39,608 nt of DNA from an uncultured Blautia sp. (GTDB lineage: Bacteria > Bacillota > Clostridia > Lachnospirales > Lachnospiraceae). The position numbers were made by a program, and so were the translations under genes. The notes under the pieces are model-generated. The model was not told the DNA's origin. It did no database searches and was given only the letters and a program-made list of their open reading frames with translations. Within the stretch, counting starts at the first letter, position 1; every line of letters starts with the position of its first letter. Location: assembly GCA_946545475.1 (NCBI GenBank), contig CAMNNO010000006.1, forward strand, positions 1 through 39,608, in the 5' to 3' direction. Positions 1 to 39,608 of this stretch are shown one piece after another.

Positions 1-119
1 GGTAAGAGTAAAATAGGAAAGGTAAAAAGAAACATAGCGCACCCAGAACCTACCGGCAGGTGAGCACACCCCATAATGGTCTACAGGGGGCGATGGGGTC
101 TCCCCCAAATACCCTTTCT

Positions 120-2189
120 TTAAAGTGTGATGTGCGAGAGCTTTGTCTTATTATAATACTCTGTCCGCTCCCTGATGCCGCGGTTCTCATCCTTTTCCAG
201 GAGCGGATCATCGGAAAGGACAGCCGCCGCGGCGCCTGCCGCTTCTTCAAGGACATGCGCGTCCTGATAGATGTCCCCGATCCCAAATTCGATCACGCCG
301 CTCTGGCGGATGCCGAACAGGTCGCCGGGGCCGCGCATTTTCAGGTCCTCGGAGGCGATCTTAAAGCCGTCGTTGCTTTTCGTCAGGACATTCAGCCTCT
401 TCGAGACGGCTTCGTCTTCCTTTCCCTGCATGAAGATGCAGTAAGACTGCTCCTTTCCTCTTCCCACCCGGCCTCTCAGCTGATGAAGCTGCGCCAGGCC
501 ATAGCGCTCGGCGTTTTCGATCATCATGACCGTGGCGTTCGGCACGTTGACGCCCACCTCAACGACGGTCGTGGAGACTAGGACATCGATATGGCCCGCG
601 GCAAAATCCGCCATGATAACCGTCTTTTCCCTGGGCTTCATCTTTCCATGGAGAATGCCGACGCGAATGCGCTCCGGAAGCTCTTCCTTTAAGGAGCGGG
701 CATAGTCGATGACGTTTTCAGCTTCCATTTCTTCGCTCTCTTCCACCATGGGACAGATGATATAAACCTGACGGCCTTTTTCGCACTGTGCGGCGATAAA
801 CCGGTAAGCGTTGGGACGCCAGGCCGTATTGACCAGGCAGTTTTTGACCGGGAGCCGGTTTTTCGGTTTTTCATCCAGGATGGAAATGTCCAGATCCCCG
901 TAAAGGATAAGGGCGAGGGTCCGGGGAATGGGGGTGGCGCTCATGACCAGGACATGCGGCGTATGGCCTCTTTCCAGGAGATTTTCCCGCTGGCGGACGC
1001 CAAAGCGGTGCTGCTCATCGGTAATGACAAGGCCGAGGTTATTATAGGAAACGTTTTCCTGCAAAAGGGCATGGGTCCCGATAGCTATCCGGCAGGTTCC
1101 CAGAGCCAGGCTTTCCAGCGCTTTCCTTTTTTCTTTGGCCGGTGTCTCGCCTGTCAGCAGGATGGGCCTGTAGGCGTCGAGGAGCCCGTTCTTTTCCAGA
1201 AGCTCCTTCATATCCTGGTAATGCTGCGAGGCCAGGACGGATGTCGGGGCCAGCAGGACCGACTGGTAGCCGTTTTCCGCGGCCAGTATCATGCCAAGGA
1301 AAGCCAGGATGGTCTTTCCGCTGCCGACATCTCCCTGCACCAGCCGGGACATGAGGGCGTCCTTCCGGCACATGGCATCCTCGATCTGGCGCCAGGCATT
1401 CGCCTGCGCCCCGGTCAGGCGATAGGGGAGGGAGCCGATAACCTGTTCCGTCTGCCACGTTTTTTCCATGGGATAATGATTCTCCTCCCGGACCCCGCGC
1501 TCCCGGAGCTGCCGCACGATGAGGACAAACAGGAAAAATTCATCAAAGACCAGGCGATGCCTGGCGGCGAGAAATGCCTCCTCGCTGTCCGGAAAGTGTA
1601 TCGCCTTAAGAGCCTGCATTTCATCGGAAAGACCAAAATCCTTCCGGATCTTTTGCGGAAGGTAATCCTCGGATGAGAGCGCTGGCGCCAGGGTGTCAAG
1701 GGCATTTTTAATATATCGGCTGAGAGCTTTGTTAGACAGGCCGGATGTGAGGGCATAGACCGGGAGACGTTTCCCTTCGATCTCATGATAACTGTCAGAT
1801 GTGAATATTTCGGGCATTTCCATTTGCAGCCGCCCGTGCCGCCTTGTCAGGCGCCCGCGGAAGACATAAGAAATATCCCTTTTCAGAACGCTTCGAAGAT
1901 ACGGTGAGCGGTACCAGATGACGGGCAGTCTGTCCTGGCCGTCGGTAAACTCGGCGGTCGTAACCGATAGGGCCCTATGCTGTGAAACGGTAACGGGGGA
2001 GGCCAGGCGGACACAGATGGAGCAAAGGCTCCCCTCCCTGAGCTCGGAGATTTTCACGCAAGGCTCATAAAAGTCATATCGGCGGGGATAATAATAAAGC
2101 AGGTCCCGCCGGGTGCTGATCCCAAGCTTGTTTAGGAGGGTTTCTGTCTTTTCTCCAATGCCCTTGATCTGGCGGATAGGGGTATTCAT
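120..2189 (-). CDS. recG: ATP-dependent DNA helicase RecG
   Basis: Helicase motifs GDVGSGKT, DEQHRFGV, MSATPIPRTLAL and QLRGRVGRG. ORF runs to 2204; start at MNTPIRQIKGIG (2189) preferred because of the GGAGG RBS. Confidence 0.97.
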   Translation of the reverse strand: MNTPIRQIKGIGEKTETLLNKLGISTRRDLLYYYPRRYDFYEPCVKISELREGSLCSICVRLASPVTVSQHRALSVTTAEFTDGQDRLPVIWYRSPYLRSVLKRDISYVFRGRLTRRHGRLQMEMPEIFTSDSYHEIEGKRLPVYALTSGLSNKALSRYIKNALDTLAPALSSEDYLPQKIRKDFGLSDEMQALKAIHFPDSEEAFLAARHRLVFDEFFLFVLIVRQLRERGVREENHYPMEKTWQTEQVIGSLPYRLTGAQANAWRQIEDAMCRKDALMSRLVQGDVGSGKTILAFLGMILAAENGYQSVLLAPTSVLASQHYQDMKELLEKNGLLDAYRPILLTGETPAKEKRKALESLALGTCRIAIGTHALLQENVSYNNLGLVITDEQHRFGVRQRENLLERGHTPHVLVMSATPIPRTLALILYGDLDISILDEKPKNRLPVKNCLVNTAWRPNAYRFIAAQCEKGRQVYIICPMVEESEEMEAENVIDYARSLKEELPERIRVGILHGKMKPREKTVIMADFAAGHIDVLVSTTVVEVGVNVPNATVMMIENAERYGLAQLHQLRGRVGRGKEQSYCIFMQGKEDEAVSKRLNVLTKSNDGFKIASEDLKMRGPGDLFGIRQSGVIEFGIGDIYQDAHVLEEAAGAAAAVLSDDPLLEKDENRGIRERTEYYNKTKLSHITL

Positions 2190-2331
2190 CAGGATTTCCT
2201 CCAAAAAATTCTACCTGTGCGGTTGGAGCACAAGAAGGGTCCCTTCCTCCTGCCTGCCGCAAGCCGCCCGTCACCATCAGGCAACGGGCGGCTTCATATG
2301 GCGGGGAGATACCCTATTGGGGAACGAAACT

Positions 2332-4002
2332 TTACTCGACAGAAATAATATAGGAATAAATGGGCTGGCCGCCACAGTTGAAGGCGATCTCGCATTCCGG
2401 ATAGCTCTCCTCCAGCTTGTGGGAGAAAGAGCCGGCTTCGTCCTCTGTGATGTCGGCGCCGTAATAGACGCTGATGACCTCGCTGCTCTCATCCACAAGA
2501 GCGGCCACCGTATCCATGGCCACATCCTCCGTAGACTTGCCTACGGCCAGAATGCCCTTATCTCCGATGCCCATCATATCTCCCTGGTGGATCTCCTTCT
2601 CGTCCAGGCGCGTGTCGCGGACAGCGTAGGTGATCTGTCCTGTCTTCACCTGGGATATGGCTTCCATCATGTCCTGGAGGTTCTGCTGGCCGTCCTTCTC
2701 GGCGACAAAGCTGATCATGGCGGTAATGCCCTGGGGGATCGTCTTGGTCGGGACGACAATGATCTCCTTATCCTCCGTCAGGTCCCTGGCCTGGTTGGCG
2801 GCAAGGATGATGTTGCTGTTGTTGGGGAAGATGAAGATCGTCTTCGCGTGGACCTTGCTGATGGCCTGGAGCATATCCTCGGTGCTGGGGTTCATGGTCT
2901 GCCCGCCCTCGATCAGGTAATCGACCCCGATCTCGCGGAAGATCTCCGACAGGCCATCGCCCGCGGAGACGGCGATAAAGCCAAAGTCCTTCATCGTCTT
3001 TTTCTTTTTATCGTTTTCCTCCTGCTCCTTTGCCAGCCGCTCGGAATCCTTGATCAGCTTCTCCTGATGCTCTTCCCTCATGTTGTCAACCTTCATCCGG
3101 GAGAGGGCGCCGAAGGTCAGACCTTTTTCGAAGGCCTGGCCGGGGTGGTTGGTGTGGACGTGGACCTTCACGATCTCGTCATCGGCCACAACGACGATGG
3201 AATCGCCGATGGAGTTCAGGAAATCCTTAAATTCCATCTCCTCCTCCTCGGTCAGGGGTTTGTTGAGAAGGATGATGAACTCGGTGCAGTAGCCGAATTT
3301 GATGTCCTCCTCGGCTTCCTTCGAGATCTTCGTCAGGGCCCGGCCGGAGGACGGGGCGACAAACTGGCTGTAGTCCACTTCTTTTCCCAGATATCCGTCG
3401 AGGATGCCCCGGTAGACTTCCACAAGACCCTGGCCACCGGAGTCCACAACGCCGGCTTCCTTAAGGACCGGCAGCATGTCCGGCGTCCTGGAAAGGACCT
3501 CCTCGGCGTGAGCGAGGATCTGCGTAAAAAACGGTTCCAGATCCTCGTATTCCTCGAAAGCAATTTCCTTGGCCTTTGCGGCAGCCTCGCGGGCGACGGT
3601 GAGGATGGTGCCTTCCTTGGGCTTCATGACAGCTTTATAGGCTGTCTCCACGCCCTTTTCCATAGCCAGGGCGATCATCTCCTGGTCAAGGACTTCGGCC
3701 TTCTGAATGGCCCTGGTAAAGCCGCGCAGAAGCTGGGACAGAATAACGCCGGAATTTCCTCTGGCGCCCCGAAGGGACCCGGATGAGATGGCTTTTGCCA
3801 ACGCTTCCATATCCGGATTTTCAAGGTTGGCCACCTCGGTGGCTGCGGATGTGATCGTCAGCGTCATATTGGTACCGGTATCACCATCGGGCACAGGAAA
3901 TACATTCAACTCATTGATCCATTCTTTTTTCGATTCCAGGTTCTTGGCTCCGGCCAAAAACATCCTGGTCATCATTTGGGCATCTATGGTCCTGGTGCTC
4001 AA
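2332..4002 (-). CDS. DAK2/DhaL domain protein, YloV/FakA family (fatty acid kinase-like)
   Basis: N-terminal DhaL domain (NELNVFPVPDGDTGTNM, GARGNSGVILSQLLRG) and family-typical length of about 550 aa; adjacent to the Asp23 gene and recG as in many Firmicutes. Confidence 0.92.
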   Translation of the reverse strand: MSTRTIDAQMMTRMFLAGAKNLESKKEWINELNVFPVPDGDTGTNMTLTITSAATEVANLENPDMEALAKAISSGSLRGARGNSGVILSQLLRGFTRAIQKAEVLDQEMIALAMEKGVETAYKAVMKPKEGTILTVAREAAAKAKEIAFEEYEDLEPFFTQILAHAEEVLSRTPDMLPVLKEAGVVDSGGQGLVEVYRGILDGYLGKEVDYSQFVAPSSGRALTKISKEAEEDIKFGYCTEFIILLNKPLTEEEEMEFKDFLNSIGDSIVVVADDEIVKVHVHTNHPGQAFEKGLTFGALSRMKVDNMREEHQEKLIKDSERLAKEQEENDKKKKTMKDFGFIAVSAGDGLSEIFREIGVDYLIEGGQTMNPSTEDMLQAISKVHAKTIFIFPNNSNIILAANQARDLTEDKEIIVVPTKTIPQGITAMISFVAEKDGQQNLQDMMEAISQVKTGQITYAVRDTRLDEKEIHQGDMMGIGDKGILAVGKSTEDVAMDTVAALVDESSEVISVYYGADITEDEAGSFSHKLEESYPECEIAFNCGGQPIYSYIISVE

Positions 4003-4274
4003 TATCTTTTCCTCCTATACATACAAGTCAATGGCTTTGGTGCCGGAGGCACTTTAGCCATCACCAGCCGTATTCACGTTCCGGGCTGCCGCCCGGATGT
4101 GCAGATACGCTTCAGGCCGCGCCACGATGCCACGCCGCTGTGCCTGCACAGCGGCACACAGCCGTGCCGCGGGACTTTTAGAGTATAACATAAAGTTTAA
4201 GCATTTCAAGTGAAAATATAGCATGCACACGAATTTTCAGCGGAAATGTACCCGCCAAGCATCCGACATTGCGA

Positions 4275-4634
4275 TCAATCGATGACGCGGACGCCCTCGA
4301 CAAAGATATTGATCTTTTCGATCTCCATGCCGGTAAAGGCTTCCACCTTATAGCGCAGGTTGCTGACGAGGTTGTCGCAGATCGCGCTGATATTGATGCC
4401 GTAGGCTACGATAACATGAAAATCCAGACGGATCTTGTTTTCCTTGGAGACATTGACAATAATGCCATGGTTCTGGCTGTCCCTGCGGAGGAGCTTTACC
4501 AGCCCGTCCTTCATGCTGACAGCCGCCAGCCCTACAATGCCGAAGCATTCAACGGCTACGCTGCCGGCATAGGTTGCGATGACATCCGTGTCAATAATAA
4601 TACGGCCCATTCCAGAGTCAATACTTCCTTTCAT
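4275..4634 (-). CDS. Asp23/Gls24 family envelope stress response protein (YloU-like)
   Basis: Protein size and pattern (GRIIIDTDVIATYAGSVAVECFGIVG...; VIVAYGINISAICDNLVSNLRYKVE) and gene neighbourhood. Confidence 0.92.
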   Translation of the reverse strand: MKGSIDSGMGRIIIDTDVIATYAGSVAVECFGIVGLAAVSMKDGLVKLLRRDSQNHGIIVNVSKENKIRLDFHVIVAYGINISAICDNLVSNLRYKVEAFTGMEIEKINIFVEGVRVID

Positions 4635-4788
4635 TCATTAATCCTCCACTAGACAAACGATAGCTCTTATCACAAAATAACGTTTCTGAACATATCAGAA
4701 CGCTCATATGGCTTTTTATCTGTAAAAGTTATTATAACGCCTCCAGGCAAAAAAAGAAATATTATTTTTTGAATTTATCATTTTCCAC

Positions 4789-4817
4789 TTGCAAAAGCCA
4801 TAACCATCTGTTAAAAT
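4789..4817 (+). promoter_or_regulatory. Sigma-A-type promoter for rpmB
   Basis: TTGCAA (4789-4794), 17-nt spacer, TAAAAT (4812-4817); AAGGAGG RBS precedes the ATG at 4855. Confidence 0.65.
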
Positions 4818-4854
4818 AAAGCCTGTTGAAAAATTGGCGTAAGGAGGTGCTGTC

Positions 4855-5043
4855 ATGGCAAGATGCGCGATCTGCGATAAAGGAGCTCATTTCGGAAACA
4901 ACGTGAGTCATTCTCATAGAAGATCCAATAAAATGTGGAGATCAAATATCAAATCTGTCCGGGTCAAAGTCCCTGGTGGAAACACCCAGAAAATGTATGT
5001 TTGTACTTCCTGCTTAAGATCTGGGAATGTCGAAAGAGCCTAA
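4855..5043 (+). CDS. rpmB: 50S ribosomal protein L28
   Basis: MARCAICDKGAHFGNNVSHSHRRSNKMW with a CxxC pair at each end (zinc-binding form). Confidence 0.97.
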   Translation: MARCAICDKGAHFGNNVSHSHRRSNKMWRSNIKSVRVKVPGGNTQKMYVCTSCLRSGNVERA

Positions 5044-5072
5044 CACCCAACCTGCCCCATAAGGCATATGTG

Positions 5073-5104
5073 TCCCCTGCTGACTATCAGCAGGGGATTT
5101 TTTT
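5073..5104 (+). terminator. Intrinsic terminator of rpmB
   Basis: TCCCCTGCTGA-CTA-TCAGCAGGGGA followed by T7. Confidence 0.93.
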
Positions 5105-5194
5105 ATTATGGCAGGGCCACCCATAAGAAATTTGTCACCTGACGGTGACGGGTGGCCCGCCGGGGGTAGAGGCGAGGCAAGCCTCCCTCTACCC
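5105..5194 (+). repeat. Modular structured repeat, unit A
   Basis: ATTATGGCAGG, then GGCCACCC/GGGTGGCC enclosing ATAAGAAATTT and GTCACC-TGAC-GGTGAC, then hairpin GGGTAGAGGcGAGG-CAAG-CCTCCCTCTACCC. Confidence 0.85.
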
Positions 5195-5195
5195 T

Positions 5196-5293
5196 ATTAT
5201 GGCAGGGGCGCCAATCGGAAATAGTCACCTGGCGGTGACGGGCGCCGCCTCGCGGGCGAGTAGGAGGGGAGAATCCCCTCCTACTCGCCCGCG
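5196..5293 (+). repeat. Modular structured repeat, unit B (tandem with A)
   Basis: ATTATGGCAGG, then GGCGCC/GGCGCC enclosing AATCGGAAATA and GTCACC-TGGC-GGTGAC, then a perfect 20-bp stem CGCGGGCGAGTAGGAGGGGA-gaa-TCCCCTCCTACTCGCCCGCG. Confidence 0.85.
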
Positions 5294-5301
5294 CAGAAGA
5301 A

Positions 5302-5682
5302 TCATTCCGGCTTGGCGCTGCTCTTGCCGCTCTCCTTATCTTTGCCCTCCGGGGTCAGCCGGTCCATCAGGTCCGGCATCATATCCAGCACCCGGTTAAG
5401 GCCTCCGGTGTTCTTTACGTTTACCAGCTTGGTCGTTCCGTTTGCCGAGATCACCAGCAGGGCTGAGGGGGACATCTTGCCGCCTATCCCCCCGCCGCCG
5501 TTGTTCTTCTTGTCGCCGCTGTAGGCGCCTGCGCCGACGCCGAACGTAATGTCCACCAGCGGCAGGATCGTCGTATCTCCCATCCGGATCGCTTCTCCCA
5601 CAACAGTCTTGGCCGACACAAAGCCGTCCATTCCTTTGATCAGAGACTCTAATGTCTCCTTAAAGCCGTTTTCCTTTTCCAT
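5302..5682 (-). CDS. GerW family sporulation protein (YtfJ)
   Basis: VSAKTVVGEAIRMGDTTILPLVDITFGVGAG pattern and Gly-rich GGGGIGGKMSPSALLVI. Confidence 0.92.
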   Translation of the reverse strand: MEKENGFKETLESLIKGMDGFVSAKTVVGEAIRMGDTTILPLVDITFGVGAGAYSGDKKNNGGGGIGGKMSPSALLVISANGTTKLVNVKNTGGLNRVLDMMPDLMDRLTPEGKDKESGKSSAKPE

Positions 5683-5723
5683 GTTAAATCCTCTCTCGTC
5701 ACCGCCTTAGCTGCCGGGACGCC

Positions 5724-6620
5724 TTATGATCTGAGAAAATTTCGGATCGCCCTGTTCCGATATATCCGGAGGGCAAACCACAGAAGGCTTCCTATACAGA
5801 TATGACCCTTGAACTCTATTTTTCCCTCTATATAATCCTCCCCGCCAAAATCCGGGTGAAAGGCGATCCGGTTCTTGTGAAGCGGCAGCAGCATCGCCAG
5901 AAGCGCTGTGAGCTCTCCGACCTGGCCGACATCCTCGAGGGAGAAGGAAAGCTCTCCGCTGATCTTCCTGGGAAGGAGTTTTCTGACAAGGCGGACCAGA
6001 TGCTTTACGAAAAGGCAGCCGCCGTTCTGCCAGAAGTCTCTGCTGAGCAATAGGCGGAGCTTTTTTTTGTTAACGCCGGTCCGGCCGGCCCTGATATTTT
6101 TCCGGCGCGGCGGATGCCCGGACGGCCCTTTGGAGGCGCTGCCATGCCCTGACTTTACCCGTCCTGTCCTGGCCGATGTCCTGCCCCTGCTGCCCGAATA
6201 TTTCTTATCTTTCTTATCTTTTTCGTCTTCGCCTGCATGCCTTTCTGTTTTTCTGCTCTCTGGCGCTGTCTGTCCGGTTTCTTTCATGCGGGATCTTTTA
6301 TCCGGCCGACCGGCATGGCGGCGTTTTTTCCGCTTAAAGAGCTTATCGGCCGGGATTCCCATAACGTAAAGGGAAAAGGCACCCTCTCTGCCGTTATAGG
6401 CGGCAGATACCCGCAGCACCCCGCAAAGCCATCGGATGTCCCCGGCCAGAGATATCTCTTTAAGGGATTTCTCCCTTTCCTTTGATAATCTTCCCTGATA
6501 GCGCAGGGGAATAAAAATAACCAGCAGGATGACCAGCAGAAGAAGCCCCAAAAGGCAGCACAGGATCTTAACGATAACAAGCGCCGCCGAAAGCAATCCC
6601 TTTATCAGAAGTGCCATCAT
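5724..6620 (-). CDS. DUF2953-like membrane protein with a long basic linker
   Basis: N-terminal TM segment, a Lys/Arg/Ser-rich middle and a conserved C-terminal part; located directly upstream of gerW in the operon. Confidence 0.75.
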   Translation of the reverse strand: MMALLIKGLLSAALVIVKILCCLLGLLLLVILLVIFIPLRYQGRLSKEREKSLKEISLAGDIRWLCGVLRVSAAYNGREGAFSLYVMGIPADKLFKRKKRRHAGRPDKRSRMKETGQTAPESRKTERHAGEDEKDKKDKKYSGSRGRTSARTGRVKSGHGSASKGPSGHPPRRKNIRAGRTGVNKKKLRLLLSRDFWQNGGCLFVKHLVRLVRKLLPRKISGELSFSLEDVGQVGELTALLAMLLPLHKNRIAFHPDFGGEDYIEGKIEFKGHICIGSLLWFALRIYRNRAIRNFLRS

Positions 6621-6955
6621 TTTGCCATCACCTGCGCCGCCGTCAGGTGGAAACGTTGAAGATATGCGGCCACATCCGGGCTTCCTGTGGCCTGCACGGC
6701 GGCCTCCACCAGGCGGCGGACCATCTCCATGGCCTCTTCTTTTCCGGCGGTCATGCCGATGATGGCCGGACAGGGGATGTATTTTTCATTTCTGGCGGCC
6801 AGATATGCGGGATGGATCTCCAGGATATGGTCCCTGTGCTTTGAGAGCGTCACCAGGTAAATGCCGCTCACCGCCCTGGACAGCCGCAGGCGCAGGCGTA
6901 CTTCCCCCGGATGGGATATCCCCGGACTTACGTAATATCCCTTTTGCCAATGCAT
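6617..6955 (-). CDS. Hypothetical protein
   Basis: ATGA overlap with the DUF2953-like gene. ORF extends to 7054, but GGAGG-preceded ATGs lie at 6961 and 6955. Confidence 0.65.
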   Translation of the reverse strand: MHWQKGYYVSPGISHPGEVRLRLRLSRAVSGIYLVTLSKHRDHILEIHPAYLAARNEKYIPCPAIIGMTAGKEEAMEMVRRLVEAAVQATGSPDVAAYLQRFHLTAAQVMAK

Positions 6956-7082
6956 AGCCATTCCTCCCCTGCCATAGAAAACCGGCGGAAGGGAAATGAG
7001 GGCTGCTCCGTCCTCAAAGCCCCTCCGCCGGCTTCTATGGTTCCATACCTGCATCCGGTATGATCTTTACTGTCTGTGGTTT

Positions 7083-7538
7083 CTAATATTTTCTCATATT
7101 CCCAGGCCAGATGCCCTGGGCACGCATTTCCAGGTATTCCTGGTAGGCTTTCTCCACGATCTGCTTTTCGTTGGAAAAGCGGAGAAGATGGTAGATCTCG
7201 TGGTACTTATAATAGCCGGAATCGATAAAGTATTCCTCCCTTTGAGGGCGGCTGTGATAATTGTCTGAGATCATCAGGTACCAGTGGACTTCCTTGGTGA
7301 CAATGTCCTCGGGGACAGAAAAGTTATATTGGCTCTTGCCAATATATTTGACGATGGATGCCCGGACTCCGGACTCCTCCCTTACCTCTCTAAGTGCGGT
7401 TTCCTCATGGGTTTCACCTGCTTCGACAGTTCCTTTGGGCAGTACCCAGCCTTCATACCGGTTTCTGTAAGATTTAAAAAGTGCCAATATCTTACCTCGA
7501 TGAATAACCACACCGCCACAGCTAGTTGCTTCAATCAT
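7083..7538 (-). CDS. Nudix hydrolase
   Basis: Nudix box GTVEAGETHEETALREVREESGV. Start MIEATSCGGVV chosen for its AGGAGG RBS; ORF open to 7634. Confidence 0.93.
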   Translation of the reverse strand: MIEATSCGGVVIHRGKILALFKSYRNRYEGWVLPKGTVEAGETHEETALREVREESGVRASIVKYIGKSQYNFSVPEDIVTKEVHWYLMISDNYHSRPQREEYFIDSGYYKYHEIYHLLRFSNEKQIVEKAYQEYLEMRAQGIWPGNMRKY

Positions 7539-7664
7539 TCGCAAATCCTCCTGTAATGCGTGTGTTTCTATACTGGGTATAGTATACATCTTTTGAACGT
7601 CTCTTGCAACCGCAACCTTTAACTTTACAGGCACAAAAAGATGTGCAAAACCCGCGCCCTGTTT

Positions 7665-9161
7665 TCAGCCCCACACATAGGCGTCGAAGACCTGTGCGGC
7701 CACGGGGACGGCGGAATCGGAGCCGGAGCCGCCGTCCTCCACCAGGACAGCCACCACAAGAGAGGGCTCTTCCTGGTCAAGGTATCCCACAAACCAGGAA
7801 TGGCTGTTCCCGTAAGCATCATATTCGGCAGAGCCGGTCTTTCCGGCGCAGGTATATCCCCGGTAGGAGAGCGACGAGGCCGTCCCGTACTCGGTCACAT
7901 CCTCCATGAGCGCCCTCATGGCGCCGGCCTCATCAGCCGTAAGAAGGCGCCGTGATTCCCTGGGGAGCGTTTCTCTGATGATCTCGCCATCGGCATTCAC
8001 AACTCTGTCGATGAGCGTCGGCTTCATCAGTACACCGTTATTGGCGATCGCGCAGGTGATGAGTGCCATATGCAAGGGAGAAACCAGTGTCTCGCCCTGT
8101 CCTATGGCCGTCTGCATGACAGCCTGGGTATCCGACCCTCCGTCAAGGGAAAAGCTGCTCTGGCGGCAGCCATCCAGCGGAAGCTTTTTATTAAAAAGAA
8201 GCTCCTCCGCGCAGGCTTTCAGCGCCGCCCCGCCCAGGAAAAGGCCGATATCCGCAAACGCCGCGTTGCAGGAATAGGCAAAGGCTCCGTAAATATCCTC
8301 AGCGCCATGGGCATTCCAGTCATAGCAATGGATAGAAGCACCTTCCCTTGTTATGCTGCCGTCACAGGTATAGCTATAGCCATCCAGCGTTCCCATCCGG
8401 CGGTAATACGCCAGGGCCGTGACGATCTTGAAGGTAGAGCCCGGAGGGTATGAGCCGTTTACCGCCCGGTTCAGGAGGCTGCTGTTGTCCTCATCGCCGA
8501 CAAGCTCTTCCCAGTTATCAATAAGATCGTTGGGGTCAAAATCCGGCTTGCTCACCTCTGCCAGGATACGTCCGGTGGAAGGCTCTATGGCGATCACGGC
8601 GCCCCTATGATCGCCCAGGGCATCATAGGCGGCCTGTTGGAGTGTGACCGACAGGCTGGTCACGCAGGTGTCCCCCAGATTCTTTTCTCCCTTAAACTCA
8701 TTTTTCATCTGGTCGATAAAAAATTCATGTGAGGTCAAAAGCTGAAAGTTGGCTTCCGCTTCCAGCCCGCCCTTCCCTTCGGCTGCGTACCCGACGACAT
8801 GGGAAAACAAACGGCCGTAAGGGTACATCCTCTTTTCCGTATTGTCCCACCCTTCCAGATAGGTCCTGGCCAGGACTTCGCCATCGGAGGAGAGGATGCT
8901 CCCCCGGACCACCCGGTCCTGAAAAATATCCTGCCGCGTATTGTAGGGGCTGCTGATAAAGCTCTCCCGGAGCGCAAAGGTATAATAGCAGAGATACCCG
9001 GCCAGCGATAAAAAGGCCAGGACCAGAAAAAATGATACCCAGGCATATTCGCGGTTTTGGCGCTTTTTTTCGCGCTTCTCATTTTTGAGAAAAAGGGCCT
9101 GCCTCTTCTGCCTTTCCATCTCCAATTTATCTTCGTAGTCTTTCCATCTCTTCATCTTCAT
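7665..9161 (-). CDS. Penicillin-binding protein, transpeptidase class (PbpA/FtsI-like)
   Basis: STFK, SCN and KTGS active-site motifs (PPGSTFKIVTAL, YSCNAAF, AGKTGSAEY) plus an N-terminal TM segment. Confidence 0.95.
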   Translation of the reverse strand: MKMKRWKDYEDKLEMERQKRQALFLKNEKREKKRQNREYAWVSFFLVLAFLSLAGYLCYYTFALRESFISSPYNTRQDIFQDRVVRGSILSSDGEVLARTYLEGWDNTEKRMYPYGRLFSHVVGYAAEGKGGLEAEANFQLLTSHEFFIDQMKNEFKGEKNLGDTCVTSLSVTLQQAAYDALGDHRGAVIAIEPSTGRILAEVSKPDFDPNDLIDNWEELVGDEDNSSLLNRAVNGSYPPGSTFKIVTALAYYRRMGTLDGYSYTCDGSITREGASIHCYDWNAHGAEDIYGAFAYSCNAAFADIGLFLGGAALKACAEELLFNKKLPLDGCRQSSFSLDGGSDTQAVMQTAIGQGETLVSPLHMALITCAIANNGVLMKPTLIDRVVNADGEIIRETLPRESRRLLTADEAGAMRALMEDVTEYGTASSLSYRGYTCAGKTGSAEYDAYGNSHSWFVGYLDQEEPSLVVAVLVEDGGSGSDSAVPVAAQVFDAYVWG

Positions 9162-10443
9162 CTTCCCGCATGATATAAAGGCCCTGAATAATGCCGATCA
9201 TGACGATCGTACTCAGGATGGAGGAGCCCCCGTAGCTGACAAGGGGAAGCGTCACCCCGGTCAGGGGAATGAATTTTATGACTCCTCCGATATTCAGGAA
9301 AACCTGTATGACATATTCAATGCCAAGCCCTATGGCTACCAGCTTGTAAAACGGATTCCGGATCTCCAGGGAAATATTCCCTATCATCAGGAAAAAGTTC
9401 ATGCATACCAATATCAGGCACACCCCAAAGATCACCCCGAGCTCCTCGCAGACGGCGCTGAAAATGCAGTCGCTGGAGACAAAGGGGATCAGATACGGAG
9501 CGCCCTGGTAAAGTCCCATGCCAAACCAGCCGCCAGTCCCGATGGCAAACAGGGACTGGACGACCTGATAGCCCTCATTTTCATAAACCGTCATGGGGTC
9601 GAGAAAAGCGGTCACTCTGACCCGCACATGGGCAAACATCCGGTAGGCGGCGACGGAAAAGCCGCTCCCGCCGGCAATGCCGATCAGGAGATAGCGCTTC
9701 TTCCGGCTGGAAATATAAACCAGGATCAGGAAGGTCACAAAGTAGATCAGGGCGCTCCCCAGGTCGACCGACATGACCAGGAGCAGGATATGGACCCCAG
9801 CCACCAGGGCCGCAAGGACAACCCGGGGGAACGAGGCGTTCCGGTACAGGAGGGAAGCCATGAAAAAGACAAAAATGATCTTGACAAATTCCGAGGGCTG
9901 AAGGCCGAAGAGGCTGAGCTTGGCTCCGTTGGTATCAAGAGCCAGAAGATAGACCATGGCCAGAAGGCCAATGCCAAGCAGGGCGTAGAGCCATGTCAGG
10001 TTCCGGAAAAACTTAAGCTTCTGGATGACCACAGGGATAAGAAGGCATGCCCCGCTGGAAGCCGCCGCTATGAGGAGCTGGCGGAGGGCATCGTCCGAGG
10101 ACAGGCGCGTCTGCATGATAAAGCCTATGCTCAGCAGCATGCACATGTTGTTGAGAAGAAGGAACGAGGCCTTCCGGTACAGCCAGCGGTACAAGATCTG
10201 GATAGCCATAAAGAACACCATCATGCCCGCGTAAATGACAAGGACCTTTGGCTCCCTCTGTTTTAAGAGGAGGACCAGGAAGGCATCCGTGTCCAGGAGG
10301 ACGATCAGCAGGAGCTGGCGGACCAGGGAATGCGCCCTGGCCTTGCGGCTCCTGGCCCGGATGAGAAAGAAACAGTAAAATGTGTAAATGACCATCAGGG
10401 TCAGGATGACGTATTTCGAAAGTTCAACAAAAATATTTACCAT
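9127..10443 (-). CDS. FtsW/RodA/SpoVE family SEDS glycosyltransferase
   Basis: Polytopic membrane protein with TGGWFGMGLYQGAPYLIPFVSSDCIFS and GVTLPLVSYGGSSILSTIVMIGIIQG; overlaps the PBP gene by 35 nt. Confidence 0.95.
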   Translation of the reverse strand: MVNIFVELSKYVILTLMVIYTFYCFFLIRARSRKARAHSLVRQLLLIVLLDTDAFLVLLLKQREPKVLVIYAGMMVFFMAIQILYRWLYRKASFLLLNNMCMLLSIGFIMQTRLSSDDALRQLLIAAASSGACLLIPVVIQKLKFFRNLTWLYALLGIGLLAMVYLLALDTNGAKLSLFGLQPSEFVKIIFVFFMASLLYRNASFPRVVLAALVAGVHILLLVMSVDLGSALIYFVTFLILVYISSRKKRYLLIGIAGGSGFSVAAYRMFAHVRVRVTAFLDPMTVYENEGYQVVQSLFAIGTGGWFGMGLYQGAPYLIPFVSSDCIFSAVCEELGVIFGVCLILVCMNFFLMIGNISLEIRNPFYKLVAIGLGIEYVIQVFLNIGGVIKFIPLTGVTLPLVSYGGSSILSTIVMIGIIQGLYIMREDEDEEMERLRR

Positions 10444-10446
10444 ACA

Positions 10447-13053
10447 TTATTCCGCTCCCCGTTTAAAATGTCCCTTTGTCAGGGGAAGGCTTAAGGAAAC
10501 CTCTTTGTCCCGCAGGTAAGCGTCCGCAAAAGCGCTGGCGATCCTTCCGGCTTCGTTTTCGTCCTCTGTCGTAAAAGACAGGCGAAGGACGGAAAATCCC
10601 AGCTTTTTGACACGGCCCGCTTCCGGCAGCAGCCCAAAGGGGATACTATTGTATATGATATTATAGCAGGAAGGCAAAGAAGCTGTATTATCAGTTTCTC
10701 TTAACCGGGCAGGGCTTTGCGTCCCGTTTCCCGGAGCGTCCTTGCCTTTTGGCTCCTCCGGGCAGCACTGCCAGGGATGGCAGACGGCCTGAACCGGAAA
10801 AATGGCCTGTGTGCGGTCCTGAATCGCCAACGGGGAAGACATCTCCTTTTTCTTCTGGCCTAAAGTGCGGGGCCAGAAGCTCATGCCGTCCGTCTCCGGG
10901 GTACGGGCCTTAGACAGGCAGCCAAAATAATTCTTCTGGACGCACTGCGCCGATATCATAAGCGGAAGGCGGCCATAGACCAGCATCTCGCCTCCCCTGT
11001 TGTCCCTGGCCGAAATCTCCCTCTCGTTAAGCTCCAGGGGGCAGGTCAGGCGAAGGCATCCGGCGCCGCCGAAAAAGGCCTCCGCCCGGTTGTTCCAGGT
11101 ATAGAGAGAATGGTCAAGGACGGTCACAGGCGCCAGGCCCTCCTCCCTCATCAGGCAATAGCCCTCAAGGTCCCTGGCGAGAAAACCCGTAAGGCCCTTA
11201 TCGAGAAGCCGGCGGCATAAGGCCCGGTATCCGTCCGGAGCCTTCCCGCGGATGATGCGCGGAAGGATGAGATACATCTCCTTCCCGCAGGATAGGCCGT
11301 CGGCAAGGAACTTCTGCACAAGCGGCATGGGAAGGTACAGGCCGCCGATATCCGGGTTTCGCATAAGGGCAGCAGCCGTCGCCTCATCCTCGCAGGAAGC
11401 CATAAGCTTTGGCATATATTCCGGCTTATCGGAAAATGAAGTGTTCTCTTTCTGATGGAAAAAGGCTCTCTCATCGGGAAATGACGCTTCCCCTTTCTGA
11501 TGGGAAAAGGCTTTCTCACCGGGTAATGACGCTTCCCCTGCCTCCGGGCGTGAAGAGGCGCTTTCTTCCGGACAGCGCAGATATTCCTTATACAGAGCCT
11601 GCGCTAACGCATCGGCAGCCTCCCGTCTCAGCTCGTTCAGTTCCTTCATGGAAATAAAGATATCGTCATCCATGGAAAGTGAAAAATCCTCGATGGCAAA
11701 TTCCGTATTTCCCATTTTGGAGAGCTGTTCCTTTACCCTTTCCCTTGAGACAGCCTGCCTCTCCGCTCTCTGGACGCTTCCGCCTTCCGCGCGGACGCTC
11801 TTTGTTCCGGAATCCGTATCCGCGGCCAGGGTAAGCGCCGCGGGCTCTCCGACGCGGAGAACCGCCTCCATGCGGACGCCCTTCCGGGGATAGGCGTACT
11901 CCGGGCTCTCGATGGTGGTTTTCTTTCCGCTGCTCAGATCGATCATGCCGGGTCCGTGATAGGTTTTATAGTATCCGGGCGTCGAGCCGCCCCGGCTGTA
12001 GGCGGAGAGAAGGAGCTCCCGGTCTGTGGCCTCGACCGTGTAGGGCTTTTTCTTATCCGCAGAAACGCCGTTTTTGTCCGCAGAAACGCCGTTTTCAAGA
12101 AGGATATCCAGATATTTCCGGTAAATGCGCGTAACGGCAGCCGTATAGGCCGGCTGCTTCATGCGCCCCTCGATCTTCAAGGAGTAAACCCCGGCGGACA
12201 GGATGTCGGGCAGGATATCCAGGGTGCTCATATCCTTCATGCTGATCGCGCAGAAAGGCTCCTTTGTCGTCCCGGAAGGGGTTTTCCTTCCTTTTTCCGC
12301 CCTGCTCTCTTCTCTCCTTCTTCCCCTGTCGGCAAAACGTCCCTGCCGGTTTTCGTTTCCGGCCTGCGTCCGCTCGGAAACTTCTTTGCGCCTGGACTCG
12401 CGAACGGGCGTTTCTCCGAAAAGGTCTTCTCCCTGACAGGGGGTATAGGGAAGACGGCACGGCTGGGCACAGCGGCCCCGGTTCCCGCTCCGGCCGCCGA
12501 TCAGGCTGCTCATCAGGCACTGACCGGAATAGGCATAGCACATGGCCCCGTGGATAAAGGCTTCGATCTCCAGGGAAGTCTCCTCGTGGAGAACGGCCAG
12601 CTCGGAAAGCGACAGTTCCCTGGCGGCGACAATGCGGGAGACGCCCTGCTCTTTCAGGAACCTCCCGCCCAGAGGGCCGGTCACGGTCATCTGGGTGCTG
12701 GCGTGTATGGGAAGGCCGGGAAATTTTTCCCGGATAAAGGAGAGAGCGCCCATATCCTGGACCAGGACAGCGTCCAGCCCCTCCTGGTAGAAGGGCGCCA
12801 GGTACTCATAAAGATCGCTTTCCAGCTCGGCATTTTTAAACAGTGTGTTGACGGTCAGGTAGAGCTTGCGTCCATGGATATGGGCGATCCGGATGGCTTT
12901 TAAAAGCTCTTCCTTCTCAAAATTTTTGGCATAAGCCCTGGCCCCGAAAAGGGAGCCCCCGCAATAAACCGCATCCGCCCCGGCTCCTATGGCGGCCAGA
13001 AAGCCCTCGTAGGAACCGGCCGGGGACAGTAGTTCAGCCTTTACTAAAGACAT
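10447..13053 (-). CDS. U32 family peptidase with C-terminal extension
   Basis: AELLSPAGSYEGFLAAIGAGADAVYCGG and EAFIHGAMCYAYSGQCLMSSLIGGRSGNRGRCAQPCRLPY signature. Confidence 0.95.
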   Translation of the reverse strand: MSLVKAELLSPAGSYEGFLAAIGAGADAVYCGGSLFGARAYAKNFEKEELLKAIRIAHIHGRKLYLTVNTLFKNAELESDLYEYLAPFYQEGLDAVLVQDMGALSFIREKFPGLPIHASTQMTVTGPLGGRFLKEQGVSRIVAARELSLSELAVLHEETSLEIEAFIHGAMCYAYSGQCLMSSLIGGRSGNRGRCAQPCRLPYTPCQGEDLFGETPVRESRRKEVSERTQAGNENRQGRFADRGRRREESRAEKGRKTPSGTTKEPFCAISMKDMSTLDILPDILSAGVYSLKIEGRMKQPAYTAAVTRIYRKYLDILLENGVSADKNGVSADKKKPYTVEATDRELLLSAYSRGGSTPGYYKTYHGPGMIDLSSGKKTTIESPEYAYPRKGVRMEAVLRVGEPAALTLAADTDSGTKSVRAEGGSVQRAERQAVSRERVKEQLSKMGNTEFAIEDFSLSMDDDIFISMKELNELRREAADALAQALYKEYLRCPEESASSRPEAGEASLPGEKAFSHQKGEASFPDERAFFHQKENTSFSDKPEYMPKLMASCEDEATAAALMRNPDIGGLYLPMPLVQKFLADGLSCGKEMYLILPRIIRGKAPDGYRALCRRLLDKGLTGFLARDLEGYCLMREEGLAPVTVLDHSLYTWNNRAEAFFGGAGCLRLTCPLELNEREISARDNRGGEMLVYGRLPLMISAQCVQKNYFGCLSKARTPETDGMSFWPRTLGQKKKEMSSPLAIQDRTQAIFPVQAVCHPWQCCPEEPKGKDAPGNGTQSPARLRETDNTASLPSCYNIIYNSIPFGLLPEAGRVKKLGFSVLRLSFTTEDENEAGRIASAFADAYLRDKEVSLSLPLTKGHFKRGAE
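11404..11538 (-). repeat. In-frame 45-bp tandem repeat in the U32 peptidase gene
   Basis: Units 11494-11538 and 11449-11493 encode GEASLPGEKAFSHQK and GEASFPDERAFFHQK; a degenerate third copy follows (NTSFSDKPEYM). Confidence 0.9.
12053..12094 (-). repeat. In-frame 21-bp tandem repeat in the U32 peptidase gene
   Basis: TTRTCCGCAGAAACGCCGTTT twice on the plus strand; NGVSADK twice in the protein. Confidence 0.9.
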
Positions 13054-13164
13054 ATCTTATCTCCTCTTATGGGCCGAAGGCAGGCTTACCTTTCCTCTGC
13101 CCCGGCAGAGCACCGCCGGCTGAGCGTTTCCGGCCGGTGTCCCTTTCATCATAATCAAACATAC

Positions 13165-13257
13165 AATAGGGTAGAGAGAGACGTATTCTCCCTCTACCCC
13201 GGCGGGCTGCCCGTCACCGTCAGGTGACAAATTTCTTATGGGCTGCCCTGCCATAAT
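13165..13257 (-). repeat. Modular structured repeat, unit C
   Basis: Minus strand: ATTATGGCAGG, GGGCAGCCC...GGGCAGCCC (one A.A mismatch) enclosing ATAAGAAATTT and GTCACC-TGAC-GGTGAC, then GGGTAGAG...CTCTACCC. Confidence 0.85.
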
Positions 13258-13258
13258 C

Positions 13259-13287
13259 AAAAAGGGGAAGGCCCTTTTGCCATTCCC
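13259..13287 (-). terminator. Intrinsic terminator of zapA
   Basis: Minus strand GGGGAATGGCAAAAGGGCCTTCCCCTTTTT: stem GGGGAA-GGC/GCC-TTCCCC, then T5. Confidence 0.75.
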
Positions 13288-13315
13288 CATTTACACAATA
13301 TCTGTGCGGATTTTC

Positions 13316-13852
13316 TCATTTTTTCAGGAGATCATCGACCTCTTTTTCGAGCTCCCTGGTGCGGCCCTCCAAAGAGGCTTTTTCATTTTCGAGTTCCTTG
13401 ACGCGGCTTTCCAGAGAAGCCTTTTCATCCTCAAGCTCACCGAGACGGCTCTTGAGCGCGGCATCCTCGTTTTCGATCTCCTTAAGGCGGCTTTCCTGGG
13501 AGGCCCTTTCGCTTTCGGCATCGGAGGAGCGGCGCGTGGCATCCTCGATCTGCATGCGCAGCGTCACCAGCTCATGTTTCAGGTCGTACATTTCCTGATC
13601 CTTCTGCTGGAGATCCTGCTCAAAAACTTCGGCCTGCTTTTTGGCTTTGAAGTAGTCGTCTGTGATATTAAGGCTCAACAGCATATGTTTTGTCTCCATG
13701 GGCTGGCGGCTGTACCCGGGAAGCTGGCTGAACTCGGATATCTTATTGTTCATGTAGGCGGCCACTTTCTGGAAATACTCCTCGGATTCATAACCCGCGA
13801 GGGTCATAATCTTTCCTCCAATGATCACCTGGGCGGTATTTTTTGCGGACAT
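13316..13852 (-). CDS. zapA: Cell division protein ZapA with extended coiled coil
   Basis: MSAKNTAQVIIGGKIMTLAGYESEEYFQKVAAYMNNKI; start at 13852 supported by a GGAGG RBS (ORF open to 13891). Confidence 0.92.
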   Translation of the reverse strand: MSAKNTAQVIIGGKIMTLAGYESEEYFQKVAAYMNNKISEFSQLPGYSRQPMETKHMLLSLNITDDYFKAKKQAEVFEQDLQQKDQEMYDLKHELVTLRMQIEDATRRSSDAESERASQESRLKEIENEDAALKSRLGELEDEKASLESRVKELENEKASLEGRTRELEKEVDDLLKK

Positions 13853-14044
13853 AAAAGGGCCTCCATTCATTGTTTCTACAATTAATTTCAAAATTTATTA
13901 ATGATCCTCTATGGTAAAGAGCTTTTTGGGCTCGATATCTTGCGCTTTTCTATTATACTAAAAGAATTTCAAAAAGTATAGCCTTATTTTTGACATTTTC
14001 CGGCCTATTCTTACCTGGCGGTAGGTTATTGTTTGGGAAGAAAT

Positions 14045-15061
14045 CTATGATTCCTGCCCGGTTTCTTCCTTGGTTTTGAAGCCGAGGTGGCGGAAAGCAA
14101 GGATGGAGGCGGTGCGGCCGCGGGGGGTTCGGTTTAGGAAACCGTTTTGGAGGAGGTAGGGTTCGTAGACATCCTCCAGGGTGCCGGCGTCTTCCCCTAT
14201 GGCGGCGGCCAGGGTCTCGACGCCTGCGGGGCCGCCGTCGAAATTCAGGATAAGGGTTTTCAGGATGCGGCGGTCCATGTCGTCCAGGCCGTATTCGTCC
14301 ACGCCCAGAAGGTCCAGGGTGTATTTGGCCGCTTCGCAGGTAATGTCTCCGTTAAATTTGACCTGGGCAAAGTCGCGTACTCTTTTGAGCAGGCGGTTAG
14401 CCAGGCGCGGGGTGCCGCGGGAGCGGCGGGCGATCTCGCGGGCTCCGGCCTCGTCGATCGTTACGCCCAGCACACCGGCGGAACGCATAATGATCGTCTT
14501 GAGTTCCTGATGGGTGTAAAATTCCAGATGATGGGACAGGCCAAAGCGGTCCCTCAAGGGAGCCGACAAAAGCCCTGCCCTTGTGGTCGCCCCGACAAGG
14601 GTAAAACGGGGAAGGTTCAGGCGGATGGAGCGGGCGGAGGCGCCCTTGCCGATCATGATATCGATAGCGAAATCCTCCATGGCCGGGTACAGGACCTCCT
14701 CCACCTGTTTGTTCAGGCGGTGGATCTCGTCCACAAAGAGGATGTCCCCCTCCTGCAGGTTATTGAGGATGGCGGCCATCTCGCCCGGCTTCTCGATGGC
14801 CGGGCCGCTGGTGATCTTCATATTGACGCCCATCTCGTTGGCGATGATGCCTGAAAGCGTGGTCTTCCCAAGGCCGGGAGGCCCGTAAAACAGGACATGG
14901 TCAAGGGTATCATGGCGCTCCTTGGCCGCCTGGATATAGACCTTAAGCAAATTTTTGGTCTTCTCCTGCCCGATATATTCCGCCAGGGTCTGCGGGCGGA
15001 GGCTTCCTTCCAGGAGGGCGTCTTCCTGGGTTTCATCCGTGGTGATGATTCGTTTTTCCAT
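14045..15061 (-). CDS. ruvB: Holliday junction branch migration helicase RuvB
   Basis: [36 protein letters not shown] and [18 protein letters not shown]. Confidence 0.99.
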
Positions 15062-15169
15062 ATATCTCCTGATTGCCTGTTATACTAGTTACACTTAATA
15101 ATTGCCGCAGGCAATTATTTTAGTGTAACTGCATATACCGCGGCACAAAATTGCAATCGGCAGTTAAAT

Positions 15170-15781
15170 TCATTCGCGAGTATAAAGGTAGCGAAGAGCG
15201 GCTTTAAGGACCTGCTCGGTATCTGTCAGGGAGGCGTCGGTCTTATTGACGGCTTTGGCGGCATCGGTGGGGGAATAGCCCAGGGCGGTAAGCGCTGCTA
15301 TGGCGTCCTTTCGGGCATCCATGGCTTCCTCTGTGCCGATATCGCCGGACAGTATGGGCGCTCCTTCCGAAGAAGCGGAAGAAAGCTTCAATTTGTCTTT
15401 CAGTTCTATGATGACCTTCTGAGCCGTCTTCTTCCCTATGCCCGGGGCCTTGGCGATCCGCTTGTCATCATCAGACAGGACAGCTAAGCGCAGCTCATCC
15501 GCCGTCATGACGCCAAGAATGGAAAGCGCGCCCCTCGGGCCTATCCCGCTCACGTTGATGAGAAGCCTGAAAATCTCCAGGTCGTCAGGAGTATTAAAGC
15601 CATACAGCTGCATCAGGTCCTCTTTGACATGCAGATAGGTATGGACCTTTACCTCCTGCCCGACCGTCAGACGCCAGAGCGCATTTGGCGGCATAAACAC
15701 CTCAAACCCCAGGCCGCCGCACTCGATAGTGGCAGACAGGGCAGATATGTCGGCAACCTTTCCCTTTACAAATGAAATCAC
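15170..15781 (-). CDS. ruvA: Holliday junction branch migration protein RuvA
   Basis: FVKGKVADISALSATIECGGLGFEV and HhH motifs (VSGIGPRGALSIL, APGIGKKTAQKVIIELKDK). Likely GTG start at 15781 after AAGGAAGGA; ORF open to 15826. Confidence 0.97.
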   Translation of the reverse strand: MISFVKGKVADISALSATIECGGLGFEVFMPPNALWRLTVGQEVKVHTYLHVKEDLMQLYGFNTPDDLEIFRLLINVSGIGPRGALSILGVMTADELRLAVLSDDDKRIAKAPGIGKKTAQKVIIELKDKLKLSSASSEGAPILSGDIGTEEAMDARKDAIAALTALGYSPTDAAKAVNKTDASLTDTEQVLKAALRYLYTRE

Positions 15782-15819
15782 AGGCAGAAATCCTTCCTTT
15801 CCTATATCACTATATAGTA

Positions 15820-15911
15820 TGCGCACGAATTTTCAGCGGAATAATGCCGCTAAAGCGGCGAAAATTCGGCGCAGGAAACGAATGAAAACGCAAGCGTTTT
15901 ATTCGTTTCCT
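15820..15911. repeat. Two abutting hairpins upstream of ruvA
   Basis: TGCGCaCGAATTTTC...GAAAATTCGgCGCA (15820-15873) and AGGAAACGAATgAAAACG-CAAG-CGTTTTATTCGTTTCCT (15873-15911). Confidence 0.8.
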
Positions 15912-15965
15912 ATAATAAGAGTATATCATATCCGCCCACTAAAATCAAAATATAAGCAGAAGAAA

Positions 15966-16030
15966 GAAAAAATGGGAACAGTTCTTTTTTCTTGTGATTT
16001 GTAAGAAAAAAGAACCGTCCCCATTTCTTC
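15966..16030 (-). repeat. REP-like 28-bp inverted repeat, copy 1
   Basis: GAAAAAATGGGAACAGTTCTTTTTTCTT / AAGAAAAAAGAACCGTCCCCATTTCTTC; similar copy at 26217-26280. Confidence 0.85.
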
Positions 16031-16076
16031 TTGTTTTTAGATGGATTCGATGACCTGCCTTGGGCAACCTTCTATT

Positions 16077-16874
16077 TTAGATAGATTCGATAACCTTCCT
16101 CGGGCAAGCCTCTTTGCAAGCTCCGCAGTTGGTGCACTTGGCAGGATCGATGTGGGCGATGAAATCCTCCACATGGATGGCGTCGTGCTCGCAGGTCTTC
16201 TCGCACTTCTTGCAGCCGATGCAGCCAATCTCGCAGGCGTTCATGACATCCTTGCCTTTATCCTTGGAGGCGCAGCCGACCATGATGTGCTGGTCATAGG
16301 GGATCAGCTCGATCAGGTGGCGCGGGCACTTGGCGACGCACTTGCCGCAGGCCTTGCAGGCTTCGCGGTCGACAACGGCAACGCCGTCCACGATGTGGAT
16401 GGCATCAAAGGGACAGACCTTCACGCAGCTGCCGTTGCCCAGGCAGCCGAAAGCGCAGGTCTTGGCGCCGGAGCCGGGGATCATGGAGACCATCTCGCAG
16501 TCCTCAACGCCGGTATAGTTAAACTTGCTCTTGGCCTTATCGCAGGTACCGGTACATTTGACATAGGCGGTCATGCGGACGGTCTCGCCCACTTCCTGGC
16601 CCATGATGCCGGCAATGATCTTGCCGACCGGCTCGCCGCCGACGGGGCAGCCGTTTACCGGAGCTTCGCCCTTGGCAATGGCGGCGGCAAGGCCGTCACA
16701 GCCGGGGAAACCGCAGCCGCCGCAGTTGTTGCCCGGAAGGGCAGCGCGGACGGCAACTTCACGCTCATCGACCTCTACGGCAAACTTGTTGCCGGCAAAA
16801 CCAAGGAAGACGCCGATGAAAAGACCTACAGCGGCAACCAGGATGGTCGCCACGATAATTCCAACAATAAACAT
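16077..16874 (-). CDS. rnfB: Rnf complex subunit RnfB
   Basis: Multiple Cys-rich ferredoxin-type clusters (CGGCGFPGCDGLA; CPFDAIHIVD; CTNCGACKEACPRKVIE); position in rnfCDGEAB. Confidence 0.97.
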   Translation of the reverse strand: MFIVGIIVATILVAAVGLFIGVFLGFAGNKFAVEVDEREVAVRAALPGNNCGGCGFPGCDGLAAAIAKGEAPVNGCPVGGEPVGKIIAGIMGQEVGETVRMTAYVKCTGTCDKAKSKFNYTGVEDCEMVSMIPGSGAKTCAFGCLGNGSCVKVCPFDAIHIVDGVAVVDREACKACGKCVAKCPRHLIELIPYDQHIMVGCASKDKGKDVMNACEIGCIGCKKCEKTCEHDAIHVEDFIAHIDPAKCTNCGACKEACPRKVIESI

Positions 16875-16886
16875 CGCGTACCCCCC

Positions 16887-17462
16887 TTAGATAATTCCCG
16901 AAAATCCGAAGAAAGCAATAGCCATAAGACCCGAAGTGATAAGAACGATCGGGAAGCCCTGGAAAGCCTTCGGAATATCGTTAAACTCGATCTTTTCGCG
17001 GATGCCGGCCATCAGCACGATGGCGATGGTAAAGCCGATAGCCGTAGCCAGGCCATTGACAGTACCCTGAAGGACATTGTATTCCTTCTGGACATTAAGC
17101 ACAGCCACACCGAGAACTGCGCAGTTGGTGGTGATCAGGGGAAGATAAACGCCCAGGGCCCGGTACAGGGAGGGGACGGATTTCTTCAGGAACATCTCCA
17201 CGAACTGAACCAGCGCGGCGATGATCAGAATGAAAACGATGGTCTGCAGGTAAGTGACATTCAGCGGCACCAGGATGAAGTTATAAATGAGGCTGGTGAC
17301 GAAGGACGCCAGCGTGATAACGAAGATAACGGCGCCGCCCATGCCGCCGGCGGTCTTGATATTCTTGGAAACCCCGAGGAAGGGGCACAGGCCCAGGAAC
17401 TGGCTAAGAACAACATTGTTCACCAGCGCGGAGCCGATGATGATGATCAGGAGTTCTTTCAT
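16887..17462 (-). CDS. rnfA: Rnf complex subunit RnfA
   Basis: LVNNVVLSQFLGLCPFLGVSKNIKTAGGMG pattern and operon order. Confidence 0.97.
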   Translation of the reverse strand: MKELLIIIIGSALVNNVVLSQFLGLCPFLGVSKNIKTAGGMGGAVIFVITLASFVTSLIYNFILVPLNVTYLQTIVFILIIAALVQFVEMFLKKSVPSLYRALGVYLPLITTNCAVLGVAVLNVQKEYNVLQGTVNGLATAIGFTIAIVLMAGIREKIEFNDIPKAFQGFPIVLITSGLMAIAFFGFSGII

Positions 17463-18169
17463 TTATCTGTTCCCTCCTTCTTGTCTTCACAGGGTGACTG
17501 GCAGGACCCGCACTGGCCGTTGCAGCCCTTGCTGGGGTCGATGCCGCGCTTGGCCGCGCCGATGCGGAGCTTGTTCTGGATAGCGGAAAGGAAAGCCAGG
17601 ACAAAGAATGCGCCGGGAGCCAGGACAAAGATGGTGATGGGCTCATAGCCGAACTTGCCGCTCTCAGCCAGGGGAAGGATCTGAGCGCCGAAGATCTTGC
17701 CGGAGCCGATAAGCTCACGCACCATACCGATGATGGTGATACTGCAGGTAAAGCCAAGGCCCATGCCGATGCCGTCGAAGAGAGAGGGGATCGGCTCGTT
17801 TTTGGAGGCATAGGCTTCTGCGCGGCCAAGGATGATGCAGTTAACAACGATCAGCGGGATATAGATACCCAGTGATTTATTAAGGGTAGGCAGGAAGGCC
17901 TGGAGGATCATCTGGACCATGGTCACGAAAGAGGCCACGACAACGATGAAGGCTGGCATACGCACCCGGTCGGGGATAAAGTTCCGAAGGAGCGAGATAA
18001 ACAGGTTGGAACACGCAAGGACCACCGTGGTGGTCAGGCCCATGCCGATACCGTTGATGGCGGAAGTCGTGATGGCAAGGGTGGGGCACATGCCCAGCAT
18101 AAGCACAAAGGTGGGGTTTTCCACCCAAAGGCCGTTAAGAAGTCTTTCTTTTGGGGTATTCGGTGTCAT
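17459..18169 (-). CDS. rnfE: Rnf complex subunit RnfE
   Basis: GLWVENPTFVLMLGMCPTLAITTSAINGIGMGL; overlaps rnfA by 4 nt. Confidence 0.97.
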   Translation of the reverse strand: MTPNTPKERLLNGLWVENPTFVLMLGMCPTLAITTSAINGIGMGLTTTVVLACSNLFISLLRNFIPDRVRMPAFIVVVASFVTMVQMILQAFLPTLNKSLGIYIPLIVVNCIILGRAEAYASKNEPIPSLFDGIGMGLGFTCSITIIGMVRELIGSGKIFGAQILPLAESGKFGYEPITIFVLAPGAFFVLAFLSAIQNKLRIGAAKRGIDPSKGCNGQCGSCQSPCEDKKEGTDK

Positions 18170-18793
18170 TTAAGCCTCTCCTCCCTTCTCCATTTCATAG
18201 CGGAAAGCGGCAAGGCCGGCGTTGATGCCATTGGTCATGGCATTGGTGGTGATGGTAGCGCCGCTGAGGGCATCGATCTCGTTGTCAGCCGTCGCGCCGG
18301 ACTTGGTATAGACCAGCTTTTCGGCATTCTTGCCGACAAGCTGCCCTTTAAATTCATCGGTGTCCGCTCTCATGCCGAGGCCGGCGGTCTCGGATATGGA
18401 CAGGATGGAGATGCCGTTAAGGGTTCCGTCCGCCTGCACGCCCATGGCGAACTGGATATCGCCGCCGTAGCCTTCCTTGGTGGTGACGGTCATGGCGTAG
18501 CCGATAGTGTTGCCGGCATCATCGAGGGCCGTCATCACTTCGTTGACATCCTGAAGCCTTAAGCCTGCGTTGTCCAGGGCGGCTTCCAGGTCGGCGTCGG
18601 TTCCTTCAAAGACCTGCTCAAAGCTTGCGGCATTTTCAAAAACGGCCTGATAAGCCTCCTGCTTTGCCTTGGCTTCCTGGAAGGCGATGGGGCCTTCCGT
18701 AACCGCGTGGACAACGCCAAGGGCAAGGCCGGCCACCAGGGTGATCAGGGTGATGGCTTTTGTGTCGTGGATAATCGTATTCATCTGGCTCAT
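18170..18793 (-). CDS. rnfG: Rnf complex subunit RnfG (FMN-binding)
   Basis: FMN attachment motif DALSGATITT, N-terminal TM segment, operon order. Confidence 0.96.
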   Translation of the reverse strand: MSQMNTIIHDTKAITLITLVAGLALGVVHAVTEGPIAFQEAKAKQEAYQAVFENAASFEQVFEGTDADLEAALDNAGLRLQDVNEVMTALDDAGNTIGYAMTVTTKEGYGGDIQFAMGVQADGTLNGISILSISETAGLGMRADTDEFKGQLVGKNAEKLVYTKSGATADNEIDALSGATITTNAMTNGINAGLAAFRYEMEKGGEA

Positions 18794-19773
18794 GCTTTCT
18801 TTCTGCCTCCTTTCCCAAAGGCCCTGGGAACGGTGAACCGCTCAATGACCGGTACCAGCAGGTTGCAAATGATGATGGCATAGGAAACGCCCTCGGCACT
18901 GCCGCCGAACAGACGGAAGATGGCTGTCAGAACGCCGAGGCAGATGCCGAAAACGATCTGGCCCATCGGCGTTATGGGGCTGGTGACATAGTCTGTCGCC
19001 ATGAAGAAGGCGCCAAGCATCAGGCCGCCGCCGAAGAGCTGGCTGAACAGGTAGCCGGCGGAAAATCCCATGCCAGAAGCGCTCATGTAGATCAGGATGA
19101 AGATCGTAAAGCTTCCGATGTAGGCGGTGGGGATCCTCCAGGTGATGATCTTGAAGAAGAAGAGGAGGGCGGCGCCAAGGATGATGGCCAGGGCGGAGGT
19201 TTCGCCGATGGTACCCTGGATATCGCCCAGGAACATATGAAGGACGGAGACCGACTTATCCGTGTAGCCGTTGGCCTTGAGGGCAGCCAGCGGGGTAGCG
19301 CCGGAGACGGTATCCACAACGCCCTTGAAGGCCTTGTTGGCCGTGAAGGTCGTCATCTTGCCGGCAAAGGAGATGATGAGGAAGCAGCGGGCCGCGAGCG
19401 CCGGGTTCATAAAGTTCTGTCCCAGGCCGCCGTAGAGCTGCTTGACTACCAGGATAGCAAAAATGGAGCCCAGCACCGGCATCCACCAGGGAATGGAAAC
19501 CGGCATATTGAGGGCGATGAGAAGGCCCGTGACAAAGGCGCTGAAATCCCAGGCGGTCTGCGGCTTCTTCATGAAGAAGTTATACAGCCACTCGCAAAGG
19601 ACGGCAGAACCCGTGGTGAGGACCACGATCAGCAGGGCCTTTAAGCCGAAATTCCAGATCCCGAACAGGGTCGTCGGAAGAAGGGCGATGGCGACCAGCT
19701 GCATGATGCGCTGTGTGGTCATACTGTCCCTGTCATGGGGATTTGATGAAACATTATACATTGTTATTTCCAT
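18790..19773 (-). CDS. rnfD: Rnf complex subunit RnfD
   Basis: Polytopic protein with the covalent-FMN motif DTVSGATPLAA; operon order. Confidence 0.96.
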   Translation of the reverse strand: MEITMYNVSSNPHDRDSMTTQRIMQLVAIALLPTTLFGIWNFGLKALLIVVLTTGSAVLCEWLYNFFMKKPQTAWDFSAFVTGLLIALNMPVSIPWWMPVLGSIFAILVVKQLYGGLGQNFMNPALAARCFLIISFAGKMTTFTANKAFKGVVDTVSGATPLAALKANGYTDKSVSVLHMFLGDIQGTIGETSALAIILGAALLFFFKIITWRIPTAYIGSFTIFILIYMSASGMGFSAGYLFSQLFGGGLMLGAFFMATDYVTSPITPMGQIVFGICLGVLTAIFRLFGGSAEGVSYAIIICNLLVPVIERFTVPRAFGKGGRKKA

Positions 19774-19788
19774 GTGATTCCCCTCCCG

Positions 19789-21105
19789 TTACTTTTTCTT
19801 GCGGCTTGCCAGGACAAGCCGGCGCATGGACTTGATGCTCTGCGTCAGATGGCGCTTGGCCGGGCAGATATAGCTGCAGCACCCGCACTCACAGCACTCC
19901 ACGCCGTTCAGCTTATCAAAAGCTTCAAGGTCGCCCCTGTCGGCCAGGGTAGCCAGACGGGCCGGAAGGATATGGGACGGACATACGGAAACGCATCGTC
20001 CGCAGTTGATGCAGGCGGTGGGCACGGCCTTTGCGACCGGATCTTCCAGAAGGCACAGGATGGAGGACGTCGTCTTGGTAGCCGGGACATCAAAGTTAAA
20101 CATGGGGAAGCCCATCATGGGACCACCGGCGACAACCTTCTCGGCACCTTCCTTGAGGCCGCCGGCAGCTTCGATAAGTTCCGAAAGCGGGGTACCGGTC
20201 ATGACTTCAAAGTTCTGGGGATTATTAATGCCGTCGCCGCTGACCGTGATCAGCTTGGTCATAGCCGGCTTTCCGTTGATGACGGCATCATAGATGGCAT
20301 GGACGGTATCCACGTTGTCCACCACGCAGCCCACATCCGCCGGGAGCATGGAGGAGTTGATCTCACGCCCGGTAACGGCATAGATGATGTTGCGCTCACC
20401 ACCCTGGGGATACTTGGTCAGGAGTGTGGCCACGCTCATGCGGGGCTCATTTTTCACCGCTTCCTCGAGGGCTGCGATACACTCGGGCTTATTGTTTTCC
20501 ACGCAGAAAACGCCCTTGGCATTGTCGAAAAGGCTGAGCATAATGCGAAGGCCTTCGACCAGCTCTTTGGTGTTGTCCAGCATGCGGCGGTAGTCAGATG
20601 TTAAGTAGGGCTCGCATTCGGCGCCGTTGACCAGAAGGTATTCGATCTTGGACGGATCCTTCGGGGCAAGCTTGACATGGGTGGGGAAGCCCGCGCCGCC
20701 CATACCGACAACGCCGCCTTCCTTGATGCGGTTCAGGACTTCTTCCCGGGAAAGATTGGAAAGCTTGGCCTTCTGGTACTTAACTTCTTCGTACTGGCCG
20801 TCATTCTCAATGACAATGGAATTGACCATGCCACCGGTGGGGACAAGGTGCGGTTCGATGGCTTTGACGGTACCGGAAACAGACGAGAAGACGTGGGCCG
20901 ATACGAAGCCGCCAGCTTCAGCGATCTTCTGGCCCCGGAGCACCCGGTCGCCTTTAGCCACGATTGGGTTGGCCGGAGCGCCGATGTGCTGAGATACGGG
21001 ATAAACCATAAGCCCTTTGGGCATATACTTTGTCACTGGTTTATCCTTGGTCAGCTCTTTCCCCTCAAAAGGATGTACGCCGCCCCTGAAGGTCAGTAAA
21101 CTCAT
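19789..21105 (-). CDS. rnfC: Rnf complex subunit RnfC
   Basis: MSLLTFRGGVHPFEGKELTKDKP start with AGGAGGG RBS (ORF open to 21252); C-terminal CINCGRCVSVCPSHILP and CCECGCCSYICPAKR clusters. Confidence 0.97.
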   Translation of the reverse strand: MSLLTFRGGVHPFEGKELTKDKPVTKYMPKGLMVYPVSQHIGAPANPIVAKGDRVLRGQKIAEAGGFVSAHVFSSVSGTVKAIEPHLVPTGGMVNSIVIENDGQYEEVKYQKAKLSNLSREEVLNRIKEGGVVGMGGAGFPTHVKLAPKDPSKIEYLLVNGAECEPYLTSDYRRMLDNTKELVEGLRIMLSLFDNAKGVFCVENNKPECIAALEEAVKNEPRMSVATLLTKYPQGGERNIIYAVTGREINSSMLPADVGCVVDNVDTVHAIYDAVINGKPAMTKLITVSGDGINNPQNFEVMTGTPLSELIEAAGGLKEGAEKVVAGGPMMGFPMFNFDVPATKTTSSILCLLEDPVAKAVPTACINCGRCVSVCPSHILPARLATLADRGDLEAFDKLNGVECCECGCCSYICPAKRHLTQSIKSMRRLVLASRKKK

Positions 21106-21439
21106 GAAAAGATCCCTCCTTTTTATAATTGGGAGCTGCATGAAAAAAATCCCACAAAGAATGCGGCAGGGTATGTGTGGCCGCAGTCTTCGCAGGAAGG
21201 TGCATGGGAATAGATTTGCACACAGACCTGCAACTATATGAGCATTATACAATAAACGTCAAAAGTTTTCACTATTAAATTTCGAAAAAAAACCTTGTTT
21301 TTTGGTTATTTTCAAGTACAATAGCCAGATAGAAGAAAAATAGATTGTTAAAAATTTATTGTTATTTTTTTGATAATTTCAGCAGGCGGCTCTATGCCGC
21401 GCAATCCGGATATTTCTGGTATAGATAAGGAGAATTTTT

Positions 21440-22468
21440 ATGGTCATGGATCACCACATTCTGCCATCCGGGGACAATGCCTTGCTCTTATCACTGGCCG
21501 GCGAGGCTTTGGGGCAGAGGGAGGCTCTTAGTTCTCTCTTTTTATATGATATCGAGACGACCTCGCTTTCGGCCGAGAAGGGGAGCATCTATCTGATCGG
21601 GGGGATATATCTCACGGAAGGGAACAGTGAATTTTTTCAGTGGTATGCTGATGAGCCGGAGGAGGAGCGGCTCATCCTCTCCTCTTTTTCTGAATCGCCC
21701 CTCGGGCGCTCTTCGGTTTCCGTCACCTATAACGGGGATGCCTTTGACCGTCCCTTTATCTGCAAAAGAGCCGCATTCCAGGATCTGCCGGAACCGCCTT
21801 TTCCGGATAGGTCGCTGGATCTTTATAAAAAGCTTGCCTGCCTTAAGAAGCCGCTGGCGCTTCAAAGCATGAAGCAGCCCGCCATGGAAGGGCTGCTTTC
21901 CGGGGCAGAGCCCAGGGAATATCCGGATGGGGGAGAGTGTCTCAGGGTGTACCGGCAGCGGCATATGAGAAGCGATGCGGCGGATATCCTGATGGGGCAT
22001 AACCGGGAAGATCTTATGGGATTGAAAAAGATCATGAGCCTTCTCTCCTGCCTGCCGCTCTTTACCGGGAGTTTTTCCGTTACCGAAAGCCGGGAAGTCG
22101 CATCGGAAGGTGGGAAATGTCTTGTGGTGACGGCTTCGCTTCCCCATCCTTTGCCGATTCCTGTTGTCATTGAAAGTGGGGGGTGCCGCCTGGAGGCCAG
22201 GGAGAGGGAGATGCGGTTTTCTGTATGCGGTAAAAATGGAAAATATCGCCAGTATTACCGGGATTATAAGAATTATGATTATATTCCTTCGGAGGATATG
22301 GCTATGCCTAAGAGGCTTAGTGCGTTTCTTGACCGGTCGCTGCGCAAAAGTGCCAGGGCGGAAAATTGTTATACTTATTTTTCCTGTACGGAGGAGTTTT
22401 TGCATTCTCGGGAAAGGCAGCAGAGGTTTCTGGAAGAATATCTGCATATTTTTTTGAACTTGAGGTAG
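21440..22468 (+). CDS. Ribonuclease H-like / DEDD exonuclease domain protein (YprB family)
   Basis: LFLYDIETTSLSAEKGSIYLIGGIYL (exonuclease motif I) and downstream VTYNGDAFDRPFI and MGHNREDLMGLKKI. Confidence 0.88.
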   Translation: MVMDHHILPSGDNALLLSLAGEALGQREALSSLFLYDIETTSLSAEKGSIYLIGGIYLTEGNSEFFQWYADEPEEERLILSSFSESPLGRSSVSVTYNGDAFDRPFICKRAAFQDLPEPPFPDRSLDLYKKLACLKKPLALQSMKQPAMEGLLSGAEPREYPDGGECLRVYRQRHMRSDAADILMGHNREDLMGLKKIMSLLSCLPLFTGSFSVTESREVASEGGKCLVVTASLPHPLPIPVVIESGGCRLEAREREMRFSVCGKNGKYRQYYRDYKNYDYIPSEDMAMPKRLSAFLDRSLRKSARAENCYTYFSCTEEFLHSRERQQRFLEEYLHIFLNLR

Positions 22469-22477
22469 ATATATCTC

Positions 22478-22608
22478 TTACCTGGCGGTAGGCTTCTGGG
22501 GCGGTTGTCTCTTTGGGACTGAATCATTTTTCTTTTACCTGGCGGTAGGCTTCTGGGGCGGTATGTCTCTTTGGGACTAAACCATTTTTCTCTTACCTAC
22601 CGGTAGGT
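22478..22608 (+). repeat. Tandem 57/58-bp repeat (two full copies plus partial third)
   Basis: TTACCTGGCGGTAGGCTTCTGGGGCGGTnTGTCTCTTTGGGACT at 22478 and 22535; TTACCTACCGGTAGGT at 22593. Confidence 0.92.
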
Positions 22609-22740
22609 GCCAGGGGAGGGGGGGGCCGCTCAGAGTTGCGAAGCCCGCGTCCCCCTCCCCTGCACCCCTCCCCCCAGGGGCACGCCAATTGGTTGTGAGG
22701 GTAAGGAACTTGATCGCTTGGCCGCAAGCTTCTTGTTATC

Positions 22741-22778
22741 GGGAAGAAATGGAAGCGTCCCCTTTTCTTCCCTTTTTT
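22741..22778 (+). terminator. Hairpin plus T-run, possible terminator for the YprB-like gene
   Basis: GGGAAGAAATGG...TCCCCTTTTCTTCCC followed by TTTTTT; resembles the REP-like hairpins. Confidence 0.5.
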
Positions 22779-22827
22779 CCGGTACTCGGTAGATTACCGC
22801 ATACCCTTCGGCGGCGTTAAACAGGAC

Positions 22828-22997
22828 GGCATCGGGTATGGCGTGGCCAGGGGGGCTTTAGGGCGGTTTTAGCGAAGACGAGATCCAGTCCCTACGGAGA
22901 CTTAGCCGCGAAGGCTTTCCTGAGCGGCTTAGTCGTAGTTGGGACTTAGCTCGGCTGAGCGGGCCCTTGTCCCCCCTGACACGCCATACCCGATGCC
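22828..22997. repeat. Long inverted repeat with nested stem-loops
   Basis: GGCATCGGGTATGGCGTG (22828-22845) with CACGCCATACCCGATGCC (22980-22997), extended by CAGGGGGG/CCCCCCTG; nested stems between. Confidence 0.9.
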
Positions 22998-22998
22998 G

Positions 22999-23128
22999 GC
23001 CGTCCGGAGGGGCACAAAGCCTATACCCCCTGTTTGCCGTCCGGAAAGGCACAAAGCCTATACCCCCTGTTTGCCGTCCGGAGAGACACAAAGTCTATAC
23101 TGTCTGTTACCATTCCGGAGAGACACAA
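22999..23128 (+). repeat. 37-bp tandem repeat, about 3.5 copies
   Basis: GCCGTCCGGARRGGCACAAAGCCTATACCCCCTGTTT at 22999 and 23036; diverged copy at 23073; partial at 23110. Confidence 0.92.
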
Positions 23129-23145
23129 CTTCCGGCTTGCATCAA

Positions 23146-23179
23146 AAAAGAAGCCTCTCGATTGTGAAAGGCTTCTTTT
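23146..23179. terminator. Bidirectional intrinsic terminator between convergent genes
   Basis: AAAAGAAGCCT-ctcgattgtgaa-AGGCTTCTTTT with A-tract and T-tract on the two sides. Confidence 0.85.
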
Positions 23180-23243
23180 CTTATGATGTGCTATATTTTA
23201 CAAATGTAATGACACCTGTATTTTGCCGGGCAATGTCCGGAGA

Positions 23244-24356
23244 TTATTCTTCGGTGGTTTCCTCGGCGGGAGCTTCGGCTTCTTCTTCGTGTTCCGGAGC
23301 GGGAGCGGGAGCTTCGATGGCTTTCATGCTGAGGCTGATCTTCTTGTCCGTGCCGTTGAAATCAACGACCTTGGCTTCGATCTCCTGGCCGATGGAAAGG
23401 ACATCGGAGGGCTTAGCCACATGGTCACGGGAAATCTGGGAAACATGAAGCAGGGCATCCACTCCGGGAGCTAGCTCGATGAAAGCACCGAAATCCGTCA
23501 TGCGGGCAACCTTGCCGGACACGATATTGCCGACAGCAAACTTCTCGGAAGCGTTAAGCCAGGGATTCTCCTCCGGGAATTTCTTGGAAAGAGCGATCTT
23601 CTCGCCATTGATATCCTTAATGAGAACGCGGACCTCATCGCCAACATTGAAGACCTTGCGGGGATTCTCAACGCGGCCCCAGGACATCTCGGAGATGTGA
23701 AGCAGGCCGTCAGCGCCGCCGAGATCGATGAAAGCACCGAAATCGGTAACGTTCTTGACAACACCGTCCACAACATCGCCGACATGGATGCGCTCCATGA
23801 GGGCTTTCTGCTTCTCAGCCTTCTCGGCCAGCAGAAGCTGCTTGCGGTTGCCGATGATGCGGCGTCTTCTGGGATTGAACTCCGTGATGACAAACTGGAT
23901 CTCCTGTCCGAAATACTTGGACAGATCCTTCTCATAAGAATCAGAAACAAGGCTGGCGGGAATAAAAACGCGGGTCTCTTCAACATTGACGCAGAGACCG
24001 CCATCCAGTACCTGGGTAACAGGGGCAGTCAGAACTTCATGGTTGTTATATGCCTCTTCAAGGCGCTTATTGCCCTTCTCTGCTGCCAGACGCTTATAGG
24101 TAAGAATAGCCTGTCCTTCTCCGTCATTTACCTTGAGAACCTTAGCTTCCATAACGTCTCCGGGATGTACCGCTTCGGAAAGTACAAGGCTGGAGTCGTT
24201 GGTATACTCGCTCTTGGTGATGATTCCTTCGCCCTTCCATTCAATGTCGAGAATGATCTCGTCGTCCTTAACGTCGATAACCTTACCCTTTACGATCTCG
24301 CCATTGCGAATGGTCTTAATGGAACCCAGCATTTCTTCAAAGCTCTGTTCTGACAT
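23244..24356 (-). CDS. S1 RNA-binding domain protein / 30S ribosomal protein S1
   Basis: Repeated S1 motifs (GVVKNVTDFGAFIDLGGADGLLHISEMSW; GKVARMTDFGAFIELAPGVDALLHVSQIS); acidic C-terminus. Confidence 0.94.
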   Translation of the reverse strand: MSEQSFEEMLGSIKTIRNGEIVKGKVIDVKDDEIILDIEWKGEGIITKSEYTNDSSLVLSEAVHPGDVMEAKVLKVNDGEGQAILTYKRLAAEKGNKRLEEAYNNHEVLTAPVTQVLDGGLCVNVEETRVFIPASLVSDSYEKDLSKYFGQEIQFVITEFNPRRRRIIGNRKQLLLAEKAEKQKALMERIHVGDVVDGVVKNVTDFGAFIDLGGADGLLHISEMSWGRVENPRKVFNVGDEVRVLIKDINGEKIALSKKFPEENPWLNASEKFAVGNIVSGKVARMTDFGAFIELAPGVDALLHVSQISRDHVAKPSDVLSIGQEIEAKVVDFNGTDKKISLSMKAIEAPAPAPEHEEEAEAPAEETTEE

Positions 24357-25266
24357 GTTCTAGAACCTCCTCGATAATTTTCTTTGGGGTGGAAGCCCCT
24401 GCTGTAATACCTACATAACTACTGCAGTGGAACATTTCAGAATCCAAGTCTACAGGTGTTTGTATATAGTAAGTATTTTTACATTCATTTTTGCATATCT
24501 CAAACAGCTTCTGAGTGTTGGAACTCTGCCTGCTCCCAACGACAAGCATGGTGTCCACAGAGGCGGAAACCTTACGTGCTTCGGCCTGCCGTTCCTCCGT
24601 CGCACTGCAGATGGTGTTCGAAATATTAAAAATGCCTAAAACATCTTTACTATAACTCTTTTTGATGAGAATTTCAACTATTTCTTTAAATTTATTATCG
24701 TTAAATGTTGTTTGAGACACGACACAAAATTTCTGTCCGATAGGCAGAATGAAATTTTCGGCTTCCGCGGCGGTATTAAGGACAGTGTAGGGTCCCCGGC
24801 ACCATCCGCAGATGCCTTTTACCTCCGGATGGGCATTATCGCCTATTATCAGAATATATCGGCCGTTTTCACTCTCTTTCTCGACAATTTTGTGTATCTT
24901 CCGGACGAAGGGGCAGGTGGCATCCTGCACGTTCAGAGACAATTCTGACAATTTTTCATATACGGAGCGCCCCACCCCATGGGAGCGGATCACCACAGTC
25001 GTGCCGGGGGAAAGCCGGTCAAGCTCATCCTCGGACACCGCGCGGACACCCTTTCTCTCCAGTTCTCCCGTGACGATCTCATTGTGGATCAGGGAGCCCA
25101 GAGTGACCAGCGGACTTACGCCGTCTTCGATCAGCTTTTCCGTCTGTTCAATGGCCCGCTTGACGCCAAAGCAAAAGCCGGCGGTTTTCGCCAGGATAAC
25201 GCCTTTTCCGCCGGGGAGAAGTTCGATGGCATCAGGATTTTGTTTTTCATCAGGCATAGCATGCAC
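24337..25266 (-). CDS. ispH: 4-hydroxy-3-methylbut-2-enyl diphosphate reductase
   Basis: AGFCFGVKRAIEQ, DATCPFVRKIH, VVSQTTFN, SSNTQKL and VGITAGASTPKKIIEEV. Confidence 0.97.
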   Translation of the reverse strand: MHAMPDEKQNPDAIELLPGGKGVILAKTAGFCFGVKRAIEQTEKLIEDGVSPLVTLGSLIHNEIVTGELERKGVRAVSEDELDRLSPGTTVVIRSHGVGRSVYEKLSELSLNVQDATCPFVRKIHKIVEKESENGRYILIIGDNAHPEVKGICGWCRGPYTVLNTAAEAENFILPIGQKFCVVSQTTFNDNKFKEIVEILIKKSYSKDVLGIFNISNTICSATEERQAEARKVSASVDTMLVVGSRQSSNTQKLFEICKNECKNTYYIQTPVDLDSEMFHCSSYVGITAGASTPKKIIEEVLEHVRTEL

Positions 25267-25274
25267 CTTTTTCG

Positions 25275-25958
25275 TTATGCGAAGGGAAAAGTCCCCTTTT
25301 CCCTGGCCAGGGAAAGAATCTTCTCTGTCACCTGGTCGATAGTCAGATAGGAGGTATCCAGGCGGACGGCGTCGTCGGCTTGGCGGAGCGGCGAGACAGG
25401 GCGGTTTATGTCCCGCTCATCCCGCTCTACGATCTCCCGCTGTATCTCATCAAGCGTCCGCTTTCCGCCCTTTTCCTGCTCTTCCTTATAGCGGCGCATG
25501 GCCCGGACAGACGCATCGGCGGTCAGGAAGACCTTAAGGTCGGCCTTGGGCAGAACGGTGGTGCCGATATCGCGCCCATCCATGACCACATGGTTTTCCT
25601 CGCCAAGCTTCTGTTGAAGAGCCAGGAGCTTTTGGCGCACCTGCGGCAGAGCCGAGCAGACTGAGGACATCTCGCTGACCGCGCCGGAGCGGAGGTAGGG
25701 ATTGACATTTTCTCCGTTGAGGAGGACGACCTGCTCGCCGTCCCTGTATTCAATAGATATCGATGCCCCGCTAAGGGCTCCGGGAATTTTGGCTTCATCG
25801 CCTTTGTGAATGTTGTTTTTCAGCAGATAATAGGCCATGGCCCGGTAGATAGCGCCCGTGTCCACATAAATGACGCCGGGAAGGGACGCGGCTACCCGCC
25901 TGGCTATCGTGCTCTTGCCGGCGCCGGCCGGCCCATCAATGGCAATCTGAAAACCCAC
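25275..25958 (-). CDS. cmk: Cytidylate kinase
   Basis: IAIDGPAGAGKSTIARRVA, YVDTGAIYRAMAYY and MDGRDIGTTVLP; GTG start. Confidence 0.97.
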   Translation of the reverse strand: MGFQIAIDGPAGAGKSTIARRVAASLPGVIYVDTGAIYRAMAYYLLKNNIHKGDEAKIPGALSGASISIEYRDGEQVVLLNGENVNPYLRSGAVSEMSSVCSALPQVRQKLLALQQKLGEENHVVMDGRDIGTTVLPKADLKVFLTADASVRAMRRYKEEQEKGGKRTLDEIQREIVERDERDINRPVSPLRQADDAVRLDTSYLTIDQVTEKILSLAREKGTFPFA

Positions 25959-26216
25959 GATAATTTTCCCCCCAATTGTTATGGTAATTATTTATCAATC
26001 TGTGTAATGTTCAACACGTAATTCAAAATGTTTACAAATTAAAAATACACTTTGTAATTTTAATATTATATGTAGTGGTATATTATTATATTATTAGCAA
26101 AACGCAAATATTTGTAATTATATTATTTGAAAAATTCAAAATTTTCATAAATTAATGTTCTTTAAAAACTGCCAATTTTTTATAGTATCGTTCAAAAATG
26201 CTGATAAAGCTGAGCG

Positions 26217-26280
26217 GGAAGAAATGAGAACGGTTCTTTTTTCTTGTAATTCGTAAGAAAAAACTGTCCCCATTTCTTCC
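26217..26280 (-). repeat. REP-like inverted repeat, copy 2
   Basis: GGAAGAAATGAGAACGGTTCTTTTTTCTT / AAGAAAAAACTGTCCCCATTTCTTCC, directly 3' of the flavoprotein stop codon. Confidence 0.85.
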
Positions 26281-26288
26281 GAATCATA

Positions 26289-27557
26289 TCATTTTTGAAT
26301 ACTGCTATAATCTGTAAGACCGTTGCCCGCTGTAATCGCCATAGCAGCCATGTAGGCAGTTGACCAGGCGATCTGCAGGTTGAAGCCTCCGGTCAGGGCG
26401 TCTACGTCCAGGACTTCTCCGATGAAGTACAGGCCGGGCAGCTGCTTTGACATCATTGTCCTGGGGTCGATGCTTTTGACATCGATCCCGCCACGGGTGA
26501 CTACGGCCTCCTCGAATCCACCGGTTCCCACAAGCGTCAGCGGAAAGGCCTTCATCAGGCGGACAAAGGAGAGTCTCTCCTCACGGGTGATGAGGGAGAC
26601 CTTTTTCTCCGGCGATATCCCCGAAAGCGTGACCATCACGGGGATCAGGGATGAGGGGAAGAGGGAGGATAGGGCATTTTTAAACTGCTTATTCGGAGCT
26701 TCGGCAAATTCCCTCTGGAGGCGCTTATCCAGCTGCTCCTCGGACAAGGCGCTCTTAAGGTCCAGAAAAGCGGCCAGATTTTTCTCTCTCAGGAGATGGC
26801 CGATCTTCGCGCTGGCGGACAGGGCCATGGGGCCGCTGACGCCGCGGCTGGTAAACAGTATCTCCCCGAAGTCCTCATATACGACTTTTTTCCCATCCAT
26901 GACCTTAAGGCCGGTGTTCCGGAGGGAAAGGCCCATAAGCTCCTGGCAGAAGCCTTCTTTTGCGAGGAGCGATACCAGCGAGGGCGCCGTATCGGTGACT
27001 TTGTGGCCGAGGCTCCTGGCAAAGCGGTAGCCATCGCCCGTGGAACCCGTGGAAGGGTAGGAAAGCCCTCCGCTTGCGACAAGGACGACATCGCCAGAAA
27101 CCGTTTCGCCATTTTCCAGGGCGAGCGAAAATCCGCCCTCCGCCTGCGGGATGATATCTTTAACAGCCGTCCGCAGGTGAACTTTTGTTCCGGCAAGGGA
27201 AAGCTGATGTTCCAGCGCCTTTATGATGTCCGAAGAATGGTCGGAGCAGGGAAAAACCCGTTTTCCCCGTTCTACCTTGAGGGGCACCCCGGCCTCCTCA
27301 AAAAAGGCCTGCGTCTCCTGGCTTCCGAAGGTGTAGAAGGAGCTGTACAGAAAGCGCCGGTTGGTGACCACGGCCTGCAGAAGCTCTTCCGGAGTGGAGT
27401 CGTTCGTCAGGTTGCAGCGCCCTTTGCCTGTGATAAAAAGCTTCTTGCCAAGCTTTTCGTTTTTTTCATAGATGTGGGTCTCAATGCCGGCTCTTCCCAG
27501 AAAGACGCCCGCCATCATGCCGGCGGCTCCGCCGCCGATGATCAGTGCTTTGCTCAT
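26289..27557 (-). CDS. NAD(P)/FAD-dependent oxidoreductase, HI0933/YhiN family
   Basis: GGGAAGMMAGVFLGRAG, LFITGKGRCNLTN, ASGGLSYPSTGSTGDGY and GEVLDVDALTGGFNLQIAWSTAY. Confidence 0.95.
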   Translation of the reverse strand: MSKALIIGGGAAGMMAGVFLGRAGIETHIYEKNEKLGKKLFITGKGRCNLTNDSTPEELLQAVVTNRRFLYSSFYTFGSQETQAFFEEAGVPLKVERGKRVFPCSDHSSDIIKALEHQLSLAGTKVHLRTAVKDIIPQAEGGFSLALENGETVSGDVVLVASGGLSYPSTGSTGDGYRFARSLGHKVTDTAPSLVSLLAKEGFCQELMGLSLRNTGLKVMDGKKVVYEDFGEILFTSRGVSGPMALSASAKIGHLLREKNLAAFLDLKSALSEEQLDKRLQREFAEAPNKQFKNALSSLFPSSLIPVMVTLSGISPEKKVSLITREERLSFVRLMKAFPLTLVGTGGFEEAVVTRGGIDVKSIDPRTMMSKQLPGLYFIGEVLDVDALTGGFNLQIAWSTAYMAAMAITAGNGLTDYSSIQK

Positions 27558-27594
27558 GATATATTCTCACATATGAAAATCCGTGCGTATACTG

Positions 27595-27666
27595 ATAATC
27601 GAGTAGGAGGGGAATCTTCCCCTCCTACTCGCCCGCGGGGAGACGTATTCTCCCCCTGCCATAACT
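27595..27666 (-). repeat. Modular structured repeat, unit D (reduced)
   Basis: Minus strand: TTATGGCAGG, GGGGAGA-ATACG-TCTCCCC, GCGGG, CGAGTAGGAGGGGAA-GA-TTCCCCTCCTACTCG, ATTAT. Confidence 0.8.
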
Positions 27667-27670
27667 GCAA

Positions 27671-27708
27671 GCGGGGCCAGACCCCTTTTGAAAGGGGCCG
27701 GCCCCGCC
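27671..27708 (-). terminator. Strong hairpin 3' of the OadA-like gene (no clear T-run)
   Basis: GCGGGGCC-aga-CCCCTTT-tg-AAAGGGG-cc-GGCCCCGC. Confidence 0.55.
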
Positions 27709-27724
27709 TGGTTAACGACTATCT

Positions 27725-29137
27725 TTAAACGGGATACGCGCCGTTTTTCTTGTCGGCTTCCTTCTCGTCCACACCTGTCTGCTGGGCCTGCCTGTACTTG
27801 AAGAAGTCGATGGCTACCTGCGGGAACAGGGCATAGGACAGAACGTCCTCATCCTGCTGGGAATACTGGGCCATCTCGCCGCGCAGCTTATCCAGCTCGT
27901 TTTCGATAAGATCGGCCGGACGGCAGGTGATCGGCTTGGCATCGCCAATACACTTTTTCTGGACTTCTTTGTTGAAGGGCTTGACGGTGGCGCCATATTT
28001 GCCAAGGAGCACATCCTTGGTCTCCTGGGTGACCATCTTGTACCTTTCGCCCATAATGACGTTGAAGACGGCCTGGGTACCCACGATCTGGGAGGACGGG
28101 GTGACAAGGGGCGGCTCGCCGAGGTCCTTGCGGACACGCGGAACCTCTTCCAGAACCTCGTAGAACTTGTCTTCCGCGTGCTGTTCCTTAAGCTGGCTGG
28201 TCAGGTTGGACAGCATGCCGCCGGGAACCTGATAGAGCAGCGTCTTGATGTTGACGCCCAGGTTCTTCGGGTTGAGAAGGCCGCTCTCCAGGGCTTCGTC
28301 GCGCATCGGGCGGAAGTAATCGGCGATCTCGGCCAGGAGCTTCTGGTCAAAGCCGGTATCATAGGGCGTGCCCTTGAAGGTCTCCACCATAACCTCGGTA
28401 GCCGGCTGGGAGGTTCCCAGGGCAAACGGGGATATGGCGGTATCGATGATATCAACGCCCGCTTCGACGGCCTTAAGGTAGGTCATGGAAGCCACGCCGG
28501 ACGTATAGTGGGTGTGGAGCTCGATCGGAATGTGGACCGTCTTCTTGAGGGCCGTGACAAGCTCGGTTGCCTTATAGGGAAGAAGAAGGCCGGCCATATC
28601 CTTGATGCAGATGGAGTCCGCGCCCATCTCCTCGATCTGGCGGGCGGTGTTGGTCCAGTATTCCAGGGTGTAGGCATCGCCGAGGGTGTAGGACAGGGCG
28701 ACCTGGGCATGGGCCTTTTCCTTGTTGGCGGCATGGACACAGGTCTGGAGGTTCCGAAGGTCGTTCAGGCAGTCAAAAATACGGATGATGTCGATGCCGT
28801 TGGCGACAGACTTCTGGACAAAGTATTCCACAACGTCGTCGGCGTAGGGACGGTAACCCAGGATGTTCTGGCCGCGGAACAGCATCTGGAGCTTAGTCTT
28901 TTTGAAGCCGTCGCGGAGCTTTCTAAGCCTCTCCCACGGGTCTTCCTTAAGGAAACGTAAGGATGCGTCAAAGGTCGCGCCGCCCCAGCACTCCACGGCG
29001 TGGTAGCCGACTTCATCCAGTTTATCGACAATAGGAAGCATCTGCTCGGTGCTCATGCGGGTCGCGATCAGGGACTGATGGGCATCGCGCAAAATAGTTT
29101 CCACTATTTTTACAGGTTTTTTCTCTTTATCTGACAT
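27725..29137 (-). CDS. Oxaloacetate decarboxylase alpha / 5S carboxyltransferase subunit without fused biotin domain
   Basis: ETILRDAHQSLIATRM, ECWGGATFDASLRFLKEDPWERL and IELHTHYTSGVASMTYLKA. Confidence 0.95.
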   Translation of the reverse strand: MSDKEKKPVKIVETILRDAHQSLIATRMSTEQMLPIVDKLDEVGYHAVECWGGATFDASLRFLKEDPWERLRKLRDGFKKTKLQMLFRGQNILGYRPYADDVVEYFVQKSVANGIDIIRIFDCLNDLRNLQTCVHAANKEKAHAQVALSYTLGDAYTLEYWTNTARQIEEMGADSICIKDMAGLLLPYKATELVTALKKTVHIPIELHTHYTSGVASMTYLKAVEAGVDIIDTAISPFALGTSQPATEVMVETFKGTPYDTGFDQKLLAEIADYFRPMRDEALESGLLNPKNLGVNIKTLLYQVPGGMLSNLTSQLKEQHAEDKFYEVLEEVPRVRKDLGEPPLVTPSSQIVGTQAVFNVIMGERYKMVTQETKDVLLGKYGATVKPFNKEVQKKCIGDAKPITCRPADLIENELDKLRGEMAQYSQQDEDVLSYALFPQVAIDFFKYRQAQQTGVDEKEADKKNGAYPV

Positions 29138-29236
29138 TTTTTATGTCTCCCTTTAATCAAAACAGAGGCTGCATCCGGGGGAGAACGCTTTCCCCCGGCG
29201 CCCTATCGTAAGATTCCAATTGTGTATGTCTGATCG

Positions 29237-30385
29237 TTATACGCCGAAGATGGCCATGAAGGTACCGGCCGCGACAGCAGTTCCGATAACGCCGGCCACG
29301 TTCGGCCCCATGGCATGCATCAGGAGGAAGTTGGTGGGGTCCTCCTCCGCGCCGACCTTCTGCGAAACGCGGGCGGCCATGGGCACGGCGGAAACGCCGG
29401 CCGAGCCGATCAGCGGATTTATCTTGCCTCCCGACATCTTGCACATCACCTTGCCGAGCAGGACGCCGCCCATGGTGCCAAAGGCAAAGGCAACCAGGCC
29501 AAGGAAGACGATCTTGAGCGTATCCCAGTTGAGGAAGGCTTCCGCGCTGGTGGATGCGCCGACACTCGTGCCGAGCAGGATGACGACGATGTACATAAGG
29601 GCGTTGGAAGCCGTCTCCGTCAGCTGCCTGACAACGCCGCACTCGCGGAACAGGTTGCCCAGCATCAGCATGCCCACAAGGGGAGCCGTGGTGGGAAGGA
29701 TCATGCAGACAACGATGGTGATGATGATGGGGAACAGGATCTTTTCCAGCTTGGAAACCGGGCGGAGCTGGCCCATCTTGATCTGGCGTTCTTCCTTGGT
29801 GGTAAACAGCTTCATGATGGGGGGCTGGATAATGGGCACCAGGGACATGTAGGAATAGGCCGCCACGGCGATGGGACCCATAAGGGTCGTCTGGCCGAGC
29901 TTACCGGCCAGGAAGATGGAGGTGGGGCCGTCAGCGCCGCCGATGATGGAGATGGCGGCCGCGGCCTTGCCGTTAAAGCCCAGGAAAATGGCCAGGAAAT
30001 AGGCCATGTAAATGCCCAGCTGGGCAGCCGCGCCCAGAAGGAAGCTTAAGGGGTTGGCGATAAGAGGCCCGAAATCCGTCATGGCGCCTACGCCCATGAA
30101 GATCAGGGACGGCAGGATGCTCCATTCGTCCAGAATGTAGAAGTAGTGCAGAAGGCCGCCAACACCGTTTGACATATTTTCCGGAAGGGCCATGATGTCC
30201 GGATAAATGTTCACCAGCAGCATACCGAAGGCGATGGGGACCAGGAGCAGCGGCTCAAACCCTTTGGCGATGGCCAGGTACAAGAATACGCAGGCCACAA
30301 TGATCATCAGGTAATTGCCCCATGTCAGGTTGAAGAAGGCTGTCTGGTGGATGAGGTTGGACAGGGTATTGGATATATAAGACAT
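29237..30385 (-). CDS. Sodium ion-translocating decarboxylase beta subunit (OadB/GcdB/MmdB family)
   Basis: FMGVGAMTDFGPLIANP, IGGADGPTSIFLAGKL and GNLFRECGVV. Confidence 0.96.
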   Translation of the reverse strand: MSYISNTLSNLIHQTAFFNLTWGNYLMIIVACVFLYLAIAKGFEPLLLVPIAFGMLLVNIYPDIMALPENMSNGVGGLLHYFYILDEWSILPSLIFMGVGAMTDFGPLIANPLSFLLGAAAQLGIYMAYFLAIFLGFNGKAAAAISIIGGADGPTSIFLAGKLGQTTLMGPIAVAAYSYMSLVPIIQPPIMKLFTTKEERQIKMGQLRPVSKLEKILFPIIITIVVCMILPTTAPLVGMLMLGNLFRECGVVRQLTETASNALMYIVVILLGTSVGASTSAEAFLNWDTLKIVFLGLVAFAFGTMGGVLLGKVMCKMSGGKINPLIGSAGVSAVPMAARVSQKVGAEEDPTNFLLMHAMGPNVAGVIGTAVAAGTFMAIFGV

Positions 30386-30408
30386 TTAGCTACCTCCTGT
30401 CTTCATCC

Positions 30409-30780
30409 TTAGTTCAGGGTGGCCAGAGTATCTCCGTTTTCTACAGCTGCGCCTTCCTTAACATCGATGCTGGCTACGGTGCCGTCCTGAGGAGCGACTA
30501 CGGGGATTTCCATCTTCATGGATTCCAGGATGATGATCGGATCGCCCTTCTTGACGGCGGCGCCGACAGAGGACTCGATCTTTAAGACTTTGCCGGGCAC
30601 GGAAGCCGCGACCTTAACAGAGCCTGCGCCGGCGGAAGCGGCAGCCTTCGGGGCGGCCTTGGGAGCGGCCTTCGGGGCCTTGGCAGCCCTGGGGGCAGCA
30701 GCGGGAGCGGCAGCGCCGGTGTTCTCTTCTACAGTGACATCATAAGCAACTCCGTTTACAGTGATGGTATAGCTTTTCAT
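30409..30780 (-). CDS. Biotin carboxyl carrier subunit
   Basis: Biotinylation motif ILESMKMEIPVVAPQDGTV after an Ala/Pro/Lys-rich linker. Confidence 0.95.
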   Translation of the reverse strand: MKSYTITVNGVAYDVTVEENTGAAAPAAAPRAAKAPKAAPKAAPKAAASAGAGSVKVAASVPGKVLKIESSVGAAVKKGDPIIILESMKMEIPVVAPQDGTVASIDVKEGAAVENGDTLATLN

Positions 30781-30978
30781 GAAAAATTCCTCCTAATTCA
30801 GATGCTGATCTCTTTTCGTAAGCACGCGGATCTCCTGCGGAAATATGCCGATCCGGCGCGGGGGGGGGAAAACGGATCAGAATGCAGGCATTCTGTTCGC
30901 TTCCTGATTCAGATATTGGTCAGGTATTAGCCTGATCCGGGTATTGGCCTGATCCAAATGCAGACCTGATCAAAGCTT

Positions 30979-31734
30979 TTATGCTTTTGCGCGTGACTTG
31001 CGGATCGAGCGCACCACGAAGCCATCCGGGGAGGTTCCCTCCATGGCGGCGATGGCGGCGGTCACGACGGCGATAATGGCAAGGTCGTCCTCTTCTTCTT
31101 CCTCTACTGCGGGCTGGGGCGCGGCCTTCTCGGGCGCGGGAGCCGCCTTGCCGGGCTTCGCGCCGGGCTGCGGGATGTACTTGAAAAGGGAAATGACAAA
31201 GGACAGAAGCAGGAGCACCAGGAACACGATGCAGATGCCCATGATCGTGTTCAGGGTAGCCCGGAGCATATTGGTCCCCAGGGGCAGGTTGACGTTCACC
31301 ACCAGCGAGGAGGGGTTAAGCTCCTGGTCCAGGGTGTAGATAAAATCAGCATCGGCTTTTTCAAATTCCACCGGATAGGTTACGGTATAGGTTTTGCCCT
31401 CGAGAGTGATCTCGGGCTCATCGGCTTCCGCCTGGCTTTCCTTTATATTGCCCAGGTCTTCGCGGGCGCCGAGCCAGGATTCCATGGCATTCTGGGTGAA
31501 AGCGTTGCCGTTTTCCTGAAAATCCGCGATCTGCTCATCATCCAGGGAGATGATGGTCCGTGTCAGATCCTCGATGCTGCCGAGCAGGGATTCCGAAAGA
31601 GCCTGCGGCAGTGCCTCGGCGGATACGGGGAGCGCACAGAAGGCGGATGTCAAAAGAAGGCTTACGGCCAGCATAAGGCCCATACCGGTTCTTTTTACAA
31701 ATCCTTTGATTTCAGGCTTTTTTTCATGCTTCAT
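30979..31734 (-). CDS. OadG family protein with large N-terminal exported domain
   Basis: Signal/TM start, ~130 aa extracytoplasmic region, internal TM (TIMGICIVFLVLLLLSFVISLFKYI), Ala/Pro linker, and DLAIIAVVTAAIAAMEGTSPDGFVVRSIRK tail. Confidence 0.85.
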   Translation of the reverse strand: MKHEKKPEIKGFVKRTGMGLMLAVSLLLTSAFCALPVSAEALPQALSESLLGSIEDLTRTIISLDDEQIADFQENGNAFTQNAMESWLGAREDLGNIKESQAEADEPEITLEGKTYTVTYPVEFEKADADFIYTLDQELNPSSLVVNVNLPLGTNMLRATLNTIMGICIVFLVLLLLSFVISLFKYIPQPGAKPGKAAPAPEKAAPQPAVEEEEEDDLAIIAVVTAAIAAMEGTSPDGFVVRSIRKSRAKA

Positions 31735-31749
31735 AAACAGTCACCTCTC

Positions 31750-33183
31750 TTAAACCGAACCGTGTTTCTTGGCGGGGCGGTCTTCTCTCTTGGTATAAAG
31801 CATCTCAAAAGCTCCGATCACATATTTTCTGGTATCGGCCGGGGAAATGACCGTATCGACATAGCCTCTGGCCGCTGCGGAGGCCGCGCCGGACTGAAGG
31901 GCCTTATACTCGGCAGCCTTTTCCTTAAGCGCAGCTGCGTCGGCCTGCGGGAACAGGATCTTGGCCGCGAGGTCGGAATCCATCATGCCGATCTCGGCGT
32001 TCTCCCAGGCATAGACCATATCCGCGCCGAGGGCCTTGCTGTTCATGACGGTATAGGCGCTGCCATAGGCTTTTTCCAGGATAACATTGACCTTCGGAAC
32101 GGTCGCGCCGGCAAAGGCCGAAACCATCTCGCCGAGGGCGGAGGCCATTCTCTTCTCGCTGCAGGAGGTCGCCAGGAAGCCGGTAACATTGGTCAGCGTC
32201 AGGACCGGAATGTTAAAGGCATCGCAGAAGCGGACAAAGCGGGCGGCCTTGCGGGCGCCTTCGGGTGAAAGCGTGCCGTCGCCTTCAAACACAGCCTTGC
32301 CTTCCTCATCGTAGACAGCGCTTCTGTTGGCAACAGCGCCTACGGTCTGGCCGTTAAGGCGGAGGAAGCCGGCGGCGATGTCCTGGCCATAGCCCTTCTT
32401 CACTTCGAAGAAGTCCTCATCGTCGGCGATGCGGGAAAGGGCAAGGGCAGTGTCGCCTGTGCAGGAGGGCAGATCCTCGCAGACGCGGTTCAGGTCGTCG
32501 TCCACTTCGTCATAGCTTCCGTTGTCCTCGTTGTTCGAGGGAAGGAAGCCGATGAGGGAACGGATACCGGCGAGGACATCCTCCTCGGAGCCGCAGTCGT
32601 CAATAAGGCCGGTCTGGGCCTGGAAGGCTGCTTTGGACAGCGCGTCATCCTTATTGCCCTTGATGGCATTGGGAGCGTTGACGAACATGCGCCCATTCTT
32701 TCCTTCGATAAAGGTGAAATCCGAAAGGCCCGCGAGGACAGCCATGCCGCCGCCGCAGTTTCCGAAAATGCCGAGGACCTGGGGAATGATGCCGGAAGCC
32801 ACGTTGGACTTAAGATAGATGGCGCCGAAGGCTTCCAGGGCGTCGGTAGCTTCCTGCAGGCGGAGGCCTCCGCAGTCGATAAGGCCGATGATGGGAGCTC
32901 CGGTCTTTAAAGCCATGTCATAAAGACGGGTGATCTTTTTGGCATGCATTTCGCCTAAAGTGCCGCCAAGGCAGGAGGCATCCTGGCTGTAGACATAGAC
33001 AAGGTTGCCGTCTATGACGCCGTAGCCTGTGATGACGCCATCCGAAGGTGCCTTCTGGGCGGAAGCGTTAAAGTCCGTTGACCGTGACAGAACGCCCTGT
33101 CCGATCTCGACAAAACTGTTGGCGTCTAAAAGGGATTCGATCCTTGTAGAAGCCGGGCTTTGTGTAGTGGTGCTCATGTTCAT
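31750..33183 (-). CDS. Acyl-CoA carboxylase-type carboxyltransferase (MmdA/PccB-like)
   Basis: PIIGLIDCGGLRLQEATDALEAFGAIYLKS, IFGNCGGGMAVLAGLSDFTF and GFLATSCSEKRMASALGEMVSAFAGATVPKVNVILEKAYGSAYTVM. Confidence 0.9.
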   Translation of the reverse strand: MNMSTTTQSPASTRIESLLDANSFVEIGQGVLSRSTDFNASAQKAPSDGVITGYGVIDGNLVYVYSQDASCLGGTLGEMHAKKITRLYDMALKTGAPIIGLIDCGGLRLQEATDALEAFGAIYLKSNVASGIIPQVLGIFGNCGGGMAVLAGLSDFTFIEGKNGRMFVNAPNAIKGNKDDALSKAAFQAQTGLIDDCGSEEDVLAGIRSLIGFLPSNNEDNGSYDEVDDDLNRVCEDLPSCTGDTALALSRIADDEDFFEVKKGYGQDIAAGFLRLNGQTVGAVANRSAVYDEEGKAVFEGDGTLSPEGARKAARFVRFCDAFNIPVLTLTNVTGFLATSCSEKRMASALGEMVSAFAGATVPKVNVILEKAYGSAYTVMNSKALGADMVYAWENAEIGMMDSDLAAKILFPQADAAALKEKAAEYKALQSGAASAAARGYVDTVISPADTRKYVIGAFEMLYTKREDRPAKKHGSV

Positions 33184-33366
33184 ATACCCTCCGTTGTTAA
33201 AAAATTGTTAAAAATTTGTTTTTTAAGAAAACGAAATTATCCTCATTCTAAAGGATAAGTAAAAAAAAGGCAAGGTCTTTTTTGAAATCTTAGCAGACAA
33301 AATTACTTGAAGTACTTGAAAATCGCCACCGGTAATTTTCTTAGTGCTTCTGCCTATACCGCGGCC

Positions 33367-33942
33367 TCATACCTCCAGCTTGACTTCCGATTTTACCTCT
33401 TCCTCGGCTTCCGCTTTGAAATCGGCGGCCCGGACGGGGTCTATGACAGGCAGGGAGGAGGTATCCTCCATGCCGAAGATGCGCAGGAACTCCTCCGTTG
33501 TCCCAAAAAGGATGGGGCGGCCGGGAGCATCGAGGCGGCCGAGTTCCTTAACCAGGTCAAATTCTATAAGCTTATTGACGGCGTGGTCGCTTTTCACGCC
33601 GCGGATCTTCTCGATCTCGGCCTTGGTCACGGGCTGCTTGTAGGCGATGATCGACAGGGTTTCCAGCATGACATCCGTGAGGACCGGCTTTTTGGGGTGA
33701 AGGGCCAGGCGGATGAGATACTCATAATACTCCTTTTTGGTGCAGAGCTGATAGGCGCTCCCCAGGGTGATCAGCTGGATCCCCCTGTTTTCCTGGCGGT
33801 AGTCTTCCGCCATTTCCTGAAGAATGAGCTTTAGCTCCTCGACGCCAATGAGCATGGCTTTTGATAATTCGGAAAGCTCCACGGAACTTCCCATGGCAAA
33901 TAAAACAGCCTCCAGGGCTGCCTTTATGTGTTCTTTGTCCAA
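33367..33942 (-). CDS. scpB: Segregation and condensation protein B
   Basis: ALEAVLFAMGSSVELSELSKAM and ETLSIIAYKQPVTKAEIEKIRGVKSDHAVNKLIE. Confidence 0.96.
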   Translation of the reverse strand: MDKEHIKAALEAVLFAMGSSVELSELSKAMLIGVEELKLILQEMAEDYRQENRGIQLITLGSAYQLCTKKEYYEYLIRLALHPKKPVLTDVMLETLSIIAYKQPVTKAEIEKIRGVKSDHAVNKLIEFDLVKELGRLDAPGRPILFGTTEEFLRIFGMEDTSSLPVIDPVRAADFKAEAEEEVKSEVKLEV

Positions 33943-33975
33943 ATACAGTCACCTCTGTGTCTTTTACGGCCCTTT

Positions 33976-34770
33976 TTAAGACGCTTCTTCCTCCATAAAC
34001 TCCGTCAGGTTCTTCCAGGTGTCGGGGTCATCCTCGACGTTCAGCGATATGTCGCCGAAAAGGCCATCCTGGTGGGCCGTCAGATGCCCCATTTTCATCA
34101 GCTCCAGGATGGACAGGAATGTGACCACCACCTGTACCTTTGAAGCCTGTGATGTTAAAAGCTCCCGGAAGGAAAAAGTCTGATGATCCTTGGCGAAGGT
34201 CCTCATCCACAGCATTTTTTCCGAGAGGCTGACCTCCTCCTTCTCGATCTTGCCGAAGCGGCTGCGGATAGGGTCCACCTTGTCCTCCTGGCGGCGCAGG
34301 ATCCCCTGGAAGATATCATTAAGCTTTTTGAGGGTGATGCCGGAAAGAAGCTCGGCAGGATCGGTTTTTGGACGGAATTTCTGGATCTCTTTGGGGATGG
34401 TGGGCTTTTTATAGTAGGCGCCGGCCGCATTGTCCAGGCATTCCTTAAGCTCGTAGGAAAGATATTTGTACATTTTGTATTCCAGAAGCTTTTTGACCAG
34501 GTCTTCCCGCGGGTCCTCCTCGTTGCCCTCCTCGTCCGTTTCCCTTGGCAGGAGCATGCGGCATTTGATGTCCAGGAGGGTGGAGGCCATGACCAGAAAT
34601 TCGCTCATGCTTGACAGGTCCTCCCTGTCGATCTGGCTTAAATAGGCCATATACTGATCTGTGATCTGAACGATGGGAATGTCAAAGATATCGATCTTGT
34701 TGGTTTCGATCAGATGGAGCAGAAGGTCCAGCGGACCTTCAAAGCGCGTAAGCTTAAATTCCATATCCAT
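33976..34770 (-). CDS. scpA: Segregation and condensation protein A
   Basis: FEGPLDLLLHLIETNKIDIFDIPIVQITDQYMAYL and MASTLLDIKCRMLLP. Confidence 0.97.
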   Translation of the reverse strand: MDMEFKLTRFEGPLDLLLHLIETNKIDIFDIPIVQITDQYMAYLSQIDREDLSSMSEFLVMASTLLDIKCRMLLPRETDEEGNEEDPREDLVKKLLEYKMYKYLSYELKECLDNAAGAYYKKPTIPKEIQKFRPKTDPAELLSGITLKKLNDIFQGILRRQEDKVDPIRSRFGKIEKEEVSLSEKMLWMRTFAKDHQTFSFRELLTSQASKVQVVVTFLSILELMKMGHLTAHQDGLFGDISLNVEDDPDTWKNLTEFMEEEAS

Positions 34771-34772
34771 AA

Positions 34773-35636
34773 TTATAACCTCTCAGGGGAGAGCGGCTTA
34801 TTCTGCCCTTCCTCCTCTGACACCATGTCCAGCACCAGAAGCTCCCTGGGGTTGTGGATGCGGATGGGAATGGTATGCTCCCCAAGGCCCGCCGTCACAA
34901 ACATATGGGAATTTCCTTTATGGAAATCGCCGCAGCAGTAGCCGGGGAAGAAACGGAACTGTGAGGAGAAGAATCCGGTATGTTCGCTAAACCTTATGAT
35001 GCCGCCATGATAATGCCCGCTGACAATGACATCCGGATGCATGTCAAGATAGATATCGCCATAGCGGGGCGTGTGGGCGATCAGGATATCGACCATCTTA
35101 ACCGCTGCCTCCGCTTTTTCCGGCCGTTCTTTGATATCCGTTCCCTCAAACAGCTCTTCCATGTCCGATGCGCTTATGAGCGGCCTCGGCCCCTTCCGGT
35201 AGGATTTCATGGGCAGCTCCAGGCCGCGGACGCGGACGGGCACATCCTTTACGGTCAGGAACGCCTCCTGGTTCCGCAGGATAACGGCGATGCCGTCAAG
35301 GCTTTTTAAGTAATCGGCGAAGGCCTCCTTACAGTCCTCCATGTTTTCCATATGGCATTCGTGGTTGCCAAAGGCATAGAACACCGGACATACGGAGGAA
35401 ACCGCTTTTAAAAGGGCGACGCTCTGGTCAAGGGAACTTGCGTGATGCCGCAGCACCATGTCGCCGGCCACAAGGGCAATATCCGGGCGAAGGGAGGCGA
35501 TATCGGCGGACAGCTCCCTGTTACCCTCCCCGTACAGCACACCGTGAAGATCGGCAAGGACGACCACCCGTATCGCCTTTCCGGCAGGGATCTTGCCGCA
35601 GGTAACGGGATATGTTTTTGTAATGTAAGTATTCAT
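34773..35636 (-). CDS. Metallophosphoesterase
   Basis: LADLHG, VAGDMV, FGNHE and SGHYHGG metal-binding motifs. Confidence 0.94.
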   Translation of the reverse strand: MNTYITKTYPVTCGKIPAGKAIRVVVLADLHGVLYGEGNRELSADIASLRPDIALVAGDMVLRHHASSLDQSVALLKAVSSVCPVFYAFGNHECHMENMEDCKEAFADYLKSLDGIAVILRNQEAFLTVKDVPVRVRGLELPMKSYRKGPRPLISASDMEELFEGTDIKERPEKAEAAVKMVDILIAHTPRYGDIYLDMHPDVIVSGHYHGGIIRFSEHTGFFSSQFRFFPGYCCGDFHKGNSHMFVTAGLGEHTIPIRIHNPRELLVLDMVSEEEGQNKPLSPERL

Positions 35637-35662
35637 ATTTTTCCTCCCTGCCGTTGCGCGAG

Positions 35663-35763
35663 CCTGCGATAATCGAGTAGGAGGGGAACCTTCCCCTCCT
35701 ACTCGCCCGCGGGGCGGCGTTCGCCGCTAGGCGATGATTTCCTTATGCCGCCCCTGCGATAAT
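35663..35763 (-). repeat. Modular structured repeat, unit E, flanked by 11-bp direct repeats
   Basis: CCTGCGATAAT at 35663-35673 and 35753-35763; between them GGGGCGGC/GCCGCCCC with inner TCGCC-TAGC-GGCGA, and CGAGTAGGAGGGGAA/TTCCCCTCCTACTCG. Confidence 0.88.
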
Positions 35764-35770
35764 GACTAAC

Positions 35771-35815
35771 AAAAATCCCTGACACCTGCCAAGCAGGAGT
35801 CAGGGACTTTTTTAA
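35771..35815 (-). terminator. Intrinsic terminator of rpsU
   Basis: Minus strand TCCCTGACTCCTGC-TTGG-CAGGTGTCAGGGATTTTT. Confidence 0.9.
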
Positions 35816-35821
35816 GCACAA

Positions 35822-36046
35822 TTAATTATATTTACGTTTTCTTGCAGCTTCAGACTTTTTCTTGCGGCGAACAGAGGGCTTCTCGTAATGTTCTCTTTTA
35901 CGGATCTCCTGCTGAATGCCCGCTTTTGCACAGCTTCTCTTAAAACGACGAAGAGCGCTGTCCAAAGTCTCGTTCTCTTTTACGATAACGTTTGACATAG
36001 ACTCACACCTAACCTCCCCCCAGTTGTAGACTGTGCCAAAATACAA
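35822..36046 (-). CDS. rpsU: 30S ribosomal protein S21
   Basis: [58 protein letters not shown]; true start is MSNVIV near 35998, inside the ORF. Confidence 0.98.
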
Positions 36047-36138
36047 CTGTCTGGGTATTTTCTTGCACGCGCTTTATTATATAACAAGGTAGGAGCTTTC
36101 GTCAACATCTTTTTACAAAAACTTTTGTTTTTTCTCTG

Positions 36139-38829
<2,691 letters not shown>

Positions 38830-38915
38830 CGTTAACCTCCGCTCTATAGCTGCGGATCGGGCACCGTCCACCCATATTCCGGCTGTGTGTCCGGCGCCTT
38901 ATTCCGCGAAATGTC

Positions 38916-39608
38916 TTACTCGGTATATACCCTGTGGAATTTTTTCTTTCCTCTCCGGATGACGACGCCTTCCCCGGCGAGGGCGCTCTTCGGGAAAACG
39001 GCCTTAAAGTCATCGACCTTCGCGCCGTCGAAGGTGACGCCGCCCTGCTCAACGGCCCTGCGGCCCTCGGATCTTGTGGGCACAAGGTCTGTCTTGACGA
39101 GAAGGGTCACGATGTCGATATTTCCGTCCGCGTCAAAGTCATCGGCGGCGAGGCAGGTCGACGGCATGTTCTCGGTATTGGCTCCGCCGGCAAACAGGGC
39201 GCGGGCGCCTTCCTGGGCCTTGTCGGCCTCTTCCTTGCCGTGGACCAGGTTTGTCAGCTCGTAGGCCAGGATCTCCTTGGCCTTATTGAGGTCTGAGCCC
39301 TCCCAGGAGGCCATTTCCTCGATCTGCTCGATGGGAAGGAAGGTCAGAAGGCGCATGCACTTGATGACATCGGCGTCATCCACGTTCCGCCAGTACTGGT
39401 AGAAATCGAAGGGCGAGGTCTTGTTGGGATCCAGCCAGACAGCGCCGGACTGGGTCTTGCCCATCTTTTTGCCCTCGGAGTTGAGCAGCAGAGTGATGGT
39501 CATGGCATGGGCATCCTTGCCCAGCTTCCTGCGGATCAGCTCGGTGCCGCCCAGCATGTTGCTCCACTGGTCGTCGCCGCCGAACTGCATGTTGCAGCCG
39601 TATTTCTG
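38916..39608 (-). CDS. tyrS: Tyrosyl-tRNA synthetase, C-terminal part (runs off the window)
   Basis: MQFGGDDQWSNMLGGTELIRR, KMGKTQSGAVWLDP (KMSKS-like) and C-terminal S4-like domain. Confidence 0.96.
   Translation of the reverse strand, partial: QKYGCNMQFGGDDQWSNMLGGTELIRRKLGKDAHAMTITLLLNSEGKKMGKTQSGAVWLDPNKTSPFDFYQYWRNVDDADVIKCMRLLTFLPIEQIEEMASWEGSDLNKAKEILAYELTNLVHGKEEADKAQEGARALFAGGANTENMPSTCLAADDFDADGNIDIVTLLVKTDLVPTRSEGRRAVEQGGVTFDGAKVDDFKAVFPKSALAGEGVVIRRGKKKFHRVYTE

Follow-up and report, generated by a model that had tools for sequence, protein, structure and literature searches.

Group IIC introns insert behind intrinsic terminators, according to the statements in PMC4424553 and PMC8919778 that cite Robart et al. 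2007. In the solved complex of the Eubacterium rectale IIC intron, where EBS1 is AAAG, IBS1 is CTTT, IBS3 is T and the intron ends with AU, the maturase holds the DNA stem (PMC10190682). Linear group II intron RNAs can be joined to the target by the 3' end alone, the 5' side being closed by other processes, as demonstrated in Drosophila (PMC3280974). Degenerate or non-autonomous forms are believed to arise only rarely from group II introns in bacteria, and forms without a normal domain V would have escaped notice (PMC4424553). A search of a literature collection for short repeats behind terminators or for SINE-like parasites of bacterial group II introns yielded no paper.

The window, that is, the whole analysed stretch of 39,608 nucleotides, comes from a draft genome of the genus Blautia (G000, 3.33 Mb in 318 contigs) and contains several units of a repeat family. 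The unit is about 93 nt long and consists of WTTAT, the imperfect hairpin P1, the hairpin P2, and the end CTACTCGAT or CTACCCTAT, after which the next base is usually T; the 5' start may be written as WTTATSSC. P1 is built of a foot of 3 bp, a single bulged purine, a further 9 bp or so, a purine-rich bulge on one side (for example, TAAGGAAAT or AAAGGAAT) and, at the apex, a hairpin whose loop has 4 nt. Double changes are seen in 19 of the 26 pairs, and 93.4% of the cells are paired, compared to 76.4% after shuffling; a shift of the pairing by 1–3 columns destroys the support. The unit has no open reading frame. Rfam scans of the window and of the cousin loci assigned no RNA family to the units; low-threshold matches to microRNA and snoRNA models were dismissed as chance.

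The sequence-only reading of the window claimed that every unit stands directly behind a terminator-like hairpin in one orientation, and this holds at all four loci. The rpmB terminator, recognised in the sequence and by folding, is the target site at the first of them (plus strand, hairpin at 5073–5097, T7 at 5098–5104). Unit A, complete, of type G and with the 3' end CTACCCTAT, starts at the next base (5105–5198, plus strand; R3 model, 96.8 bits, E = 5.4e-22), exactly as had been noticed. It is followed, after its P2 hairpin, by the tandem unit B (5196–5293, plus strand; P1 model, 53.1 bits at 5196–5256), which combines a type-G P1 with a type-C P2 lengthened to a perfect 20-bp hairpin (inverted repeat 5251–5270/5274–5293).

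The other three loci are on the minus strand, and their hairpins were recognised in the sequence. The zapA terminator (hairpin and T-run, 13259–13288) is separated by a single G, as had been read, from the complete unit C with the 3' end CTACCCTAT (13165–13257; R3 model, 90.1 bits, E = 2.4e-20); behind it lies a probable decayed tandem unit (13068–13152) with a weak score (R3 model, 16 bits, E = 0.035). The rpsU terminator (hairpin and T-run, 35771–35806) precedes the complete unit E with the 3' end CTACTCGAT (35671–35763; R3 model, 92.8 bits, E = 5.1e-21), the spacer GTTAGTC being of the expected 7 nt, and a pattern match, ATTATCGCAGG, directly after P2 of unit E marks the 5' stub of a further unit (35663–35673). 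The OadA-like gene has a terminator-like hairpin on its 3' side (27671–27707), which is followed by unit D (27597–27665; R3 model, 45.2 bits, E = 2.4e-9), with an internally shortened P1, a type-C P2 and the end CTACTCGAT. Here the measured spacer is 5 nt, in agreement with the earlier estimate of about 4 nt. The claim on which end of the unit faces the terminator is right at all four loci; unit D begins with GTTAT rather than ATTAT.

Several other repeats were seen in the window. Those with TTACCTGGCGGTAGG occur at 22449–22619 (three in tandem), 14010–14029 and 33788–33807. Three 37-nt tandem repeats around CCGTCCGGAGAGACACAAAGCCTATACC occupy positions 22986–23128 and adjoin an inverted repeat (22824–22854/22971–23001). 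Weak matches at 22688–22821 were examined and judged to be chance. A second palindromic family, GGGACGGTTCTTTTTTCTT ... AAGAAAAAAGAACCGTCCCC, is present at 15964–16032 and 26218–26279 and looks like another mobile hairpin; the units at L048 and L051 are placed behind its copies.

The pattern ATTATSGCAGG occurs 124 times in the whole G000 genome, compared to one occurrence of the reversed control, and the model built from diverse units yields at least 150 copies. Flanking regions of about 1 kb on each side were retrieved for nearly all copies, and 122 of the 124 strict copies were read. Five units are identical over 91 nt. Most units come after a same-strand stop codon, the usual distance being 45–150 nt. 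Many contigs end within a unit, 27–50 nt from the contig end (for instance, C8, C118, C151, C175 and C193), hence the family itself fragments the assembly.

The rule seen in the window is genome-wide. When the 50 nt preceding each of 103 non-tandem copies were folded, the median was −26.2 kcal/mol, compared to a mean of −11.1 nearby, with 97% below −10. A strict hairpin ends 0–12 nt upstream of 85 out of 98 non-tandem units; the fraction is 1.8% at 1500 random positions, and 8% when the 3' flank of the units is scored (Fisher p ~ 4e-102). Each of the five bases immediately 5' of the unit is T in 66–89% of cases. A minority of the target hairpins, such as those at L033 and L062, have no T-run, which suggests that the main cue is the hairpin. 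The second and third units of tandem arrays (e.g. the one at 5196) stand behind the 3' hairpin of the preceding unit rather than behind a terminator.

Four bidirectional terminators (L049, L082, L095, L098) have units on both sides, each of them pointing outward and starting right after its own T-run. As Tn-ATTAT is thus seen on both sides of all four, it is unlikely that ATTAT is a pre-existing target sequence and not a part of the element; a case that speaks mildly against this view is L047, with a following unit that adjoins ...CCCTAT and lacks TTAT. At the other end, the first base past the unit is T in 22 out of 30 cases in G000 and in 15 out of 15 in G035, a related genome, and this trailing T could be a part of the element.

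Sites without units, which the sequence-only reading had suggested looking for in close relatives, were also found: the rpsU terminator is retained without a unit in about ten relatives, and there is no unit in the rpsR region of G035. Taken together, the genome-wide rule, its presence in other species, the bidirectional and tandem cases, and the unit-free rpsU terminators indicate that the insertion of these repeats is directed by hairpins, and strongly support the suggestion that it is terminator-directed as in group IIC introns.

The unit-rich relative G035 corresponds to Blautia sp. RGIG5147, a metagenome-assembled genome (MAG) from the sheep abomasum. The model search found at least 78 copies there, two each in G031 and G034, and one each in G404 and G043, the latter two belonging to another genus and another family, respectively. 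All these counts are lower bounds. The association with hairpins is observed in G035 and in single copies of G031, G034, G404 and G043. In a class-wide search, with ten candidates per genome scored, units were found in at least two of 391 genomes, and the family is absent from most genomes of the genus; its wider distribution is uncertain. The G035-type pattern has matches in two Blautia MAGs, so that a unit is present in a second Blautia MAG besides RGIG5147; the 24-base type-C pattern has no match in named genomes, and a search of viral contigs yielded no units. In the related genome G022, a P1-like hairpin, GCGCAGTGATTCTGTAAAGAATATGTCAGCTTACGCTGAC..., is present at three places (L112, L119, L123) with a different second hairpin, and possibly represents a sister family.

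A link to introns that goes beyond the sequence-only reading is provided by P2. In G002, weak matches to the unit model proved to mark group II intron 3' ends. When the model was applied to 57 kb of intron-bearing loci, all ten matches with E ≤ 5 (the best E = 8.5e-6) were at intron 3' ends: where Rfam has a domain V–VI match, the two coincide, and the remaining matches are at the expected 3' end. P2 can be aligned with intron domain VI over the full length, including, in one type, a bulged C, the main change being an extra base facing the branch-point A; it also has the conserved 3' end ...AY of domain VI. None of 1000 composition-matched random hairpins reached the score of the main type-C or type-G consensus from G000, and nine of 1000 reached that of a type-G variant, while the single copies from G043 and G031 gave no significant result. 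Judged by these comparisons, there is homology between P2 and domain VI, which forms the 3' end of the group IIC introns in this genus.

The IIC introns of the genus are placed behind terminators in the same orientation as the units. A resident IIC intron of G035, also behind a terminator, ends with CTCCCTCTACCCTAT followed by T, similar to the G035 units, and hence in this genome the tail is common to the unit and to an autonomous retroelement. The unit and the IIC intron have target and orientation in common, and likewise the 3' end with the T that follows. Mobility, targeting and the shared tail of the units are well supported.

The reverse transcriptase of the G035 IIC intron is interrupted. 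At L277 (G035:C163), a IIC intron behind a terminator has its reverse transcriptase split by an insert of about 320 bp bounded by GGCGGATTATG...CGGCATAAGGCGG, which is perhaps another small mobile element. Reverse transcriptase was not found in G404 or G043, which have single units, nor in the G000 draft, so the proposed partner in G000 is either unassembled or lost; multi-copy introns are often unassembled in MAGs. A group II domain V–VI without a detected intron body is present in G000 3' of an hsdR-like reading frame (L263, 1501–1577, G000:C16), an intron relic.

P1, in turn, has no detectable counterpart in introns. The P1-only model, applied to introns, matched no intron domain and nothing at domain V, and the reading of P1 as a degenerate domain V was rejected on this ground. 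The unit contains no domain V with the catalytic triad, no GUGYG 5' end and no domains I–IV, and the window has no match to RF00029 or to the Rfam D1–D4 families. The position of the branch-point A in P2 is occupied by U-A in 11 cases, C-G in four, A-U in one, and is unpaired in one (n = 17), with no bulged A; one G035 subfamily has C-G there. With this position paired, and by C-G in one subfamily, P2 is unlikely to function as a branch site. Lacking domain V, the GUGYG 5' end and the bulged A, the unit is not filed as a group II intron; it is a probable derivative or parasite of one that works like one in the target choice.

An alternative is a terminator-directed mobile element whose P2 came to resemble domain VI by convergence on GC-rich hairpins, some enzyme being responsible for its mobilisation. 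The reverse transcriptase missing from the G000 draft and the lack of a P1 counterpart in introns would agree with this, but we consider it unlikely given the random-hairpin test on the main consensus of types C and G, the selection of intron 3' ends by the unit model, and the 3' end common to the unit and the intron in G035.

Less likely again is a DNA element with hairpin ends, similar to REP or IS200/IS605, on which a single-strand Y1 transposase would act in trans. The units are indeed palindromic, with no reading frame and no evident target duplication, and there are three Y1 transposase matches in G000, as well as matches in many relatives. However, unit-rich G035 has such a transposase only as a contig-end fragment, G004 has 14 matches and no units, and the homology of P2 to domain VI would be left unexplained. 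Y1 (IS200/RAYT) transposase is not supported as the driver. We know of no requirement for a hairpin in the target in the Y1/IS200/IS605 family.

Least likely is a structured RNA of 3' untranslated regions retained for its function (stability, readthrough control or backup termination) and not for mobility, which would fit the strongly conserved, covarying structure and the location of nearly all units 3' of a same-strand stop codon, but not the lack of units in most members of the genus, the unit-free rpsU and rpsR terminators of relatives, the number of G000 and G035 unit loci with a common gene (about five, roughly the chance estimate), the tandem arrays, or the bidirectional terminators flanked by a unit on either side. 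The other suggestion of the sequence-only reading, a function in 3'-end or readthrough transcripts, thus gained no positive evidence, the loci not being conserved and most species of the genus having no units; individual copies may still have such a function.

We return to the relationship with introns. The units probably are, with a probability of about 0.6, a non-autonomous miniature relative of group IIC introns, similar to SINEs or to the Euglena group III introns, with mobilisation in trans by the intron reverse transcriptase. The element inserts in the T-tract at the foot of the intrinsic-terminator hairpin, its 5' WTTAT end always facing the hairpin, and insertion at the foot of its own 3' hairpin generates the tandem arrays. 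We infer an RNA intermediate, mobilisation in trans and an EBS1-like role of the P1 bulge: the element would spread as RNA with a 3' tail common with a group IIC intron, the intron protein would insert and reverse-transcribe this RNA in trans, similar to the use of LINEs by SINEs or the reliance of Euglena group III introns on external machinery, and the bulge (AAGGAA, AAAGGA) may pair with the T-tract. Since linear intron RNAs can be inserted via the 3' end alone, insertion is conceivable in principle also for a unit that has the right tail but lacks a proper 5' end.

A stronger version, to which we would assign somewhat less than even odds, is a bacterial SINE–LINE pair, where a coreless RNA element of about 93 nt, with at least 150 copies, would be parasitic on group IIC reverse transcriptases via its domain VI-like tail, use the same terminator targets, and represent a bacterial counterpart of the Euglena group III introns. 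If this is true, a short, coreless, high-copy relative with an intron tail and an intron target rule would provide the counterpart of SINEs and group III introns that has been missing in bacteria. The choice of RNA by its 3' end in a retroelement–parasite system would become testable in bacteria, and so would the reduction of a ribozyme to a dependent RNA, a step proposed for the origin of spliceosomal introns.

Among known systems, the BOX, RUP and REP/BIME repeats are, similar to the unit, short, structured and intergenic, and sometimes modular or tandem. To our knowledge, they are tied neither to the foot of terminators nor to the ends of group II introns. The ORF-less bacterial group II introns served in trans also are kin of group II introns and encode no protein (PMC4424553), but they retain the catalytic core including domain V, whereas the unit does not. 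Group IIC (bacterial class C) introns share with the unit the location right behind terminator hairpins, the orientation and the homologous 3' end (domain VI, ...CTACYCGAT or CTACCCTAT) followed by T. However, they are about 2 kb long, compared to about 93 nt, and the unit has no reading frame, D1–D4, domain V or GUGYG, its branch-point A being paired. The group III introns of Euglena chloroplasts are as short (90–120 nt), have no domain V, and are described with DI and DVI motifs only (PMC4424553), whereas the unit is bacterial, intergenic, located behind terminators and known here from sequence, and its P1 matches no intron domain. Finally, SINEs with their LINEs present the same combination of a short, non-autonomous, high-copy element with the 3' tail of an autonomous retroelement and the same target preference, the difference being that the unit is bacterial and its putative partner is a group II intron.

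Follow-up and report, generated by a model that had tools for sequence, protein, structure and literature searches.

REP, BIME and REPIN sequences are high-copy, non-autonomous intergenic hairpins of bacterial chromosomes that carry an unpaired base, occur as several subfamilies per genome differing by compensatory stem changes, and are mobilised by RAYT (Y1) transposases [PMC2817692, PMC3116915, PMC3733652]. MITEs and palindromic elements derived from IS200/IS605 are likewise small and non-autonomous [PMC10969869]. Class C group II introns, the only terminator-targeting element of which we are aware, insert immediately behind Rho-independent terminators [PMC8919778], and the pneumococcal BOX elements are modular intergenic repeats in a Firmicute [PMC3049150]. 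Here, we analysed a 39,608-nucleotide stretch of an uncultured Blautia sp. genome (the window), in which a preliminary description had reported five units of an unrecognised repeat at four intergenic loci. We found that the units belong to a family with over 200 copies in this genome, mostly located directly behind transcription terminators, and that the same shape with different letters occurs in about a quarter of the Lachnospiraceae genera sampled. The best reading, held with moderate confidence, is a non-autonomous mobile DNA repeat that is recognised by its fold and lands behind terminators. It resembles REPs in being a high-copy intergenic hairpin with an unpaired base, with subfamilies that differ by compensatory stem changes, although its tandem copies are in direct order, it has a fixed place behind terminators, and RAYT genes are absent or unlinked to it.

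Structure and position of the units

The five units are present where the preliminary description placed them, so its observation is confirmed, and the scale of the family was understated. The features of the window are as follows.

5074–5104 (+), intrinsic terminator of rpmB (CCCCTGCTGA..TCAGCAGGGG followed by a T-run), directly upstream of unit 1
5106–5198 (+), unit 1 (84.9 bits): TTAT; P1 formed by 5110–5112 and 5114–5122 with 5150–5161; bulged A at 5113; bulge at 5123–5133; P2 formed by 5134–5139 with 5144–5149; P3 formed by 5164–5172 with 5186–5194; final ATT
5197–5294 (+), unit 2, in tandem with unit 1 and sharing the TT of ATTAT; P3 extended by GCCCGCG
13257–13292 (-), terminator-like hairpin GGGGAA..TTCCCC followed by TTTTT, directly upstream of unit 3
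13165–13256 (-), unit 3 (82.8 bits), with P1 GGGCAGCCC/GGGCAGCCC containing an A-A mismatch
27671–27707 (-), strong hairpin GCGGGGCC..GGCCCCGC, upstream of unit 4
27597–27664 (-), unit 4 (57.4 bits), a rearranged derivative with the 5' box, an inner hairpin taken from a P3 tip, then a normal P3 and ATTAT
35771–35807 (-), intrinsic terminator TCCCTGAC..GTCAGGGA followed by a T-run, behind rpsU and upstream of unit 5
35671–35762 (-), unit 5 (104.2 bits)
35663–35672 (-), 10-base 5' fragment TTATCGCAGG of a further unit, directly after unit 5 and in tandem with it

Unit 2 overlaps unit 1 by two bases and is therefore dropped from the cmsearch table as an overlap, but it is plain in the sequence. 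A full unit, of about 93 bases, begins with TTATSGC, followed by a bulged A, a GC-rich P1, a one-sided bulge of 10–12 bases (ATAAGAAATTT or GTAAGGAAAT), a P2 hairpin with a four-base loop, the second half of P1 ending in GCS, a P3 hairpin and a final ATT. The P1 and P2 pairings given in the preliminary description are correct, but P1 is longer than it proposed: the ambiguous S of the ATTATSGCAGG box is a paired position, as SGC, the bulged A and GGG... close with ...CCC GCS (GGC/GCC or CGC/GCG; C-G in 18 cases, G-C in 9 and one exception), so that the supposedly conserved box is itself half of the stem. Unit 4 lacks the normal P1 and P2, and its inner hairpin GGAGAATACGTCTCC is the tip of a P3 of the other subtype. 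Between unit 3 and an 868-aa gene (13080–13150, -) lies a GC-rich leader with inverted repeats (CCGGCCGG..CCGGCGG), without an Rfam match at gathering score.

Abundance, distribution and covariation

In the 3.33 Mb genome, the box TTATSGCAGG occurs 234 times against 6 for the reversed pattern, and the 3' motif occurs 137 times against 4. A cmsearch of the sequence stretches examined around copies gave about 90 good copies. Several contig ends (contigs C280, C36, C170, C294 and C86 of this genome) fall inside units, and these repeats therefore probably break short-read assemblies. Among the stretches around copies, a unit at 983–1105 (-) of stretch L077 carries a triplicated 15-base piece, AAGTATCTCGGCTTA, in the bulge/P2 region, a sign of slippage, and at 1455–1585 of stretch L305 two units meet head to head through one shared P3 hairpin.

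A covariance model built from this genome detected 43 and 41 copies in two other species of the genus and 13 in a third. In those species, the stems have other letters (GGC/GCC, CCC/GGG, GAGCCGCCC/GGGCGGCTC, GGGACGGCG/CGCCGTCCC) but the same shape. A P1/P2 model built from seven genomes matched 94 of 397 genomes of the family (87 of 334 genera) at E<=1e-4, many of them with copy numbers that are minimum values; single-copy hits were not checked one by one. At E<=1e-5, a cut that about 84 of the 397 family genomes pass, it matched none of 398 other genomes sampled across the phylum, which doubles as a specificity control.

By eye, three architectures were distinguished. In group A, which includes this window, a host terminator is followed by the TTAT-unit and a P3 of the form CGAGTAGG..CCTACTCGATT or GGGTAGAGG..CCTCTACCCTATT. 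In group B, a conserved hairpin ATCTCAGTCG..CGACTGAGAT, which resembles IS200/IS605 ends, is followed by AAACGCTCCGCGAGG, the core and a P3 AAGTC..GACTTGAA; in the complete genome G412, this is an element of ~215 bp with sharp ends and unrelated flanks. In group C, a hairpin ATAGGAAA..TTTCCTAT is followed by the core and a P3 that is itself a terminator, and several of these again follow a host terminator. The bulged A and the GGAA-type bulge occur in all three groups.

Using a structure-naive MAFFT alignment of 36 sequences from seven genomes, we found that 94.7% of cells pair and that 16 of 18 P1/P2 pairs change on both sides (117 cells), although cells count sequences and not independent events. 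None of 500 shuffles reached this value, and slid structures paired in 37–48% of cells. RNAalifold found the same fold unaided. Across genera, 99.0% of cells pair, but that alignment was fitted to the model. While the stems covary, a bulged A and an AAGGAA-type bulge persist.

The preliminary description had proposed selection on a folded RNA or ssDNA, and had listed beforehand the outcomes that would count against it: no further copies, no significant covariation, or a match to an element already described. Further copies exist in the genome and in relatives, covariation is far above the shuffled and slid controls, and no match at gathering score in Rfam 15 was obtained for the window and ten relatives, permissive hits over the units being chance hairpins below gathering. 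The proposed interpretation is thus supported, with the evidence leaning to DNA rather than RNA. It had not included the terminator association, the full length of P1 with its bulged A, the family-wide spread, the Watson-Crick character of the stems or the distribution of Y1/RAYT transposases. It had also noted a modular resemblance to BOX and BIME elements without a sequence link; the resemblance to BIME is one of kind and is not shown as homology, while no BOX model (boxA-boxB-boxC modules) was compared here and we are aware of no sequence link. The aligned cores contain no R/L boxes with the GTT/AAC core of integron attC sites, and the copies lie between ordinary genes and not in a cassette context. 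Literature searches by words and by sequence strings returned no description of the element in the sources searched.

Terminator context and the nature of the folded strand

A strong hairpin (<= -9 kcal/mol) with its foot within about a dozen bases of the unit lies upstream of 71 of 74, 30 of 32 and 33 of 34 units in three species. Mean energies are -24.8, -24.4 and -22.1, against -9.1 in shuffles, -9.3 further upstream and about -7 directly downstream, and the last bases before the unit are T-rich. The upstream gene is on the strand of the unit in 56 cases and on the opposite strand in 13, as called by codon scoring, since calling strands by the longest ORF was unreliable in this GC-rich genome. 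At the rpmB-gerW locus, 20 other species of the genus for which both flanks could be placed have a terminator or terminator-like hairpin after rpmB and no unit, and the unit was therefore inserted behind a pre-existing terminator at this locus, the one that was checked. Tandem copies follow the P3 of the previous copy, again a hairpin with ATT.

The constant orientation behind terminators, the conserved bulge and loop and the strong covariation could also be explained by a structured RNA element in read-through 3' UTRs, acting in RNA stability or back-up termination and spread because it is useful to the host. In a structured RNA, G-U should be tolerated and A-C should not. In P1 and P2 of copies from three species, G-T and A-C departures are about equal, 66 and 62 (summed by hand from per-pair lists), as expected if no RNA strand is under selection copy by copy, although neutral decay of old copies would look the same. 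The stronger evidence is that 28 distinct best copies from many genera hold 483 Watson-Crick pairs out of 489, with 1 G-T and 5 A-C. Terminators at the same loci contain 7.9% G-U, but that count comes from folding, which counts G-U by design. Moreover, the unit lies behind and not before the terminator, so it is rarely transcribed from the upstream gene, and species-specific amplification and tandem arrays fit mobility better. The RNA reading therefore appears unlikely, and these data favour recognition of a folded DNA strand. Template-switch correction of quasipalindromes could also keep stems Watson-Crick without selection, but it is not expected to preserve a bulged A across genera. The element is a clear case in which helix covariation, usually read as proof of a structured RNA, points to folded DNA instead.

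Proposed mobilisation of the repeats

Considering these data together, we favour a family of small non-autonomous mobile DNA repeats, REP/MITE-like in behaviour, which share their target preference with class C group II introns without being such introns. The analysis demonstrates a family-wide, structure-conserved core (P1 with one bulged A three pairs from its foot, a 5' AAGGAA-type bulge and the P2 hairpin) with a 3' hairpin P3, high copy number with species-level amplification, placement directly behind an intrinsic-terminator hairpin in the same orientation, head-to-tail tandem copies, and insertion behind a pre-existing terminator at one locus. That an enzyme acting in trans recognises the core as a folded DNA strand and joins it to DNA just 3' of a strong hairpin followed by T-rich sequence is, on the other hand, our inference. 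In this view, a terminator would supply that hairpin, and the P3 of an earlier copy could supply it too, which would explain tandem arrays, while placement behind terminators would spare host genes and leave the repeat mostly untranscribed. In the absence of strain-level empty sites, exact ends and any target duplication were not defined, and neither the enzyme nor a host effect has been identified. The group B core had no match in plasmid or phage records, nor had group B or C patterns in viral contigs, so the element looks chromosomal, like REPs. Of 14 copies examined in G412 (group B), 7 lie on each strand, which gives no sign of the replication-strand bias expected of lagging-strand ssDNA transposition. 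Lachnospiraceae are major gut bacteria and, if this reading holds, intrinsic terminators are landing sites for a DNA element recognised by its fold and moved by an enzyme still to be named. A more far-reaching possibility, which we regard as doubtful but which cannot be excluded, is a new mobilisation system, neither Y1-HUH nor intron-based, that recognises the bulged A and the AAGGAA-type bulge of a folded DNA strand and uses terminator hairpins as landing sites, with element and enzyme having diversified together across Lachnospiraceae.

A bacterial SINE was also considered, in which an RNA of the bottom strand is reverse-transcribed from a 3' end in the terminator T-run by a resident reverse transcriptase, with a target choice like that of class C group II introns. 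The shared insertion site directly behind intrinsic terminators, the excess of the 5' box over the 3' motif (234 against 137) and the truncation of several copies at scattered points on the 3' side are consistent with it. However, the asymmetry of truncation is weak, as 2 of about 27 3' ends are 5'-truncated, and the 3' motif is less conserved. The unit has 93 bases and no ORF, its stems contain almost no G-U, and no group II intron match was found in Rfam at gathering score in the window and ten relatives; an intron-encoded reverse transcriptase was not sought in this genome, nor were element-rich genomes surveyed for reverse transcriptases. This explanation is considered improbable.

A conventional DDE-transposase MITE, whose hairpin core would be incidental and kept perfect by quasipalindrome correction, is equally improbable. 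Its imperfect terminal inverted repeats would be TTATCGC.AGGGG against AATCGAGTAGGAGGGG, TCGAG(Y)AG at the right end is shared by groups A and B, and TT follows the right end in 28 of 32 copies. As the ends are only partly similar and no strain-level empty site was seen, these observations do not settle whether true terminal inverted repeats and a target-site duplication exist. Against this reading, the bulged A and the one-sided bulge are kept across genera, the target is a hairpin and not a short sequence, and no parent transposon or parent transposase with matching ends was seen, although only Y1_Tnp was searched, which leaves the existence of a parent undecided. The group B core had no match in plasmid or phage records, nor had group B or C patterns in viral contigs, so the element looks chromosomal, like REPs.

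Mobilisation by a RAYT transposase is very unlikely and already largely refuted. The element is of the same kind as REPs, and RAYT-like genes seem commoner in element-rich genomes (about 10 of 40 against 1 of 22). However, the GTAG or CGTC tag is missing from the 5' foot of the hairpin, which is TTAT in group A and GATGCGC or GATCGCA in groups B and C, with GTAG occurring only inside the paired P3 stem. The second defining feature, a cognate linked RAYT gene, was also lacking: the three Y1 hits in this genome are IS200/IS605-like with unrelated ends, Y1_Tnp is absent from 13 of 39 element-rich genomes, including a one-contig genome, and no core was found near 12 RAYT-like loci. Lachnospiraceae RAYT-like genes are instead flanked by their own repeats, often GGGGACGGTTCTC-type hairpins (stretches L361, L362, L366, L367, L370 and L371), and a similar one occurs in this genome, in the upstream flank of stretch L098. 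A second dispersed repeat, about TACTCGCGAACGAATTTAA..GCATATACCGCGGCA, lies beside several units of this genome (flanks of stretches L010, L016, L152, L068 and L076).
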